A stretch of DNA of 64,000 nucleotides from Novosphingopyxis baekryungensis DSM 16222 (GTDB taxonomy: Bacteria > Pseudomonadota > Alphaproteobacteria > Sphingomonadales > Sphingomonadaceae): contig NZ_ATUR01000002.1 in the NCBI RefSeq assembly GCF_000420305.1, positions 310,001-374,000 on the forward strand, read 5' to 3'. Shown here one piece after another: positions 1 to 64,000 of this stretch. The notes below the pieces were generated by a model, which was given only the letters and a program-made list of their open reading frames with translations, did no database searches and was not told the origin of the DNA. Position 1 is the stretch's first letter. Every line of letters starts with the position of its first letter. Both the position numbers and the translations under genes were made by a program.

Positions 1-1088
1 GAAAAGACGTTGATACCACCCTGATCCGCCGCGCTGTAGCGACCAATGATACGCTGATCCGCATCTAAAAACGGATTGAACGGATTGCTGTAGTTATTGG
101 GGTAGCGAACAACGGAATTGATGTCGCTGTCGATATATCGAACGCGCGACCGCAATGCGGCAACATCGTTGAAACGATGTTCGAGCAATGCGGTGCCTGA
201 CAGGATACGCCCGTCATAGGGATCGCCAGGCTCGCCAATGAATGTGGAGAAAGGCAGGCGGCCATTCGGGTTGGGATCGATATCCTGCGCGCTGCCCGGT
301 TCATTATCGGAGATGACGGTATTGAGCGGCAGGAACTGTTGCACCGATCCGCCGTCATCTTCCTGGTAATTGCCAATAAGCGTGATGCTGGTATCCATCG
401 TTGGCTGCCAGGTGATCGATGGTGCAATCAACAAACGATCATCGGTTACGAAATCAGTCTGTGTATTGGAATCGCGTAACCGACCGGTCAGGCGAACCGC
501 AACCGTATCGCTGACGGGCCCGGTGATATCAGCCAGCACTTCCTTGCGATCGAACGATCCATAGCGCACCGACACCTCACCACCGAATGCGAATTCCGGC
601 TTCTTCGATACCAGATTGATCAGCCCTCCGATGCTGCCCTGACCGAAAAGCACAGAGGCCGGGCCGCGCACGACTTCCACGCGGGAAAAGGCATAAGGGT
701 CAGCAGGAATGCTGTTATAAAATCCAAATAGCTCACGCATGCCATCGCGATACTGCACCGGATTGATGGCACGAATGAACTGTGAATCCACACGGCTGTC
801 CAGTCCATAAGCCGAGCTTTGCACCCCAGAGACATAGCGCAGGGTCTCCGCAATATTCAGCGAACCTTGGTCTAGAAAGATATCGTCCGGAATGACGCTG
901 ACAGGCTGTGGAACCTCGATCAATGGTGTGTCTGTTTTTGTGCCAGCTGTGACCGTCTCGAAATAGCCACTGACAACAATTTCATTATCGTCACGTGCGG
1001 GTGGATCGGCTTGCTCAATCTGGGCGTGCGCGATGCCGGCAGGCGCAATCATGGCAAGCGCGAGGGCAATTTTGGAAGAGGCAGACAT
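1..1088 (-). CDS. TonB-dependent siderophore receptor, 5' part (cut by window edge)
   Basis: Outer-membrane receptor for active uptake of a ferric siderophore or similar ligand, energised by TonB/ExbBD. About 362 codons are visible before the window ends, so roughly half of a typical receptor. Residues 1-22 form a signal peptide ending in an A-x-A-type site. A TonB box (EIVVSG) starts near residue 36. The plug domain follows, with the RVEVVRGPASVLFGQG signature near residue 137 and INLVSKKP after it, which is the pattern of the FhuA/FoxA-like siderophore class. The barrel starts near residue 170. The ATG at 1088 is chosen because the signal peptide follows it directly. A Fur-like box lies 48-65 bases upstream. 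The ligand cannot be named. Confidence 0.9.
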   Translation of the reverse strand, partial: MSASSKIALALAMIAPAGIAHAQIEQADPPARDDNEIVVSGYFETVTAGTKTDTPLIEVPQPVSVIPDDIFLDQGSLNIAETLRYVSGVQSSAYGLDSRVDSQFIRAINPVQYRDGMRELFGFYNSIPADPYAFSRVEVVRGPASVLFGQGSIGGLINLVSKKPEFAFGGEVSVRYGSFDRKEVLADITGPVSDTVAVRLTGRLRDSNTQTDFVTDDRLLIAPSITWQPTMDTSITLIGNYQEDDGGSVQQFLPLNTVISDNEPGSAQDIDPNPNGRLPFSTFIGEPGDPYDGRILSGTALLEHRFNDVAALRSRVRYIDSDINSVVRYPNNYSNPFNPFLDADQRIIGRYSAADQGGINVF

Positions 1089-2071
1089 TCGAATATCCCT
1101 GTTAGGCGTCATTATGCGAGCCCCCTTAGAGATATTGGGAAGCATTCGCAATAAGCACGTTACCTTCTTTTGCTATCATTGACCGAGTCCAGCCTAAGCC
1201 ATCGTTTAGCTGCCACTTCCGCGATTTTGAACGAACGGCAGCTTTCTGGAAACCGCCGGGCCGTCTCGAATGACCAAATTATGGGGCGCAAAGCTGACAT
1301 TTGCGCGCTCAATCGCCGCGCGGCTCCCTCACCGCTGAGGTTTTCCAGATTGGCGCAACCGAAGGATCTGCAGACAATCGGCAAACTAAACGCAATTCGA
1401 AATCTGGCGAGCACACCCTACCCCGAGAACTCGGGACTTAAGTCATTATAAGTTATGACGAAATCAAGTTTGGGCGAAATCAATTCGTCTACGGGTAGAG
1501 CGGGTTTGCGCCGAGCCGTAGACAACTCATCGCGGGACAAGGTTCTGAAATGGCGATTGAATTTTGCCAATCTCCACGAGTTGTCTGTGAACCATAAAGT
1601 CCGGCCTCCTCAAGCAGGCATTCGCCATTGCTCAAGCTCTAACTTCTAACTGAACCTGATGCCTGAATGCAGGTCAGGCGCGCAAAAAGCGGCTTGCTTG
1701 CGCTTCATGCTAGCGCATCCGGAAGGTAGGACCCGCGAAAATCTGGACTGCCAGCCGCTCGAGTTCTGCTGGCCTATAGTAAGGGCCCCGATGCTGCGCA
1801 TCGGACCCAGCAAAGGGGGACACAACCCACGCACGCATGAATAACGGGATTCTGCCACTTTTGGGGCACGCCATTAGCATTTCCCTATAAGAGTTCATTC
1901 AGGAATGGGGGAATTCTAACGATTTTCGAGCATGCTATTGGCATCCCCGGACTCAAGGCCTTCGCGATTATCGATTGCTGGATGGCAGGAAAACGGCGGC
2001 TGCTCAGGCCCCCTATTTTCCATACTCATTCCATAAGGAACAAACTGCGCAGGCTTAAGTCATTGAAAACG
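1089..2071. other. About 1 kb without a recognisable gene
   Basis: Short open frames occur on both strands (for example 1160-1414 and 1659-1844), but none shows a recognisable domain, a ribosome binding site or coherent codon use. An 11-base direct repeat (CTTAAGTCATT) occurs at 1437-1447 and 2054-2064, the second copy 7 bases from the 3' end of a tRNA-Arg gene. This may be a decayed insertion at the tRNA, but nothing in the interval proves it. Confidence 0.5.
1136..1153 (-). promoter_or_regulatory. Candidate Fur box upstream of the TonB receptor
   Basis: On the minus strand these 18 bases share the core TATTGnGAATGnT with the stronger Fur-like site at 42224-42244. The distance to the receptor start (about 50 bases) suits a promoter operator. 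Siderophore receptors are classical Fur targets. The right half-site is poor, so this is only a candidate. Confidence 0.4.
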
Positions 2072-2148
<77 letters not shown>

Positions 2149-2335
2149 CTGATGGGAGCGCTTAGCAGCGTGTGGGCGGCTCGCCAAGCGGGCAATCGCT
2201 TGTGGGGTTCGCGCCGCCTATTTTGCATGGCCGGTTTGGGCGGTTATGTTTTTGCAGGGGCGGGGTTTCGCGGGAACCGGCTTTCTGTCATCCGGTTGAA
2301 CAGACAGATGACATCCCAGATGAACAGGATTGCCC

Positions 2336-3442
2336 ATGAAGACCCGCGCCGCCGTCGCCTTTGAAGCCAAGCAACCGCTCGAGATCGTCGAGCTGGATCT
2401 GGAGGGCCCGCGCGAGGGCGAGGTGCTGGTGGAGCTGATGGCCACCGGGCTGTGCCATACCGATGCCTATACGCTGTCCGGCGCCGATCCGGAGGGCAAG
2501 TTCCCCGCCGTGCTGGGTCATGAAGGCGCCGGTATCGTGCGCGAAGTGGGCGCGGGTGTGACCAGCGTGGCCAAGGACGATCACGTCATCCCGCTCTACA
2601 CGCCGGAATGCCGGACCTGCGAATATTGCCTCAACCCCAAGACCAATCTGTGCCAGCGTATCCGGTCCACCCAAGGTGAGGGGCTGATGCCGGACGGCAC
2701 GTCGCGGTTCAGCTACAAGGGCGAGACAATCTACCATTATATGGGCACCTCGACCTTTTCGAACTTCACGGTGCTGCCGGAAATCGCGGTGGCCAAGATC
2801 CGCGACGATGCGCCGTTCGACACCAGTTGCTATGTCGGCTGCGGCGTGACCACGGGCGTCGGCGCGGTGGTGAACACGGCCAAGGTGGAGCCGGGCAGCC
2901 GTGTGGTGGTGTTCGGTCTTGGCGGCATCGGCCTCAACGTGATCCAGGGCGCACGGATGGCCGGCGCCAAGCAGATCGTGGGCATCGACATCAATGCGGA
3001 CCGCGCCGAATGGGGCGAGAAATTCGGCATGACCGATTTCCTCAACCCCAAGGACGGCGGCGATATCGTGGAGCGGATCGTGAAGCTGACCGAAGGCGGC
3101 GCGGATTACAGTTTCGAATGCATCGGCAAGACCGATGTCATGCGCCAGGCGCTGGAATGCTGCCACAAGGGCTGGGGCGAAAGCATCATTATCGGCGTGG
3201 CCGAGGCGGGCGCGGAAATCAGCACGCGGCCGTTCCAGCTGGTCACCGGGCGCAACTGGCGGGGATCGGCCTTTGGCGGCGCGCGCGGGCGCACCGATGT
3301 GCCCAAGATCGTGGACTGGTACATGAACGGGCAGATCGAGATCGACCCGATGATCACGCACAAATTCTCGCTGGACGAGATCAACAAGGGTTTCGACATG
3401 ATGCACAAAGGGGAGAGCATCCGCGGCGTGGTCGTGTATTGA
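2336..3442 (+). CDS. frmA: S-(hydroxymethyl)glutathione dehydrogenase (class III alcohol dehydrogenase)
   Basis: Zinc- and NAD-dependent oxidation of S-hydroxymethylglutathione (formaldehyde plus glutathione) to S-formylglutathione in the cytosol. The protein is 368 residues, the normal length. Catalytic zinc ligands are Cys40 (GLCHTD) and His62 in GHE. The structural zinc cluster is Cys92, Cys95, Cys98 and Cys106. The Rossmann motif GLGGIG lies near residue 194. The ATG at 2336 is preferred to an in-frame TTG at 2330 because an AGGA-like ribosome site sits just upstream and the N-terminus matches the family. First gene of a formaldehyde-detoxification operon with a VOC protein, PurU and S-formylglutathione hydrolase downstream. 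Also called adhC or flhA. No frmR regulator is adjacent. Confidence 0.95.
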
Positions 3443-3505
3443 TCCCCCATCAAGGATAAAAAGGAGCGCCGCTGACCGGCGTAATCAAGGAAGGATGATC
3501 TACTT

Positions 3506-3889
3506 ATGTTCAGTCATGTGATGCTCGGCGCCGATGATATCGACGCCTCCAAGAAATTTTATGACGCGGTCATCGGCGCCCTGGGCGGCAAGCCCGGCAT
3601 GGTCGATCCGAAGGGGCGCGTCGTCTATATGCATGGCGGCTCGATCTTCCTGCTGACCAAGCCGATCGACGGCCAGCCCGCCAGTTGCGGCAATGGCAGC
3701 ACGATCGGTTTTGCCGCCGACGGCCCGGAACAGGCCGATGCGTGGCACAAGGCAGGACTGGAAGCAGGCGGCACCGCGATCGAAGATCCGCCGGGCATCC
3801 GTGAGGGCGCGGGCATGAAGCTGTATCTGGCCTATCTGCGCGATCCGGCCGGCAACAAGGTCTGCGCGATGCATCGCCTCGCCAGCTGA
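3506..3889 (+). CDS. VOC-family (glyoxalase/bleomycin-resistance fold) protein
   Basis: Single-domain vicinal-oxygen-chelate protein of 127 residues, beginning FSHVMLGADDIDASKKFYD and ending in the family pattern YLRDPAGNKVCAMH. It has a good ribosome site (AAGGA at 3490-3494). It lies 63 bases after frmA and 13 before purU, so it is probably part of the formaldehyde operon. The family includes glyoxalases, dioxygenases and binding proteins, and the substrate cannot be read from sequence. Position suggests a role with glutathione adducts, which is inference only. Confidence 0.85.
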   Translation: MFSHVMLGADDIDASKKFYDAVIGALGGKPGMVDPKGRVVYMHGGSIFLLTKPIDGQPASCGNGSTIGFAADGPEQADAWHKAGLEAGGTAIEDPPGIREGAGMKLYLAYLRDPAGNKVCAMHRLAS

Positions 3890-3902
3890 TGATCGGCTGT
3901 CC

Positions 3903-4760
3903 ATGAGCGACGAATGGATCCTCACCCTCAGCTGCGCTGACCGGGTGGGGATCGTTGCCGGTGTCAGCCGTTTTCTGGCGGATCATGACGGGTTCATCGT
4001 CGACAGCCAGCAATATGCCGATCTGGAGACGGACCGTTTTTTCATGCGGGTACGGTTCGTGCCGCGCGGAGAGCGGTTTCCGCCACCAGGGCGGATGCAC
4101 GCGGCCTTTGCGCCCGTGGCAGCTGCGCTGGCGCTGGACTGGACGCTGACGCAGGCCCGCGACAAGCCGCGCGCTGTGGTGGCGGTTTCGCGCGGATCGC
4201 ATTGTCTCGCCGATCTGCTCCACCGGCAGGCGAGCGGCGCGCTGGCGATGGATATGGCGGCGGTGGTCTCCAATCATGACAATCTGCGCGCAATGACCGA
4301 ATGGCATGGGCTGCCTTTCCATCATCTGCCGGTGGATGATGCCAGCAGGCCTGCACAGGAAGCGGCGATCCTGTCTATCATGGAGGAGAGCGGCGCCGAT
4401 TATCTGATATTGGCGCGCTATATGCAGGTTCTTTCGTCCGATCTGGTCGAGCGGCTGGCCGGGCGCTGCATCAATATCCATCACAGTTTTCTGCCGGGTT
4501 TCAAAGGCGCGCGGCCTTATCATCGGGCGCATGCGCGCGGCGTGAAGCTGATTGGTGCGACGGCGCATTTCGTGACGTCGGAGCTGGACGAAGGCCCGAT
4601 CGTCGAACAGGCGGTGGAGCGGGTCGATCACCGGGATTCGGTGGACGACATGATCCGCATCGGGCGTGACATAGAAAGCCGGGTGCTGTCGCGCGCCGTC
4701 GATGCGGTCGGCGCGCGCCGTGTATTTTTGAATGATGGAAAGACGGTGATTTTTCGATGA
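3903..4760 (+). CDS. purU: Formyltetrahydrofolate deformylase
   Basis: Hydrolyses 10-formyltetrahydrofolate to tetrahydrofolate and formate. The protein is 285 residues, the usual size. An N-terminal ACT-like regulatory domain (about residues 4-80, starting WILTLSCADRVGIVAGV) is followed by a formyltransferase-fold catalytic domain with NIHHSFLPGFKGARPYH and the Asp of SELDEGPIVEQ, the expected Asn-His-Asp set. It overlaps the next gene by four bases (ATGA at 4757), which implies translational coupling. Its place between formaldehyde dehydrogenase and S-formylglutathione hydrolase links it to one-carbon/formate balance rather than to purine synthesis. Confidence 0.93.
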   Translation: MSDEWILTLSCADRVGIVAGVSRFLADHDGFIVDSQQYADLETDRFFMRVRFVPRGERFPPPGRMHAAFAPVAAALALDWTLTQARDKPRAVVAVSRGSHCLADLLHRQASGALAMDMAAVVSNHDNLRAMTEWHGLPFHHLPVDDASRPAQEAAILSIMEESGADYLILARYMQVLSSDLVERLAGRCINIHHSFLPGFKGARPYHRAHARGVKLIGATAHFVTSELDEGPIVEQAVERVDHRDSVDDMIRIGRDIESRVLSRAVDAVGARRVFLNDGKTVIFR

Positions 4761-5614
4761 GCAAGGACGGCGGCAGCATGGATACCAGTGCAATCAACAA
4801 GGCCAATGGCGGGCAGCAGGGCGTCTACAAACATGCGAGTGAAAGCACCGGTACGGACATGGTCTTCTCGGTCTTCGTGCCGCCGCATGAGGAAGGCGCG
4901 AAGCTCCCCGTGCTCTGGTACCTTTCCGGGCTCACCTGCACGCATGCGAATGTGACCGAGAAGGGCGAATATCGCGCCGCCTGCGCGGAGCAGGGCATCA
5001 TCTTTATCGCGCCCGACACCAGCCCGCGCGGTGAGGATGTGCCAGATGAGGATGTCTACGACTTCGGCAAGGGCGCGGGCTTTTATGTCGATGCGACCGA
5101 GGAGCCCTGGGCCAAACATTTTCGTATGCGCAGTTATATTGAGGACGAGCTGCCCGCGCTGATTGCCAAGAATTTCCCGATGGCGGATATGCAGCGCCAA
5201 TCGATCACCGGGCATTCGATGGGCGGCCATGGCGCGCTGACCATCGGTCTGCGCGGCGGCGAGCGGTTTCGCTCCGTCTCCGCCTTTTCGCCTGTCGTAT
5301 CGCCGATCAACTGCCCCTGGGGTGAAAAGGCGCTGGGCAAATATCTCGGCGATGACCGTGCCGCCTGGCGCTTGCACGATGCCTGCGCGATGATTGCCGA
5401 TGGCGCCCGCGTCCCGGAGCTGCTGGTGGAGCAGGGCACGGCGGATCAGTTTCTGGAAGAACAGCTGAAACCGCAATTGCTGCAGGAAGCCTGCCACAAG
5501 GCCGGGATCGACCTCACCCTCAACATGCGCGAGGGTTATGACCATAGCTATTATTTCATCTCTACCTTTTTGGGCGATCATGTCCGCTGGCATGCCGAGC
5601 GGCTGAAGAAATAA
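4757..5614 (+). CDS. fghA: S-formylglutathione hydrolase
   Basis: Serine esterase that splits S-formylglutathione to formate and glutathione, the second step after FrmA. It has an alpha/beta-hydrolase fold. The nucleophile is Ser154 in GHSMGGHGA, with LWYLSGLTCTH forming the oxyanion region near residue 55 and the catalytic His in the final EGYDHSYYF segment. The start is uncertain: ATG 4757 overlaps the purU stop (285 residues), while ATG 4778 has an AAGGA site ten bases upstream and gives 278 residues, closer to the family length. Last gene of the operon. Also named frmB or yeiG-like. Confidence 0.94.
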   Translation: MSKDGGSMDTSAINKANGGQQGVYKHASESTGTDMVFSVFVPPHEEGAKLPVLWYLSGLTCTHANVTEKGEYRAACAEQGIIFIAPDTSPRGEDVPDEDVYDFGKGAGFYVDATEEPWAKHFRMRSYIEDELPALIAKNFPMADMQRQSITGHSMGGHGALTIGLRGGERFRSVSAFSPVVSPINCPWGEKALGKYLGDDRAAWRLHDACAMIADGARVPELLVEQGTADQFLEEQLKPQLLQEACHKAGIDLTLNMREGYDHSYYFISTFLGDHVRWHAERLKK

Positions 5615-5642
5615 ACCGCACAGGGGCTGCAATCTTGTTCGG

Positions 5643-5660
5643 GCACGAAGTCGTGCTTTC
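5643..5660 (+). terminator. Possible weak terminator after the formaldehyde operon
   Basis: Perfect inverted repeat GCACGAAGTCGTGC (5643-5656) followed by TTTC. The stem is short and the T run poor, so termination is uncertain. Confidence 0.3.
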
Positions 5661-5664
5661 TAGA

Positions 5665-5701
5665 GCGAACGCCTAGGCGCTTCGCACGTTATACGTATAA
5701 T
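5665..5701 (+). promoter_or_regulatory. mmsA promoter region with palindromes
   Basis: An inverted repeat (GCGAA...TTCGC, 5665-5685) is followed by the perfect palindrome TTATACGTATAA (5689-5700). The palindrome overlaps a consensus -10 hexamer TATAAT at 5696-5701, 25 bases before mmsA. No good -35 hexamer is visible. A palindrome over the -10 would be a natural repressor or activator site. The cognate regulator is not in the window. Confidence 0.5.
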
Positions 5702-5725
5702 CGACGACATTCTCAGGAGACATCC

Positions 5726-7228
5726 ATGCGCATTATCGACCATTTCATTGCCGGCGAAAGCAGTGGCGGGGGATCACGCACATCGGATGTGTTCAATCCC
5801 AATGACGGCAGCGTGCAGGCCAAGGTCCCGTTGGGCGATGCTGCGCTGCTCGACAAAGCGGTGGCGGCGGCGCGGGCGGCGCAGCCCGAATGGGCGGCGA
5901 CCAATCCGCAGCGCCGTGCGCGCGTGTTTTTCAAGTTCAAGCAACTGGTCGAGGCGGACATGGAAAACCTCGCCGAAATGCTCAGTTCCGAGCATGGCAA
6001 GGTGATCGCGGATTCGCGCGGCGATGTGCAGCGCGGGCTCGACGTGATCGAATTCTGCTGCGGCATTCCGCATGTGCTGAAGGGGGAATATACCCAAGGT
6101 GCCGGCCCCGGTATCGATGTCTATTCGATGCGCCAGCCGCTCGGCATCGGCGCGGGCATCACGCCGTTCAACTTCCCCGCGATGATCCCGATGTGGATGT
6201 TCGGCCCAGCCATCGCAGCGGGCAATGCCTTTATCCTGAAGCCCAGCGAGCGCGACCCCAGCGTGCCGCGCCGTCTGGCCGAACTGTTCCTCGAAGCCGG
6301 TGCGCCGGAAGGAATTTTGCAGGTGGTGCAGGGCGACAAGGAGATGGTCGACGCCATCCTCGATCATCCGGCGATCGGCGGGGTCAGCTTCGTCGGCAGT
6401 TCGGACATCGCGCATTATGTCTATCAGCGCGGCGTCGCGGCGGGCAAGCGCGTGCAGGCCATGGGCGGCGCGAAGAACCACGGTATCGTAATGCCGGATG
6501 CCGATCTCGATCAGGTGGTCAGCGATCTCAGCGGTGCGGCCTATGGGTCGGCCGGGGAGCGCTGCATGGCGCTGCCCGTGGTCGTGCCCGTGGGCGAGGA
6601 TACCGCCGAGCGGCTCAAGGAAAAGCTGCTCCCCGCCATCGAGGCGCTGCGCGTCGGTGTCTCCACCGATGCCGAGGCGCATTACGGCCCGGTCGTGAAT
6701 GCCGCGCACAAGAAGCGCGTGGAAGACTGGATCCAGAAGGGCGTGGATGAGGGCGCGGAGCTGGTCGTCGATGGGCGCGGGTTCAAGCTGCAGGGCCATG
6801 AAGAAGGCTTTTTCATCGGCCCCAGTCTGTTCGATCATGTCACGCCCGAAATGGAAAGCTACAGGGAAGAAATCTTTGGCCCCGTGTTGCAGATCGTGCG
6901 GGCCAAGAGCTTTGACGAGGCCGTCGCGCTGCCCTCCAAGCATCAGTATGGCAATGGCGTCGCTATCTTCACGCGTAACGGCCATGCCGCTCGCGAATTC
7001 GCGGCCCGCGTGAATGTCGGCATGGTCGGCATCAACGTGCCGATCCCGGTGCCGGTGGCCTATCACAGCTTCGGCGGTTGGAAGCGCTCGGCCTTTGGCG
7101 ATACCAACCAGCATGGCATGGAAGGCGTGAAGTTCTGGACCAAGGTGAAAACCATCACCCAGCGTTGGCCGGATGGCACGGCAGACGCGGACAGCAAGGA
7201 CGCCTTCGTCATTCCGACGATGGGCTAA
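5726..7228 (+). CDS. mmsA: Methylmalonate-semialdehyde dehydrogenase (CoA-acylating)
   Basis: Oxidises methylmalonate semialdehyde (valine catabolism) or malonate semialdehyde to propionyl-CoA or acetyl-CoA, with NAD+ and CoA. The protein is 500 residues, the family length. The N-terminus DHFIAGE is typical. The catalytic cysteine is Cys280 in GSAGERCMALPV, a signature that separates MmsA from other aldehyde dehydrogenases. GITPFNFPAMIPMWM near residue 145 belongs to the coenzyme pocket. It has its own TATAAT-type promoter. No other valine-pathway gene is adjacent, and a small lipoprotein follows 22 bases downstream. Confidence 0.95.
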   Translation: MRIIDHFIAGESSGGGSRTSDVFNPNDGSVQAKVPLGDAALLDKAVAAARAAQPEWAATNPQRRARVFFKFKQLVEADMENLAEMLSSEHGKVIADSRGDVQRGLDVIEFCCGIPHVLKGEYTQGAGPGIDVYSMRQPLGIGAGITPFNFPAMIPMWMFGPAIAAGNAFILKPSERDPSVPRRLAELFLEAGAPEGILQVVQGDKEMVDAILDHPAIGGVSFVGSSDIAHYVYQRGVAAGKRVQAMGGAKNHGIVMPDADLDQVVSDLSGAAYGSAGERCMALPVVVPVGEDTAERLKEKLLPAIEALRVGVSTDAEAHYGPVVNAAHKKRVEDWIQKGVDEGAELVVDGRGFKLQGHEEGFFIGPSLFDHVTPEMESYREEIFGPVLQIVRAKSFDEAVALPSKHQYGNGVAIFTRNGHAAREFAARVNVGMVGINVPIPVPVAYHSFGGWKRSAFGDTNQHGMEGVKFWTKVKTITQRWPDGTADADSKDAFVIPTMG

Positions 7229-7250
7229 CCATCAGCAAAGGACAGCCAAG

Positions 7251-7511
7251 ATGCAGATTTTTAGAACAGCCTCGATAGGTTTGGCGGGTCTTCTGCTTCT
7301 GTCCGCGTGCTCGCAGGCGGACGAGAATGCGACGGCCACGTCCGACGCCGAATCGGCCGGCGAACAGGACGGCATGAATTATGATGCTGCGTCACAGGAA
7401 AATGCTGCGGCAGCCGATGCACCGGTGGAGCAGCAGGTGCAAGATGGCGCCGTTCCCGGCGTCGCGCCAACGGCGACAGACGCAGATACCGGGGCGGGCA
7501 CAGGCTCTTGA
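7251..7511 (+). CDS. Small predicted lipoprotein, function unknown
   Basis: 86-residue protein with a lipoprotein signal: a short positive start, a hydrophobic core and the lipobox LLSAC, giving Cys20 as the acylated residue. The mature part is low-complexity, rich in Ala, Asp, Glu and Gln, and without further Cys. The ATG at 7251 follows AAAGGACAG (good Shine-Dalgarno). Located 22 bases after mmsA and 36 before the ABC1 kinase gene, it may be co-transcribed with either. No domain is recognised. Confidence 0.75.
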   Translation: MQIFRTASIGLAGLLLLSACSQADENATATSDAESAGEQDGMNYDAASQENAAAADAPVEQQVQDGAVPGVAPTATDADTGAGTGS

Positions 7512-7547
7512 TGCGTTGCGACAAGGCTGGCGGCGGTCCTGCGCGTC

Positions 7548-8888
7548 ATGGGTGACGATGATGACGCCCCGGCGGACCGGCGCCGCCAGCGTGCGGTGCC
7601 GAGCGGTCGGCTGTCCCGGCTCGGCTCGTTCGGCAAGCTGGCAGGCGGTGTAGCCGGCGGGATGATCGGCGAAGGCGCGCGCAGACTTGCCGCTGGCGAG
7701 CGTCCTCGGATGAGCGATATGCTGCTGACCCCCGGCAATGCCAAAAAGGTGGCCGATCAGCTTGCCCATCTGCGCGGCGCGGCGATGAAGCTGGGTCAGA
7801 TGATTTCCATGGACGCAGGCGACATGCTGCCGCCCGAGCTGGCCATGATCATGGCGCGGCTGCGGGATCAGGCGCAGCATATGCCGCCGGGGCAGCTCAA
7901 GACGGTGCTCGCAGACGCTTGGGGCCCGGACTGGCGGCAGCGCTTCACGCGATTCGGCCCAACGCCGGTGGCCGCCGCCTCCATCGGGCAGGTGCACCGC
8001 GCAACGACGAAAGACGGGCGCGATCTGGCGATCAAGGTGCAATATCCCGGTGTCGCCCGAAGCATCGACAGCGATGTTGACAATGTGGCGACCCTGCTGC
8101 GCGTCAGTGGCCTTGTGCCCAAATCGCTCGATCTTTCGCCGCTCCTTTCGGAAGCCAAGACGCAATTGCGCGAGGAGGCCGATTATGAGCGAGAGGGGCA
8201 GGAGCTGGAACGCTTTGCCGCGCTGCTGGCCGATGATCCGCGCTATATCGTCCCCCGGCTGGATCCCGAATTCACCACGACTGACATTCTTGCCATGACC
8301 TTTGTCGAAGGCGCGCCGATCGAGAGTATCGAAGCCGAGCCGCAGGCGGTGCGCGATACGGTGATCGGCAACCTGATCGAGCTGGTCCTGCGCGAGCTGT
8401 TCGATTTCGGCCATATGCAGACCGATCCGAACTTCGCCAATTATCGCTATCAGGCGGACGAGGGGCGGCTGGTCCTGCTCGACTTCGGGGCGTCGCGGGC
8501 CATCGAGCCGCGCGTATCGGCGGCGTATCGCACATTGCTCTCCGCCGTATTCAAAGGCGACCGGGACAAGGTGCGCGAGGCGGCGATCGATGCGGGTTTC
8601 CTCGGCCCGGCAGCGGCGGCCAAGCACCGCGCGCTGGTCGACCGGATGATCGACATCATCCTGGTCGAGATCGGCCGGCCCGACCGCTTCGACTTCGGCG
8701 ACCGTGCGTTCGTATCCGTGCTGGCCGAAATGGGGCAGGACATGGCCGAGGACCGCGCCACCTGGCATCTGCCGCCCGCAGACCTGATCTTTGCCCAGCG
8801 CAAGATCAGCGGCACGGCGCTGCTCGCCGCGCGGTTGAAGGCGAAGGTCGACATCCGCGCGCTGGCGGCACCCTATCTCACCGGTTGA
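7548..8888 (+). CDS. ABC1-family atypical kinase/ATPase, COQ8-like
   Basis: 446-residue member of the UbiB/COQ8 (ABC1) family, which supports ubiquinone biosynthesis. Visible motifs in order are the KxGQ motif (KLGQMISMDAGD, near residue 80), the Ala-rich nucleotide loop AAASIGQVHRA near 145, the lysine of AIKVQYPGV, the glutamate of EEADYEREG, and MQTDPNFANY followed by LLDFGASR. The MQTDPN form is that of mitochondrial COQ8/ADCK3 rather than the HADxHPGN form of E. coli UbiB. No C-terminal membrane helices like those of UbiB are evident. The exact quinone-pathway role is inferred from the family. Confidence 0.88.
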   Translation: MGDDDDAPADRRRQRAVPSGRLSRLGSFGKLAGGVAGGMIGEGARRLAAGERPRMSDMLLTPGNAKKVADQLAHLRGAAMKLGQMISMDAGDMLPPELAMIMARLRDQAQHMPPGQLKTVLADAWGPDWRQRFTRFGPTPVAAASIGQVHRATTKDGRDLAIKVQYPGVARSIDSDVDNVATLLRVSGLVPKSLDLSPLLSEAKTQLREEADYEREGQELERFAALLADDPRYIVPRLDPEFTTTDILAMTFVEGAPIESIEAEPQAVRDTVIGNLIELVLRELFDFGHMQTDPNFANYRYQADEGRLVLLDFGASRAIEPRVSAAYRTLLSAVFKGDRDKVREAAIDAGFLGPAAAAKHRALVDRMIDIILVEIGRPDRFDFGDRAFVSVLAEMGQDMAEDRATWHLPPADLIFAQRKISGTALLAARLKAKVDIRALAAPYLTG

Positions 8889-8985
8889 GGTCCGCGCCCG
8901 CCGAGGCCCAGCTTTGTTGCATTGCCGCGCGGTGCGGATTACCTGACGGTGGCTTGCCTCTTGGCCTCCAACCGAAAGCGTCATC

Positions 8986-11900
8986 TTGTCCAAATCCACG
9001 CCCTATCCCGTGATCGATCCCTCTCCAGACGTGCCGCGCATGGAGGCAGACGTGCTGGAGTTCTGGAAAAACGAGAAGATTTTCGAGCGGTCGGTGGACG
9101 AGCGTCCGGCCGAGATTGATGGCGAAACCAACCAGTTCGTCTTTTACGACGGCCCGCCCTTTGCCAATGGTCTGCCGCATTATGGGCATATGGCGACGGG
9201 CTATGTGAAGGATCTGGTGCCGCGTTTCCGCACGATGCAGGGGCGGCGGGTCGAGCGGCGTTTCGGCTGGGATACGCACGGGCTGCCTGCCGAGATGGCG
9301 GCGGAGAAGGAACTCGGCATTTCCGGGCGTATCGCCATCCTCGATTACGGGATGGACAAGTTCAACGATTATTGCCGCGAGTCCGTGCTGCGCTACACCA
9401 ATGACTGGCAATATTATGTCGAGCGGATGGGCCGCTGGGTCGATTTCGAGAATGATTACAAGACCATGGACCCGACGTTCATGGAATCCGTGCTGTGGGC
9501 GTTCAAGACGCTCTACGACAAGGGGCTGGTCTATCGCGGCAGCCGCGTGGTGCCCTATAGCTGGGCAATGCAGACGCCGCTGTCCAATTTCGAGACGCGG
9601 CTGGATAACAGCTACCGGGAGCGGCAGGACCCGGCGCTCACCGTGCTGTTCAAGCTGAAGGAGCCGCTCAAGGATGGCAAGCCCGCGCATCTCGCCGCCT
9701 GGACCACCACGCCGTGGACATTGCCGTCCAACCTCGCGCTCGCGGTCGGCCCCAGCTTCGATTATGCGATCCTGGAGAAGGACGGCGAGCATGTCGTCGT
9801 CGCCGAGGCGCTGGTCGAGGCCTATGCCACCGAGCTGGAAGCCTATGAACAGGTCGGTAGCATCACCGGTGCGGAGCTGGCGGGCCGTTTCTACGAGCCG
9901 CTATTCCCCTTCTTTGCCGATGCCCAGAATGCGTTTCAGGTCTTCGCCGCCGATTATGTCACGCTGGAAAGCGGCACCGGCATCGTCCACACCGCGCCCG
10001 CCTTCGGTGAGGACGATATGGAGCTGGGCCGCGCCAACGGCCTGCCGCTGATCGCGCCGGTCGACGATCAGGGCAATTTCACATCCGAAGTGCCGCCCTA
10101 TCAGGGCATGAACATCTTCGATGCGAACAAGGACATCATCAAGGATCTGAAGGCGGATGGCGTTGTGCTGCGGCACGAAACCTATCTGCATAATTATCCG
10201 CACTGCTGGCGCACGGACACGCCGCTGATCTACAAGGCGATCGACGCCTGGTATGTCGAGGTGACGGCGTTCAAGGACCGGATGGTCGAGCTCAACCAGG
10301 GTATCGACTGGATTCCGGGGCATGTGAAGGACGGTCTGTTCGGTAACTGGCTGGAGAATGCGCGCGACTGGAATATCAGCCGCAACCGCTTCTGGGGTTG
10401 CCCCATCCCGGTGTGGATGAGCGACGATCCGCAATATCCGCGCATCGACGTCTATGGTTCGCTGGACCAGATCGAGGCCGATTTCGGCCGTCGCCCTGCC
10501 GATCTGCACCGCCCGCATATCGACGAGTTCACCCGCCCCAATCCGGACGACCCCACCGGCAAATCCACCATGCGCCGCGTGACCGAGGTGCTGGATGTCT
10601 GGTTCGACAGCGGATCGATGCCGTTCGCGCAGCTGCATTACCCGTTCGAGAATAAGGAGCAGTTCGAGGCGAACTTCCCGGCCGATTTCATCGTGGAATA
10701 TATGGCTCAGACCCGCGGCTGGTTCTACACGCTGATGGTGCTGTCCACCGCGCTGTTCGACAAGGCGCCGTTCAAGAGCGTGATCTGCCACGGCGTGGTG
10801 CTGGGCGAGGACAAGCAGAAGCTGTCCAAGCGGCTGCAGAATTATCCCGACCCGGTGGAAGTGCTGTCCGAATATGGCTCCGATGCGCTGCGCGTCTATA
10901 TGCTCAGCAGCTCACTTCTTTCGGGCGGCGATCTGATCATCCATTCGGATTCGCGCGGCGTGCAGGATGCGCTGCGCCGCACGATCCTGCCGCTGTGGAA
11001 CGCCACCTATTTCTTCACGCTCTACGCCAATGCCGATGGCTACAAGGCTGCGCTGCGTGCCGACAGCAAGGACGAGCATGACCGCTATATCCTGGCCAAG
11101 ACGCGCGAGCTAGTGGAGACGCTGACGGCGCGGCTGGAGGCGAACGATATTCCCGGTGCATATGCGCTGATCGGGCCGTTTCTCGAGGTGTCCAACAACT
11201 GGCACATCCGCCGCAACCGCGCGCGCTTCTGGGGCGCGGAAGTCACCGACGACAAGCGCGATGCCTTCGACACGCTCTACACCATGCTGGTGACGGTGAG
11301 CCAGGCGCTCGCGCCGCTGATGCCGTTCGTGACGGAAACCATTTATCGTGGGCTGACCGGCGAGACATCGGTGCATCTGGCCAGCTGGCCAGATGTGTCC
11401 GCCTTCCCGCAGGAGGTGGATCTGATCCGCGACATGGATCTGGCGCGCGATGTGTGCGGGGCCGGGCTGTCCACGCGCGTGCGCCAGCAGATCCGCCTGC
11501 GCCAGCCGCTGCGGCAGATGACCATCGCCCATCCCGAGGTCGATCGCCTGCGGCCGTTCGCGGATACCATCGCGGACGAGCTCAATATCAAGACGCTCGC
11601 CTTCGAGACGGACCCGACATCGGTTGGCGATCTGGTGCTCAAGATCGATCCGCGCCGCATCGGCAAGCAGCTGGGGCCGAAGATGAAGGACGTCATCACC
11701 GCCTCCAAGAAGGGCGAATGGACACGGCGCGACGATGGCATCGTGGAGATTGCCGGCGTGGAAATTGGCGAGGAGGATTATGATCTGCGCGTCACGACCT
11801 CCAACGAGCAGCAGGATGCGCAGATGTTCGACGGTGGGCGCGGCACCGTAGTGCTCGATCTGGAATTGGACGACGATCTGCGGGACGAGGCGCGGGCGCG

Positions 11901-12138
11901 CGATTTCGTGCGCCATGTGCAGGACAGCCGAAAGGCCGCCGGGCTGGACGTGTCGGACCGTATCGTGATCCGCGCCGAGGCGGAGGGCGATCTCGCCCGC
12001 GCGCTGGAAACCCACCGCGACTATGTGCTGGGTGAGACGCTGGGCAACGCGCTCAACATCGGCGATCCGGGGGTTAGCGCCGAAGCGTTCCAGATTGACG
12101 GTGAGACCACCAGGATCAGCGTGGAGCGTGCCAGCTGA
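8986..12138 (+). CDS. ileS: Isoleucyl-tRNA synthetase, IleS2 (eukaryote-like) type
   Basis: Class I synthetase charging tRNA-Ile. The protein is 1050 residues, longer than the 930-960 of the common bacterial form. The ATP-site HIGH motif is H65-Y-G-H68 and the KMSKS loop is K612-L-S-K-R616. RRFGWDTHGLPAEM and NYPDPVEVL are marks of the IleS2/eukaryote-like clade also seen in Rickettsia. No C-terminal Cys-rich zinc finger of the IleS1 type is present. The TTG at 8986 is taken as start because the family N-terminus (YPVIDPSPDVPRMEADVLEFW) begins there; the next in-frame ATG at 9040 would cut it. No strong Shine-Dalgarno is seen. No second ileS occurs in the window. Confidence 0.95.
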   Translation: MSKSTPYPVIDPSPDVPRMEADVLEFWKNEKIFERSVDERPAEIDGETNQFVFYDGPPFANGLPHYGHMATGYVKDLVPRFRTMQGRRVERRFGWDTHGLPAEMAAEKELGISGRIAILDYGMDKFNDYCRESVLRYTNDWQYYVERMGRWVDFENDYKTMDPTFMESVLWAFKTLYDKGLVYRGSRVVPYSWAMQTPLSNFETRLDNSYRERQDPALTVLFKLKEPLKDGKPAHLAAWTTTPWTLPSNLALAVGPSFDYAILEKDGEHVVVAEALVEAYATELEAYEQVGSITGAELAGRFYEPLFPFFADAQNAFQVFAADYVTLESGTGIVHTAPAFGEDDMELGRANGLPLIAPVDDQGNFTSEVPPYQGMNIFDANKDIIKDLKADGVVLRHETYLHNYPHCWRTDTPLIYKAIDAWYVEVTAFKDRMVELNQGIDWIPGHVKDGLFGNWLENARDWNISRNRFWGCPIPVWMSDDPQYPRIDVYGSLDQIEADFGRRPADLHRPHIDEFTRPNPDDPTGKSTMRRVTEVLDVWFDSGSMPFAQLHYPFENKEQFEANFPADFIVEYMAQTRGWFYTLMVLSTALFDKAPFKSVICHGVVLGEDKQKLSKRLQNYPDPVEVLSEYGSDALRVYMLSSSLLSGGDLIIHSDSRGVQDALRRTILPLWNATYFFTLYANADGYKAALRADSKDEHDRYILAKTRELVETLTARLEANDIPGAYALIGPFLEVSNNWHIRRNRARFWGAEVTDDKRDAFDTLYTMLVTVSQALAPLMPFVTETIYRGLTGETSVHLASWPDVSAFPQEVDLIRDMDLARDVCGAGLSTRVRQQIRLRQPLRQMTIAHPEVDRLRPFADTIADELNIKTLAFETDPTSVGDLVLKIDPRRIGKQLGPKMKDVITASKKGEWTRRDDGIVEIAGVEIGEEDYDLRVTTSNEQQDAQMFDGGRGTVVLDLELDDDLRDEARARDFVRHVQDSRKAAGLDVSDRIVIRAEAEGDLARALETHRDYVLGETLGNALNIGDPGVSAEAFQIDGETTRISVERAS

Positions 12139-12330
12139 CCGGCATGGGTGAAACGTCGATAACAGCCTAAAAACAAGGCCTTAAACGGGTGTCCGCCGCT
12201 GCCAAGCGGCTGGGCTTAACCTATGCTGCATTGCAACCAAAAGCGTCTGTCATGCATTGTTAGGGCACCTGGTCTGGAACGCGCATAGGCGCGAAACGGG
12301 CCGGGCCCTTCACATAGGAACGGGCCTGAC

Positions 12331-14592
12331 ATGATCGACGCGCAAGCTCCCATCAAGCCTCGGATCGGGCATATCGCCCTGATCGGCAATGCTTTGCCCC
12401 GCCGCTGCGGCCTGGCGACCTTCACCAGCGACACCGCCAATGCGGTCCGCAGCGCCTTTCCGGACATAAGGCTCGATCATTATGCGATGGATGACGGCAC
12501 CGGCATCGCCTATGCGGACGACGTGCATGCCATCCCGATGCATGCGCGCGCCGCCTATGGCGAGGCCGGGCGCGCGATTGGCCGGTCTGGCGCGGACATG
12601 CTTTGGATCCAGCATGAATATGGCATCTATGGCGGGGCGGCTGGCGACTATCTGCTGGACCTGATCGATGCGGTGTCGATCCCCATCGTCACCACCTTGC
12701 ACACCCTTCTGGAAAATCCGTCCGCCGACGAACGGCGCGTGCTGAACAGGCTGATCGCGCGCTCGTCCAAGCTGATCGTGATGGCCGACAAGGGGCGTAC
12801 CATTTTGAAGGACATCTTCGATGTGCCGGCTGGCATGATTGAGGTGATCCCGCATGGCGTGCCGGACCGCGCCTTCGTCGACCCGGAAGAGATGAAGCCG
12901 CGTTTTGATCTTGCCGGTCGCAAGGTCATCCTCACCTTCGGTCTGCTGGCGCCGGACAAGGGCATTGAGACGATGATCTCGGCCATGCCCGCCATCGTCG
13001 CGGACCATCCCGATGCGCTCTATATCGTGCTGGGCGCGACCCACCCCAATCTGAAACGCCATGAGGGCGAAGCCTATCGCGAAAAACTGGTCGCGCTCGG
13101 GGCGTCGCTGGGCGTCTCCGCGCAGCTGCGCTTCATCGACGCCTTTGTCGATACGCCCGATCTGCTCGACTGGCTGCAGGCCGCCGATGTGTATGTGACG
13201 CCCTATCTGAAAGAGGGTCAGATCACGTCCGGCACGTTGAGCTATGCCGTCAGCATGGGCAAGCCGGTGGTCTCCACGCCCTATGTCCATGCGCGCGAGA
13301 TCCTGGCCGGAGAGCATGGCCTGTTGGTGGATTTTGGCGACAGCAAGGGACTGGCGAGCGAAGTCTCGCGCCTGCTGGGCGATGAGGAGGCCAGGTTGCG
13401 CCTGGCCCATCGCGCCTATTCGCTGGGCCGGACGATGGTCTGGGAGCGGATGGCTCACCGGGCCATCGGCTTCTTCGAAGAGATTGCGCGGGCCAAACGC
13501 ATCCGGCTCGTCACGCCGATGACTGCCGATTATCTTGCGCCAGACCCCGCTGCGGTTCTGCGCATGAGCGATGCCACCGGCATGCTGCAGCACGGGCTCT
13601 ATTCCGTGCCGGACCGTGACCATGGCTATTGTCTGGACGACAATGCGCGCGCGCTGATCCTGATGTGCCGCCTGCCCGAAATGGATCCCGATGACCGGGC
13701 GCACTGGACCAATGTCTACGCCGCCTTTCTGCAGCATGCCTGGAATGGCGATGCCAAGCTGTTTCGCAACTTCATGGGGTTTGACCGGCGCTGGCTGGAA
13801 CGCGAAGGTTCCGAAGACAGCAGCGGGCGGGGCGTCTGGGCGCTGGGCGTGGCGGCGCTGGAAGCGGCTGAACCGCGTCACCGCGAATGGGCGGCCTGGC
13901 TGTACGATCAGGCTGCGCCCTCGCTTGGCCATGTCGGCTCTCCGCGGGCGATGGCGTTCGTCATGCTGGGCGCGGCGGCCATGGCGCAGGTCAAGCGGGG
14001 GCATGATATCTCCACCGACCTGCTGAACCGCTTCGGTGACGAGCTGCTGCGGTTGCTGGAGGCTACGCGCCGGCCGGACTGGCCCTGGTTCGAAGCGATG
14101 CTGGCTTATGACAATGCGCGCCTGCCAGAGGCCCTGATCCGCGCGGGCATGGTGCTGGGGCGGCAGGATTATGTCGATTGCGGGCTGGAGACGCTGGACT
14201 GGATCCTGGCGCAGCAACATGCGCCCGAGGGCCATTTCCGCGCCATTGGTTCGGATAGCTTCGGCCGCCAGTTCCAGGCCCCGCAACGCTTCGACCAGCA
14301 ACCGCTGGAAGCGCAGGCGGTGATCGACGCCTGTCTCGCCGCGCATGATGCAACCGGCCAGACGCGCTGGGCAGAGGCGGCGCATCGCGCTTATCGCTGG
14401 TTTCTGGGGGACAATGATCTGGGCCTGATGGTGGCCAGTCCGGGCGATCAGAGCTGTCATGACGGTCTGATGCCGACGGGGCTGAACCGCAACCAGGGCG
14501 CGGAATCCATTCTGGCGCTGCAGCTGTCCAGCTGCGCCATTGCGCGCCTGCCATCGGTCTCCAGCCAGCCGGAAAATGCGCAGGTGGCGTAA
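12331..14592 (+). CDS. GT4-type glycosyltransferase with C-terminal helical toroid domain
   Basis: 753-residue fusion. Residues 1-400 are a GT-B glycosyltransferase of the GT4 type: N-terminal IGNALPRRCGLATFT, WIQHEYGIYGG near 92, IPHGV near 170, LTFGLLAPDKGIE near 207, and the nucleotide-sugar site EGQITSGTLSYAVSMGKP near 293. Residues 420-753 look like an (alpha/alpha)6 toroid, with HGYCLDDNARAL and repeated helix pairs, as in sugar-active enzymes. Such GT-toroid proteins are often paired with GH130 enzymes, as here (next gene, 41 bases away). The donor and acceptor are unknown; a mannose-containing glycan is suggested by the partner. No signal peptide, so probably cytosolic. Confidence 0.8.
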   Translation: MIDAQAPIKPRIGHIALIGNALPRRCGLATFTSDTANAVRSAFPDIRLDHYAMDDGTGIAYADDVHAIPMHARAAYGEAGRAIGRSGADMLWIQHEYGIYGGAAGDYLLDLIDAVSIPIVTTLHTLLENPSADERRVLNRLIARSSKLIVMADKGRTILKDIFDVPAGMIEVIPHGVPDRAFVDPEEMKPRFDLAGRKVILTFGLLAPDKGIETMISAMPAIVADHPDALYIVLGATHPNLKRHEGEAYREKLVALGASLGVSAQLRFIDAFVDTPDLLDWLQAADVYVTPYLKEGQITSGTLSYAVSMGKPVVSTPYVHAREILAGEHGLLVDFGDSKGLASEVSRLLGDEEARLRLAHRAYSLGRTMVWERMAHRAIGFFEEIARAKRIRLVTPMTADYLAPDPAAVLRMSDATGMLQHGLYSVPDRDHGYCLDDNARALILMCRLPEMDPDDRAHWTNVYAAFLQHAWNGDAKLFRNFMGFDRRWLEREGSEDSSGRGVWALGVAALEAAEPRHREWAAWLYDQAAPSLGHVGSPRAMAFVMLGAAAMAQVKRGHDISTDLLNRFGDELLRLLEATRRPDWPWFEAMLAYDNARLPEALIRAGMVLGRQDYVDCGLETLDWILAQQHAPEGHFRAIGSDSFGRQFQAPQRFDQQPLEAQAVIDACLAAHDATGQTRWAEAAHRAYRWFLGDNDLGLMVASPGDQSCHDGLMPTGLNRNQGAESILALQLSSCAIARLPSVSSQPENAQVA

Positions 14593-14633
14593 TAGTCATT
14601 GAGATTGCGGCGCGCAGTCTCCAAGCGGGGGCC

Positions 14634-15917
14634 ATGTTGGACACCCATAATCATCCGCTGCGCCTCTATGCCGATCCGTCGCGCGTGGTGGTCCGTCCCT
14701 TCCACCTCGCCTGGCAGGCCAAGGGCCTGTCGATGAGCCGATCCGAACGGCTGGTGTCCGAAGTGCTGGAGATGGACGAGCGCGAGGCGCAGAAGCAGCT
14801 GGCCGCCGTATTGAAGGATTTCGAGCCGCGCCATTGGCAGACGCGCCGCGTGTTCATGTCCCGCTTTGAGGAGATTGACGCCCAGATGGAAGCGCCGATG
14901 GGCGATATCGGCGACACCAAGCGGCAGCTGATCGGTGCCTATTTCTGCCACGAATACAGCTATGCCGCCGCCGCCATCATGAACCCCAGCGTGGTGCCGC
15001 ATTTTGACCAGACCGGCATGCCCAAAGGGTCCATCCGGTTCATCATGTCGCTGCGCACGGTGGGCGAGGGGCATATCAGCTCCGTCGCTTTTCGCGAGGG
15101 CATCGCCACCGACGATGGCAAGCTGAAGCTTGCGCCCGAACCGCCGTTCGCCACCGCCGCCGATACGGCAACGGGCGAAGAGGAAATTCCCGAAGGTCCC
15201 GTCACCGTGCTGCGCCACCGCGACAGCACCCTGTCCGGCACCGTGATCTTTCCCATCACCGATGCGCAGCGCAATGGGCTGGAAGATCTGCGGCTGGTGC
15301 AGTTCACCCATGATGATGGCAGCATGGAGTGGTTGGGCACCTATACCGCCTATTCGGGGCGCGAGATCCAGTCCGAGCTTCTACGCACGCATGACTGGCG
15401 CGAATTTCATCTGCGCCCGATCGCCGGCGCGGCCTCGCGCAATAAAGGCATTGCCCTGTTCCCGCGCAAGATCGGCAACCGCTATATGGCAATCGGCCGG
15501 CAGGACGGGGAAAATCTGTTCCTGCTGCAATCGGACTCGCTGGAACATTGGGATGGCGGCGAAAAGCTGCTGGCCCCCAAATACCCATGGGAGTTCGTGC
15601 AGATCGGCAATTGCGGATCGCCGATCGAGCTGGACGAAGGCTGGCTGCTGCTTACCCATGGCGTGGGTGCGATGCGCAAATATTCAATCGGTGCTGTGCT
15701 GCTGGACAAGGATGATCCATCCAAGGTCATCGCACGGTCCAGCGAACCCATCCTGGCCGCAGCGGATGCGGACCGGGAGGGGTATGTGCCCAATGTGGTC
15801 TATACCTGCGGCGCAATGCGGATCGGCGATCTGCTATTCCTGCCCTATGGCATTGCCGACAGTTCGGTCGCCTTCGCCTTCGTGCCGATCACCGAGCTGC
15901 TGGCCCGCCTGAAATAG
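14634..15917 (+). CDS. GH130-family glycoside phosphorylase/hydrolase
   Basis: 427-residue five-bladed-propeller enzyme of the GH130 type, a family acting on beta-mannosides by phosphorolysis or hydrolysis. Evidence: FMSRFEEIDAQ, AAAIMNPSVVPHFDQ, NGLEDLRLVQF, SRNKGIALFPRKIGNRYM, IGNCGSPIELDEGWLLLTHGVG and the end PYGIADSSVAFAF. Asp in the GLEDLRLV segment matches the catalytic region. It lacks a signal peptide and sits 41 bases after the GT-toroid gene, so the two probably form one operon. Whether it is a phosphorylase or a beta-1,2-mannosidase, and the direction in vivo, cannot be told from reading. Confidence 0.85.
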   Translation: MLDTHNHPLRLYADPSRVVVRPFHLAWQAKGLSMSRSERLVSEVLEMDEREAQKQLAAVLKDFEPRHWQTRRVFMSRFEEIDAQMEAPMGDIGDTKRQLIGAYFCHEYSYAAAAIMNPSVVPHFDQTGMPKGSIRFIMSLRTVGEGHISSVAFREGIATDDGKLKLAPEPPFATAADTATGEEEIPEGPVTVLRHRDSTLSGTVIFPITDAQRNGLEDLRLVQFTHDDGSMEWLGTYTAYSGREIQSELLRTHDWREFHLRPIAGAASRNKGIALFPRKIGNRYMAIGRQDGENLFLLQSDSLEHWDGGEKLLAPKYPWEFVQIGNCGSPIELDEGWLLLTHGVGAMRKYSIGAVLLDKDDPSKVIARSSEPILAAADADREGYVPNVVYTCGAMRIGDLLFLPYGIADSSVAFAFVPITELLARLK

Positions 15918-15998
15918 CACCCCGCGCCCGCCAATGCCTGCTTGCGGTGATACAGGCCTGCGCTACGGTGCGGGCCAAATATCACAGGGAGAGTTGTT

Positions 15999-18900
15999 TT
16001 GAACTATGCGCTGACCGGCGTTCTCGCCGCGCTTCTCGTTACCCCCGCCTTTGCCCAGGAATATGGGCCGACCCCGCCACTCGAACAGACCGAGGCGCCG
16101 GAAGACGAGATCATCTCCAGCGAGAACAATGATGAGGATGCCGGGCAGCTGCCGCAATCCGGCGAGACGCCTGCACCGGTCGCCACGCAGGGCGTATCGA
16201 GTGACACTGCCGCCAGCGATGATTGGGATATTTCCAGCCCGCCGGGCTTTCAGTTCAGCCAGGCCGCCATCAATGTGGACGAGGGCAGCTGGATCGATGT
16301 CGATGTGAGCCCGGATGGCGGCACCATCGCCTTTTCGCTGCTGGGCGATATCTACACCATGCCGATGGGCGGCGGCACGCCGACGCGCATATCCGAAGGC
16401 CTGGCCTGGGAAGTGCAGCCGCGCTTCTCCCCCGACGGCAGCCGCATCGCCTTTACCTCGGATAGGGGCGGTGGGGACAATATCTGGATCATGAACGCCA
16501 ATGGCGCGGACAAGCGGCAGGTGACGGACGAGGATTTCCGTCTGCTCAACCAGCCCAGCTGGTCGCCCGATGGGCAATATATCGTCGCCAAGAAGCATTT
16601 CACCACGGGCCGCTCGCTCGGCACCGGTGAGATATGGCTCTATCATGTTTCGGGCGGCGGCGGCGTGCAGCTGGTCGAGCGGCCCAGCGAGCAATGGCAG
16701 AAGGAACTGGGCGAGCCGGTGTACGCGCCGGACGGCGATGCCATTTACTATACCAAGAACGTCACGTCCGGCCCGATCTTCGAATATGCGCAGGATTCGA
16801 ACACCGATCTGTTCGATATCTTGCGCTACGATCTGGAAAGCGGGGAGACGACCACCGCGATCGGTGGGCTGGGCGGCTCGGTCCGTCCGCAGCCCTCGCC
16901 CGATGGCCAGCGCATCGCCTTCGTGCGGCGGGAGGATGGCAAGTCCAAGCTCTGGGTCAAGGACCTGACCTCCGGCGCGGTGCGCGAGATTTACGGCGAT
17001 CTCGACCGCGACGTTCAGGAAACCTGGGCGGTGACCGGCGTCTATCCCAATATGGCCTGGACGCCCGATAGCCGTTCGATCGTCTTCTGGGCGGGCGGCA
17101 AAATCCGGCGGATCGATGCCGATGGCGGCAATGCGGCGGTGATCCCGTTCCGCGTGAACGACAGCCGCAGCGTGGCCAAGGCGCCGCATCCGGTCATCCC
17201 GGTCGGGCCGGACAGCTTCACCGCCAAGATGCCGCGTTTCGCCGAAGTCTCGCCGGATGGCCGACGCGTGGTGTTCGAGAGCCTCGGCAAGCTCTACGTC
17301 AAGGACATGGGCAGCGGTGCGCCGCGCCGCCTGACCAACGCAGACGATGCCAGCCGGGAGCTGTTCCCGAGCTGGAGCCGCGACGGATCGCGTATCGCCT
17401 ATGTACGCTGGACCGACAGCGATCTCGGCACCATCCGTACTATCGCATCGGGTGGCGGCGGCGACCGCGCGGTAACCAGCCAGCCGGGTCATTATGCCCG
17501 CCCGCATTTCTCGCCGGATGGCGATATGATCGTGTTCGAAAAGCATGAAGGCGGCTATCTGACCGCGCCGGAATGGTCAGAAAATCCCGGCGTCTACACC
17601 GTCGCCACCTCGGGCGGGACGCCCAGGCTGATCAACCGGGACAGCGCGCGCGGTCAGTTCGGCACGCGCAGTGATCGCATCTTCATGATCGATCGTTCGG
17701 CGGACAAGACCGAGCTGCTGAGCACCGATCTGAACGGACAGGACAAACGCGTCCACGCCAGCGGTGATCTGATCAATGATTTCGCCGTGGCGCCGAATGG
17801 CCAATATTTGGCCTTCCGCCAGAATTACGAAGCCTTTGTCGCGCCGATCCTGCCGGGCGGGCAGAATGTTTCGCTATCGCCCGATACCAAGGCGTTGCCG
17901 GTGATCAAGGTGAGCGAAGGCGGCGCGGACTATATCCATTTCGAGGGCAATGGCGCGCGCGTCCACTGGTCCATGGGGCCGATGCTATACAGCGCGGACA
18001 TGCGCAGCATCTTCCCCACCGCGCCGCTGGCGGAGGGGCAGAAGCGGCCGCCTTTCATTGCGCCCAGCAGCGGCGTGTCGCTGGCGCGCAACGTGCAGGC
18101 GGACAAGCATCAGGGCCGCGTCGCACTGGTCGGCGCGCGGATCGTGACGATGGCCGGTGACGGCGGCGGGGTGATCGAGAACGGCACCGTGCTGATCGAG
18201 GGCGATCGGATCGCCGCGATCGGACCGGCCGGCGCCGTACAGGTGCCGGCTGGCACGACGACGGTGGATGTGACGGGCAAGGTTATCGTTCCCGGTTATG
18301 TCGATGCGCATGCCCATGGTCCACAGGGCACGGACGAGCTGGTGCCGCAGCAGAACTGGTCTGCCATCCAGAATCTGGCGCTCGGCACCACCACGATCCA
18401 CGACCCGTCCAGCACGGCGAGCGAGATCTTCGTGGCATCGGAAATGCAGCAGGCCGGCCAGCTGCTCGCCCCGCGCATCTTCTCGACCGGGGAGGTGGTT
18501 TACGGGGCCAAGGCCTATGGGGTTTATGCCGATATCCAGAATTACGACGATGCCCTGGCGCATGTCCGCCGCCTGAAGGCGCAAGGCGGACATTCGGTGA
18601 AGAACTACAACCAGCCCCGCCGCGAACAGCGCCAGATGGTTGTTGCCGCCAGCCGCGCGGAAAACATGCTCGTGGTGGCCGAGGGTGGCTCGCTGTTCGG
18701 CATGGACATGAACCTGGTGGCCGACGGCAACAGCACGCTGGAGCATAACATCCCGCTGGAGACCTATTATGAGGACGTGCTCCAGATGTTCAGCCAGAGC
18801 GACACCAACAATACGCCCACCCTGGTGGTGACCTATGGCGGTCTGGCCGGCGATCCCTATTGGCGGCAGGCGATGAATATCTACGAGCATCCGCTGCTCA

Positions 18901-19352
18901 AGGCACACACCCCGCCCGCCGAGCTGGCGGCGGCCGGCAAGCGCGTGGTCAAGGCACCGGAAGAGGCCTTTGTCGACGATGAGAGCGCACGGGAGACGAA
19001 GAAGCTGGCCGATCGCGGCGTGAAGATCGCCATCGGCGCGCATGGTCAACAGGCGGGTATCGGCACGCACTGGGAGCTGTGGAGCTTCGTGCGCGGCGGC
19101 ATGACGCCGCTGGAAGCGCTGGGCGCGGGCACGATCGTCGCCGCGCAGTCGCTGGGAATGGAGCGGGACATCGGCTCGCTCGAGGTCGGCAAGCTGGCAG
19201 ACCTTGTCGTGCTGCGCGCCGATCCCACCGTCGACATCCGCAATTCGGATGATATCGATTATGTCATGCTCGGCGGGCGGATGTACGATGCCGGCAGCAT
19301 GAATGAAGTGGAAACGGGGCAGACAAAGCGTCTGCCCTATTATTGGGAGTAG
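15999..19352 (+). CDS. Exported PD40/TolB-like propeller fused to amidohydrolase
   Basis: 1117-residue secreted protein. Residues 1-20 are a signal peptide (ALLVTPAFAQ). Roughly residues 80-620 contain repeated propeller blades of the PD40/TolB type (for example FSPDGSRIAFTSDRGG, WSPDGQYI, FSPDGDMIVFEKHEGG). Residues 720-1117 are an amidohydrolase: the metal site motif VIVPGYVDAHAHG, then LEHNIPLETYYEDV, IGAHGQQAGIGTHWEL and the family ending GSLEVGKLADLVVLRADP. The TTG at 15999 follows CAGGGAGAG and leads straight into the signal peptide. Such proteins are thought to hydrolyse peptides or cyclic amides outside the cytosol; the substrate is unknown. Confidence 0.88.
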   Translation: MNYALTGVLAALLVTPAFAQEYGPTPPLEQTEAPEDEIISSENNDEDAGQLPQSGETPAPVATQGVSSDTAASDDWDISSPPGFQFSQAAINVDEGSWIDVDVSPDGGTIAFSLLGDIYTMPMGGGTPTRISEGLAWEVQPRFSPDGSRIAFTSDRGGGDNIWIMNANGADKRQVTDEDFRLLNQPSWSPDGQYIVAKKHFTTGRSLGTGEIWLYHVSGGGGVQLVERPSEQWQKELGEPVYAPDGDAIYYTKNVTSGPIFEYAQDSNTDLFDILRYDLESGETTTAIGGLGGSVRPQPSPDGQRIAFVRREDGKSKLWVKDLTSGAVREIYGDLDRDVQETWAVTGVYPNMAWTPDSRSIVFWAGGKIRRIDADGGNAAVIPFRVNDSRSVAKAPHPVIPVGPDSFTAKMPRFAEVSPDGRRVVFESLGKLYVKDMGSGAPRRLTNADDASRELFPSWSRDGSRIAYVRWTDSDLGTIRTIASGGGGDRAVTSQPGHYARPHFSPDGDMIVFEKHEGGYLTAPEWSENPGVYTVATSGGTPRLINRDSARGQFGTRSDRIFMIDRSADKTELLSTDLNGQDKRVHASGDLINDFAVAPNGQYLAFRQNYEAFVAPILPGGQNVSLSPDTKALPVIKVSEGGADYIHFEGNGARVHWSMGPMLYSADMRSIFPTAPLAEGQKRPPFIAPSSGVSLARNVQADKHQGRVALVGARIVTMAGDGGGVIENGTVLIEGDRIAAIGPAGAVQVPAGTTTVDVTGKVIVPGYVDAHAHGPQGTDELVPQQNWSAIQNLALGTTTIHDPSSTASEIFVASEMQQAGQLLAPRIFSTGEVVYGAKAYGVYADIQNYDDALAHVRRLKAQGGHSVKNYNQPRREQRQMVVAASRAENMLVVAEGGSLFGMDMNLVADGNSTLEHNIPLETYYEDVLQMFSQSDTNNTPTLVVTYGGLAGDPYWRQAMNIYEHPLLKAHTPPAELAAAGKRVVKAPEEAFVDDESARETKKLADRGVKIAIGAHGQQAGIGTHWELWSFVRGGMTPLEALGAGTIVAAQSLGMERDIGSLEVGKLADLVVLRADPTVDIRNSDDIDYVMLGGRMYDAGSMNEVETGQTKRLPYYWE

Positions 19353-19383
19353 GCGCGCCTACCCCTTTTTGGTGATCCGCAAA

Positions 19384-19427
19384 GACGGTGAACAGGGTGC
19401 ACGTTAGAACTCTGTTTACCGTTTTTT
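19384..19427 (+). terminator. Terminator-like hairpin directly before a start codon
   Basis: Near-perfect stem ACGGTGAACAG (19384-19394) with CTGTTTACCGT (19412-19422), a 17-base loop and a run of six T. It can end transcription of the amidohydrolase gene. Its T run finishes only three bases before the ATG at 19431, so it could also act as an attenuator for the next two genes. Confidence 0.7.
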
Positions 19428-19430
19428 CGT

Positions 19431-19763
19431 ATGCCTAACGTCGTGAAATGTCTTCCAAAATACATGACCCTGCTATGCGGTGGGCAGCTGGCGCTGATCC
19501 TGTTTGGCCTGCTGGCACTCGCTTTCTGGCCCCCGCAAGAAGGCCGGCTGATCGTCGTTCCTTTGACGCGCGCCGCTGCGAGTGAGCTTCTGCCGCGCGC
19601 GCTGACCGGCCAGTCGCGTTTGATCGGTTCCGGGCCGCTGGGCGGGTCCTATATCCTATGGGGGCGCCGCGGCGCGGTGCAGGATGCGCTGCGCGGCCAG
19701 GCTTCGCTAGTGTTTGCCGCGCCGCGTTCGGGATGCGGCGCTATCCAGGCCATCGTCACATGA
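19431..19763 (+). CDS. Small membrane-anchored protein coupled to a chemoreceptor gene
   Basis: 110-residue protein of unknown function. One hydrophobic segment (about residues 12-34) would anchor it, leaving a C-terminal part of about 75 residues ending [12 protein letters not shown]. The stop codon overlaps the start of the following chemoreceptor gene (ATGA at 19760), which implies translational coupling and perhaps a joint role. No Shine-Dalgarno is visible before ATG 19431, because the terminator-like hairpin occupies that position; ATG 19464 is an alternative start that would shorten the N-terminus. Confidence 0.65.
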
Positions 19764-21283
19764 GCGAACTTGCCCTCCTGCGGAAGCGCGGCCTGGCCAT
19801 TCTGGCGGTCATGAGCTGGCTCAGCACGGCATGGCTGCTGCTCATGGGCTGGCAGCTGCAGTCCGATAATCTGGGCATTGTGCTGTTTCTCGCCATCGGC
19901 GTGAACATCGGTCCGACGCTGATGGCGCTGACCGGGCAGCATCGCACGGCTGCGCGTCTCATATCCAGCACCCTGGCCGTGATGCATCCTGCGCTGGGCG
20001 TCTATCTGCTGATGGGCCATGGCTGGATGATCGATGCCCATATGTATTTTTTCGTCGCCCTCGCGGCGCTGACGGTCCTGTGCGACTGGCGGCCGATCGC
20101 GCTGGCGTCGGTCATGATCGCAGTGCATCATCTGCTGCTGGATTTCTATGTTCCCGAATGGGTGTTTGCCGGGTCGGGCTCTTTCATGCGGGTGATGGTC
20201 CATGTGGTGGCCGTGGTGCTGCAATTTTCGGTGCTGGGCTATGTGACGGAGCGTTTGCGCCGGCTGACCGTGCGGCAGGCGCAATCGAAGGCGCACAGCG
20301 ACGAGCTCGCGCAGCAGGCGGTCGATCGGCAGGGCGAACTGCAAATGGCGATGGAGGAGCTGCGTGCCGCCCAGCAGCGCGAGCTTAACGAGCGCGCGCG
20401 GCGGTTGCGGCTGGAGCAGGATAGCGAACAGCAGCGGCAGACCGAGCGTGCCGAATTGGCCGACCGCTTTCGCGAATCCATCTCTGCCGTCGTCGATATG
20501 GTCGATCGTTCAGCGCAGGACATGCGGGCCGATGCGCTGTCATTGCGTACTGCGGCGCAACAGGCCGCCTCGCGATCCCACGAAACCTCTTCGCGCGCAG
20601 ATCGCGCATCGGGCGCATCGCGCGAACTGGCCGATCGCATGAGTGAATTGTCCACCTCCATTTCCACCATAGCGACGGCGGTCGAGCAGCAGGCCTTGTT
20701 GAGCGAATCGGCCACCGATACGGCCGGAACGGCGCACGGTACGGTCCGGTGCATGCGCGACCGCGCCGAGCATATTCAGGAACTGGCCGATGTGATCGGC
20801 GGCATTGCCTCGCACACCAATCTGCTGGCGCTGAACGCCACCATCGAGGCCTCGCGCGCCGGGGAAGCCGGGCGTGGATTTGCGGTCGTGGCGGGCGAGG
20901 TAAAATTGCTGGCACGACAAGTGAAGGACGCCACCGGTTCCATCCTCGGCCTGGTCCAGTCGACAAGCGAAGGCGCCATGGCGGCAGACCGGTCGCTTTG
21001 CGATATCCGCAACGCCGTCGATGAATTGTCGAGCGCAGCCATTTCCATCAGAACCGAAGTGAGCCGGCAACGCCAGACCGGTCAGGCGATCGAGCAACAT
21101 GCCAAAAGCACGGCCGACGATGCAGCGACTGTGATGGCGGACATCGCCGAGATTTTCTCGGTCGCGCGGGATACCGAGGCCTTGTCCGATCGGGTGTTCG
21201 ATGCGGCTGGCAGTCTCGGCGAAACGGCACGTCAGCTTCGCGCGGCGACGGACGGCTTTATCGGCAAGCTGAAAGCTGCCTGA
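19760..21283 (+). CDS. Methyl-accepting chemotaxis protein with multi-helix membrane sensor
   Basis: 507-residue chemoreceptor. The first 190 residues hold about six hydrophobic helices with histidine/aspartate-rich connectors ([32 protein letters not shown]) and no large periplasmic ligand domain. A coiled coil (about residues 190-250) leads to the MCP signalling domain with the hairpin tip [20 protein letters not shown]. No HAMP domain was recognised. It would signal through CheW/CheA to flagella or another chemosensory output; no che genes are in the window. The start overlaps the stop of the small membrane gene before it. Nature of the stimulus unknown. Confidence 0.88.
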
Positions 21284-21307
21284 GCCGTCCGCCGTTGAAC
21301 CGGCTGC

Positions 21308-22564
21308 TTAATCGGGCCGGGTCTGTCCTTCGCCCAATACCAGCGTCTTGTAGGTGGTCAGGCCTTCCAGCGCGACCGGCCCGCGGGCGTGAAGCCGCCC
21401 GGTTGCAATGCCGATTTCCGCGCCAAACCCGAATTCGCCGCCATCGGCAAACTGGGTGGAAGCGTTATGCATCACAATGGCGCTATCCACCGTCTGCAGG
21501 AATTTCTCGGCGATCACCTTGTCTTCGGTGATGATCGAATCGGTATGATGGCTGCCATGGGCCGCGATATGCGCGGTGGCACCGTCGACGCCGCCGACAA
21601 GCTTGGCGGACACGATAGGCTCCAGATATTCGGTGTCCCAATCTTCTGCCGTGGCAGCTTTCACACGGTCATCCATCTGCTCGATCTTGGCATCGCCGCG
21701 TACTTCGCAGCCCGCGTCGAGCAGGCCCTTGATCACATCCGGTGCAAAGCTCTGCGCCGCTTCATCGATCAGCAGCGTCTCCATGGAACCGCAGATACCG
21801 GTACGGCGCATCTTGGCGTTCACCGCGATGTCACGCGCCTTGTCGGGATCGGCTGCGCCGTCGACATAGACATGGCAGATGCCGTCCAGATGCGCGAGCA
21901 CGGGCACGCGGGCTTCGTTCTGCACGCGAGCGACCAGGCTCTTGCCCCCGCGCGGGATGATGATGTCGATCAGGCCGGCAGCCTTCAGCATCGCGCCCAC
22001 GGCGCCGCGGTCCTGCGTCGGCATCAGTTGCACCGCATCGGCGGGCAGCCCGACGCTTTCCAGACCCTCCACGATGGCGGCATGCAGCGCCTTGTTGCTG
22101 TGCACTGCTTCGGATCCACCGCGCAGGATGGCGGCATTGCCGGCCATCAGGCAGAGCAGCCCGGCATCCGCCGTCACATTCGGGCGGCTTTCATAGATGA
22201 TGCCGACCACACCGAGGGGAACCCGGCGACGCTCGAACTTCAGGCCGTTGGGCTGTTCCCACTGCTTGATGATTTCGCCCACCGGATCTGGCAGGCCGGC
22301 CACGCTGTCGGCAGCGTCGGAAATCCCGGCCAGCCGGTCCGCGTTCAGCTTCAGCCGGTCGAGCATGGCGGCGGGCAGATCGCTCGCCTTTTCCATGTCC
22401 TTGGCATTGGCCGCCAATATGGCGGCGCTGTTGTCACGCATCGCCTGCGCCGCCGCGCGCACGGCTGCGGCCTTTTCCTCCGTGGTGGCGAGCGCCAGCC
22501 GGGAAGCGGCCTTGCGGGCACGTGCGCCCATGTCCTGGATCAGGTCGTCGAAATTGTCGGTCAT
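21308..22564 (-). CDS. proA: Gamma-glutamyl phosphate reductase
   Basis: NADPH-dependent reduction of gamma-glutamyl phosphate to glutamate-5-semialdehyde, second step of proline synthesis. 418 residues, the standard length. Family marks are GVVGIIYESRPNVTADA near residue 120, LCLMAGNAAILRGGSEA near 138, and the catalytic cysteine in RRTGICGSMETLL near 255. The start ATG at 22564 overlaps the stop of proB by four bases, so the two are translationally coupled. Confidence 0.96.
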   Translation of the reverse strand: MTDNFDDLIQDMGARARKAASRLALATTEEKAAAVRAAAQAMRDNSAAILAANAKDMEKASDLPAAMLDRLKLNADRLAGISDAADSVAGLPDPVGEIIKQWEQPNGLKFERRRVPLGVVGIIYESRPNVTADAGLLCLMAGNAAILRGGSEAVHSNKALHAAIVEGLESVGLPADAVQLMPTQDRGAVGAMLKAAGLIDIIIPRGGKSLVARVQNEARVPVLAHLDGICHVYVDGAADPDKARDIAVNAKMRRTGICGSMETLLIDEAAQSFAPDVIKGLLDAGCEVRGDAKIEQMDDRVKAATAEDWDTEYLEPIVSAKLVGGVDGATAHIAAHGSHHTDSIITEDKVIAEKFLQTVDSAIVMHNASTQFADGGEFGFGAEIGIATGRLHARGPVALEGLTTYKTLVLGEGQTRPD

Positions 22565-23673
22565 ATCAGAAGCACCAGATTGTTTTTGTCGATCAGCGCG
22601 CTGCGCGGTGCGTAGCCCAGAATAGCTTCCTGCTCTTCGGCCTGCTTGCCAGCGATCGCTTTTGCGTCATTGTCATCATAACTAATGAGCCCGCGCGCCA
22701 GAAGTTGCCCGTCCTCATCATGAATATCCACCGAGTCTCCGCGCGAGAACTCGCCTTCGACATGGGTCACGCCCTTGGTCAGCAGATTGTCCCCGCTCAG
22801 CAGATGCTTCTTGGCGCCGGCATTGACGGTGAGCGTGCCCTGCACGTCGATCTTTCCGGCAATCCACGCCTTGCGCTTGTCGACGCCGCCCTCTGCGGTG
22901 AACACGGTGCCATCGCCGGTATCGCGAAAGCGGATGACGGGATTGGGCTTCTGCCCATCGGCAATGGCGAGCTGAATGCCGCTGGCCACGGCGATGCGCG
23001 CGGCCTCCACCTTGGATCCCATGCCGCCGGTGCCGGGGCCTGTCGGTGGGCCAAGGTCCACGTCCAGATCGGCCACGCTATTCACGGTCTTAAGGAACAC
23101 GGCGTCCGGATCCTTGCCCGGATCGGCCGAGAACAGCCCGGTAACGTTGCTCAGCAGCAGCACCATGTCCGCATGCGCCGCCTGCGCAACGCGGGCAGCA
23201 AGCCGGTCATTGTCACCGAAACGGATTTCGCGGGTGGTGACGCTGTCATTCTCGTTGATGATCGGCGTGACGTCGAGCGACAGCAGCCGCTCGATCGTGT
23301 CCGATGCGTTGAGATAGCGGCGGCGATCCTGCAGGTCTTCCAGCGTGACGAGGATCTGCGCGGCACGGCGACGATGGGACCGCAAAAGCTCGGAAAACAG
23401 GCCGGACAGTTCGATCTGGCCGGTCGCTGCGGAGGCCTGGCCATCGTCCAGGCTGCTTTTGCCGCCGGCAGGAAGGTCCAGAATGCGCGCACCCAAGGCC
23501 ACCGCACCGGATGCCACGATGATCGATTCGATGCCATTTTCACGCCGCAGCGTTTCCAGATCGTCGATCAGGCTGGCAAGCCAGTAACGCTCGACCTCGC
23601 CTTCAGGCGATACGAGCAGCGCTGAGCCGATCTTGACGACGAGGCGTTTCACGCCTTCGAAAGGGGAGGCCAT
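22561..23673 (-). CDS. proB: Glutamate 5-kinase
   Basis: Phosphorylates glutamate with ATP as the first and usually feedback-inhibited step of proline synthesis. 370 residues. The amino-acid kinase domain begins VVKIGSALLV near residue 11, with SGAVALGARIL near 55 and NENDSVTTREIRFGDNDRLAA near 138. A C-terminal PUA domain (about residues 280-370, containing GDNLLTKGVTHVEGEFSRGD) is present. Followed by proA with a four-base overlap. The sphingomonad neighbour obgE, often upstream, is not here. Confidence 0.96.
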   Translation of the reverse strand: MASPFEGVKRLVVKIGSALLVSPEGEVERYWLASLIDDLETLRRENGIESIIVASGAVALGARILDLPAGGKSSLDDGQASAATGQIELSGLFSELLRSHRRRAAQILVTLEDLQDRRRYLNASDTIERLLSLDVTPIINENDSVTTREIRFGDNDRLAARVAQAAHADMVLLLSNVTGLFSADPGKDPDAVFLKTVNSVADLDVDLGPPTGPGTGGMGSKVEAARIAVASGIQLAIADGQKPNPVIRFRDTGDGTVFTAEGGVDKRKAWIAGKIDVQGTLTVNAGAKKHLLSGDNLLTKGVTHVEGEFSRGDSVDIHDEDGQLLARGLISYDDNDAKAIAGKQAEEQEAILGYAPRSALIDKNNLVLLI

Positions 23674-23878
23674 GATGTGTCCTTCTTATCGTTCGGTCTA
23701 TTCTGGCACGCCCATCAGTCGATCGGCGGCCCATGCGGCAGACACATAGGGTGCGATGCCCCCGAGGTCGAGGCTAGCGACCCAGATTTTGTGCGGTGCG
23801 GCATAAGCCGCGCATATTGCGGGCGAAAAGCCTTGCCCGGCTTGACAGATGCCGGGTCCGCTGGTGGAGCCTGTCGCC

Positions 23879-24442
23879 ATGGCGCGGCTCATCATGTTCA
23901 ACAAGCCGTTCGCGGTACTGTCCCAGTTCACTGACCGGGGCAGCGAGACGAAACGACAGACCTTGTCGGACTTTGTCGATGCGCCCGGCGTCTATCCCGC
24001 AGGACGACTAGACCGGGACAGCGAAGGACTGCTGCTGCTGTGCGACGACGGGAAACTGCAGGCCCGGATTGCGGATCCGCGCTTCAAGCTGCCCAAAAGT
24101 TATCTCGTGCAGGTGGAAGGCGTGCCGGATGCGGCAGCGCTGGCCCGGTTGCGGCAGGGCGTGTCCCTCAAGGACGGCATGACGCGGCCCGCCGAGGTTG
24201 CGCAGATCGACGAACCGGCGCTGTGGCCGCGCGATCCGCCGATCCGCGTGCGCCAGAGCGTGCCGGACAGCTGGATCAGGCTGACCATCCGCGAGGGCAG
24301 GAACCGTCAGGTGCGGCGCATGACGGCGGCCGTCGGCTTTCCTACGCTGCGGCTGGTCCGCTGGTCGATCGGAGCATGGACGCTGGACGGCGTCGCCCCC
24401 GGGCAATGGATCGACGGCGATCCGAACCTCTTGCCAAAATAG
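23879..24442 (+). CDS. rluE: Ribosomal large-subunit pseudouridine synthase, RluE type
   Basis: Small pseudouridine synthase of the RsuA/RluE group, 187 residues without an S4 domain. The catalytic aspartate lies in [15 protein letters not shown] near residue 45. SYLVQVEG and the C-terminal [21 protein letters not shown] are family signatures. By family it modifies a uridine of 23S rRNA. The ATG at 23879 is chosen because the fold starts directly with RLIMFNKPF; an upstream in-frame ATG at 23849 adds ten residues outside the family alignment. Confidence 0.9.
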
Positions 24443-24493
24443 ACCGGTCGTCAGCCTCGCCAAGTCATCAATCTTGTAAGAGACGTGCGCCGA

Positions 24494-25654
24494 TCAGTTT
24501 TCCTCGTCGAGCGCCAGGCATCCGGCATTGAGCAATTGCTGGATAAGCGCGACGCACTCCGCCGTGCCATGGCTGCCCGCGGACAAGGCCACGGCGCCAT
24601 GCGCACAAAGCTGACGGGCCAGACTGGCGCTATCGCCGGCGCAGACGTTGGCTTCTCCGTCCACGAACAGCGTCACCATATCCGAAACCCCTTCGATGAA
24701 GGCAAATCGGCTGGCAGGGTTGCGCAGCAGCGTTCCGTGCTCGGTCACCAGGCGGCGCACCATGGCCGCGTCGACCGGCTGTTCCGGTTTCCAGTCGATG
24801 TCACTGGGCTTGGGGCTGGTGTTGAACCGGCCGAACCAGTTCGCGAAGCCCGGCTTGTCCAGCAGCGCCTGTGCCATCATCGCCTGCAGCCGATCGAGCG
24901 CGTCTGCGGTGATTTCCCCCGGATTGTCCTGCATGCGTAATGCCGGATCGGTGTAGCGGTCATCCTCCTCCAGCCGGTCGAGCAGCTCCTCGCTCCAGTC
25001 GGCAATCAGATCGGCGCGCGACGGGGCGCGAAAGCCGATGGAATAGGTCATGCAGTCATCGCTGACCGCCACACCGTCATGGGCAATCCCCGGCGGCACA
25101 TAGAGCATGTCGCCAGGTGCCAGCACCCATTCCTCGGATGGTGAGAACTCGGCCAGCAGGCGCAAGTCGTCATGCGGCTCGAGCGGTGTCTGCTCATCGC
25201 ATCGTCCACCGATCCGCCAGCGGCGCTGGCCCAGCCCTTGGATCAGGAACACGTCATAATGATCGAAATGCGGCCCGACGCCGCCACCGTTCACGGCGTA
25301 GCTGACCATCACATCATCGACCCGCCAGTTGGGAATGAACCGGAACGGATCGAGCAACGCGGCAACATCGGCCACATGATGATCGACGGACTGCACCAGC
25401 AGCGTCCACGGATCGGCGCCCAGTGTTGCGAACCGGTCCTCCGGCAGTGGCCCATGTTCCAGCGTCCGCTGCCCGGCGCTCTCGGACACCAGCCGCGATT
25501 CGATGACCGGTTCACAGGCGAGTCCGGCCAATTCGTCCGGTTCCAGCGGATTGCGCCACTGCGTCCACGGATTGCGGATCAGCAGCGGGCGTTTCTGCCA
25601 ATAGTCGCGCAAGAAAGCTGCTCGATCGAAATTCCGGAAGGTGAACGCGCTCAT
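24494..25654 (-). CDS. JmjC-type cupin, probable ribosomal protein L16 arginine hydroxylase
   Basis: 2-oxoglutarate- and Fe(II)-dependent oxygenase of the YcfD/RoxA type, 386 residues. Starts with FRNFDRAAFLRDYWQKRPLL, the typical entry. The iron triad is His129 and Asp131 in GPHFDHYDVFLIQ and His192 in PPGIAHDG. A C-terminal winged-helix-like part follows, as in YcfD/RoxA. In E. coli the family hydroxylates L16. The gene starts with a four-base overlap onto the stop of the 86-residue gene upstream, so both are co-translated. Confidence 0.87.
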   Translation of the reverse strand: MSAFTFRNFDRAAFLRDYWQKRPLLIRNPWTQWRNPLEPDELAGLACEPVIESRLVSESAGQRTLEHGPLPEDRFATLGADPWTLLVQSVDHHVADVAALLDPFRFIPNWRVDDVMVSYAVNGGGVGPHFDHYDVFLIQGLGQRRWRIGGRCDEQTPLEPHDDLRLLAEFSPSEEWVLAPGDMLYVPPGIAHDGVAVSDDCMTYSIGFRAPSRADLIADWSEELLDRLEEDDRYTDPALRMQDNPGEITADALDRLQAMMAQALLDKPGFANWFGRFNTSPKPSDIDWKPEQPVDAAMVRRLVTEHGTLLRNPASRFAFIEGVSDMVTLFVDGEANVCAGDSASLARQLCAHGAVALSAGSHGTAECVALIQQLLNAGCLALDEEN

Positions 25655-25911
25655 GCCGGGCCTGCGGCGTCGAACAGGTCAATGAAATTGCGTGCCGCCT
25701 CGCGGTCCGCCTCCTCCTCGAACGCAATGTCGAGCGCCGGGGCCGATCCCAGCAGATATAGCAGCGACCAAAGCGCGAAGCGCTTGGCCCGGTCCTGTTC
25801 CAGGCCGAAATCCACCAGCAGCCGCTCGGTGCCTGCCGCCAAAAGATTGGGGGTAATATCCTCCATCCGGTCGGTGGCGAAATAGCGGCGAATCAGATCA
25901 TCAAGGTCCAT
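25651..25911 (-). CDS. Small conserved-looking protein coupled to the L16 hydroxylase gene
   Basis: 86-residue acidic protein, starting DLDDLIRRYFAT and ending FIDLFDAAGPA, predicted mainly helical, without Cys, signal peptide or membrane segment. The stop overlaps the start of the JmjC oxygenase gene by four bases. No domain is recognised. The coupling suggests a partner or accessory of the oxygenase, or simply a shared operon. Confidence is for the gene being real. Confidence 0.7.
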   Translation of the reverse strand: MDLDDLIRRYFATDRMEDITPNLLAAGTERLLVDFGLEQDRAKRFALWSLLYLLGSAPALDIAFEEEADREAARNFIDLFDAAGPA

Positions 25912-25994
25912 CCAACGTCGCTAGACGCAAGCGCCGCGCACGCAAACCTATGATGGAGAAGGATGGAACGGTTGCCGGACAGGCGGGCAAACCA

Positions 25995-26069
25995 TGGTGA
26001 CCCCTACGAGAATCGAACTCGTGTTTCAGCCGTGAGAGGGCCGCGTCCTAACCGCTAGACGAAGGGGCC
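25995..26069 (-). tRNA. tRNA-Glu (anticodon CTC)
   Basis: The reverse complement folds as a 75-base tRNA with CCA encoded. The T arm is ACGAG-TTCGATT-CTCGT and the anticodon loop CTCTCAC gives CTC, reading GAG. The acceptor arm closes with one G-T pair. Such G-T pairing near the end is tolerable. Confidence 0.94.
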
Positions 26070-26390
26070 ATCGATATGGCTCATCCCGGTGGTGACTGGC
26101 CCGAGATACATCCCGCGCCGGAAAACCAACGATTTTCGGATCGCGCTGACGCTCGACCCAGAATTTCACACACGTTCAGTACGTGCATGCAGGCCGATTA
26201 ATGCGGCCCGATGGCTGGGTCAAGCTCTACTGGAACGTATCAGCATCTTAGCATTTGGCCCCTGAAGTCGCGGCGACAGAACTGAGGACAGGAGAGACGA
26301 AATAGGTTCTTCTGACGATGCGAACCATAGGCATCTGATTGCAGGTATTTCACCGTTATATCTGTGCGTTTGCGAAGTAATTCAGGAGAT
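26070..26390. other. 320-base gap between two tRNA genes, no gene seen
   Basis: No credible coding frame. A short hairpin (GGCCG...CGGCC, 26192-26208) is the only structure noticed. The two flanking tRNAs point the same way (minus), so the gap may carry the tRNA-Glu promoter on the minus strand; no clear hexamers were identified. Confidence 0.5.
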
Positions 26391-26467
26391 TGGTGCGCCC
26401 TGCAGGATTCGAACCTGCGGCCTCAAGATTAGAAGTCTCGTGCTCTATCCAACTGAGCTAAGGGCGC
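26391..26467 (-). tRNA. tRNA-Arg (anticodon TCT)
   Basis: 77-base tRNA with encoded CCA. Acceptor GCGCCCT pairs with AGGGCGC, the T arm is GCAGG-TTCGAAT-CCTGC, and the anticodon loop CTTCTAA gives TCT, reading AGA, a rare codon in this GC-rich genome. Confidence 0.96.
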
Positions 26468-26526
26468 CTGCCGCAGCGGGGACTAACCGCTTTGCGCGGG
26501 CTTTGAAAGAGCGGTAAGGGGGTTTG

Positions 26527-27270
26527 ATGCACGACAGAGAGCCGCAAGCTGCGCCGCAGCGCTTGGATGCCGGAGCGCTGGGCCAGCGGCCCTTGCGCTA
26601 TTTCGATTTCGTGATGGCTGGGTTTGTCACGATCCTGCTGTTGTCCAACGTCATCGGCGCGGCCAAGCCGACTTATGTCACCCTGTTTGGCGAGCAGATC
26701 GTCTATGGTGCCGGCATCCTGTTCTTCCCGATCGGCTATGTGATCGGCGACGTGCTGACCGAGGTCTATGGCTATGCCCGTGCGCGCCGGGTGATCTGGG
26801 CGGGGTTTGCGGCGGTGCTGTTCATGGCGTTGATGAGCTGGGTGGTGGTGTCCTTGCCACCGGCGCCCGGCTGGGATGGGCAAGAGGCCTATGAGAGGGT
26901 GTTCGGGCAGGTGCCGCGGATCGTGCTCGCCTCCGTCTGCGCGTTCTGGGCGGGGGAATTCGTCAACAGCTTCGTGATGGCCAAGATGAAGCTGTGGACC
27001 GACGGTCGGTGGCTGTGGACGCGCACCATCGGCTCCACCATTGCGGGGCAGGGGGTCGATAGCCTGATCTTTTACCCGCTCGCGTTTCTGGGGGTGTGGG
27101 AAACGCCCGTGATAATTACCGTGATGCTGTCGAACTGGCTTTTGAAGGTGGTCTGGGAGGCCTTGCTGACGCCGGCGACCTATGTCGTGATCAGCTGGCT
27201 GAAGCGCCGCGAGGGGCTGGACCTCTTTGACGAGCATACCGATTTCACGCCGTTCAGCGCGCGGGTCTGA
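26527..27270 (+). CDS. yhhQ: Queuosine precursor transporter (VUT/YhhQ family)
   Basis: Inner-membrane transporter, 247 residues with about six hydrophobic helices. By family it imports queuosine precursors such as preQ0/preQ1. Family pattern: FVTILLLSNVIGAAKPTYV near 32, FFPIGYVIGDVLTEVYGYARAR near 60, and GSTIAGQGVDSLIFYPLAF near 170 (the GxxxxQxxDS motif). ATG 26527 is preferred to the in-frame TTG directly before it. Stands alone downstream of the tRNA-Arg. Confidence 0.9.
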   Translation: MHDREPQAAPQRLDAGALGQRPLRYFDFVMAGFVTILLLSNVIGAAKPTYVTLFGEQIVYGAGILFFPIGYVIGDVLTEVYGYARARRVIWAGFAAVLFMALMSWVVVSLPPAPGWDGQEAYERVFGQVPRIVLASVCAFWAGEFVNSFVMAKMKLWTDGRWLWTRTIGSTIAGQGVDSLIFYPLAFLGVWETPVIITVMLSNWLLKVVWEALLTPATYVVISWLKRREGLDLFDEHTDFTPFSARV

Positions 27271-27319
27271 TAGCGGGAGCACGGTCAGGGCCATTTGGCG
27301 GGACCGATATTTTGCCGAT

Positions 27320-27333
27320 TTGATATCCGTCAA
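27320..27333 (+). promoter_or_regulatory. FNR/FixK-type operator
   Basis: TTGATATCCGTCAA matches the FNR consensus TTGAT-N4-ATCAA at nine of ten positions. It ends 56 bases before the ATG of the 151-residue membrane protein. If it is an activator site centred at -41.5, transcription would start about 22 bases before the ATG. An FNR-type regulator is encoded convergently 500 bases away. Confidence 0.6.
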
Positions 27334-27389
27334 AGCATTGCCGGGCGCGTCCCGGCACAACGTTTCCATCAGATCGAAGGAGACGAACG

Positions 27390-27845
27390 ATGAGCAGATA
27401 TCAACCGATCGCGGACATCGCCCGGCAGAGCGCAAGGGTCGTGCCGAACCAGCAGGAAGCGGTTGCCGCGCCACAGGCCACGCCGCAGCGCGGGCAACGC
27501 GCCTGGGAACTGCACCCCGCCATTCACATCATGTTCGCCAGCAGCTTTGGCCTGTTTCTGCTTCTCCTGGCCTCGGCGGCGGCCGATCCGGGGCTGGTGC
27601 TGCCCATGGCCATTTGCGCGGTCACGATCGGCATGTTCTTCGCGGTGCCAGCCTTCATCGGCCAGACGATCGCAAAGCCCGAGGGGCGTTTGCAAAGCTG
27701 GAAGGAATTTCTGCGCGAGCCATTCGATACGCTGACCGGTCCGCTGGGCGGCAAGGCCGTCATGGCACAAATTCTGACGCTGCCGGCGGTGATCGTGGCC
27801 TGGGCCCTGTTCGTGAATCTCTACTGGCATCTTCTCGGCCAGTGA
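27390..27845 (+). CDS. Membrane protein of unknown function behind an FNR box
   Basis: 151-residue protein. A polar N-terminal stretch of about 45 residues rich in Gln, Arg and Ala is followed by hydrophobic segments at about 47-66, 69-95 and 126-147, with a conserved-looking loop containing EFLREPFDTLTGPLGG between the last two. No signal peptide and no domain recognised. The ATG at 27390 has GAAGGAGAC (strong Shine-Dalgarno) upstream. The FNR-type box upstream and the adjacent convergent FNR regulator suggest low-oxygen expression. It might be a respiratory accessory protein; that is inference only. Confidence 0.75.
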   Translation: MSRYQPIADIARQSARVVPNQQEAVAAPQATPQRGQRAWELHPAIHIMFASSFGLFLLLLASAAADPGLVLPMAICAVTIGMFFAVPAFIGQTIAKPEGRLQSWKEFLREPFDTLTGPLGGKAVMAQILTLPAVIVAWALFVNLYWHLLGQ

Positions 27846-27859
27846 TAGCGCATGCGCTA

Positions 27860-28603
27860 TTATAACCCCAGCATCGCCGGATCGGTAATCCTGATCCGGC
27901 GATTGCCTTCGCGCCGGATGGTGCCCTCGTCTTCCAGAGCGCCGAACTGGCGGCTGAGCGTTTCAATGGTGGTGCCGAGAAGCGCGGCCAGATCGCGCCT
28001 GTCCAGCGGCAAATCCAGCACCGGTTCCTCATCGGCGGGCGCGGCGCATTGTCCGTGCAGCGAGAGCGCGATGAAGCCGCAGAGCCGGTCCTTCACCGAA
28101 CGGCGGCCGATCAGCTCCACCAATGCGCGGCTTTCTTCGAGCGCCTGCATGGTCCGTGACAGGATCTGACGCATGAGATGCGGACGGTCCGCCAGCACCT
28201 GCTCGAAAGCGGCGCGCGGAAAAACGCACAGGCGAGCGGGTGTAAGCGCCGTGGCGGTCACATCCGTCTCGGCCGAGAACAGGCGGCCGAGAAAGCCGGA
28301 TGGATGGACGATCGCGAACAGCCGCTCGGTCCCGTCTTCATCGAGGCGCGAAAGCTTCAGACTGCCTTCGATCAGCGTGGCACAGGCCAGCGCGTCTTCC
28401 CCGGCATCGAACAGAGTCTGCCCGGATTGCAGCGAGACAGTGCGTCCGATGCCGGAAAGCGCGAGCCGTTCTTCAGCGGAGAGCACCGCGCACACCGCGC
28501 TGTCGCGAACGGGGCAATCGGCACAGCCCAGCGCATTGGCCGCCGCCGCGGCCCCATTCCGATCGGTGGAGTCCGGCGTCAAGCCAGGGTGCGGGCCAGG
28601 CAT
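27860..28603 (-). CDS. Crp/Fnr-family regulator with FNR-type iron-sulfur cysteines
   Basis: 247-residue oxygen-sensing transcription factor of the FnrL/FnrN type. Cys27, Cys30 and Cys38 ([12 protein letters not shown]) plus Cys126 (ARLCVFP) correspond to the four ligands of a [4Fe-4S] cluster. A cyclic-nucleotide-like beta-roll (about 50-160) is followed by a helix-turn-helix with TIETLSRQ, the E-xx-SR recognition motif that reads TTGAT half-sites. The ATG at 28603 overlaps the 3' end of purQ by 25 bases, so the gene may be read with the pur genes, and no separate promoter is visible. A likely target is the FNR box at 27320. Confidence 0.9.
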
Positions 28604-29244
28604 GCGAACAGCGCGCGCCCGTCCGTGCCGCCATGAAGTGGAACGATGGCGCGTTCCGGATGCGGCATCATGCCGAGCACATTGCCGCCTTCATTGACGA
28701 TGCCGGCGATTCCGCGGACCGAGCCATTGACATTGTCGGTGTAGCGGAAGGCCACGCGCCCTTCGCCTTCCAGCCGGTCGAGCGTATCGTCATCGGCAAA
28801 ATAATTGCCGTCATGATGGGCGACGGGAATGGTGATGCGGTCCCCGGCCGCATAGCCGCGCGTAAACGGCGTATCGGCATTCTCCACCGTCAGCAGCGCG
28901 TCGCGGCAGATGAAATCGATGCCGCTGTTGCGCATCAGTGCGCCGGGCAGCAGGCCAGCCTCGGTCAGGATCTGGAAGCCGTTGCACACACCGAGCACGG
29001 GCACGCCGCGTGCGGCCGCCTTGACCACCGCCTGCATGACCGGGGATCGGGCCGCCATGGCGCCCGAGCGAAGATAGTCCCCATAGGAAAAACCGCCGGG
29101 AATCGCGATCAGGTCCAGGCCGCCGGGCAGATCGGTATCGCCATGCCAGACGAACTGCGTGTCTGCCCCGCAGGCGTCGCGAACCGCCACGAACATGTCC
29201 CGATCACAATTGGATCCGGGAAACTGGACGACGGCCGCCTTCAT
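28579..29244 (-). CDS. purQ: Phosphoribosylformylglycinamidine synthase, glutaminase subunit
   Basis: Class I glutamine amidotransferase subunit that supplies ammonia to PurL in purine synthesis. 221 residues. Starts [12 protein letters not shown]. The nucleophile Cys lies in [20 protein letters not shown] near residue 86, and the His/Glu pair in MPHPERA near 197. It overlaps purS by four bases upstream and fnr downstream. PurQ plus small PurS shows the multi-subunit type of the enzyme; purL is not in the window. Confidence 0.96.
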
Positions 29245-29471
29245 ACGGCTTCAATCCGGTAATTTTCGATCACCGTATTGGCGAGCAGCTTGCGGCACAT
29301 CGCATCGATGTCGTCATCGCTGGTGCCATCGGCCAGTTCCAGCTCGATCATGCGGCCGGCGCGCACATCGTCCACGCCTTCGAAGCCGAGGCCGGTGAGC
29401 GCATGATGGATCGCCTTGCCCTGCGGATCCAGCACGCCGGGTTTCAGGGTGACGAACACGCGTGCTTTCAT
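29241..29471 (-). CDS. purS: Phosphoribosylformylglycinamidine synthase subunit PurS
   Basis: 76-residue structural subunit that bridges PurQ and PurL. Sequence starts [20 protein letters not shown] and ends [11 protein letters not shown], the family hallmarks. ATG 29471 is taken as the start because the fold begins there; a longer in-frame reading to 29585 adds a proline-rich stretch foreign to the family. Four-base overlap with purQ. Confidence 0.95.
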
Positions 29472-29619
29472 GGAGACGGCCTTTGGCAATGTGGGACTCA
29501 ATGCTTCCCCTACAGAGGGCGGGGCCGGGGTGGCAAGAGGCGAGGGCGCTCCCGGCGATCCTTCACCCGGCTGGCGTGGGCACATGGAGCCCCGCCAGCG
29601 GGCACCAGCGCGGAAAGAC

Positions 29620-29659
29620 AGCCGCGCCCCTCCATTTTTTCATTTGGGGAGGCGCGGCT
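29620..29659 (-). terminator. Hairpin after the M16 peptidase gene
   Basis: Strong GC-rich stem of about 15 bases with two mismatches (left arm from 29620, right arm to 29659) around an A/T-rich loop, 4 bases past the peptidase stop at 29664. It probably ends the peptidase transcript before purS. The T run after the stem is short. Confidence 0.55.
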
Positions 29660-29663
29660 GACC

Positions 29664-32585
29664 TTATTCGCTCGCCGCCGGAGCAGCGCCTTCACTGGCC
29701 AGCTTGTCGCTGACGATCCGGATTGGAAGCATCTTGGCGGGCTGCAGATAGGTCGTCACGAACGTCTGAATGTCCGCAGGCGTGACCGCTTCCACCGCGG
29801 CCAGTTGTTCGCGCACGCGGTCCAGCCGGTCGGCTTCGCTCTGGGCCTGCGCGGCCACGCCCAGCCAGAAGCCGTTTTCGCGGCGGGACTTGGCGATATT
29901 CTCGATCACCGGGGCCCGCGCCCGCAACAGCAGGTCATCGTCGATCGGTGCAGCGCGCAATTTGGCGAGCACGTCTCCGATCGCGGTCTGCGCCTCGTCC
30001 AGCCGGTCGGGCGCCAGCGTGGCGGAGACGCTGAACGTACCGTAATCGTCGAACGTGGACGACATGCTGGAGCTGACATTGGCACCGTAGGTGGCGCCCA
30101 GTTCCTCGCGCAATTTGTCGCGCATCAGGATGTCGACCGCGCGGGCGGTGACGTTGCCGATCACTTCCTGGGCGTAATCGCTATCGTCGCGCGTTTTCCA
30201 GAAATCCAGCAACATCGCCTGATCCGCCGGGCCATTGTGCATCAGCGTGCGCGGCGTCAAATCCGTTGCAAAACTCACCTGCCGCGCGGCGCTGTAATCC
30301 GGTTCGCTGCTGGCACGCTCGGGCAAGGCGCCGAAGCTGTCCGCCACCGCCTTGATGGCAGCGTCCGCATCGACATCGCCCACGATGGCGATCTCGATCG
30401 GCGCGCTGTCCACCAGCGGCTGGATCACCGCTTTGGCTTCGGAGAGGTTGCGGCTCAGCAAGGTGGCCTGATCGGGCAGGCCGAAGCGCGGATCGTCATT
30501 GGCCACGATGCGCGGCACGATCAGCCCGGCCACGCCCTGCGGCTGCCCCATGATCTGGGCCAGGAAGACCGGCACGATATTGGTCCACTGCGTATCCGCC
30601 TCGGCGCGGTAGCCGGCCTTGGTGAAATAGGCGGCGGCCAGTTTCATCTGCAGGTCCAGATCGTCTGCCGTGGTGGCGCCGCTGGATACCAGCGCATCCT
30701 CTCCAACCTGCATGCCGAGGCCGACATTTTTGCCAGCCAGGATTTCCTGCAGATCCGGCTGGCTGTGCGCTTCTAGACCGGCCGTGGTCCAGATGGTGGA
30801 AATGAACGTGTCCAGCCCGGCTTCGTCCCGCGGAAAGGCAAGGCCGCCGCCATCGACGCGCACATTATAGCGCACGCGGCCTTTCTCGAAATCCGTGGTC
30901 TTGATGTTCAGGCGCACATTGTTGGCGAAGGTCACTTCGCGAATGCCCAGATCGTCGATCATGGTGTCGGACACCACCGTGCCCGCCGTGCCCCAATCTT
31001 CATAGGCAAAGGCTGCCGCCGCGCTCTGGTCCGGCGGGCTGACCTTGGCCTGTTTGGCGGCGGTGTAGACATCCAGCACGGCCTGCTGATCGCCCGTCAG
31101 CGGCTGCTTGCTCGTGACGCGGACCAGCGGCGCGCTGCCGTCCCACAGCGCATTGAAGCGGGCGTTGACCGCCTCCAGCGTCAGGGCCGGCTTGGCGGCT
31201 TCGAACAGGCTGAGGCGATAGGCCGGGGTGGTGACGAAGCTGTCATCGTCCAGGGTGGAAAGAATGGCGTTGGCCAGGCCGGGGCTGCGGCGGGTATCGG
31301 CCTGCTGCGCGGCTGTCCTGAAATTGGTTTCCATATTGGCAAGCTGCACGTCGAGCTCCGCCTGCGTGAAGCCATATTGCCGGGCGCGGCGCAGTTCCTG
31401 TTCGGCCGTGGTCAGCGCAGGTGCCCACTCGCCATCCTTGGCGGTCAGTGCGATGCTGGTGCCCAAAGCGGCGTCGCGCAAATCATTGGCGCTCATGCCG
31501 CCGCCCACGATCACGCTGTCCGGCGCGCTGGCGATGCGCTCTATACGGCGGTTGAATGCGCCGACTGCCAGCGAATCCATCAGGCTTTTGACGCGCTCCG
31601 ACGTGGTATCCGCCGGGTTGTCCCATGGGCGGAATGTGCTGATCGTCGCGGTATAGGGCACTTCCGGATCAACGAACACTTCCACCGCGGCCGCGCGGTT
31701 CAGATCGACCGTGCCGAAGTTCAGCGGCGCGCCCGCTTCGCCCACAGCCTGCCAGTCGCTGAAGCGCTGCGCGATCTCCTTCTGCATTGCGGCGACGTCA
31801 AAATCGCCGACCACCACCAGGGTGGTGTTTTCGGGGCGGTAATAGCGCTGGTACAAGCCTTTGAGCGTGGCAGCGGGGGCATTGGTGAGCACCTCTGTCG
31901 TGCCGATCGGAAGGCGGCTGGCATAGGGCGCATCGGGAGCGATGAAGCCGAGCGAATCCTTGGCATTGCGCAAGCCCACGCTGTCGCGGGCGCGCATTTC
32001 ACCCATGATGACACCGCGTTCGCGGTCCACCGCGGCGGGATCGAACAGCAGATTGCCTGCCGTCTCGCGCATCAGCATCATCGCGGTGTCGATGGTTTTT
32101 TCATCGGTCTTGGGTAGATCGAGCTGATAGATGGTTTGTTCGAACCCGGTCGAGGCGTTGGTGTCGGCGCCGAAGGACAGACCGTTGCGCTCCAGAATCT
32201 GCACCATCTCGCCCTCGGGCACGTTCTTGGAACCGTTGAACGCCATATGCTCGATGAAATGAGCCAGCCCCTGCTCGGCGTCGCTTTCGGCGATCGATCC
32301 GAAATCGATATGCATGCGGATGGACGCGCTGTCTTTGGGCGTTTCATTATGCTGGATGGCGTATTTCATGCCATTGGGCAGGATGCCGTAGGTTATCGAC
32401 GGATCGGGCACGATGTCGGTCTGCGCCACGCCCCAGCCGGTGGTCTGCGATGCGGTGCTGCTCTGCGCGGCAGCCGCTTGCGGTGCAGGCGCGGCGGTCT
32501 GCGCTGCCAGCGGTGCGGCGAGAAGTAGCGGCAGCAGTGCGCCGGTGCGCAGCAGGCGGGCTTTCAATGTGAATGCGTTGGTCAT
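29664..32585 (-). CDS. Exported M16-family zinc metallopeptidase
   Basis: 973-residue insulinase-type peptidase exported by a signal peptide (hydrophobic core LLPLLLAAPLAAQ, then a low-complexity Ala/Gln linker). The inverted zinc motif HxxEH is HFIEH in EQGLAHFIEHMAFNG near residue 115, with the downstream glutamate in a region starting MLMRETAGN. A second, inactive M16-like half follows, as in pitrilysin-class two-domain proteins. The ATG at 32583-32585 follows GGGGAGG and is better than an upstream ATG at 32633. It sits between purC and purS, an unusual place for a peptidase. Substrate unknown. Confidence 0.92.
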   Translation of the reverse strand: MTNAFTLKARLLRTGALLPLLLAAPLAAQTAAPAPQAAAAQSSTASQTTGWGVAQTDIVPDPSITYGILPNGMKYAIQHNETPKDSASIRMHIDFGSIAESDAEQGLAHFIEHMAFNGSKNVPEGEMVQILERNGLSFGADTNASTGFEQTIYQLDLPKTDEKTIDTAMMLMRETAGNLLFDPAAVDRERGVIMGEMRARDSVGLRNAKDSLGFIAPDAPYASRLPIGTTEVLTNAPAATLKGLYQRYYRPENTTLVVVGDFDVAAMQKEIAQRFSDWQAVGEAGAPLNFGTVDLNRAAAVEVFVDPEVPYTATISTFRPWDNPADTTSERVKSLMDSLAVGAFNRRIERIASAPDSVIVGGGMSANDLRDAALGTSIALTAKDGEWAPALTTAEQELRRARQYGFTQAELDVQLANMETNFRTAAQQADTRRSPGLANAILSTLDDDSFVTTPAYRLSLFEAAKPALTLEAVNARFNALWDGSAPLVRVTSKQPLTGDQQAVLDVYTAAKQAKVSPPDQSAAAAFAYEDWGTAGTVVSDTMIDDLGIREVTFANNVRLNIKTTDFEKGRVRYNVRVDGGGLAFPRDEAGLDTFISTIWTTAGLEAHSQPDLQEILAGKNVGLGMQVGEDALVSSGATTADDLDLQMKLAAAYFTKAGYRAEADTQWTNIVPVFLAQIMGQPQGVAGLIVPRIVANDDPRFGLPDQATLLSRNLSEAKAVIQPLVDSAPIEIAIVGDVDADAAIKAVADSFGALPERASSEPDYSAARQVSFATDLTPRTLMHNGPADQAMLLDFWKTRDDSDYAQEVIGNVTARAVDILMRDKLREELGATYGANVSSSMSSTFDDYGTFSVSATLAPDRLDEAQTAIGDVLAKLRAAPIDDDLLLRARAPVIENIAKSRRENGFWLGVAAQAQSEADRLDRVREQLAAVEAVTPADIQTFVTTYLQPAKMLPIRIVSDKLASEGAAPAASE

Positions 32586-32692
32586 GTCGTGAACCTCCCC
32601 GGAAATATGATCGGGCAGGGCTATACAGCGCATCAGCTGCTTTCAAGCTGAACGCGGGACCATTCGACCAAGGGAGAACCGCAGACGACCAA

Positions 32693-32738
32693 CTTGCTGC
32701 GCCTCTTTCGCGCGGCGCAGCAAGTCGGAAATTCCGAC
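32693..32738 (-). terminator. Tandem hairpins after purC
   Basis: Two inverted repeats follow the purC stop: GTCGG...CCGAC (32724-32738) and a perfect 11-base stem CTTGCTGCGCC/GGCGCAGCAAG (32693-32724). Neither is followed by a clear T run, so they may act as transcript-stabilising ends or Rho-assisted terminators. Confidence 0.5.
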
Positions 32739-32740
32739 CG

Positions 32741-33520
<780 letters not shown>

Positions 33521-33745
33521 GCACAGGGCTCCGGGTATAACGAACTGCGCCCCGGTGGCACGGCATTCGAATCCGTGCGCGGCCGAGGCGATGAGGGCGA
33601 TCATAGCGCCGTTCCAACATGCACGCAATTCACCATCTCAGGCGGGCATTTCGGCGCTTGGCACTTGCGCGCAGGCGGCAATACCGTATCGGCTATAAGC
33701 TGTCCGAAGCATCTGATATAAAAACGACTTCGGCATACCGGAGAG

Positions 33746-35545
33746 ATGAAAGTCATGAAGAGTATCAAGAAGGCGCTGCTGTCTGCCAGCGCCGCCGCCG
33801 GCCTGGCCGCTATTGCAATGCCCGCCGCCGCCCAATCGACCAGCACCACCAGCGCCAGCGAAGACAGCACCGCCGTCGATCGCGTTATCGTGTTCGGTGA
33901 CAGCCTGTCCGACGGTGGATTTTTCGCGGCGACCGGCGCGCTGCCGCCCGGTGCCGGCAGCTTCACCACCAATCCCGATCCCGTCGCGCCCGAAGTGTTC
34001 GCCAGCCAGTTCGGCCTGACGCTGGACCCGGTCTATGGCAAGGGCGGCACCAACTATGCCATCGGCGGCGCGCGCGTGACGCAGCCCAATGGCATCACCA
34101 TCCCCATTGCCAACCAGGTGGGTAATTTCCTGGCCACCGACAGCTTTCGCGCCGGTGACGTCGTCTACATTCAGGGCGGCGGCAATGACTATTTCGCGTT
34201 TCTGGCCGGGGGCGGCGTCAATCCGGCGATCCTGACCAGTTCGGCCGATGCGCTGGCGGCGCAGGTGGCCCGGCTGGAAGCCGCCGGCGCGCCGACCATC
34301 GTAACCATGGCCGTGCAATCGGGCGGCGCAGCCCCGCTCCAGGCCTATAATGCCCGCTTCGAATCGCAGCTTGCGGCGCAGGGCAGCAATGTGCTCTATT
34401 TCGATACGGACATGCTGTTCAACGAACTGGTCAGCCAGGCCGCATCCTTCGGGATCACCAATGTGACGGGCGTGGCCTGTACCGTACCGAGCTCGGTCGC
34501 ATGTACCCGCGACACCCTGGTCAGCCCCAATGCCAACAACACCTATATTCTGGCCGATTCCGTGCATCCCGCCGGGATTTCGCAGCGCGTGCAAGGCCAG
34601 GCGATTGCCAGCCTGTTGAAGGCGCCGGAGCAGATCGGCATTCTTGCCCTGTCCCAGCAGGCCACGCTGCGCCGTCAGCGCGCATCGTTCGAGAATGAGC
34701 AGCGCAACGGCCTGGGTCAGCAGGGCATCGCCCTGTTCGGCGGCATCGGCTATGGCTATTTCGATCGTGATGGCAGCGCATCACGCATCGGCGGTAGCGA
34801 GCGGGCGATCACCGGCACGCTGGGGGCGGATATCGCCTTGGGCGATCAGCTTGGGCTCGGTATCGTCGGCGGTTATTCGGACGGCGATGGCCGGTTCGAC
34901 GCGGGCCGTGGAACGTTCGATAGCGAAAGCTGGAGCGCCAGCGGCTATGCCCGTGCGGCGGTCGGTCCGGCCAAGCTGATTGCGGATGTGACCTATGGCG
35001 AAGGCGATATCGATACTGTTCGCAATGTCACGCTGGGCCCGGCGCTGCGCAGCCAGGCGGGCGCCACCGACAGCAAGATGTTCGCGGTCAGCGGCGCGGT
35101 TCGGCTGGATCTGATCAATGGTCCGCTGGTTCAGATCGGCCCGGAGGCCGGCATCGCCTATGAAGACACCGACATCGACGGCTTTACCGAAGGCAATATG
35201 TTGAGCACCCAGGCCACCTTCGGCGATCAGGAGCTGAACAGCCTGACCGGCCGCTTCGGCCTTGTTGCATCGGGCAGCATGCTTGGCGGCACGGGGTTCT
35301 TTGCCCGTGCATCCTATGTGCATGAATTCGACGATGATCCGCGCAGCTTCTCGATCACGCCTGCTGGCGCACCGGTCAGCTATTCGGGCAATCTCGGCGG
35401 TCTGGAACGCGATTACGCGTCGGTCGCCATGGGCGTGAATGGGCGTGTTGGGCCGGTAGGCTTGCGTGCCAGCGCCGGCGGTGAATTCGGCCGGGGCGAT
35501 CTTGACGCGCTCAGCGCATCGGCAGGCTTATATCTGCCGTTCTAA
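33746..35545 (+). CDS. Autotransporter with GDSL-lipase/esterase passenger
   Basis: 599-residue outer-membrane protein. A signal peptide (about residues 1-29, ending AMPAAAQ) is followed by an SGNH/GDSL hydrolase: block I VFGDSLSDGG near residue 50, block III-like GGGNDYF near 148, and DSVHPAG near 272 with the catalytic Asp/His. Residues from about 330 form a type V autotransporter barrel ending in aromatic Phe599 (SAGLYLPF). Similar to EstA/EstP esterases that display the enzyme at the surface. Strong Shine-Dalgarno GGAGAG before ATG 33746. The 3' end lies 5 bases from the convergent kynU stop. Confidence 0.93.
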   Translation: MKVMKSIKKALLSASAAAGLAAIAMPAAAQSTSTTSASEDSTAVDRVIVFGDSLSDGGFFAATGALPPGAGSFTTNPDPVAPEVFASQFGLTLDPVYGKGGTNYAIGGARVTQPNGITIPIANQVGNFLATDSFRAGDVVYIQGGGNDYFAFLAGGGVNPAILTSSADALAAQVARLEAAGAPTIVTMAVQSGGAAPLQAYNARFESQLAAQGSNVLYFDTDMLFNELVSQAASFGITNVTGVACTVPSSVACTRDTLVSPNANNTYILADSVHPAGISQRVQGQAIASLLKAPEQIGILALSQQATLRRQRASFENEQRNGLGQQGIALFGGIGYGYFDRDGSASRIGGSERAITGTLGADIALGDQLGLGIVGGYSDGDGRFDAGRGTFDSESWSASGYARAAVGPAKLIADVTYGEGDIDTVRNVTLGPALRSQAGATDSKMFAVSGAVRLDLINGPLVQIGPEAGIAYEDTDIDGFTEGNMLSTQATFGDQELNSLTGRFGLVASGSMLGGTGFFARASYVHEFDDDPRSFSITPAGAPVSYSGNLGGLERDYASVAMGVNGRVGPVGLRASAGGEFGRGDLDALSASAGLYLPF

Positions 35546-35550
35546 CCCTA

Positions 35551-36780
35551 TCATGTGACGCGGCCCCGCTGTGAAAAGCGTGGGTCGTGCCACAACTCAC
35601 TGTCCAGGATTTTGGCCATCGCCACGACGGCACGCACAATATCCTCATGGCTCAGATATAGCGGCGTCAGGCCGAAGCGGATGATGTCCGGTGCGCGGAA
35701 ATCCCCGATGACCCCGCGGTCGATCAGTGCCTGACACAGTTCGAACGCATGGTCGAAACGGAAGCTGATATGGCTGCCGCGCGCGGCCGGCTCCAGGGGC
35801 GATACGCATGTCAGCGCTGGGCAATATTTCGCCACCAGCCGGTGGAACAGATCGAACAGCGTGACCGATTTTGCCCAGACGCTGTCCATATCGATCCCGT
35901 CGAAACTCTCCACGCCGCTTTCCAGCGCGTCCATGGAGAGCATGGGCGGCGTGCCCGCCTGCCAGCGCGCGATGCCGGGGGCAGGCTCATAGCTATCTTC
36001 GAACGCGAAGGGCCGCGCATGGCCGAACCAGCCGCGCAACGGGCTGACCAGCCGCTCCTGCAGATGCTCGGCCACGTAAAGGAAAGCGGGCGCGCCGGGG
36101 CCGCCGTTCAGATATTTATAGCCGCAACCGACGGCCAGCTCCGCGCCCGCCTGGTTCAGATGCAGCGGAACGGCGCCGACCGAATGGCTGAGATCCCAGA
36201 CGATCCGCGCGCCTGCATCGGTGGCGCGCGCGGTGACGGCGGCCATGTCGAACCTTTCGGCTGTCTTGTAATGGACATGCGTCAGCAGCGCGGTGTTGGT
36301 CTCCGGCCCGAACGCGTCCAGCAGATCGGCGCGCTCCAGGACATCCAGCCTCAGATTGGGCATCACCTCCGCCGCGCCGCTCGCGATATGCAGATCGGTA
36401 TGGAAATTACCGGCTTCCGACAGGATTTGCGGTCGTTTTGGAGACAGCTGTGCGGACGCGACGACCAGCTTGAAGATGTTGACCGAGACCGAGTCGGTGA
36501 CCAGCACCTCATGCGGTTTCGCGCCGATCAGGCGGGCGATCTTGCGGCCGATGCGCGCCGGTGCGTCGATCCAGTCGGCATCGTTCCAGCTGCGGATCAG
36601 CCCTTCACCCCACTGGCGGGCGACCATGTCTTTCTGGCGCGCCACGGTGGCGATGGGGAGCGGCCCGAGCGAATTGCCATCGAGATAGATCAGCTTTTCC
36701 GGCAGATGAAAACGCGCCCGCATCGGTGCCAGCGGATCCTTGATGTCCAGATCGCGGGCATGGGTAAGATCTGTGGTCAT
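35551..36780 (-). CDS. kynU: Kynureninase
   Basis: PLP enzyme that cleaves L-kynurenine to anthranilate and alanine in tryptophan breakdown. 409 residues. Marks: FHLPEKLIYLDGNSLGPLP near 24, WDLSHSVGAVPLHLNQAGAE near 200, and the PLP lysine in VGCGYKYLNGGPGAPAFLYV near 227. Coupled by a four-base overlap to the secreted hydrolase gene upstream. No kynA (tryptophan dioxygenase) is in the window. Confidence 0.95.
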   Translation of the reverse strand: MTTDLTHARDLDIKDPLAPMRARFHLPEKLIYLDGNSLGPLPIATVARQKDMVARQWGEGLIRSWNDADWIDAPARIGRKIARLIGAKPHEVLVTDSVSVNIFKLVVASAQLSPKRPQILSEAGNFHTDLHIASGAAEVMPNLRLDVLERADLLDAFGPETNTALLTHVHYKTAERFDMAAVTARATDAGARIVWDLSHSVGAVPLHLNQAGAELAVGCGYKYLNGGPGAPAFLYVAEHLQERLVSPLRGWFGHARPFAFEDSYEPAPGIARWQAGTPPMLSMDALESGVESFDGIDMDSVWAKSVTLFDLFHRLVAKYCPALTCVSPLEPAARGSHISFRFDHAFELCQALIDRGVIGDFRAPDIIRFGLTPLYLSHEDIVRAVVAMAKILDSELWHDPRFSQRGRVT

Positions 36781-37679
36781 TTGCGTCCCAACGCTTTTTC
36801 GATTTCTTCCACTGCCGCGGCCCAGGCGGCCGTTTCCGGCGCGATCAGCTCGACATGCCCGCTATCCGGAATGAAGCGCACATGCACATCGTCGCCTTTG
36901 GCGTGCATATCCGCCTCATATTGCGTGGCGTAATCGGTCGGGATAATCCGGTCGTTCCGCCCGTTCACCAGCAGCTGCGGCACGCCCAGCGGCGCGAGGC
37001 GTGGCACGGAGGTGTCGGCATAATGGCCGCCGCCCGAAATGGTGTCGATCACTTCGGTCCCGCAGCCGGAGCCGGGCGGCGTGGCCGCCAGTTCCAGATC
37101 GGGCAGGCCGCCCTGGCTGATGACGAGATCGGGGATGACCGGATCGGCAAGCCGCAGCGGCGAATCCACTGGCAGCTTGTCCTGCGCAGCCAGCCACAGC
37201 GCCAGATGCCCGCCCGCCGAATGGCCGATAGCAATCAGTGGCTCGATATCCAAATTCAACCTTGCGGCATGGTCGCGCAGCGATTGGGCCGCCCTGGCGA
37301 CGTCCAGATACGTGCCGGGATAGCCGCCGCCGTCCCGGTCCACCCCGCGATAGTCGATATTCCAGACGGCGATGCCGCGACGGCGCAAATCGCCCGCGAT
37401 CCAGTCCATCAGCGTGCGGTCTGCGATCCCGGTCTGCCAGCAACCGCCATGAATCATCAAGACGGTGGGGAAGGGGCCATCGCCTTGAGGGCGCCAGAGA
37501 TCGGACAGTTGATAGATGTCCGGGCCATATCGGATCACTTGATCCGGCTGCGGATGCTCGCGCTCCGTCAGGTCGGGCCATGTCAGAAGCTCGGATGCGG
37601 CAACAGCCTGCTGCGCCGCAACGGGACATGGCACGGTGAGGCCCAATGCAGCGGCAGTGAAAAGAGGGAGGATGCGCAT
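36777..37679 (-). CDS. Exported alpha/beta hydrolase, possible kynurenine formamidase
   Basis: 300-residue serine hydrolase with an N-terminal signal peptide (LFTAAALGLTVPCPVAA). The oxyanion motif is HGGCW near residue 77 (family form HGGxW), the nucleophile lies in IGHSAGGHLALW near 150, and the acid/base region in GRNDRIIP and SGHVELI. HGGxW is typical of BD-FAE/HSL-like esterases and of eukaryotic kynurenine formamidases. Direct coupling to kynU (ATGA overlap) makes formylkynurenine a reasonable substrate. A signal peptide argues against a cytosolic pathway enzyme. So the call stays open. Confidence 0.8.
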   Translation of the reverse strand: MRILPLFTAAALGLTVPCPVAAQQAVAASELLTWPDLTEREHPQPDQVIRYGPDIYQLSDLWRPQGDGPFPTVLMIHGGCWQTGIADRTLMDWIAGDLRRRGIAVWNIDYRGVDRDGGGYPGTYLDVARAAQSLRDHAARLNLDIEPLIAIGHSAGGHLALWLAAQDKLPVDSPLRLADPVIPDLVISQGGLPDLELAATPPGSGCGTEVIDTISGGGHYADTSVPRLAPLGVPQLLVNGRNDRIIPTDYATQYEADMHAKGDDVHVRFIPDSGHVELIAPETAAWAAAVEEIEKALGRK

Positions 37680-37727
37680 GCGTGCAGGTTCTAGCGGACG
37701 CGGCGGCGATGTCGATGCCGCGCAAGC

Positions 37728-39143
37728 TCACTCCTCGTCGCTGAGCTCCAATAGCTTGTCTTCCGCGCTTTCCACATCCTGTGCCTGCATCAGCTTGTTC
37801 ACATAGGTCTCGCGCCACCAGACCACATCGGTCTCGCCAATTTCGTCCATCATGATCTTCCAGCGGCGCTTGCGCTCGTCCAGCGGCATGGTCAGCGCCT
37901 GATGGATGGCGTCAGCCATTTCCTCGTCGCTATAAGGATTGATCAGCAGCGCCTCGGTCAGCTGTTGTGCAGCTCCGGCGAAGCGGCTGAGGATCAGCAC
38001 GCCGGGATCCTGCGGGTCTTGCGCCGCGACATATTCCTTGGCGACCAGATTCATGCCGTCGCGCAATGGCGTCACCAGCCCGACCTTGGCCGCGCGGTAG
38101 ATGCCGCCCAGCTGATCGCGCGGATAGCCCTTGTTGACGTAGCGGATAGGCGTCCAGTCGACATGCGCGAAGCGGCCATTGATGCGCCCGGATTCGGCTT
38201 CCAGCGAGGCGCGGATTTCCTGATAGCTCTTCACCTCGCCGCGCGAGGGCGGGGCGACCTGCACCAGCACGACATGGGTGTGCATCTCCGGATGATCGGT
38301 GAGATATTTCTCGAACCCCTGAAAGCGTTCTTCCAGTCCCTTGGAATAATCCAGACGATCCACGCCGACGATCATCGCGCGGTCCTGCAGGCTGGCGCGC
38401 ATCTTGGTCAGCGCCGCCTTGGCATTTTCTGAATTCACGGCATCCAGAAATTCGTCATAATCGATGCCGATGGGGCAAGCGAAGGCCTTGATCGTGCGGC
38501 TGCCGACGGTGATGTCATCGCCATCGATGGTGCCGCCCATTTCCTTTTCGCAATAATGGCGGAAGCTCTCCAGCCATTCCTCGGTCTGGAAACCCAGCAC
38601 ATCGTAGGCGAACAGGGATTGCACGAGCCGCTGATGATGCGGCAGCGCCACCAGCAGGCGCGTGGGCGGCCAGGGCGTGTGCAGGAAAAAGCCCATGCGG
38701 TTCTTCACGCCCTGACGGCGCAAGTCCCAGGCTAGCGGGATCAGGTGATAGTCATGCACCCAGACGGCATCGTCGCTCTCGATCAGCGGCTGCAGCGTCT
38801 CGGCGAAGCGTTTGTTGACCCGCTCATATCCGCTGCCAAAGCTGCGTACATATTCGGCCAGATCCATGCGATAATGGAACAGGGGCCACAGCGTGCGGTT
38901 GGCATAGCCATTATAATATTCGTCGACGTCCTGCTCTTCCAGATCGACCGTGGCGGTGCGCACGCCGTCATATTCGTCCAGCCCGATATGGCCGGTGAAT
39001 TTGCTTGCCGTCTCGCCCGACCAGCCGAACCAGATTCCCTTATGCTCGCGCAGTGCCGCAGACAGCGCGACGGCCAACCCGCCCTGCGCGCCATCGGGGC
39101 CGGGTTTCTGCACGCGGTTGGATACGATAATCAGGCGGCTCAT
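37728..39143 (-). CDS. otsA: Trehalose-6-phosphate synthase
   Basis: GT20 enzyme making trehalose-6-phosphate from UDP-glucose and glucose-6-phosphate. 471 residues. Starts [10 protein letters not shown], then GGLAVAL near 22 for the donor site, [12 protein letters not shown] near 128, and [14 protein letters not shown] near 254. The C-terminus ends in an acidic tail. Last gene of the otsB-GH15-otsA operon, joined by a four-base overlap. Product gives osmotic and drying protection. Confidence 0.96.
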
Positions 39144-40951
39144 CTATAGTCGCTCCAGGGTTTGCTGAGCAGGACGGCGCAGTTGATGATCCCAACAAGG
39201 GAATAGGTCTGCGGATAATTGCCCCACAGCTCACCGGACACCGGGTCGATATCTTCCGATAGCAGACCGGCGGGCGTCCGGCGACCCAACATGTCTGAAA
39301 ACAAGCGCTTAGCTTCTTCTTCGCGCCCGGATTTGGCCAGCGCCTCGATCAGCCAGAAGGTGCAGACGGTGAACGCAGTTTCCGGCGTGCCGAAGTCGTC
39401 CTCGCTGTCGTAACGCAACATGTGGTCGCCGCGGCGCAGCGCCTTTTCCAGCGCGCCGAGCGTGCCCTGAAAGCGCGCATCGTCTCCGGTGACGAAGCGC
39501 AGATCGACCATCTGCAGCAGGCTGGCATCGCGCATGTCGCCATCGAACGTGGCGGAAAAGGCCTGCGTGTCTTCACGCCATGCCGCGTCCTCGATGCGCT
39601 TCTTCATGGCCTCCGCGCGCGTGCGCCAATGGCTTGCGCGGTCCGGCAGGCCGAGCTCGCGCGCGGCACTGGCCAGGCGGTCGCAGGCGGCCCAGCACAT
39701 CATCGCGCTATAGGTGTGCACATGTGATTTGGTGCGCAATTCCCACAGCCCGGCGTCGGGCTGGTCGTACAGCTCGAACGCACGATCGCCGACCTTTTCG
39801 AGCGATTCGAAATCCTCCACGCCGGACATGCGCATCAGCCGGTGGTCGATAAAGGCCTGCACCGAGCTGAGCACGATCTGGCCATAGGCGTCATGCTGTT
39901 TCTGGCTGTAGGCGGCGTTGCCCACGCGCACCGGGCCCATGCCGCGATAGCCGCCAAGCGCATGCGCTTCGCCCTCTTCCAGCCGCGCATTGCCGCGCAC
40001 ATCGTAGAGCGGCTGGACATCGCCGGTCTTGCTGCTGTCGACGATGTTGCGCAGATATTCCAGATAGCTTTCCAGCACATCAAGCGCGCCGATCCGGTTC
40101 AGCGCCTCGACCGTATAATAGGCATCGCGCACCCAGCAGTAGCGATAGTCCCAGTTGCGCCCACTATCCGCATGTTCGGGGATCGAGGTGGTCAGCGCTG
40201 CCACGATCGCGCCGGTATCCTCATGCTGGCATAGCTTGAGCGTGATCGCCGCGCGGATTACCGCTTCCTGATATTCCGGCGGGGTGGCCAGCCCGCGCAC
40301 CCAGCCGCGCCATTCGCCCAGCGTATCGTCCAGCATCTTTTCCAAAGCAGGCTCGATCGCTTCGGAAAAGCTCTCATCCGGGCCCAGAAAGAAATACATG
40401 TCGCGTTCCACGCGAAAGGCATTCTCTTGCGATACCAGCCCGATCGGGGCGTTGGTGGACAGGCGCATCGGCATCGCATCGATAGCGTAGCAGATATGGT
40501 TGGAGCCATAGCTGCGGTCCACCTTGTCGATGTTCCAGCCGGATGCGGGACGCAGGCGCACGCGGATGCGCGGGCTTCCGGAGACGGCGCGCACGATCCG
40601 CACAAAGGCATTGGGCCGGTAAATCCGCCCCTTGCCGCGATAGCGCGGCGCGAAGTCGATAATGTCGATCGCGCTGCCATGATCGTCCGTCTTGCGCGTG
40701 ATCAGCACCGGTGAATTGCGCAGGTAGCGCTGCGACACGCTGGTGCAGCCCTCCAGCTCTATGGCCCAGAAGCCCCCGGCCTTTTCCTCGTCATCGAACG
40801 GCGTATCGTCGATCAGCGCAGGGAACAGCGGATCGCCGTCCACGCGCGGCAGGCAGGCCCAGACAAAACGCGCCTGATCGTCCACCAGCGCGCTGGCCTG
40901 ACAATTGCCGATCGGCCAGAGGTTGAGATTGCGATCCGATGCTTGGGTCAT
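39140..40951 (-). CDS. GH15-family glycoside hydrolase (glucoamylase/trehalase-like)
   Basis: 603-residue (alpha/alpha)6 enzyme. Typical GH15 signatures are NLWPIGNCQASALVD at the start, RNWDYRYCWVRDAYYTVEAL near residue 270 and the catalytic glutamates in the usual PLYDVRG.../LSEDIDPVSGELWGNYPQTYS region. No signal peptide, so cytosolic. In several actinobacteria and proteobacteria this clade hydrolyses trehalose. It overlaps both otsB (upstream) and otsA (downstream) by four bases, so synthesis and a possible breakdown enzyme are made together. Alternative substrates are short alpha-glucans. Confidence 0.88.
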   Translation of the reverse strand: MTQASDRNLNLWPIGNCQASALVDDQARFVWACLPRVDGDPLFPALIDDTPFDDEEKAGGFWAIELEGCTSVSQRYLRNSPVLITRKTDDHGSAIDIIDFAPRYRGKGRIYRPNAFVRIVRAVSGSPRIRVRLRPASGWNIDKVDRSYGSNHICYAIDAMPMRLSTNAPIGLVSQENAFRVERDMYFFLGPDESFSEAIEPALEKMLDDTLGEWRGWVRGLATPPEYQEAVIRAAITLKLCQHEDTGAIVAALTTSIPEHADSGRNWDYRYCWVRDAYYTVEALNRIGALDVLESYLEYLRNIVDSSKTGDVQPLYDVRGNARLEEGEAHALGGYRGMGPVRVGNAAYSQKQHDAYGQIVLSSVQAFIDHRLMRMSGVEDFESLEKVGDRAFELYDQPDAGLWELRTKSHVHTYSAMMCWAACDRLASAARELGLPDRASHWRTRAEAMKKRIEDAAWREDTQAFSATFDGDMRDASLLQMVDLRFVTGDDARFQGTLGALEKALRRGDHMLRYDSEDDFGTPETAFTVCTFWLIEALAKSGREEEAKRLFSDMLGRRTPAGLLSEDIDPVSGELWGNYPQTYSLVGIINCAVLLSKPWSDYR

Positions 40952-41694
40952 GAAGACACTCCCTGTTCCAGCCAGTGATGGACCGCAGCCACATCCTCCA
41001 GCCTGTATATGGCCGCGGTCTCGCGCTGCGGCCCGACCAGAATGCCATGTCCGCCCAGCGCGGCGACCGCTTCGAAGCCATCCTCGTCGGTCACGTCGTC
41101 GCCAAGAAAAACGGGCGTGCCACGGTCGAACGGCGGACGATCCATCAGGCCGCGGATGGCCGATCCCTTGTCATCCTGGCCCGCGCGCAGTTCGGCCATC
41201 ATCTTGCCGTCCTGCAGAAACAGACCATGCTCCTGCGCCAGTGCAGCGGCGAAAGCCTTGCATTCCGCCTCCCGCGCCGGCGCACGCCGATAATGCAGGC
41301 ACACGCCGAGCGGCTTGCGCTCGACCAGCAGGCCGTCATCGCGGGACGCAAAATCGTCGAGCGCGGCCCCAGCCGAGATCAACGCGTCCGGCGCGTCCGG
41401 CCGGTCGATGGTGCCGGGCTGCAAGCTGATCTCGCTGCCATGGCTGCCGGCAATCGGCGCATGGATGAGCCCGAACTGGCCGCGCAGCGTATCGACATCG
41501 CGACCGCTCACAATCGCCAGCCGCCCATCCAGCTGTTCCGTCAGCCGGTCCAGCAAGGCATGAAGCGTGCCGGCCACCTCCACCGCTTCGGGCCGGTCCG
41601 CCAGCGTGACGAGCGTGCCGTCGAAATCGAGAAACAGGCTCGCGCCGACCAGAAGGTCGCGCGGCGGGGCGGGCAGGGCAGAAGAGCTAGGCAC
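40948..41694 (-). CDS. otsB: Trehalose-6-phosphate phosphatase
   Basis: HAD-family phosphatase converting trehalose-6-phosphate to trehalose, 248 residues. HAD motif I is FLDFDGTLV near residue 22, and motif IV is VFLGDDVTDEDGF near 200. The start is chosen as GTG 41694, with AAGG about 10 bases upstream; a longer reading to ATG 41826 adds a basic low-complexity N-terminus with no family match and would run across the upstream control region. First gene of the trehalose operon. Confidence 0.93.
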   Translation of the reverse strand: MPSSSALPAPPRDLLVGASLFLDFDGTLVTLADRPEAVEVAGTLHALLDRLTEQLDGRLAIVSGRDVDTLRGQFGLIHAPIAGSHGSEISLQPGTIDRPDAPDALISAGAALDDFASRDDGLLVERKPLGVCLHYRRAPAREAECKAFAAALAQEHGLFLQDGKMMAELRAGQDDKGSAIRGLMDRPPFDRGTPVFLGDDVTDEDGFEAVAALGGHGILVGPQRETAAIYRLEDVAAVHHWLEQGVSS

Positions 41695-41831
41695 GCCGCG
41701 CACCTTATGGCTTTTGCTGCACTGCGCAAGAGAGGTGCGCCGCCCTTTCCGTCTTTTGACCGAACCAGCGGACGGGCGCCGCGCTGCGCAGGCCATGCTG
41801 CCAGAGAGAGTCATTCGCAGCATCATAATCG

Positions 41832-41847
41832 CTAGTGATTATCAATA
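41832..41847 (-). promoter_or_regulatory. Candidate Fur-like box in the otsB/small-gene divergent region
   Basis: On the minus strand this reads TATTGATAATCACTAG, agreeing with the site at 42224-42244 at 12 of 16 positions and containing a GATAAT unit. It is 17 bases upstream of the -35 of the small cysteine-rich gene. It could serve either direction. Confidence 0.45.
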
Positions 41848-41864
41848 GTAAGTTGTTGATTCCA

Positions 41865-41893
41865 TTGACTTTTTATTAGCGCGTCTGTATAAG
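41865..41893 (+). promoter_or_regulatory. Sigma-70 promoter of the 54-residue cysteine-rich protein gene
   Basis: TTGACT (41865-41870) and TATAAG (41888-41893) with a 17-base spacer, 42 bases before the ATG at 41936. One of the best promoter matches in the window. Confidence 0.75.
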
Positions 41894-41935
41894 GGTCGCA
41901 TCATATGAGATGAACAGACATAAAGGATCGCGCTA

Positions 41936-42100
41936 ATGCATTGCCAGAACTGCAAGTTTTTCCAGACGAATCAGACCGAGTGCCGCCGCTATGCACCGTC
42001 GCCGGCAGAGGGTGACAAGAAGGCGCATTGGCCCACCGTGTCGTCCGACGACTGGTGCGGCGAGTTTGTTGCAGCCGAGGGTGAGCGCAAAGCCGCCTGA
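41936..42100 (+). CDS. 54-residue four-cysteine protein
   Basis: Small protein with Cys3, Cys6, Cys16 and Cys41 (CxxC-x9-C-x24-C), starting MHCQNCKFF and with WPTVSSDDWCGEF around the last Cys. This layout is that of small metal or iron-sulfur binding proteins of unannotated families. It has its own promoter (TTGACT/TATAAG), an AAAGGA ribosome site, a Fur-like box upstream and a strong terminator downstream, so it is a single-gene unit. A function cannot be named. The gene is shorter than most gene finders' limit and could be missed. Confidence 0.8.
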   Translation: MHCQNCKFFQTNQTECRRYAPSPAEGDKKAHWPTVSSDDWCGEFVAAEGERKAA

Positions 42101-42146
42101 GCACATCAGCAGCGGATGGCTTCAGCCAGCGATCCGCATAGGTGAG

Positions 42147-42175
42147 AAAAAAGGGCGGTTCCGGCCGCCCTTTTT
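42147..42175 (+). terminator. Strong rho-independent terminator
   Basis: GGGCGG (42153-42158), loop TTCCGG, CCGCCC (42165-42170), flanked by A runs and TTTTT. Ends the transcript of the four-cysteine protein and separates it from the next small gene. Confidence 0.9.
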
Positions 42176-42223
42176 CATGCCCGCACGAATATTTATGGCA
42201 AAATGGCTTGACCCAGTCTCTTT

Positions 42224-42244
42224 TGCTTATCATTCTCAATAGCA
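42224..42244 (+). promoter_or_regulatory. Fur-like box before the 124-residue protein gene
   Basis: The minus strand contains TTGAGAATGATAAGC, close to classical Fur sites (GAGAATGAT core) with TGCT/AGCA ends. It is 20 bases before the ATG at 42265 and 10 bases after a TTGACC hexamer at 42208, so it lies on the likely -10 and start region. Best Fur-like match found here. Confidence 0.65.
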
Positions 42245-42264
42245 CGCAAGCTGTTGAGGTTTCC

Positions 42265-42639
42265 ATGATCGAACATTTTCGCGCCCATTGGTTTGACCGG
42301 ATTGCACAAGGCAGCACGCTCGCCGATCGTTCGGCGGCCGAACTGGCGGTCAGCCCTGGCCGTGCCGAAGGCCGCATTGCGCATTGGTCGCTCTGCCGGG
42401 CGGTGGCTGCCCTGCAGCGGGGGGCCCGTCGCCCGCTCCACATCGGTGCCATCGGCGCGCCGACCACGACGCCAAGCGAGCGCGCCTTTCTCTCGGTGCT
42501 GGATGCCATGGCCAATGGAGATCAGGCGCTGGCGCAGCGCCACGCCGAATGGCTCGTCCACAAATCGGCGCTGCCAGGCCTGCTCGGTGCCATAAGCCCG
42601 TTGGCCGATATCTATCCCAAACTCGCCCGCGCCGCCTGA
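42265..42639 (+). CDS. Unknown 124-residue protein behind a Fur-like box
   Basis: Protein without recognised domain, signal peptide or membrane span. It looks helical, with one Cys only (Cys44, WSLCRAV) and two Ala-rich halves around a Pro/Thr linker (GAPTTTPSERAFL). It starts IEHFRAHWFDRI. The ATG at 42265 follows TGAGGTTTCC (weak Shine-Dalgarno). The separate Fur-like box and the terminator upstream make it an independent unit. Iron-limited expression is expected but unproven. Confidence 0.7.
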   Translation: MIEHFRAHWFDRIAQGSTLADRSAAELAVSPGRAEGRIAHWSLCRAVAALQRGARRPLHIGAIGAPTTTPSERAFLSVLDAMANGDQALAQRHAEWLVHKSALPGLLGAISPLADIYPKLARAA

Positions 42640-43041
42640 AGGGGTTTTGAAAGCGCTGCGGGATCAGCCGCCTCCGCTTCGCGCCAAGCTGGATCGACCA
42701 GCCATGAGGTAGTGGTGCAATTGATCGGCACGATCTCGGCCAGCCTAGAATCGAGCCGCTGCGCCGCCTCCATCCCGCCGAACCCGGCCCCCACGATCAC
42801 GACCCGCTGTTTCGCCCGACCCATCGCAACCGTCCAATCCATAGCCGCCGATGCGCGAGCATATCGGTTTTTCGCAAAACCAACGATTGCACAAGCGCGC
42901 CGGAATACGTGTGAGCTACGTATGCAACGCAACCTTCATCCCCCTCGGCATTATGTAGGAAACGCGCCAAGCGCGGGTGCCCGCCGGCGCAGTTCGGTTT
43001 CAGGACTCGCGTTATGAGCGGGCTTGGGACAAGGTTAGTGT
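42640..43041. other. 400-base interval holding only a gene fragment
   Basis: Between the 124-residue gene and the membrane protein gene. The only recognisable content is the flavoprotein fragment on the minus strand (42713-42824); the rest is anonymous. Confidence 0.5.
42713..42824 (-). pseudogene. N-terminal fragment of an NDH-2-like flavoprotein
   Basis: The minus strand starts MGRAKQRVVIVGAGFGGM and continues AAQRLDSRLAEIVPI, the dinucleotide-binding GxGxxG beta-alpha-beta unit that opens NAD(P)H dehydrogenase-type flavoproteins. After about 37 residues the match ends and the frame runs into unrelated sequence with a stop near 42612. No continuing flavoprotein sequence is found nearby. 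It is therefore a truncated relict, marking a deletion or insertion boundary. Confidence 0.65.
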
Positions 43042-43620
43042 ATGATTGCAGCCAAACGAATAGGGTCGTTTTTAGTAACTGGCATTCTGTGGCTTTTTCT
43101 AGGAGCGCGGCTTGTAGCGGACGGCATTGGCTACGCGACACTGCCAGACGATGCGAAAGTAGCATCGAAGGTGGGTCATCAGGTAATTTTATACGTTCTT
43201 GCAACGCCTTGGTGGGCTGCTTTTGGCGCAGCGCTTATCGCTACCATCTATCTGATTCACACGTCATGGCCTCGTACATCTTCTGGAAAATCACCTCGGA
43301 AATCAGATAGGTACTACGGATTGGGTCTGGAAGGCCTTCGTTTTGCTCGCCGAGTGGACGTTTACTTTTCAGGAAACCATTCAAGCCATGGAGAAAATGC
43401 TCGTGACCTCTTAGCCGCTGGCTATTCGCTCCGTATTTCCTACGAAAAATCGAAAATTACCACGCCTCGGTTTGGCGACGAAACTGATGTTGATACTATG
43501 CTGAATGACATGTGCTTGTTTTACGCCGCTACCGGTACGCTTCTAAAAGACGGGCACTTCAAAGAAGCAGTAGCCCATGCGCGTCACATAATTAAAGCAA
43601 AAGGTTTGTCGCCCCAATAG
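43042..43620 (+). CDS. Orphan membrane-anchored protein
   Basis: 192-residue protein with two hydrophobic segments (about residues 6-30 and 47-72) and a cytosolic C-terminal half containing GLEGLRFARRVDVYFSGNHSSHGENARDLL. No domain recognised. Base composition is visibly more AT-rich than the flanks, and codon use includes several AT-ending codons, so it may be acquired. AAGG sits about 8 bases before the ATG. The 3' end overlaps the convergent DUF6471 gene by 37 bases. Confidence 0.65.
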   Translation: MIAAKRIGSFLVTGILWLFLGARLVADGIGYATLPDDAKVASKVGHQVILYVLATPWWAAFGAALIATIYLIHTSWPRTSSGKSPRKSDRYYGLGLEGLRFARRVDVYFSGNHSSHGENARDLLAAGYSLRISYEKSKITTPRFGDETDVDTMLNDMCLFYAATGTLLKDGHFKEAVAHARHIIKAKGLSPQ

Positions 43621-43862
43621 CCTCTAAGCATTGGATTAAAAACACCGGTGGAAAATTCACCCCGGCTGATCTTCTTCCTGACATTTGGCTCAGAGTTCAT
43701 AACTCCCACGTCTGCTAGCTTCCCAACAAGCTGGGCATAGGTGATCCCCCGGCGGGATAGGTCGGCCTTCAAAAGCGCCTCGGCCTGATTGCCAGTATGT
43801 TCGGCAATTCCGCGCCTGACCCAATAACAAAGGGCTGTCCTACACGCCCCTGTTTGCGTCAT
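43584..43862 (-). CDS. DUF6471-domain protein
   Basis: 92-residue protein. Residues 26-80 match the DUF6471 pattern: ALLKADLSRRGITYAQLVGKL, then NSEPNVRKKISRGEFSTGVF. The pattern resembles a small helix-turn-helix (phage-repressor-like) fold, so DNA binding is possible. It starts at ATG 43862; the first 25 residues are atypical and the true start may be later. It is in the lower-GC patch beside the orphan membrane protein. Role unknown. Confidence 0.65.
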   Translation of the reverse strand: MTQTGACRTALCYWVRRGIAEHTGNQAEALLKADLSRRGITYAQLVGKLADVGVMNSEPNVRKKISRGEFSTGVFNPMLRGYWGDKPFALIM

Positions 43863-43878
43863 AAGATCACCCGCTCTT

Positions 43879-43957
43879 TCACACTGTCGGTCTTCCGTTT
43901 CGCCCCGGGTGAACCGCGCATTTCACGAAGCTCACTTTCCGCTCCTGGACAGTGTGA
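43879..43957. repeat. Spaced 10-base inverted repeat
   Basis: TCACACTGTC (43879-43888) and GACAGTGTGA (43948-43957) are perfect inverted copies 59 bases apart, in the non-coding gap between the DUF6471 gene and parC. A partial further copy (GTGTGACC) follows the right arm. Could be an operator pair or an element boundary. Confidence 0.5.
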
Positions 43958-44051
43958 CCCGTGTGACCTTCAAGTCATCCGCGCTGCTTTCCACAGTTTT
44001 TGCTGGGCCCTGTCTGTTCCTTGAGCCAAGCGGCTGCTATCCGGTGCAGTC

Positions 44052-46319
44052 ATGAGCGATGACACCACCCTGGATACCCCGGAGACGCCCAAGGACGAGT
44101 TCGACCAGATCGTCGATGCGCCGTTCGATGCGGCGCTGTCCGAGCGCTATCTGGTCTATGCCATGTCCACCATCACGGCGCGGTCGCTGCCCGATCTGCG
44201 TGACGGGCTGAAGCCAGTGCATCGGCGGCTGCTCTGGGCGATGCGGCTGCTGCGGCTGGACCCGAGCCAGGGTTACAAGAAATGCGCCCGCGTGGTGGGC
44301 GATGTCATCGGCAAATATCATCCGCATGGCGATCAGTCGGTCTATGACGCGATGGTGCGGCTCGCGCAGACATTCTCGCTGCGCTATCCGCTGGTCGACG
44401 GACAGGGCAATTTCGGCAATATCGATGGCGATAATGCCGCGGCCTATCGGTATACCGAGGCCAAGCTGACCAAGACGGCGATGCAGCTGATGGCCGGGCT
44501 GAACGAGAACGGCACCGATCTGCGCCCGACCTATAATGGTGAGGATGAAGAGCCCGAGGTGATGCCCGGGCTGTTCCCGAACCTGCTGGCCAATGGCGCG
44601 GCGGGAATCGCGGTCGGCATGGCCACCTCCATCCCGTCGCACAATGTCCATGAAATCCTGGATGCCGCGACGCTGCTGATCGATCAGCCCAACGCCTCGC
44701 ATGACCAGCTGATGGAGATCGTGAAGGGGCCGGATTTTGCCACCGGCGGTCTTCTGGTCGATGCGCCGGCCAGCATATCGCATGCCTACAAGACGGGGCG
44801 CGGCTCCTTCCGGGTGCGCGCGCGCTACACGATCGAAAAGCTGGAACGCGGTGCCTGGCAGGCGGTGATTACCGAGATTCCCTATCAGGTGCAGAAGGGC
44901 AAGCTGATCGAGCAGATCGCGAACCTGATCGCCGACCGCAAGCTGCCGATCCTGACCGATGTGCGCGACGAGAGCGATGCGGAGATCCGCATCGTGCTGG
45001 AGCCCAAGAACCGCACGGTGGACCCCGAGCAGCTGATGAACGCGCTGTTCCGCCTGAGCGATCTGGAGAGCCGTTTCTCGCTCAACATGAACGTGCTGGA
45101 CGCCGCGCACACCCCCATGGTGATGGGGCTGGGCGAGGTGCTGGAGCATTGGCTGAAGCACCAGATCGTCGTGCTGCAGCGCCGTTCGCAGCACCGGCTG
45201 GACGCCATCGATGCGCGGCTGGAACTGCTCGAAGGCTATATCATCGCCTATCTCAATCTCGACCGGGTGATCGCCATCATCCGCGCCGAGGATGAGCCAA
45301 AGCCGGTGCTGATGGAGGAATTTCAACTCACCGACAGGCAGGCCGAGGCGATCCTCAACATGCGGCTGCGCTCCCTGCGCAAGCTGGAGGAGATGGAGCT
45401 GAAGCGCGAGCGCGACAAGCTGGCTGCCGAGCGTGAGGGGCTGGTGAAGCTGCTCGAAAGCCCTGCCCGGCAGCGCACGCGGCTGAAGAAGGACATTGCC
45501 GAGCTGCGCAAGGACTATGCCGAGGATACGGCGCTCGGCGCGCGGCGCACCGGGCTGGAGGAAGCTGACGCAACCATCGAGGTGCCGCTGGAGGCCATGA
45601 TCGAGCGCGAGCCGCTGACCGTGATCGTCTCCAAGCGCGGCTGGATCCGGGCGATGAAGGGCCATGGCAACGATATTTCCGGCGTAAAATACAAGGAAGG
45701 CGACGAGCTTTCGCAGAGCTTCGAGACGCAGACGACCGACAAGCTGCTGGTCGCCACGGCCAGCGGGCGTTTCTACACGCTGGGCGCGGACAAGCTGCCC
45801 GGCGCGCGCGGCTTTGGCGAGCCGATCGGATCCATGGTGGATATCGATGGCGGCAATGCGATCATCTCCGTCATGGCCGCGCGCAAGGGGGGCCGGCTGC
45901 TGCTTGCGGCGTCCGGGGGGCGCGGTTTCGTGGCGCAGATGGATGAGCTGATTGCCGAAACCCGCAAAGGCCGCCAGGTGGTCAACCCCAAAGGCAGCGC
46001 CGTCCTCAAGGTGGTGCGCGAGATCGCGGCAGAAGACGATCATGTCGCCGCCGTCGGGGACAATCGCAAGCTGGTGGTGTTCGCGCTGGCCGATATGCCC
46101 GAGATGACGCGCGGGCAGGGCGTGATGTTGCAGCGTTACAAGGATGGCGGGCTGAGCGACGCGATCACGTTCAGGCTGGAGGACGGCCTCAGCTGGACGA
46201 TGGGCGGCGAGACCGGGCGCACGCGGACCGAGACGGATTTGCTGCCATGGCGTGTGGCGCGCGGCGCGGCGGGTCGGCTGCCGCCCAATGGCTTCCCGAA
46301 GGACAATCGCTTCGACTGA
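44052..46319 (+). CDS. parC: DNA topoisomerase IV subunit A
   Basis: Cuts and rejoins DNA to unlink chromosomes with ParE. 755 residues. The active-site tyrosine is Tyr134 in [11 protein letters not shown]. The breakage-reunion domain holds [11 protein letters not shown] near 50 and [12 protein letters not shown] near 90. The C-terminal part contains weak propeller repeats ([26 protein letters not shown]). Position 95 is Gln and 99 is Asp, where E. coli ParC has the quinolone-linked Ser80 and Glu84. Confidence 0.96.
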
Positions 46320-46355
46320 TCATGGGCCTTGAGGGGCAGGGGCGCACCGCTCGCC

Positions 46356-47534
46356 TTAGAGCTGCTCCGCGACAAGAGCATCCAGCCGATCGGCCACCGG
46401 AAAATTCTCCGCCATCCAGCGGGCTTCGATCGCATGGAGTTTCCGGCCAAGTTCCGGTCCCGGTTGCAGTCCGCGGGCGATGAGGTCTGCGCCCTTCAGC
46501 GGGAAACGCGGCGGCGTCCAGTCCATCAGGGCGTCAAGCGCAGCCTCGCACCCGGCATCATCGGCATAGAGCAGCGCGGCATCGCGCGCCGCGTCCCACC
46601 CATGGGCATAGGCGGCGTGGCGCGGGATGGAGTTGTCGCGGCACAGAATGCGATCGCGCATGGCTTCCCGCTGCTTGCGGGACAATTTCAGCCGCGCGCC
46701 GATATCGGTGGCCGTTTCCACGCTGGCCGGCAGCAGCGCGAGCAGGCGGCGCAGCGCAGCGGGGTCCACGGCGTGCGCTTGTTCCCGCTCGATCAGCCGA
46801 TCGAGCAGCGCCATGTCCGTTATCTCCGGCAGCACCGGCGCGAAGATACCGCCGCCGAGCATCGCGCGTACGGCGAAACGCGGATCGTCCAGCCCTAGCA
46901 GTTTGAGCAGTTCGTCGGCAATGCGTTCGCGCGACAGGCCTTTCAGGCTGCTGGCCGCCGCGTGGCAGGCGGCATAGGCTTCCCCGTCCACTTCGCTGCG
47001 CCCGAACCGCGCGAGGAAACGAAAATAGCGCAGGATGCGCAGATGATCCTCGGCAATGCGCTGCGTGGCATCGCCAATGAAACGCAGACGCTGTGCCTCC
47101 AGATCGGCCAGACCGCCGAAATAGTCGGAAATCTCGCCCGTCTGTGGATCCGCATAGAGCGCATTGATCGTGAAATCGCGCCGCGCCGCATCTTCCCGCC
47201 AGTCGTCCGAAAAGGCCACAGTGGCGCGGCGGCCGTCGGTGGAAACGTCGCGCCGCAAGGTCGTGACCTCAAACGTGCGCCCATCGGCGACGGCAGTGAC
47301 CGTGCCGTGATCGATGCCGGTGGGCACCGCTTTGAGGCCCGCCGCCTTGAGCCGCCGCATCACCTCTTCGGGCCGTAACGGCGTGGCCAGATCGATATCG
47401 TGCACGGCGCGCCCCAGCAGGCTGTCGCGCACCGCGCCGCCGACGATCCTGGGCTGCATTTCGCCATCGCTCAATGCGGCAACCACGGCGATCAGGGCCG
47501 GATCGCTGCGCCACGCGGCATCGGGCAGTTTCAT
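46356..47534 (-). CDS. cca: CCA tRNA nucleotidyltransferase
   Basis: Adds or repairs the 3' CCA of tRNAs. 392 residues. Class II polymerase-beta head: RIVGGAVRDSLLGRAVHDIDLAT near residue 30, with catalytic Asp residues, and RRATVAFSDDWREDAARRDFTINALYAD near 95, then EDHLRILRYFRFLARFG near 160. Overlaps the NUDIX gene by four bases (ATGA). Encoded CCA in the window's tRNAs suggests mostly repair. Confidence 0.93.
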   Translation of the reverse strand: MKLPDAAWRSDPALIAVVAALSDGEMQPRIVGGAVRDSLLGRAVHDIDLATPLRPEEVMRRLKAAGLKAVPTGIDHGTVTAVADGRTFEVTTLRRDVSTDGRRATVAFSDDWREDAARRDFTINALYADPQTGEISDYFGGLADLEAQRLRFIGDATQRIAEDHLRILRYFRFLARFGRSEVDGEAYAACHAAASSLKGLSRERIADELLKLLGLDDPRFAVRAMLGGGIFAPVLPEITDMALLDRLIEREQAHAVDPAALRRLLALLPASVETATDIGARLKLSRKQREAMRDRILCRDNSIPRHAAYAHGWDAARDAALLYADDAGCEAALDALMDWTPPRFPLKGADLIARGLQPGPELGRKLHAIEARWMAENFPVADRLDALVAEQL

Positions 47535-48112
47535 GCCGCTTCCCGCAGGCGCCGTGACAGATTGGCGATGATCCCGGCGGTCACGCCCCAGATGCGGCGG
47601 CCCTGCCAGTCCATATCATAATAGACGCGGCGGCTGCCTTGCCAGATGCCGCTCTTCTGTTCGACATTGCGATGATCCAGCAGCCAGGCGAGCGGCACCT
47701 CGAACCAGTCTGCCACCTCATCGGGGCAGGGAACAATGGCAAGGTCTGGCGGCACCAGCCCAATCACCGGCACGATGCGAAATCCACTCCCGGAAAGATA
47801 GGGAGAGGATGCGCCGATCACGTCCACCTGGTCGGGCGGAATGGCGAGTTCCTCCTGCGCCTCGCGCAGGGCGGCAGCGATGGAATCCTTGTCTTCCGGT
47901 TCCAGCTTGCCGCCAGGAAAGGCGACCTGCGAGGGATGGTTGCGCAACCAGTCGGGACGCTGGGTCAAAATCACGCCCGGCTCATCGCGCCTGGTGATGG
48001 GGATGAGGACGGCCGCCTCGCGATAGCCGCCGGGCGGCGGACCGAAGCTGGCCTCATCTTCATGCATCGCATCCATGGCGAGCGCGCGGGTCAGCCGGGC
48101 GGCAAGGCTCAT
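47531..48112 (-). CDS. NUDIX hydrolase, CoA pyrophosphatase type
   Basis: 193-residue NUDIX enzyme. The NUDIX box runs from GGKLEPEDKDSIAAALREA to EELAI near residues 68-90. The family-specific LTQRPDWLRNHPSQVAFPG just before it is typical of CoA pyrophosphatases (NUDT7/YeaB-like). Middle gene of the DUF1285-NUDIX-cca operon, overlapping both neighbours by four bases. Confidence 0.9.
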   Translation of the reverse strand: MSLAARLTRALAMDAMHEDEASFGPPPGGYREAAVLIPITRRDEPGVILTQRPDWLRNHPSQVAFPGGKLEPEDKDSIAAALREAQEELAIPPDQVDVIGASSPYLSGSGFRIVPVIGLVPPDLAIVPCPDEVADWFEVPLAWLLDHRNVEQKSGIWQGSRRVYYDMDWQGRRIWGVTAGIIANLSRRLREAA

Positions 48113-48672
48113 GCCGATGGCTCCACAGTGAAAAAGCTGCCGCCGCTCCAGATGCCGGGATGATCGGGATCGGTCGCCAGCGCAAGTTCCACCAGCTCAT
48201 AATAGACCGCGCGGGTCAGCCGTGCCTCCAGCCCATGCCGCACATGCAGATAGAGACGCGGCGCATCGGGGTCGCTGCCGGGCCGCAGCGCGTGGCCTGG
48301 CCCAGCCACCACGATATCGTCGGTATTCAGCCTGAAGCTGATCGACGTTTCCTCGCCGCTGCCTTCCACCCGCATCTCGACCGCCTGGAACGGCGCATCT
48401 TCCACCGCGATCCATTGTTTCTCATAGGGAACGACCAAGGCGAAACGGCCATCCTCCTCCAGTCGCAGCAGGCGCGAAAAGGCGCGGACCATCGCCGGGC
48501 GATTGATCGGCCCGCCATCATGGTACCAGCGGCCTTCCGCATCGATCCGCATCAGGCTGTCCGAAGCGGCCTGCGGGTCCCAGTCCTGCACGGGAGGAAA
48601 ACCACCGCCCGCGCCCAGGCGCAGGATGTCTTCGGCGGTCAGGCTGGCAAGGTCGGGCGCGTCATAGGGCAT
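48109..48672 (-). CDS. DUF1285 protein
   Basis: 187-residue cytosolic protein of the DUF1285 family, identified from WYHDGGPINRPAMVRAFSRLL, EKQWIAVEDAPF and RLYLHVRHGLEARLTRAVYYELVELA. Function unknown. The start ATG 48672 is chosen because upstream sequence shows no family match; no strong Shine-Dalgarno is present. First gene of an operon with NUDIX and cca (four-base overlap). Confidence 0.85.
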   Translation of the reverse strand: MPYDAPDLASLTAEDILRLGAGGGFPPVQDWDPQAASDSLMRIDAEGRWYHDGGPINRPAMVRAFSRLLRLEEDGRFALVVPYEKQWIAVEDAPFQAVEMRVEGSGEETSISFRLNTDDIVVAGPGHALRPGSDPDAPRLYLHVRHGLEARLTRAVYYELVELALATDPDHPGIWSGGSFFTVEPSA

Positions 48673-48799
48673 CGCTATCAGATAGAGTGCCCGTTCCAGC
48701 TTGCCAATGCGCCGTGGTTGGATGACAAGCACAGGTGCAACCGCCTGCGTGCCATGCACGTTTAGGCCAGAACAGAATTCATCAGAGGGGCAGCGCATC

Positions 48800-49660
48800 A
48801 TGGACGTCAATCAAACAGAGCCGGTCGGCGGGACGCAGGACGCGGCTGCCAATCCGTCCAGCGGAAAGCCCGCGTTGATCAAGCGTGATCCTTTCGGGCT
48901 TCTGGTGCTGATCCTCGGTGCCGGTGCCGGCCTGTGGGGCCTTTTGGCCTCGTTCGGTTCCGGCTGGGGGTTCTGGGATTATACGGTCGGCCTCACCTGG
49001 CTGCGTTATGCCTTTTTCCTGGCGCTCTTCACGCTGGCGCTGGGGATTGGCGTGTTCGTCTGGCGTCGTCGCAAGGGTATGCGCACCAAGATGCCGCGGC
49101 TTCTGGTCGGCATGCTGTCCGCCGCCATCTTTGCCGGATATATCGGCTATCAGGTAAGCGTCGCCAAATCGCTTCCCGCCATCCATGACATCTCGACCGA
49201 TCTGGCTGATCCCCCGCAGTTCGTGGCCTTGCAACTGCGCGCCGACAATTGGGACGCCATTCCCGGCGCCGATGATGGGGACATGCAGGGGTTGTCCCCG
49301 CGCCAGCGCTGGGCCTTGCTGCATCAGGAAGCGTATCCCGATATCCGCTCCGTGCGGGTGAACATGCCCGTGGCCGATGTGATTGCCGCCGCCGACCGGC
49401 TGGCGCAGGACCGCGACTGGGATGTAGTCGCCGCCGTTCAGGCGCGCGGACGGCTGGAAGCGACCGACACGGTCAGCGCTTTCCGGTTCAAGGATGATGT
49501 CGTGCTGCGCGTGCGTCCGGCTGCCGGCGGCGAAGGGTCGATCATCGACATGCGTTCGGTCAGCCGCGTCGGGCAGAGCGATATCGGCGTGAATGCCGAA
49601 CGGGTGCGCAGCTTCCTGTCTGACCTGAGCGGCACCACCACCACGGCGGCGAACCGCTAA
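48800..49660 (+). CDS. DUF1499 membrane protein
   Basis: 286-residue protein. A polar N-terminus is followed by three hydrophobic helices (about 37-57, 68-88 and 98-118), then a C-terminal DUF1499 domain (from about 128, starting HDISTDLADPPQFV). The start ATG 48800 follows AGAGGGG. Function of the family is unknown. The extensin-like gene begins 8 bases after it and is probably co-transcribed. Confidence 0.87.
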   Translation: MDVNQTEPVGGTQDAAANPSSGKPALIKRDPFGLLVLILGAGAGLWGLLASFGSGWGFWDYTVGLTWLRYAFFLALFTLALGIGVFVWRRRKGMRTKMPRLLVGMLSAAIFAGYIGYQVSVAKSLPAIHDISTDLADPPQFVALQLRADNWDAIPGADDGDMQGLSPRQRWALLHQEAYPDIRSVRVNMPVADVIAAADRLAQDRDWDVVAAVQARGRLEATDTVSAFRFKDDVVLRVRPAAGGEGSIIDMRSVSRVGQSDIGVNAERVRSFLSDLSGTTTTAANR

Positions 49661-49667
49661 TTCCACG

Positions 49668-50402
49668 ATGCTGCGGACTGTCAAAGGTGTCGTTCGCAGC
49701 ATCGTCCTGCTCCTGCTGATCGGAGGCATAGGGCTGATCGGCTACGTCGTGGTGCGCGATCGGCCGCAGGACGTTCCCTGGACCGAGCTTGATCTGACGC
49801 AGCCGGTGGGAATGTTTACGGGCCGCAAGATTGCGGCGCTGGGGTCGGATCCTGCTAAATGCCGGGCGCTGCTGGATCGGGCGGGCGTGGAATATGCGGT
49901 GCGTTCGCCGCGTGGGGAGGGGCAGTGTCTGGCCGATGACAGCCTGATCCCCGAAGCCGGCGGCGCAACGGCCATCCGCTTCCGCCCGGCTTCCCTGGCC
50001 ACCAGTTGCCCTGTCGTCACCGGTCTGGCGCTATGGGAATGGCAGGTGCTGCAGCCAGCCGCGCGCAAGCATTTCGGCGAATCCGTCGCCAGCATCGGCC
50101 ATTTCGGATCCTATAGCTGCCGCCGCATGTATGGCGGATCGGACGGTCCTTGGAGCGAGCATGCCACGGCCGATGCCATCGATATTGCCAGCTTCACGCT
50201 GGAAGGCGGCAAGAAAATCAGCGTGCTCGACGACTGGAATGACGGCAATGCGCAAGAGCAGGCATTTCTGCGCGAGGTGCGCGATGGCGCCTGCGATCTG
50301 TTCGCCACGGTGCTCTCTCCGGACTATAACGCGGCCCACGCCAATCATTTTCATCTGGATCAAGCCGATCGCGGCACCACAGGATTTCGGGTCTGCCGTT
50401 AG
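49668..50402 (+). CDS. Extensin-like domain protein
   Basis: 244-residue protein with one N-terminal membrane helix (about 9-28). The C-terminal extensin-like domain shows CRALLDRAGVEY, ARKHFGESVASIGHFGSYSCRRMYGG and the end FATVLSPDYNAAHANHFHLD. The HANHFHLD motif resembles a zinc D-Ala-D-Ala peptidase site, so action on peptidoglycan is plausible. Follows the DUF1499 gene by 8 bases. Confidence 0.88.
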   Translation: MLRTVKGVVRSIVLLLLIGGIGLIGYVVVRDRPQDVPWTELDLTQPVGMFTGRKIAALGSDPAKCRALLDRAGVEYAVRSPRGEGQCLADDSLIPEAGGATAIRFRPASLATSCPVVTGLALWEWQVLQPAARKHFGESVASIGHFGSYSCRRMYGGSDGPWSEHATADAIDIASFTLEGGKKISVLDDWNDGNAQEQAFLREVRDGACDLFATVLSPDYNAAHANHFHLDQADRGTTGFRVCR

Positions 50403-50472
50403 ACCGTCAGGCCTGGCGGCTGTCGCCAATCCGCTTGTCAGCCGCCCGCGCTCAAGCTAATGGAGCGCGCAT

Positions 50473-50546
50473 GCGGGCGTGATGTAGTGGTAGCCTGTCA
50501 GCTTCCCATGCTGATCGTGCGGGTTCGATTCCCGCCGCCCGCTCCA
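50473..50546 (+). tRNA. tRNA-Gly (anticodon CCC)
   Basis: 74-base tRNA with encoded CCA. Acceptor GCGGGCG pairs with CGCCCGC, the T arm is GCGGG-TTCGATT-CCCGC, and the anticodon loop TTCCCAT gives CCC, reading GGG. Lies 45 bases from the stop of the convergent PQQ dehydrogenase gene. Confidence 0.96.
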
Positions 50547-50591
50547 GCCTTTTCATGAGCGATAGCGGCGGCATGCAGGCTGGTCTTTCGA

Positions 50592-51815
50592 TCAGCTCGT
50601 CGATTTGGGCGTTAGACGCATGACCCGGCCCTGTGCGCTCTTCCCGCCATCTTCCAGCAGCCACACCGATCCGTCGGGGGCCTGTTCGACCTCGCGGATG
50701 CGCGTACCCATATCGAACCACGTCTCCTGCCGCGCTTCCTGATCGTTCACATTGATCAGCGCCAGCGACTTGCTGGAGAGGCCGCCCATCAGGATCGATC
50801 CCTGCCATTCCGGAAACAGGCTGCCGGTGTAGAAGATCATGCCCGCGGGCGAGATGACCGGGGTCCAATAGACCTTCGGCTTGGTAAAGCCGTCGTCCGC
50901 GCTGTGATCGGGGATCGGCTTGCCGTCATAATTGTCGCCATAGGATCGCACCGGCCAGCCATAATTGGCGCCGCGCTTTATCAGATTGACCTCATCTCCA
51001 CCCTTGGGGCCCATTTCATGGTTCCAGAGTTGCCCATTGGGGGAAAAGGCGAGGCCCAGCGTATTGCGGTGGCCATAGGACCAAATTTGCGCGGTGGTGC
51101 CGCCTTCATCATAAAAAGGATTGTCTTCCGGCACGCTGCCATCGGGATAGAGGCGCACGATACTGCCCAGATTGTTGCTGCGGTCCTGCGCCGGGTCCTG
51201 CTTCTGCCGTTCGCCGGAGCTGATGAACATATATTTGCCGTCGGGCGAAAAGGCGATGCGATGCGAGAAATGGCCGCGCCCGGTCACCTTGGGGGCCTGC
51301 CGCCAAACGATCTGAAGATTATCCAGGCTAGGCGCCGCGCCCGTACGGTTCAGCTTGGCGCGGCCCACCACCGCCCCGCGCGTATCGCCATCGCCCGCTT
51401 CCACCCAGCTGAGATAGACCATGCCGCTCTGCGCAAAGTCGGGCGCCAGAACGACATCGCCCAGGCCGCCCTGACCGCCATAATCGACCTTAGGCGTTCC
51501 GGAAACTTGCTGCGTGCCGCCATTTTGCGTCCAGTGCAGGAGGCGTCCGTCCTTTTCGGTAATCAGCGCTTCGCCTGCGCCTAGGAAGGTCATCGCCCAT
51601 GGCTCGTCCAGATCGGCCACGGTCTCCACGTCGAACGGCAGCTTGGCCACCTTGCTCATCTGCGCGGCGTTCTGCGGACCGCTGCTGCTGCTGCTACCTG
51701 CCTGCGGCGTGCCGATCGCGCTGTCCGGGTTTTCGGCGGCCATCGACTTGTCGGTGCTGCCATTGCACCCGGCGGCGAGGAGGGGCAGGGCGGCAAGGGC
51801 AAGAAGATGACGCAT
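50592..51815 (-). CDS. PQQ-dependent sugar dehydrogenase lipoprotein
   Basis: 407-residue periplasmic lipoprotein of the soluble aldose-sugar-dehydrogenase (YliI/Asd) group. The lipobox is LLAAGC, making Cys17 the lipid anchor. A six-bladed propeller follows with the family signatures DLDEPWAMTFLG near 70, GQGGLGDVVLAPDF near 113, GRGHFSHRIAFSPDGKYMFISSGER near 180 and WNHEMGPKGGDEVN near 260. It would oxidise sugars outside the inner membrane using PQQ. No pqq genes are in the window. Confidence 0.92.
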   Translation of the reverse strand: MRHLLALAALPLLAAGCNGSTDKSMAAENPDSAIGTPQAGSSSSSGPQNAAQMSKVAKLPFDVETVADLDEPWAMTFLGAGEALITEKDGRLLHWTQNGGTQQVSGTPKVDYGGQGGLGDVVLAPDFAQSGMVYLSWVEAGDGDTRGAVVGRAKLNRTGAAPSLDNLQIVWRQAPKVTGRGHFSHRIAFSPDGKYMFISSGERQKQDPAQDRSNNLGSIVRLYPDGSVPEDNPFYDEGGTTAQIWSYGHRNTLGLAFSPNGQLWNHEMGPKGGDEVNLIKRGANYGWPVRSYGDNYDGKPIPDHSADDGFTKPKVYWTPVISPAGMIFYTGSLFPEWQGSILMGGLSSKSLALINVNDQEARQETWFDMGTRIREVEQAPDGSVWLLEDGGKSAQGRVMRLTPKSTS

Positions 51816-52098
51816 GGGGGGGAATCCTTGTTCGATGGACCAGTTTTTCGTCGGCTGGTGAGACGTTTACACAAATAAAGCGGTCGATCACACATTCCGT
51901 TCCCCGCCGCCGCCAGGGCTAATCCGCCGCGCCCACTGCGGAGCCGGCGGAGGAATGGACTTGCCAGCAACCGCCCCGGCATCTATATCCTCGCTCGTTC
52001 CCGACATTGCAGAGACGATCGCGGGGCCGCCTCCGAAAGGGCGCGGCGACGACCGGCTTTGCTTAGCGCCGCGGAACGACAAAATTTTTTGGAGGCCC

Positions 52099-52668
52099 AT
52101 GCCCGATCTCGAAGCCCTGACCGCATTGATTGCCAGCGAAGCCGAAGCGCTTGGCTTCGATCTGGTGCGCGTTGCCTGGCTCGGCGGAGATGAGCGCACG
52201 CTTCAGATCATGGCTGAGCGGCCCGATACCCGCCAGCTGGGGATCGATGATTGCGCCAAGCTGTCGCGCCGTCTGTCGAACAAGTTCGACGAGATGGAAG
52301 AGGCCGGCAAGGACCCGATCGACGGCGCGTACCGGCTGGAAGTCAGCTCGCCCGGCATCGACCGTCCGCTCACCCGGCTGAAGGATTTTTCCGATTGGGC
52401 CGGTCATGAGGTGCGGGTGAATCTGACCGCCGGTGTCGATGGCCGCAAACAACTGCGCGGCGATCTGATCGGCGTGGAAGACGGCATGATCGCTATCGAC
52501 GATCGCAAGTCCGGCAAGATGCTGTTCGATCCGGCCACGCTGCATTCGGCCAAGCTGATGCTGACCGATCGGTTGATCGCCGCGACGGCGCCGATGGATG
52601 CGCAGGGCGCCGATGAGGTGGAAGAAATTGCCGGGGACGACGACGCCGAGGATGGCGACGAGAATTAG
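52099..52668 (+). CDS. rimP: Ribosome maturation factor RimP
   Basis: 30S assembly factor, 189 residues. Marks: GFDLVRVAWLGGDERTLQIMAE near 20, ISSPGIDRPLTR-type segment (VSSPGIDRPLTRLKDF) near 88, and a C-terminal Sm-like fold. The ATG at 52099 has GGAGG 4-8 bases upstream. It heads the translation block rimP-nusA-ylxR/L7Ae-infB-rbfA-truB-rpsO-pnp. The C-terminus is acidic. Confidence 0.95.
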   Translation: MPDLEALTALIASEAEALGFDLVRVAWLGGDERTLQIMAERPDTRQLGIDDCAKLSRRLSNKFDEMEEAGKDPIDGAYRLEVSSPGIDRPLTRLKDFSDWAGHEVRVNLTAGVDGRKQLRGDLIGVEDGMIAIDDRKSGKMLFDPATLHSAKLMLTDRLIAATAPMDAQGADEVEEIAGDDDAEDGDEN

Positions 52669-52721
52669 GCGCTCCGGCGCACCCGCTATATAGATAGATG
52701 CAACGAAAGAAGTAGAGATAC

Positions 52722-54371
52722 ATGGCCAGCCCGATTTCCGCCAACAAGGCAGAACTGCTCGCAATCGCCAATGCGGTGGCGCAGGAGAAGATGATCGACA
52801 AGGCGATCGTCGTCGAAGCGCTCGAAGAAGCGATCCAGCGCGCTGCGCGCTCGCGCTATGGCGCCGAGAACGACATTCGTGCGAAGCTCGACATGCAGAC
52901 CGGCGATCTGCAGCTGTGGCGCGTGGTCGAGGTGGTCGAGGTGGTCGAAGAGGTCGAGGATCATTTCAAGCAGGTCGATCTGAAGCAGGGTCAGAAGCTG
53001 CAGAAGGACGCCGGCGTCGGCGATTTCATCGTCGATCCGCTGCCCCCGGTCGATCTGGGACGGATCGACGCGCAGTCGGCCAAACAGGTGATCTTCCAGA
53101 AGGTCCGCGATGCCGAGCGTGAGCGTCAGTTCGAGGAATTTAAGGACCGTGCGGGTGAGATCATCACCGGCGTCGTCAAGTCCGTCGAGTTCGGCCATAT
53201 CGTGGTCGATCTGGGCCGCGCCGAGGGCGTGATCCGCCGCGACCAGCAAATCCCACGCGAAATGGTGCGCACCGGCGATCGCATCCGCTCGCTGATCCTG
53301 AAGGTGCAACGCGAAAATCGCGGGCCGCAGATCCTGCTCAGCCGCGCGCATCCCGATTTCATGAAAAAGCTGTTCGCGCAGGAAGTGCCCGAAATTTACG
53401 ATGGCATTATCGAGATCAAGGCCGCAGCCCGCGATCCGGGCAGCCGCGCCAAGATCGGCGTCATCAGCTATGACGGGTCGATCGATCCGGTCGGTGCCTG
53501 CGTCGGCATGAAGGGCAGCCGCGTACAGGCCGTCGTGCAGGAAATGCAGGGCGAGAAGATCGACATCATTCCCTGGAGCGAAGATACCGCCACCTTCGTG
53601 GTGAACGCGTTGCAGCCGGCTACGGTGAGCCGCGTGGTGATCGACGAGGAAGAGACCCGCATCGAAGTGGTGGTGCCGGACGATCAGCTGTCGCTCGCCA
53701 TCGGTCGCCGCGGCCAGAATGTCCGCCTCGCCAGTCAGCTGACCGGCCATGGCATCGACATCATGACCGAGGAGGAAAGCTCCGAGAAGCGGCAGAAGGA
53801 ATTCGCCGAGCGGACCGAACTTTTCCAGGAAGAGCTGGACGTCGACGAGACGCTGTCTCAGCTGCTGGTGGCCGAAGGCTTCAGCGAGCTGGAAGAGGTA
53901 GCCTATGTCGCGCTGGATGAAATTTCCGGCATCGAGGGCTTTGATGAAGAGCTGGCCGAAGAGCTGCAGAACCGCGCGATGGAAGCGCTGGAACGTCGCG
54001 AGGAAGCCTCCCGCACCGAACGCCGTGAATTGGGCGTGGAAGATGCGCTGGCGGAACTGCCGATCCTGACCGAGGGCATGCTGGTGACGCTGGGCAAGGC
54101 GGGCATCAAGACGCTCGACGATCTGGCCGATCTTGCCACCGATGAGCTGATTTTCAAGCCGCGCCAGGAACCGCGCCGCTCCAACAGCGACCGTCGCCGC
54201 ACCGAGGTGAAGCCGGGCGTGCTGGCCTCGTACAGCCTCTCGGAAGAGCAGGGCAACGAGATCATCATGGCAGCGCGCGCACACTGGTTCGACGATGAGG
54301 ACAAGGCACCGGCGGAAACGCCCGCAGCCGCAGAAGAAGGGGAGGCCGCCAATGCGGAAGCTTCCCAATGA
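52722..54371 (+). CDS. nusA: Transcription factor NusA
   Basis: 549-residue RNA polymerase-binding elongation and termination factor. N-terminal domain 1-130 is followed by the S1 domain near 135 (GEIITGVVKSVEFGHIVVDLG) and KH domains with PVGACVGMKGSRVQAVVQEM near 257 and LAIGRRGQNVRLASQLTG near 325. The C-terminus carries acidic repeat segments (LLVAEGFSELEEVAYV, LITEGMLVTLGKAGI-like). Overlaps the next gene by 20 bases. Confidence 0.97.
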   Translation: MASPISANKAELLAIANAVAQEKMIDKAIVVEALEEAIQRAARSRYGAENDIRAKLDMQTGDLQLWRVVEVVEVVEEVEDHFKQVDLKQGQKLQKDAGVGDFIVDPLPPVDLGRIDAQSAKQVIFQKVRDAERERQFEEFKDRAGEIITGVVKSVEFGHIVVDLGRAEGVIRRDQQIPREMVRTGDRIRSLILKVQRENRGPQILLSRAHPDFMKKLFAQEVPEIYDGIIEIKAAARDPGSRAKIGVISYDGSIDPVGACVGMKGSRVQAVVQEMQGEKIDIIPWSEDTATFVVNALQPATVSRVVIDEEETRIEVVVPDDQLSLAIGRRGQNVRLASQLTGHGIDIMTEEESSEKRQKEFAERTELFQEELDVDETLSQLLVAEGFSELEEVAYVALDEISGIEGFDEELAEELQNRAMEALERREEASRTERRELGVEDALAELPILTEGMLVTLGKAGIKTLDDLADLATDELIFKPRQEPRRSNSDRRRTEVKPGVLASYSLSEEQGNEIIMAARAHWFDDEDKAPAETPAAAEEGEAANAEASQ

Positions 54372-55199
54372 TACGCCGGATACGGATCTAGGGTCCGCAT
54401 CGCAGGATCAGATCGCGTCCGGCCAGGTTGCGCCGGGCGAGACTGCCTCGGGCGATAAGAACATGATCTTGCCAGACGAGGGTGCGCCTTCGTCCGGCTC
54501 CCATGGCCATAAGGATCGCAGCAGCCCCGTGCGCCGCTGCATCCTGTCGGGGGACCGTGCACCGCAGGACATGCTGGTGCGCCTTGCGGTGTCTCCCGAT
54601 GGTATGCTGGCGCCGGACGTCAATGCCAAGGCTCCGGGCCGTGGTGCCTGGATCGGCGTATCGCGCAGCGAACTGGAAGCGGCGATCGAGAAAGGCCGCA
54701 TGAAGGGCGCCATTGCGCGCGCCTTCAAGACGGGCGGCGTGACCATGCCGGACAATCTGCCGGAGTGGATCGAGACGCAGCTGCGTCAGGCCACGCTGGA
54801 CCGGCTCGGGCTGGAGGCGCGGGCATCCAATCTGCTGACGGGCTCTGAAAAGATTGCTGAACGGGCGCGTGGCGGCCGAGTCAATCTGCTGCTCCATACA
54901 CTCGATTCGCGCCCCGACGGTCGGCGCAAGCTGGATCAGGCGCTGCGAGTCGGCACCGAGCGGGAGGGTTCGGGTGATACCGGCCTCGTCTTGCCGGTGG
55001 ACCGGGACGCCCTATCTATGGCATTGGGGCGCGACAATGCGGTCCACGCCGCGATATTGGGGGAGAAGGCGGCAGCCCGCGTGCTGCACCATCTCCGCCG
55101 CTGGCTAAATTACACCGGATGCAGTAACGGTGCCGCCCCCGCTGACGGGGACGGTCAAGCTGCGACACATGAAGACGACCTTAGGAAGACTGCTGTTCG

Positions 55200-55203
<4 letters not shown>
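54352..55203 (+). CDS. YlxR (DUF448)-L7Ae-type RNA-binding fusion
   Basis: 283-residue protein. After a low-complexity acidic start of about 50 residues, a YlxR/DUF448 domain (RRCILSGDRAPQDMLVRLAV, then RGAWIGVSRSELEAAI) is followed by an L7Ae-like part (about 185-265, RVLHHLRRWLNYT tail). In Firmicutes the two domains are separate (ylxR, ylxQ); here they are one protein. GGGGAGG before ATG 54352; upstream in-frame starts lie within nusA. Ends on an ATGA overlap with infB. Confidence 0.88.
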
Positions 55204-57818
<2,615 letters not shown>

Positions 57819-57821
57819 GGC

Positions 57822-58346
57822 ATGCGCTACGTCGCGTTCCTCGGCAGCATCAATGTCGGCGGTAATCGGCTGAAGATGGTCGATCTGCGCGACGCGATCG
57901 AGCATGAAGGTTTCGAGGATATCGAGACCGTGGTGGCCAGCGGCAATCTGTTGTTCACGCATGATGAGCGCCCATCCGACGGCATAGCCGAAAAGATGGC
58001 GTTCATCCTGCATGACCGCTTTGGCATTCGCAGCTTTGCCGCGATCCGCAATCGCGCCGAGCTCGCGGCGGCCATTGCCGAAAATCCCTTTGGCGATGAT
58101 GGCGATCCGAAAAAGGTGCACACGCTGTTTGCGAGCGAACGCTACGATCCGGAGCAGTTCGCCGCCTTCGCCGCGGATTATCCAGGGCCGGAGCGCGTGG
58201 CCGCCGGTACGCGCGCCTATCATGTCGATTTTGTGGACGGTGTCGGGGTATCGAGGCTCGCCACGCTGGTCGATCAGCGCTTCGACTTTCGCGCCACGGC
58301 TCGCAACATGAATTCAATGAGACGTATTTTGGAAAAGATGGACTGA
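57822..58346 (+). CDS. DUF1697 protein
   Basis: 174-residue cytosolic protein of the DUF1697 family, recognised by [22 protein letters not shown] at the start and the ending [15 protein letters not shown]. Function unknown. It is inserted between infB (3 bases before) and rbfA (ATG shares a base with its stop), a place where these genes are normally adjacent. Same GC and codon use as the neighbours, so not a recent arrival. Confidence 0.87.
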
Positions 58347-58765
58347 TGGCGCGCTTCAACGATTCCGGGCCCGAAGGCCGCTCCATCCGCACCTTGCGGG
58401 TGGGCGAGCAGGTGCGTCATATCCTGAGCGAGCTGTTGCAGCGCGGCGACGTGCACGACCCGCGTCTGGCGGGCCTGCCGATCTCCGTCACCGAAGTTCG
58501 CATGTCGCCAGATCTGCGCCACGCCACCGTCTTCTTCAAACCGCTGCTCGGTCAGAAAGAGGCCGAAATCGGCGCGGCGCTGAAGGAGAATGCCGGCTAT
58601 CTGAAGGGCGAAGTGGCCAAGCGCGTGCGCATGAAATATGCGGCTGAACTGAAATTCCTGCCCGATGAGAGCTTCGACGAAGGCGCGCATATCGATGCGC
58701 TGCTGCGTGATCCCAAGGTGGCGCAGGATCTTGGCGAAGAACCGGACGACGCGCCGGACGTCTGA
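58346..58765 (+). CDS. rbfA: Ribosome-binding factor A
   Basis: 139-residue 30S maturation factor with a KH-like fold: [15 protein letters not shown] near residue 20, [19 protein letters not shown]-type segment near 46, and [21 protein letters not shown] near 95. Overlaps DUF1697 by one base. C-terminus acidic, as in other alphaproteobacterial RbfA. Confidence 0.95.
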
Positions 58766-58808
58766 TCGCCGGTTTCGCGTGCACCGCCAGCCTGCTTAGG
58801 GGGCATCG

Positions 58809-59396
58809 ATGGCCAAGCTGTATTTCTATTATGCCAGCATGAATGCGGGCAAAAGCTCTACGCTGCTGCAGACCGCGTTCAACTATGGTGAGCGCGGCAT
58901 GCGCGTGATGCTGTGGACGGCGGCGATCGACGATCGGCCCGGTTTCGGCGCGATCAGCAGTCGGATCGGCCTGTCCAGTGATGCGCACCGGTTCCTGCCC
59001 GGCACCAATCTGCATGATGCGGTTCTGCGCCAGCACGACGACGCGCCGCTCGCCTGCGTGCTGATAGACGAGGCACAGTTTTTGATCCGCGATCAGGTCT
59101 TCCAGTGCGCACGATTGGCCGACGAGCAGGATATTCCCGTGCTCTGTTACGGCCTGCGCACCGATTTTCAGGCAAAGCTGTTCCCCGGTGCCGCGGCGCT
59201 GCTCGGCATTGCCGACGCGCTGATCGAGCTGAAAGCCGTGTGCGAATGCGGGCGCAAGGCGACGATGAACCTGCGCGTCGACGCGGCGGGCAAAGCGGTG
59301 CGCGAAGGCGCGCAGACCGAAATCGGCGGCGAGGACCGCTATGTCGCATTATGCCGCCGCCATTTCATGGCGCGGCTGAACGCGGACGCATCATGA
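58809..59396 (+). CDS. tdk: Thymidine kinase
   Basis: 195-residue type II thymidine kinase for pyrimidine salvage. P-loop ASMNAGKSSTLLQ near residue 9, Mg-site DEAQFL near 87, and a zinc-binding CEC segment near 142 with further Cys/His at the C-terminus. Lies between rbfA and truB. Its stop overlaps the truB start by four bases (ATGA at 59393). Confidence 0.93.
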   Translation: MAKLYFYYASMNAGKSSTLLQTAFNYGERGMRVMLWTAAIDDRPGFGAISSRIGLSSDAHRFLPGTNLHDAVLRQHDDAPLACVLIDEAQFLIRDQVFQCARLADEQDIPVLCYGLRTDFQAKLFPGAAALLGIADALIELKAVCECGRKATMNLRVDAAGKAVREGAQTEIGGEDRYVALCRRHFMARLNADAS

Positions 59397-60316
59397 CCGA
59401 ACGCAAACCGCTCAATGGCTGGCTGATCCTCGACAAGCCGCTGGGGCTTGGCTCCACGCAGGGTGTGAGCGCGGTGAAACGTGCGCTGCGCGCTGGCGGC
59501 TATCCCAAATGCAAGGTTGGCCATGGCGGAACGCTCGATCCACTGGCGACCGGTGTGTTGCCGATCGCGCTGGGCGAGGCGACCAAGCTGGCCGGGCATA
59601 TGCTGGACGCCAGCAAGGTCTATGATTTCACTATCGGCTTTGGCGTGGAGACCGATACGCTGGACGCAGAAGGGGTGGCGGCGGAAAGCAGCGATGCCCG
59701 GCCCACCTTGGCGGATGTGCTCGCCGTGCTGCCCCGGTTCACCGGGCCGATCGAGCAGATACCGCCCAAATATTCCGCGCTGAAGATCGATGGCAAGCGT
59801 GCCTATGATCTGGCGCGCGCCGGCGTGGCCGTGGAGATGACCATGCGCGGCGTGACCGTACACGGTCTTTCGCCTTTGCTCAGCTCCGTTTGCGAAGGGG
59901 AAGGCGCGCTGCAGGAGATCACCCTGCAGGCCCATGTCTCCAAGGGTACCTATATCCGCTCTTTGGCGAGAGACATCGCGCGGGCGCTTGATTGTTACGG
60001 CCACGTCACCATGTTAAGGAGGCTGCGCGCAGGCTCCTTTGCGCTGGATTCCGCGATTTCGCTGGACAGGCTGGCCGATCTCGGCCAAGGGGCCGCGCTT
60101 GAGGAAGTACTCTTGCCAATCGAGGCGGGGCTGGACGACATCCCGGCTCTTCCCCTCACCCCCGGAGAGGCAAAAGCGGTCCGACAGGGCCGTCTTCTAT
60201 CCGGGATTGCCGCAGATGACGGTATGAAGCTGGCGCGCGACGAGAACCATGTTCTGGTCGCTCTGGTAGACATAACCGGCGGAAATCTCCGCATCATCCG
60301 TGGTTTCAACCTATGA
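59393..60316 (+). CDS. truB: tRNA pseudouridine(55) synthase
   Basis: Makes pseudouridine 55 in the tRNA T loop. 307 residues. [19 protein letters not shown] opens the fold, and the catalytic Asp is in [19 protein letters not shown] near residue 44. [16 protein letters not shown] near 182 is another family mark. Start ATG 59393 is chosen at the tdk overlap; an upstream reading lacks homology. Confidence 0.96.
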
Positions 60317-60335
60317 TGTTCGAAGGAAAAAATTT

Positions 60336-60605
60336 ATGTCGATCACTGCAGAACGCAAGCAGGAAGTCATCAGCGATAATGCCCGCCAGAAGGGCGATAC
60401 CGGTTCGCCGGAAGTGCAGGTCGCTATCCTGACCGATCGCATCAACAACCTGACCGACCATTTCAAGAACAACCACAAAGACAATCACTCGCGCCGCGGT
60501 CTGCTGGCGATGGTGAACAAGCGCCGCAGTCTGCTGGATTATCTCCGCAAGAAGGACGAGCAGCGTTACGCCGATCTGATCAAGAAGCTCGGTCTGCGTA
60601 AGTAA
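60336..60605 (+). CDS. rpsO: Ribosomal protein S15
   Basis: 89-residue 30S protein, standard length. [29 protein letters not shown] and the ending [13 protein letters not shown] are diagnostic. AAGGA ribosome site 7 bases before the ATG. A terminator follows it, then pnp. Confidence 0.97.
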
Positions 60606-60614
60606 GACGACAAG

Positions 60615-60645
60615 ACGGCTCCGCTTTGCGGGGCCGTTTTCTTTT
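60615..60645 (+). terminator. Terminator after rpsO
   Basis: ACGGCTCCGC (60615-60624), TTT loop, GCGGGGCCGT (60628-60637), one wobble pair, followed by TTTTCTTTT. Clear rho-independent signal, partly read-through to pnp is common. Confidence 0.85.
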
Positions 60646-60732
60646 ATTCCCATCATATATCCAAGATAGGGATAGCGGCTCCCCGCAATGAGGCGGGCGG
60701 CTGCACCGGGCACATGAAAGCCCACATCCGAT

Positions 60733-60751
60733 CCGTACCGGACCCGTACGG
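60733..60751 (+). other. Leader hairpin before pnp
   Basis: Perfect six-base stem CCGTAC/GTACGG with a seven-base loop, 53 bases before the pnp ATG. In enterobacteria the pnp leader is cut by RNase III and used for self-control. This hairpin is a candidate counterpart by position only. Confidence 0.45.
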
Positions 60752-60803
60752 AAACATGAGGCCCCTTCGCGCAATCTGGCGGAAGGGTTCAGAAGGAAAA
60801 TAT

Positions 60804-63116
60804 ATGTTCGATACGCAAAAAGTAGAGCTGGAATGGGGCGGCAAGACCCTCACTCTGGAAACCGGCCGCATCGCCCGTCAGGCTGATGGCGCCGTGCTCG
60901 CAACCTATGGCGATACCGTGGTGCTGTGCGCCGTGACCGCCGCAAAGAGCGTGCGCGAAGGGCAGGATTTCTTCCCGCTCACCGTTCACTATCAGGAAAA
61001 ATTCTCGGCCGCCGGGCGCATTCCGGGTGGCTTCTTCAAGCGCGAAGGCCGCGCCACGGAAAAGGAGACGCTGACCAGCCGTCTCATCGACCGTCCGGTG
61101 CGCCCGCTGTTCCCCGAAGGTTTCTACAACGAAATCAACGTGATCTGCCAGGTCCTGTCCTATGATGGCGAGACCGAGCCGGATATTCTTGCGATGATCG
61201 CGGCATCGGCTGCGCTCACCATTTCCGGTCTGCCCTTCATGGGCCCGATCGGCGGCGCGCGCGTCGGCTATCAGGACGGCGAATATATCCTGAACCCCAG
61301 CCTGTCCGACATCAAGGAATCGGGCGAGCTCGACCTGGTCATCGCCGCCACCGGCGACGCCGTGATGATGGTGGAGTCCGAAGCCAAGGAACTGGACGAG
61401 GACGTCATGCTGGGCGCGGTCATGTTCGCGCACAACCACATCAAGCCGGTGATCAACGCGATCATCGATCTGGCCGAAAAGGCCGCCAAGGAGCCTTGGG
61501 AAGTCAAGAGCTCCGAGGGTAACGACGCGATCAAGGAAGAGCTGCGCGGCATCGTCGGCAATGACATTGCGGCAGCCTACAAGCTGACCGACAAGTCCGA
61601 GCGTTCGAACGCCCTCAACAATGCGCGCGACAAGGCGAAGGCGCATTTCGCCGAGGCCGATGGCCAGAAGCAGATGACCGCCGGCAAGATGGTCAAGAAG
61701 CTGGAAGCCGACATTGTGCGCGGTGCCATCCTGAAGGACGGCAGCCGTATCGATGGCCGCAAGACCACCGAGATCCGCCCGATCGAGGCGATGGTGCATT
61801 TCCTGCCCCGCGCCCACGGGTCTGCCCTGTTCACGCGCGGTGAGACGCAGGCCATCTGCACCACCACGCTGGGCACCAAGGATGCCGAGCAGATGATCGA
61901 CGGTCTGGAAGGGCTCTCTTACGAGCGCTTCATGCTGCACTATAACTTCCCGCCCTATTCGGTCGGCGAAGTGGGCCGTTTCGGCTTCACCAGCCGCCGC
62001 GAGACCGGCCATGGCAAGCTGGCATGGCGTGCGCTGCACCCCGTGCTGCCCAGCATGGACGAGTTCCCTTACACCATCCGCGTCCTGTCCGACATCACGG
62101 AGAGCAATGGCTCTTCCTCGATGGCGACGGTGTGCGGTGGCTCGCTGGCCATGATGGACGCAGGCGTTCCGCTGAAGCGCCCCGTGTCCGGCATTGCCAT
62201 GGGCCTCATTCTCGAGGGCGACGACTTCACCGTTCTGTCCGATATTCTGGGTGACGAGGATCACCTCGGTGACATGGACTTCAAGGTGGCCGGTACCGAG
62301 CAGGGCATCACCTCGCTCCAGATGGACATCAAGGTCGCCGGGATCACCGAAGAGATCATGAAGACCGCCCTGGCACAGGCCAAGGAAGGTCGTGCGCACA
62401 TTCTGGGCAAGATGAACGAAGCGCTTGGCGGCACCCGCCAGGAACTGTCGGACTTCGCACCCCGGATCGAGACGATGCAGATCGATAAGACCAAGATCCG
62501 CGACATCATCGGCACGGGCGGCAAGGTCATCCGTGAGATCGTTGCGGAAACCGGCGCCAAGGTCGATATCGACGATGACGGCGTGATCAAGATCTCCTCC
62601 TCCGACGTGTCGCAGATCGAAGCAGCCAAGCGCTGGATCGAGGGCATCGTGGAAGAGGCCGAAGTGGGCAAGGTCTACAACGGCAAGGTCGTCAATCTGG
62701 TCGATTTCGGTGCGTTCGTGAACTTTATGGGCGGCAAGGACGGTCTGGTCCATGTGTCCGAGATCAAGAACGAGCGCGTGGAAAAGGTCTCCGACGAGCT
62801 GTCCGAAGGGCAGGAAGTCAAGGTCAAGGTGCTCGAGATCGATCAGCGCGGCAAGGTGCGCCTGTCGATGCGCGTCGTCGATCAGGAAACCGGTGAAGAG
62901 CTGGAGGACACCCGTCCGCCGCGTGAAGGCCGCAGCGAAGGTCGCGGCGATCGTGGCGATCGCAAACCGCGCGGTGACCGCGACGGTGGTGGACGTGGCG
63001 ACGGCGGTGGCCGTGGTCGCGGGCGTCGCCCGCGTGGCGGCGGTGGCCGTGACGGTGACAGCGATGGTGCGAAGGGTGATGCTGCCGGCCTGCCCGATTT
63101 CATCACCAACGACTGA
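60804..63116 (+). CDS. pnp: Polyribonucleotide nucleotidyltransferase
   Basis: 770-residue PNPase, phosphorolytic 3'-5' exoribonuclease. Two RNase PH domains: [22 protein letters not shown] near 75 and AICTTTLG near 350, then KH ([11 protein letters not shown] near 567) and S1 ([17 protein letters not shown] near 630). It ends in an Arg/Gly-rich tail (from about 710), typical of sphingomonad PNPase. ATG 60804 follows AGAAGGA; an upstream in-frame reading to 60714 would add a leader without homology. Confidence 0.97.
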
Positions 63117-63138
63117 TCCGTCTGCACAAGCAGAAATG

Positions 63139-63174
63139 AAAAGGGGGTGCCGGCCAGTCCGGTGCCCCTTTTTT
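63139..63174 (+). terminator. Terminator after pnp
   Basis: Imperfect stem from AAGGGGG (63141) to GCCCCTT (63170) closing on CCGG, followed by TTTTTT. Ends the rimP-to-pnp block. Confidence 0.85.
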
Positions 63175-63283
63175 CATGGCCGTGGCCTAAACCCGCCGGG
63201 CGAACCTGGCCCATCTTCATCGGCGATACAGGCGGCCATGCTTACGGCTTGGCGCAACGCGCTCCGCAGGCTAGGGAATGCCC

Positions 63284-64000
63284 ATGACACGCTTCATCTT
63301 TCGTACCGGCGCCATCGCGCTTTCGGCCGTCCTGTTGGCCGGCTGTTCCACGCTCGGCATTGGCGGCGGCGGCAAGTCCGGCGCGGACACGGCCTATGTC
63401 GCACGCGATGTCGGCACGCTCTACAATGCCGCCAAGGACCGGCTGGACCGGCGGCAGTACAAGGTGGCCGCCGCGCTGTTCGATGAGGTGGAGCGCCAGC
63501 ATCCCTATTCCCCCTGGGCGCGCCGTGCGCAGCTGATGAGCGCGTTCAGCTATTATATGAGCGCGGATTATCCCAAAGCGATCGAATCCTCGCAGCGCTT
63601 CCTGTCGATCCACCCCGGCAACAAGGATGCGCCCTACGCTTATTACCTCATCGGCATCAGCTATTATGAGCAGATTGCCGATGTGCGCCGCGACCAGAGC
63701 ACGACCGAGCAGGCGCTGGCCGCGCTGGGTGAAGTGCAGCGCCGCTATCCGGAAACGCGCTACGCCGCCGATGCCGCGCTGAAGATCGATCTGGTGAACG
63801 ACCATCTGGCCGGCAAGGAAATGGAAATCGGCCGCTTTTACGAGCGCCGCAATCAGTGGCTGGCCGCCACGCTGCGTTTCCGCGAAGTGGTCGATAAATA
63901 TGAGACCACGACCCATGCGCCAGAAGCGCTGTATCGGCTGGTGGAATCCTATCTCTCGCTCGGCATCCCGCTGGAAGCCAAGAAGGCCGCCGCCGTGCTG
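63284..64000 (+). CDS. bamD: Outer-membrane assembly lipoprotein BamD, 5' part
   Basis: 239 codons visible, cut by the window end (family about 250-280). Lipobox LLAGC, so Cys21 is the acylated residue. TPR-like repeats follow: AKDRLDRRQYKVAAALFDEV near 50, YPKAIESSQRFLSIHPGN near 95, and YRLVESYLSLGI near 225. BamD belongs to the BAM complex that inserts outer-membrane barrels. ATG 63284 has AGGGA 7 bases upstream and is preferred to an in-frame ATG at 63278. Confidence 0.95.
   Translation, partial: MTRFIFRTGAIALSAVLLAGCSTLGIGGGGKSGADTAYVARDVGTLYNAAKDRLDRRQYKVAAALFDEVERQHPYSPWARRAQLMSAFSYYMSADYPKAIESSQRFLSIHPGNKDAPYAYYLIGISYYEQIADVRRDQSTTEQALAALGEVQRRYPETRYAADAALKIDLVNDHLAGKEMEIGRFYERRNQWLAATLRFREVVDKYETTTHAPEALYRLVESYLSLGIPLEAKKAAAVL

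Follow-up and report, generated by a model that had tools for sequence, protein, structure and literature searches.

A conserved pair of small-protein genes with Fur-type boxes and the kinship of one of them to an essentially unannotated superfamily

Two small neighbouring genes of Novosphingopyxis baekryungensis, here called P1 and P2, form a real and conserved pair that is Fur-linked as judged from sequence, and P2 appears to sit in an essentially unannotated superfamily. Conservation of the pair and of its boxes, the presence of boxes before iron-reduction-type genes, the remote kinship of P2 and the cysteine pattern of P1 were all computed. The pair lies in a 64-kb window, by which we mean the whole stretch of DNA analysed (C2:310001-374000), within a 3.06-Mb host genome that is 99.99% complete. 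Its elements are as follows.

41830..41850, no strand assigned: Fur-type box 1, 5' of P1 (CGCTAGTGATTATCAATAGTA); near-palindromic, with the box pattern matched on both strands
41865..41893, + strand: candidate P1 promoter TTGACT-17-TATAAG, 3' of box 1; 10 of 12 consensus positions matched
41936..42100, + strand: P1, 54 aa, four cysteines arranged C-x2-C-x9-C-x24-C, the last within DDWCGEF; proposed member of a HiPIP-like family
42146..42176, + strand: G+C-rich hairpin and T run between P1 and P2, a probable terminator by fold energy
42208..42236, + strand: candidate P2 promoter TTGACC-17-CATTCT, its -10 inside box 2; from a promoter scan looser than strict consensus
42223..42244, no strand assigned: Fur-type box 2, 5' of P2 (TTGCTTATCATTCTCAATAGCA)
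42265..42639, + strand: P2, 124 aa, predicted helical, remote relative of DUF6628 (PF20333)

The two open reading frames described in the first-pass annotation were recovered as claimed, one of 54 aa with four cysteines (41936-42100) and one of 124 aa (42265-42639). The core that it had placed in both Fur-like sites, TATTGANAAT, was found at 41838-41847 and 42232-42241 and nowhere else in the window; these two occurrences compare with a mean of 0.10 in shuffled sequence, where 1 of 100 shuffles reached two. The further statement that each gene has its own promoter rests on looser matching, because the strict consensus scanner listed no sigma-70-type promoter between 41700 and 42700. Likewise, the strong terminator said to separate the genes is supported by the folding of the intergenic hairpin (-24.6 kcal/mol, z -2.7), yet is absent from the strict scan.

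The distribution of the pair was examined in 149 family genomes (96 genera). P1 gave matches at E ≤ 0.001 in 11 of these, six strong (E ≤ 2.6e-24) and five weak; the weak matches (G030, G039, G050, G090 and G112) were left out of the strong set, and two of them later proved to be pairs. P2 was matched in seven genomes, namely the same six together with G035, whose poor match (E 3.9e-4, 28% identity, two stops) was dropped from the count. A scan of named genome contigs for P1 returned 26 loci, of which 18 were distant and eight showed 70-78% identity, the latter from Erythrobacter-, Actirhodobacter-, Parapontixanthobacter- and Porphyrobacter-type sequences, an Erythrobacteraceae record and two alphaproteobacterial MAGs. 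Four of the eight close loci correspond to four of the six strong-match genomes, giving ten genomes in all with a close P1.

P2 follows P1 in the same direction in all ten genomes with a close 54-aa homologue. Inspection by eye of the flanks revealed at least five different gene contexts, with upstream genes in common among L025, L026 and L029 and downstream ones between L027 and L028; no ferredoxin reductase was seen by eye beside the pair. Conservation of P1 is strong, with 31 of 54 residues invariant across the ten genomes, and P2 is variable (13 of 124 invariant). In G030 and G112, a diverged P1-like gene and a P2-like gene lie 0.5-0.7 kb apart, with Fur-type boxes 5' of both. A joint alignment of these P1-like proteins with P1 misplaced the third cysteine and was discarded in favour of the plain protein, which, as a query against 196 genomes, found P1 in the host genome and in G020, along with one prophage-like locus.

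Absence of the boxes from related genomes had been named as one observation that would count against the original claim; box 1 was found in nine and box 2 in all ten of the genomes with the pair, which does not refute it. All box patterns were chosen after the sequences had been seen. At all ten homologous loci, box 2 differs from TGCNNATCATTCTCA by one mismatch at most; its 19-mer, with three mismatches allowed, occurs once in the 64-kb window against 0.01 expected, and box 2 is the sole exact match to TTGCNNNTCATTCTCA in the 3.06-Mb genome. The box-1 15-mer, with three mismatches allowed, gave four matches in the window against 2.14 expected, which is not significant by number, and all four fall on the two boxes. 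Box 1 nevertheless seems more than chance because it is conserved in the homologous upstream regions, nine of ten of which differ from TGCTANTGATTATCA at no more than one position (a level reached by 1 of 3000 dinucleotide shuffles), the pattern having been derived from the same upstream sequences on which conservation was counted. In L027 the best site has three mismatches, which is near chance (58 of 3000 shuffles), and no convincing box 1 is present there. Averaged over columns in the nine remaining genomes, which include close relatives, the commonest base accounts for a fraction of 0.94 in the 15-bp core, 0.75 in the next 28 bp and 0.44-0.48 in the flanks.

The relation of the boxes to candidate promoters was then compared between genomes. 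As the first-pass annotation had proposed, the second site lies on the likely -10 region: with a 17-bp spacer, the CATTCT of the P2 promoter falls inside box 2, and the box centre is at -12 in six of the ten genomes, five with a TTGAC -35. For the other four, the scan places the box-2 centre at -18, 0, +11 and +23 of the P2 promoter. Passages of PMC3751524 describe a comparable arrangement in Caulobacter, where, at two repressed operons that were tested, the Fur sites lie across the -35 and -10. The position of box 2 on the candidate -10 in six of ten genomes argues that Fur probably represses P2.

For P1, the candidate promoter TTGACT-17-TATAAG would put the centre of box 1 near -63, an activator-like position, and G001 is alike (-64). 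Placements were compared over nine of the ten genomes, L027 being left out. The best common placement has the -35 inside box 1, with 7-8 of 12 matches in all nine, followed by one with the -10 in box 1 (6-8 of 12); the promoter 3' of box 1 ranked third, with 10 matches in the host genome, 8 each in G001 and L028, and between 4 and 7 in the remaining six. A separate promoter scan set box 1 on or near the -35 of P1 in 7/10 genomes, and conservation 3' of box 1 stops about where the start site of a box-overlapping promoter would fall. Fur activation of P1, as the main reading, was given up after the nine-genome comparison. P1 would be controlled by Fur via box 1, with the direction leaning to repression, a direction kept tentative because several promoter placements compete across the genomes.

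Whole-genome scans with patterns taken from the P1/P2 pair itself returned the pair's own box 2 and two other box-2-like sites at one mismatch, and seven box-1-like matches at four places. Beyond the pair, box sites lie 5' of two PepSY-type membrane genes and one siderophore-interacting-type gene (names assigned by eye). The host genome carries two Fur-family genes, by eye one Fur-like and one Zur-like. Fur-regulon membership of the pair is thus suggested by a conserved operator in the promoter region, an encoded Fur and similar boxes before iron-type genes. Background on the E. coli Fur box and on Helicobacter was taken from passages of PMC2671405. Two further box matches in the genome lie inside or at the start of coding sequence and look accidental.

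To place P1 among known proteins, it was searched singly and as a family. The first-pass annotation had assigned neither protein to a recognised family, which holds at curated cut-offs: searched singly against Pfam and NCBIfam, P1 and P2 gave nothing above them, and PHROGs gave E 0.049 at best. It does not hold beyond them, as both proteins have distant relatives. The best single Pfam match of P1 was NinE (PF05322; E 0.021, 15.1 bits, cut-off 25), and HIPIP (PF01355) scored 9.2 bits against a cut-off of 22 (E 2). P1 represents a single twig of a broad family with four cysteines, its members coming from sources that include Alphaproteobacteria, Planctomycetes, Lentisphaeria, Desulfobacterales and Burkholderiaceae. 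Over 26 aligned members of 28 (L043 and L011 left out), C3, C6, C16, P21, W40, C41 and G42 are invariant. The family thereby carries the cysteine set CX2CXnCXnC with a Trp directly before the last Cys, as do HiPIP, BssC/TutF (PF08201) and MasC.

A Pfam scan of the 26 members at E ≤ 10 touched HIPIP in five, NinE in three, ZF-HD_dimer in three (best 0.067), BssC_TutF in two and HPIP_like in one. One member, L045, stands above the HIPIP cut-off (5.9e-6) with a match that runs from the first cysteine to around the last one, and it has weak matches to HPIP_like and BssC_TutF; BssC_TutF is also touched by L031. Of the 26, ten that were searched singly against Pfam gave no match at E ≤ 1, and L043, outside the alignment, gave weak matches to zinc-finger models. 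Against the PDB at E ≤ 10, the 26-member profile found only 2hip (HiPIP, 0.015), 1pih (HiPIP, 0.02) and 9o8u_C (MasC, 5). The HiPIP match is not in register of the four cysteines, because the third cysteine of P1 was aligned to the fourth of HiPIP. A profile built from six close P1 homologues alone retrieved three unrelated PDB chains (E 1.1-1.9) and no HiPIP. Direct comparison of HiPIP and P1 profiles aligned the CxxC part alone (E 2e-4), a weak result given three HiPIP sequences, one with a misaligned Cys. Of 115 genomes from the class, three contained the HIPIP family itself; the host genome did not.

HiPIPs are exported proteins of about 60-85 residues. P1 departs from them in its length of 54 aa and in having no room for an export signal, because its first cysteine is already residue 3. 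It also differs in the 24 residues between its third and fourth cysteines. So long a third loop would be tolerated, because in MASS-beta, according to passages of PMC12358834, the cysteines used are Cys32, 35, 51 and 86, spanning Cys51 to Cys86. The same passages describe MasC as a 7-kDa protein with the CX2CXnCXnC motif, a [4Fe-4S] cluster and a HiPIP-like fold. Taken with the search results, these comparisons make it reasonably probable that P1 is a HiPIP-like [4Fe-4S] protein, in the sense of distant kinship and not of family membership. The iron-sulfur reading of the 54-aa protein offered at first pass gains sequence-level support to that extent.

The surroundings of distant P1 relatives were also inspected. 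An electron-transfer setting is suggested by G039 and G090, where a P1-like gene lies 5' of what reads by eye as a Rieske-type oxygenase gene. Relatives of P1 occur in phages (6 records, E 0.01-0.1) and on plasmids (30 records), the matches listed all being named 'hypothetical protein'. In the 500 bp upstream of the 18 distant loci (L030-L047), a Fur-like site was found at one mismatch only in L044 and at two in L042; Fur control is no trait of the wide P1 family, because so few of these loci have a site.

We then asked where P2 belongs. It matched nothing in Pfam (E up to 10), DUF6628 (PF20333) included, or in NCBIfam. A P2 profile gave weak pointers to four further genes, two of which are DUF6628 by Pfam. 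Among 4075 six-frame ORFs of the loci collected, this profile ranked DUF6628 and two intermediates at 26-40 (E 6e-6 to 0.11), directly after P2 itself and ahead of the first unrelated ORF. Conversely, with the DUF6628 profile, ranks 34-51 (E 1e-5 to 0.34) went to the intermediates and to some of the P2 and P2-like rows, again before the first unrelated ORF; the P2 rows of L025 and L027 came behind unrelated ORFs. Profile-profile comparison with hhalign aligned P2 and DUF6628 at E 1.4e-4 (probability 53%, 44 columns); one unrelated control scored 0.16. Two further groups, A12 and A13, joined P2 at 2.8e-8 and 5.1e-9, DUF6628 at 4.1e-7 and 9e-6 and each other at 1.4e-12, values that are not independent because both groups were found with a profile containing P2. 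When ten group proteins per library were scanned, there was no Pfam match at E ≤ 1 and no significant NCBIfam match. On the profile-profile and ranking support in both directions, P2 and DUF6628 are assigned to one superfamily, as remote kin.

P2 resembles DUF6628, whose function is unassigned, over its residues 47-91 and in the class and position of its Fur-type box. It differs in the APCC motif: where DUF6628 has an invariant cysteine (C80 in A7), P2 reads IGAIGAPTTT, and a cysteine near that position occurs in 4/10 P2 rows only (L022-L024 and L028), leaving six rows, the host's included, without it. The model of P2 is all-helical (pLDDT 85). Searches of this model with Foldseek and VIA-align gave no match with E < 0.7 or Z > 4.9; helical bundles reach such fold-match scores by chance. 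A sequence search of P2 against the PDB returned 28 matches, mostly TAL effectors at E 0.11 and worse, which we did not believe. As for known-function homologues, whose discovery had been set as a refuting test, none was found for P2 in these searches, and for P1 only the distant HiPIP-like relatives.

The wider superfamily was surveyed for boxes of the same kind. DUF6628 was detected in 37 of 149 family genomes, 36 over the cut-off, and in 0 of 14 control genomes. Upstream of its genes, 30 of 30 loci (the best 30 of 39 match rows) carry a Fur-type box or the variant TTGCGATTGACTTGCAATAGC at ≤5 mismatches and ≤230 bp 5' of the match, compared with 0 of 360 control windows. The host has a true DUF6628 gene elsewhere in its genome, distinct from P2 and with its own box, an exact copy of the variant. 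This variant aligns in register with the ordinary Fur-type box and is a putative Fur site. With a lax joint profile (E ≤ 0.01), relatives were found in 152 of 298 family genomes and 58 of 96 genera. Of the P2-like loci, 21 of 22 were counted (L110-L130, L131 left out; L110 coincides with L051, a locus already used in the profile), and 15 of these 21 have a site at ≤5 mismatches and ≤300 bp upstream. Elsewhere the same patterns gave 8 sites in 63 kb, seven of them at 570-780 bp upstream in L114, L115 and L123. The patterns for DUF6628 and P2-like loci were written after the DUF6628 upstream regions had been viewed, so these counts are not an independent test.

Three of the 21 P2-like loci (in G125, G138 and G075) have a ferredoxin-NADP-reductase-like gene 3', for which the best NCBIfam match is ferredoxin-NADP reductase at E 1e-36 to 4e-39, below the equivalog cut-off. 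No box was found at the reductase-linked locus of G138 (L124). On these profile and box results, P2 is one twig of a larger superfamily whose members mostly carry a box, and the only part of it found in Pfam is DUF6628. A broader proposal is that an unrecognised, lineage-wide superfamily of small helical Fur-controlled proteins serves as dedicated iron-starvation adaptors of iron-sulfur electron transfer, some genomes pairing them with a mini HiPIP-like protein behind a Fur box of its own and others with a ferredoxin-NADP-reductase-like gene; we regard this as doubtful.

Our working explanation, which is possible and held tentatively, is that P1 and P2 are separate Fur-regulon units, with P1 a [4Fe-4S] protein and P2 acting on iron-sulfur electron-transfer partners under iron starvation. 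Iron-loaded Fur on box 2 would cover the -10 of P2 and repress it, so that P2 would be made when iron is scarce, as the promoter anatomy suggests, and P1 would likewise be under Fur through box 1. P1 would most likely be a tiny HiPIP-like protein of the cytoplasm whose four cysteines hold a [4Fe-4S] cluster, and it may act as an electron carrier or regulatory subunit that supplies or senses electrons in the pathway of P2. The likeliest job of P2, a superfamily protein modelled as all-helical, would be a redox or iron-mobilising step on iron-sulfur electron-transfer partners. In this scheme we infer Fur binding, the direction of control, the cluster, the partner and the pathway. The pair would then work like bacterioferritin-associated ferredoxin with ferredoxin-NADP reductase: P1 would be a small Fe-S protein in a Fur-linked setting, and P2-type genes lie 5' of reductase-like genes at the three loci above. 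This likeness is a functional comparison and claims no sequence relation to P1. In Caulobacter, passages of PMC3751524 report bacterioferritin-associated ferredoxin as a small Fe-S protein induced 57-fold by iron lack. This precedent, together with the reductase genes next to P2-like genes, appears to favour a role in electron transfer or iron mobilisation over one in storage. The metal-storage role mentioned at first pass drew no result in its favour, while the idea of an iron-responsive pair survives as a Fur link read from sequence and conserved with boxes in ten genomes, nine for box 1.

Other readings of the regulation were weighed against this one. Fur could activate P1 at high iron and repress P2, the iron-sulfur protein being replaced when iron is short. 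The good promoter 3' of box 1 in the host genome, with its box centre near -63 (-64 in G001), fits such a switch, and passages of PMC3751524, on Caulobacter, allow that Fur may act as a direct activator of a few genes. We consider it unlikely, as the box-overlapping P1 promoters outscore the downstream one over nine genomes, the separate scan puts box 1 on or near the -35 in 7/10, and conservation ends near the start site expected of an overlapping promoter. That the boxes are chance A+T-rich sites and the genes not iron-regulated is highly improbable: the number of box-1 matches in the window alone is indeed not significant, but the two boxes are conserved in 9/10 and 10/10 genomes, the box class or its variant precedes 30 of 30 DUF6628 genes (best 30 of 39) against 0 of 360 control windows, and the same class stands before reductase-type iron genes of the host genome.

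A different view of P1 itself would make it a zinc-binding or structural four-cysteine protein of phage ancestry with another job, its adjacency to P2 being regulatory only. A zinc site in P1 is possible because the AlphaFold model is poor (pLDDT 59, pTM 0.31). P1-like proteins in phages, on plasmids and at the prophage-like locus L095 (by eye), NinE as the best single Pfam match of P1 (E 0.021, below cut-off), the weak zinc-finger matches of L043, the contact of 3/26 members with ZF-HD_dimer and the failure of the close-homologue P1 profile to find HiPIP in the PDB would all be consistent with this view. P1, however, has a single CxxC pair, the wider P1 profile favours HiPIP-like families, and P1-like genes precede the Rieske-type oxygenase gene in G039 and G090 (by eye), so that we judge it quite unlikely and retain the [4Fe-4S] reading for P1. 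For that reading, kinship to HiPIP and MasC is visible in the wider family, where L045 passes the HIPIP cut-off and the family profile finds both in the PDB; P1 alone stays below that cut-off, and the PDB match is out of register.

Fur control itself is well known. A literature search, with subscription papers outside its scope, returned no paper with the word DUF6628 and, among the papers listed, no sphingomonad Fur-regulon study and none of the P1/P2 genes. The suggestion that the pair is an undescribed system is modified by these results, in that the pair itself is not the unit of novelty and each protein is a twig of a larger family. Should P1 bind a cluster, it would be a little smaller than the MasC chain with its 60 residues. 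If the reading of the boxes is right, it yields a clear regulatory prediction and would tie to iron a protein group present in 152 of 298 sampled family genomes (by the lax profile), a group for which, DUF6628 aside, ten members scanned per library gave no family model. P1 and P2 may belong to a part of the response to iron starvation that is as yet undescribed.

A true DUF6628 gene was found in the host genome, DUF6628 (PF20333) being a remote relative of P2, the 124-aa protein predicted to be helical:

G000:C6:9303-9566, minus strand: host DUF6628 gene

An exact TTGCGATTGACTTGCAATAGC site lies upstream of this gene, immediately past the end of an apparent folC (read by eye).

P2-like genes were also read in other genomes. 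One locus (L125, genome G075), whose far end includes a masked stretch, carries two back-to-back P2-like genes from different branches, which flank a Fur-type site. Inspection of two further loci by eye suggested another small reading frame:

L118 and L119, roughly 250 bp upstream of the match: apparent short ORF with a few cysteines

It appears to separate a Fur-like variant box from the P2-like gene. In L118 the latter seems to be followed in tandem by another gene of the P2-like kind.

Around P2 and its neighbour P1, the 54-aa four-cysteine protein, the window holds the following, the first two read by eye:

37728-41826, minus strand: three genes directly upstream of the pair
42612-42932, minus strand: short frame that opens like a dinucleotide-binding protein (RVVIVGAGFGGMEAAQRL) and soon breaks off
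43042-43617, plus strand: 192-aa protein

The three upstream genes look like those for a trehalose-phosphate synthase, a glucoamylase-type hydrolase and a trehalose phosphatase. The short frame looks like what is left of a gene for an NADH-dehydrogenase-type flavoprotein. The 192-aa protein weakly matched the Pycsar effector family PycTM; with 17 bits (E = 0.0079), the match falls short of the cut-off of 27.2 bits.

Among P1-like proteins, one (L095, genome G053) was seen by eye inside an apparent prophage, with DNA methyltransferase- and terminase-like neighbours. In two genera (L016 and L017, from positions 1315 and 1336, respectively), a gene read by eye as a Rieske-type ring-hydroxylating oxygenase directly follows the P1-like four-cysteine gene, and this oxygenase is a possible electron-transfer partner.
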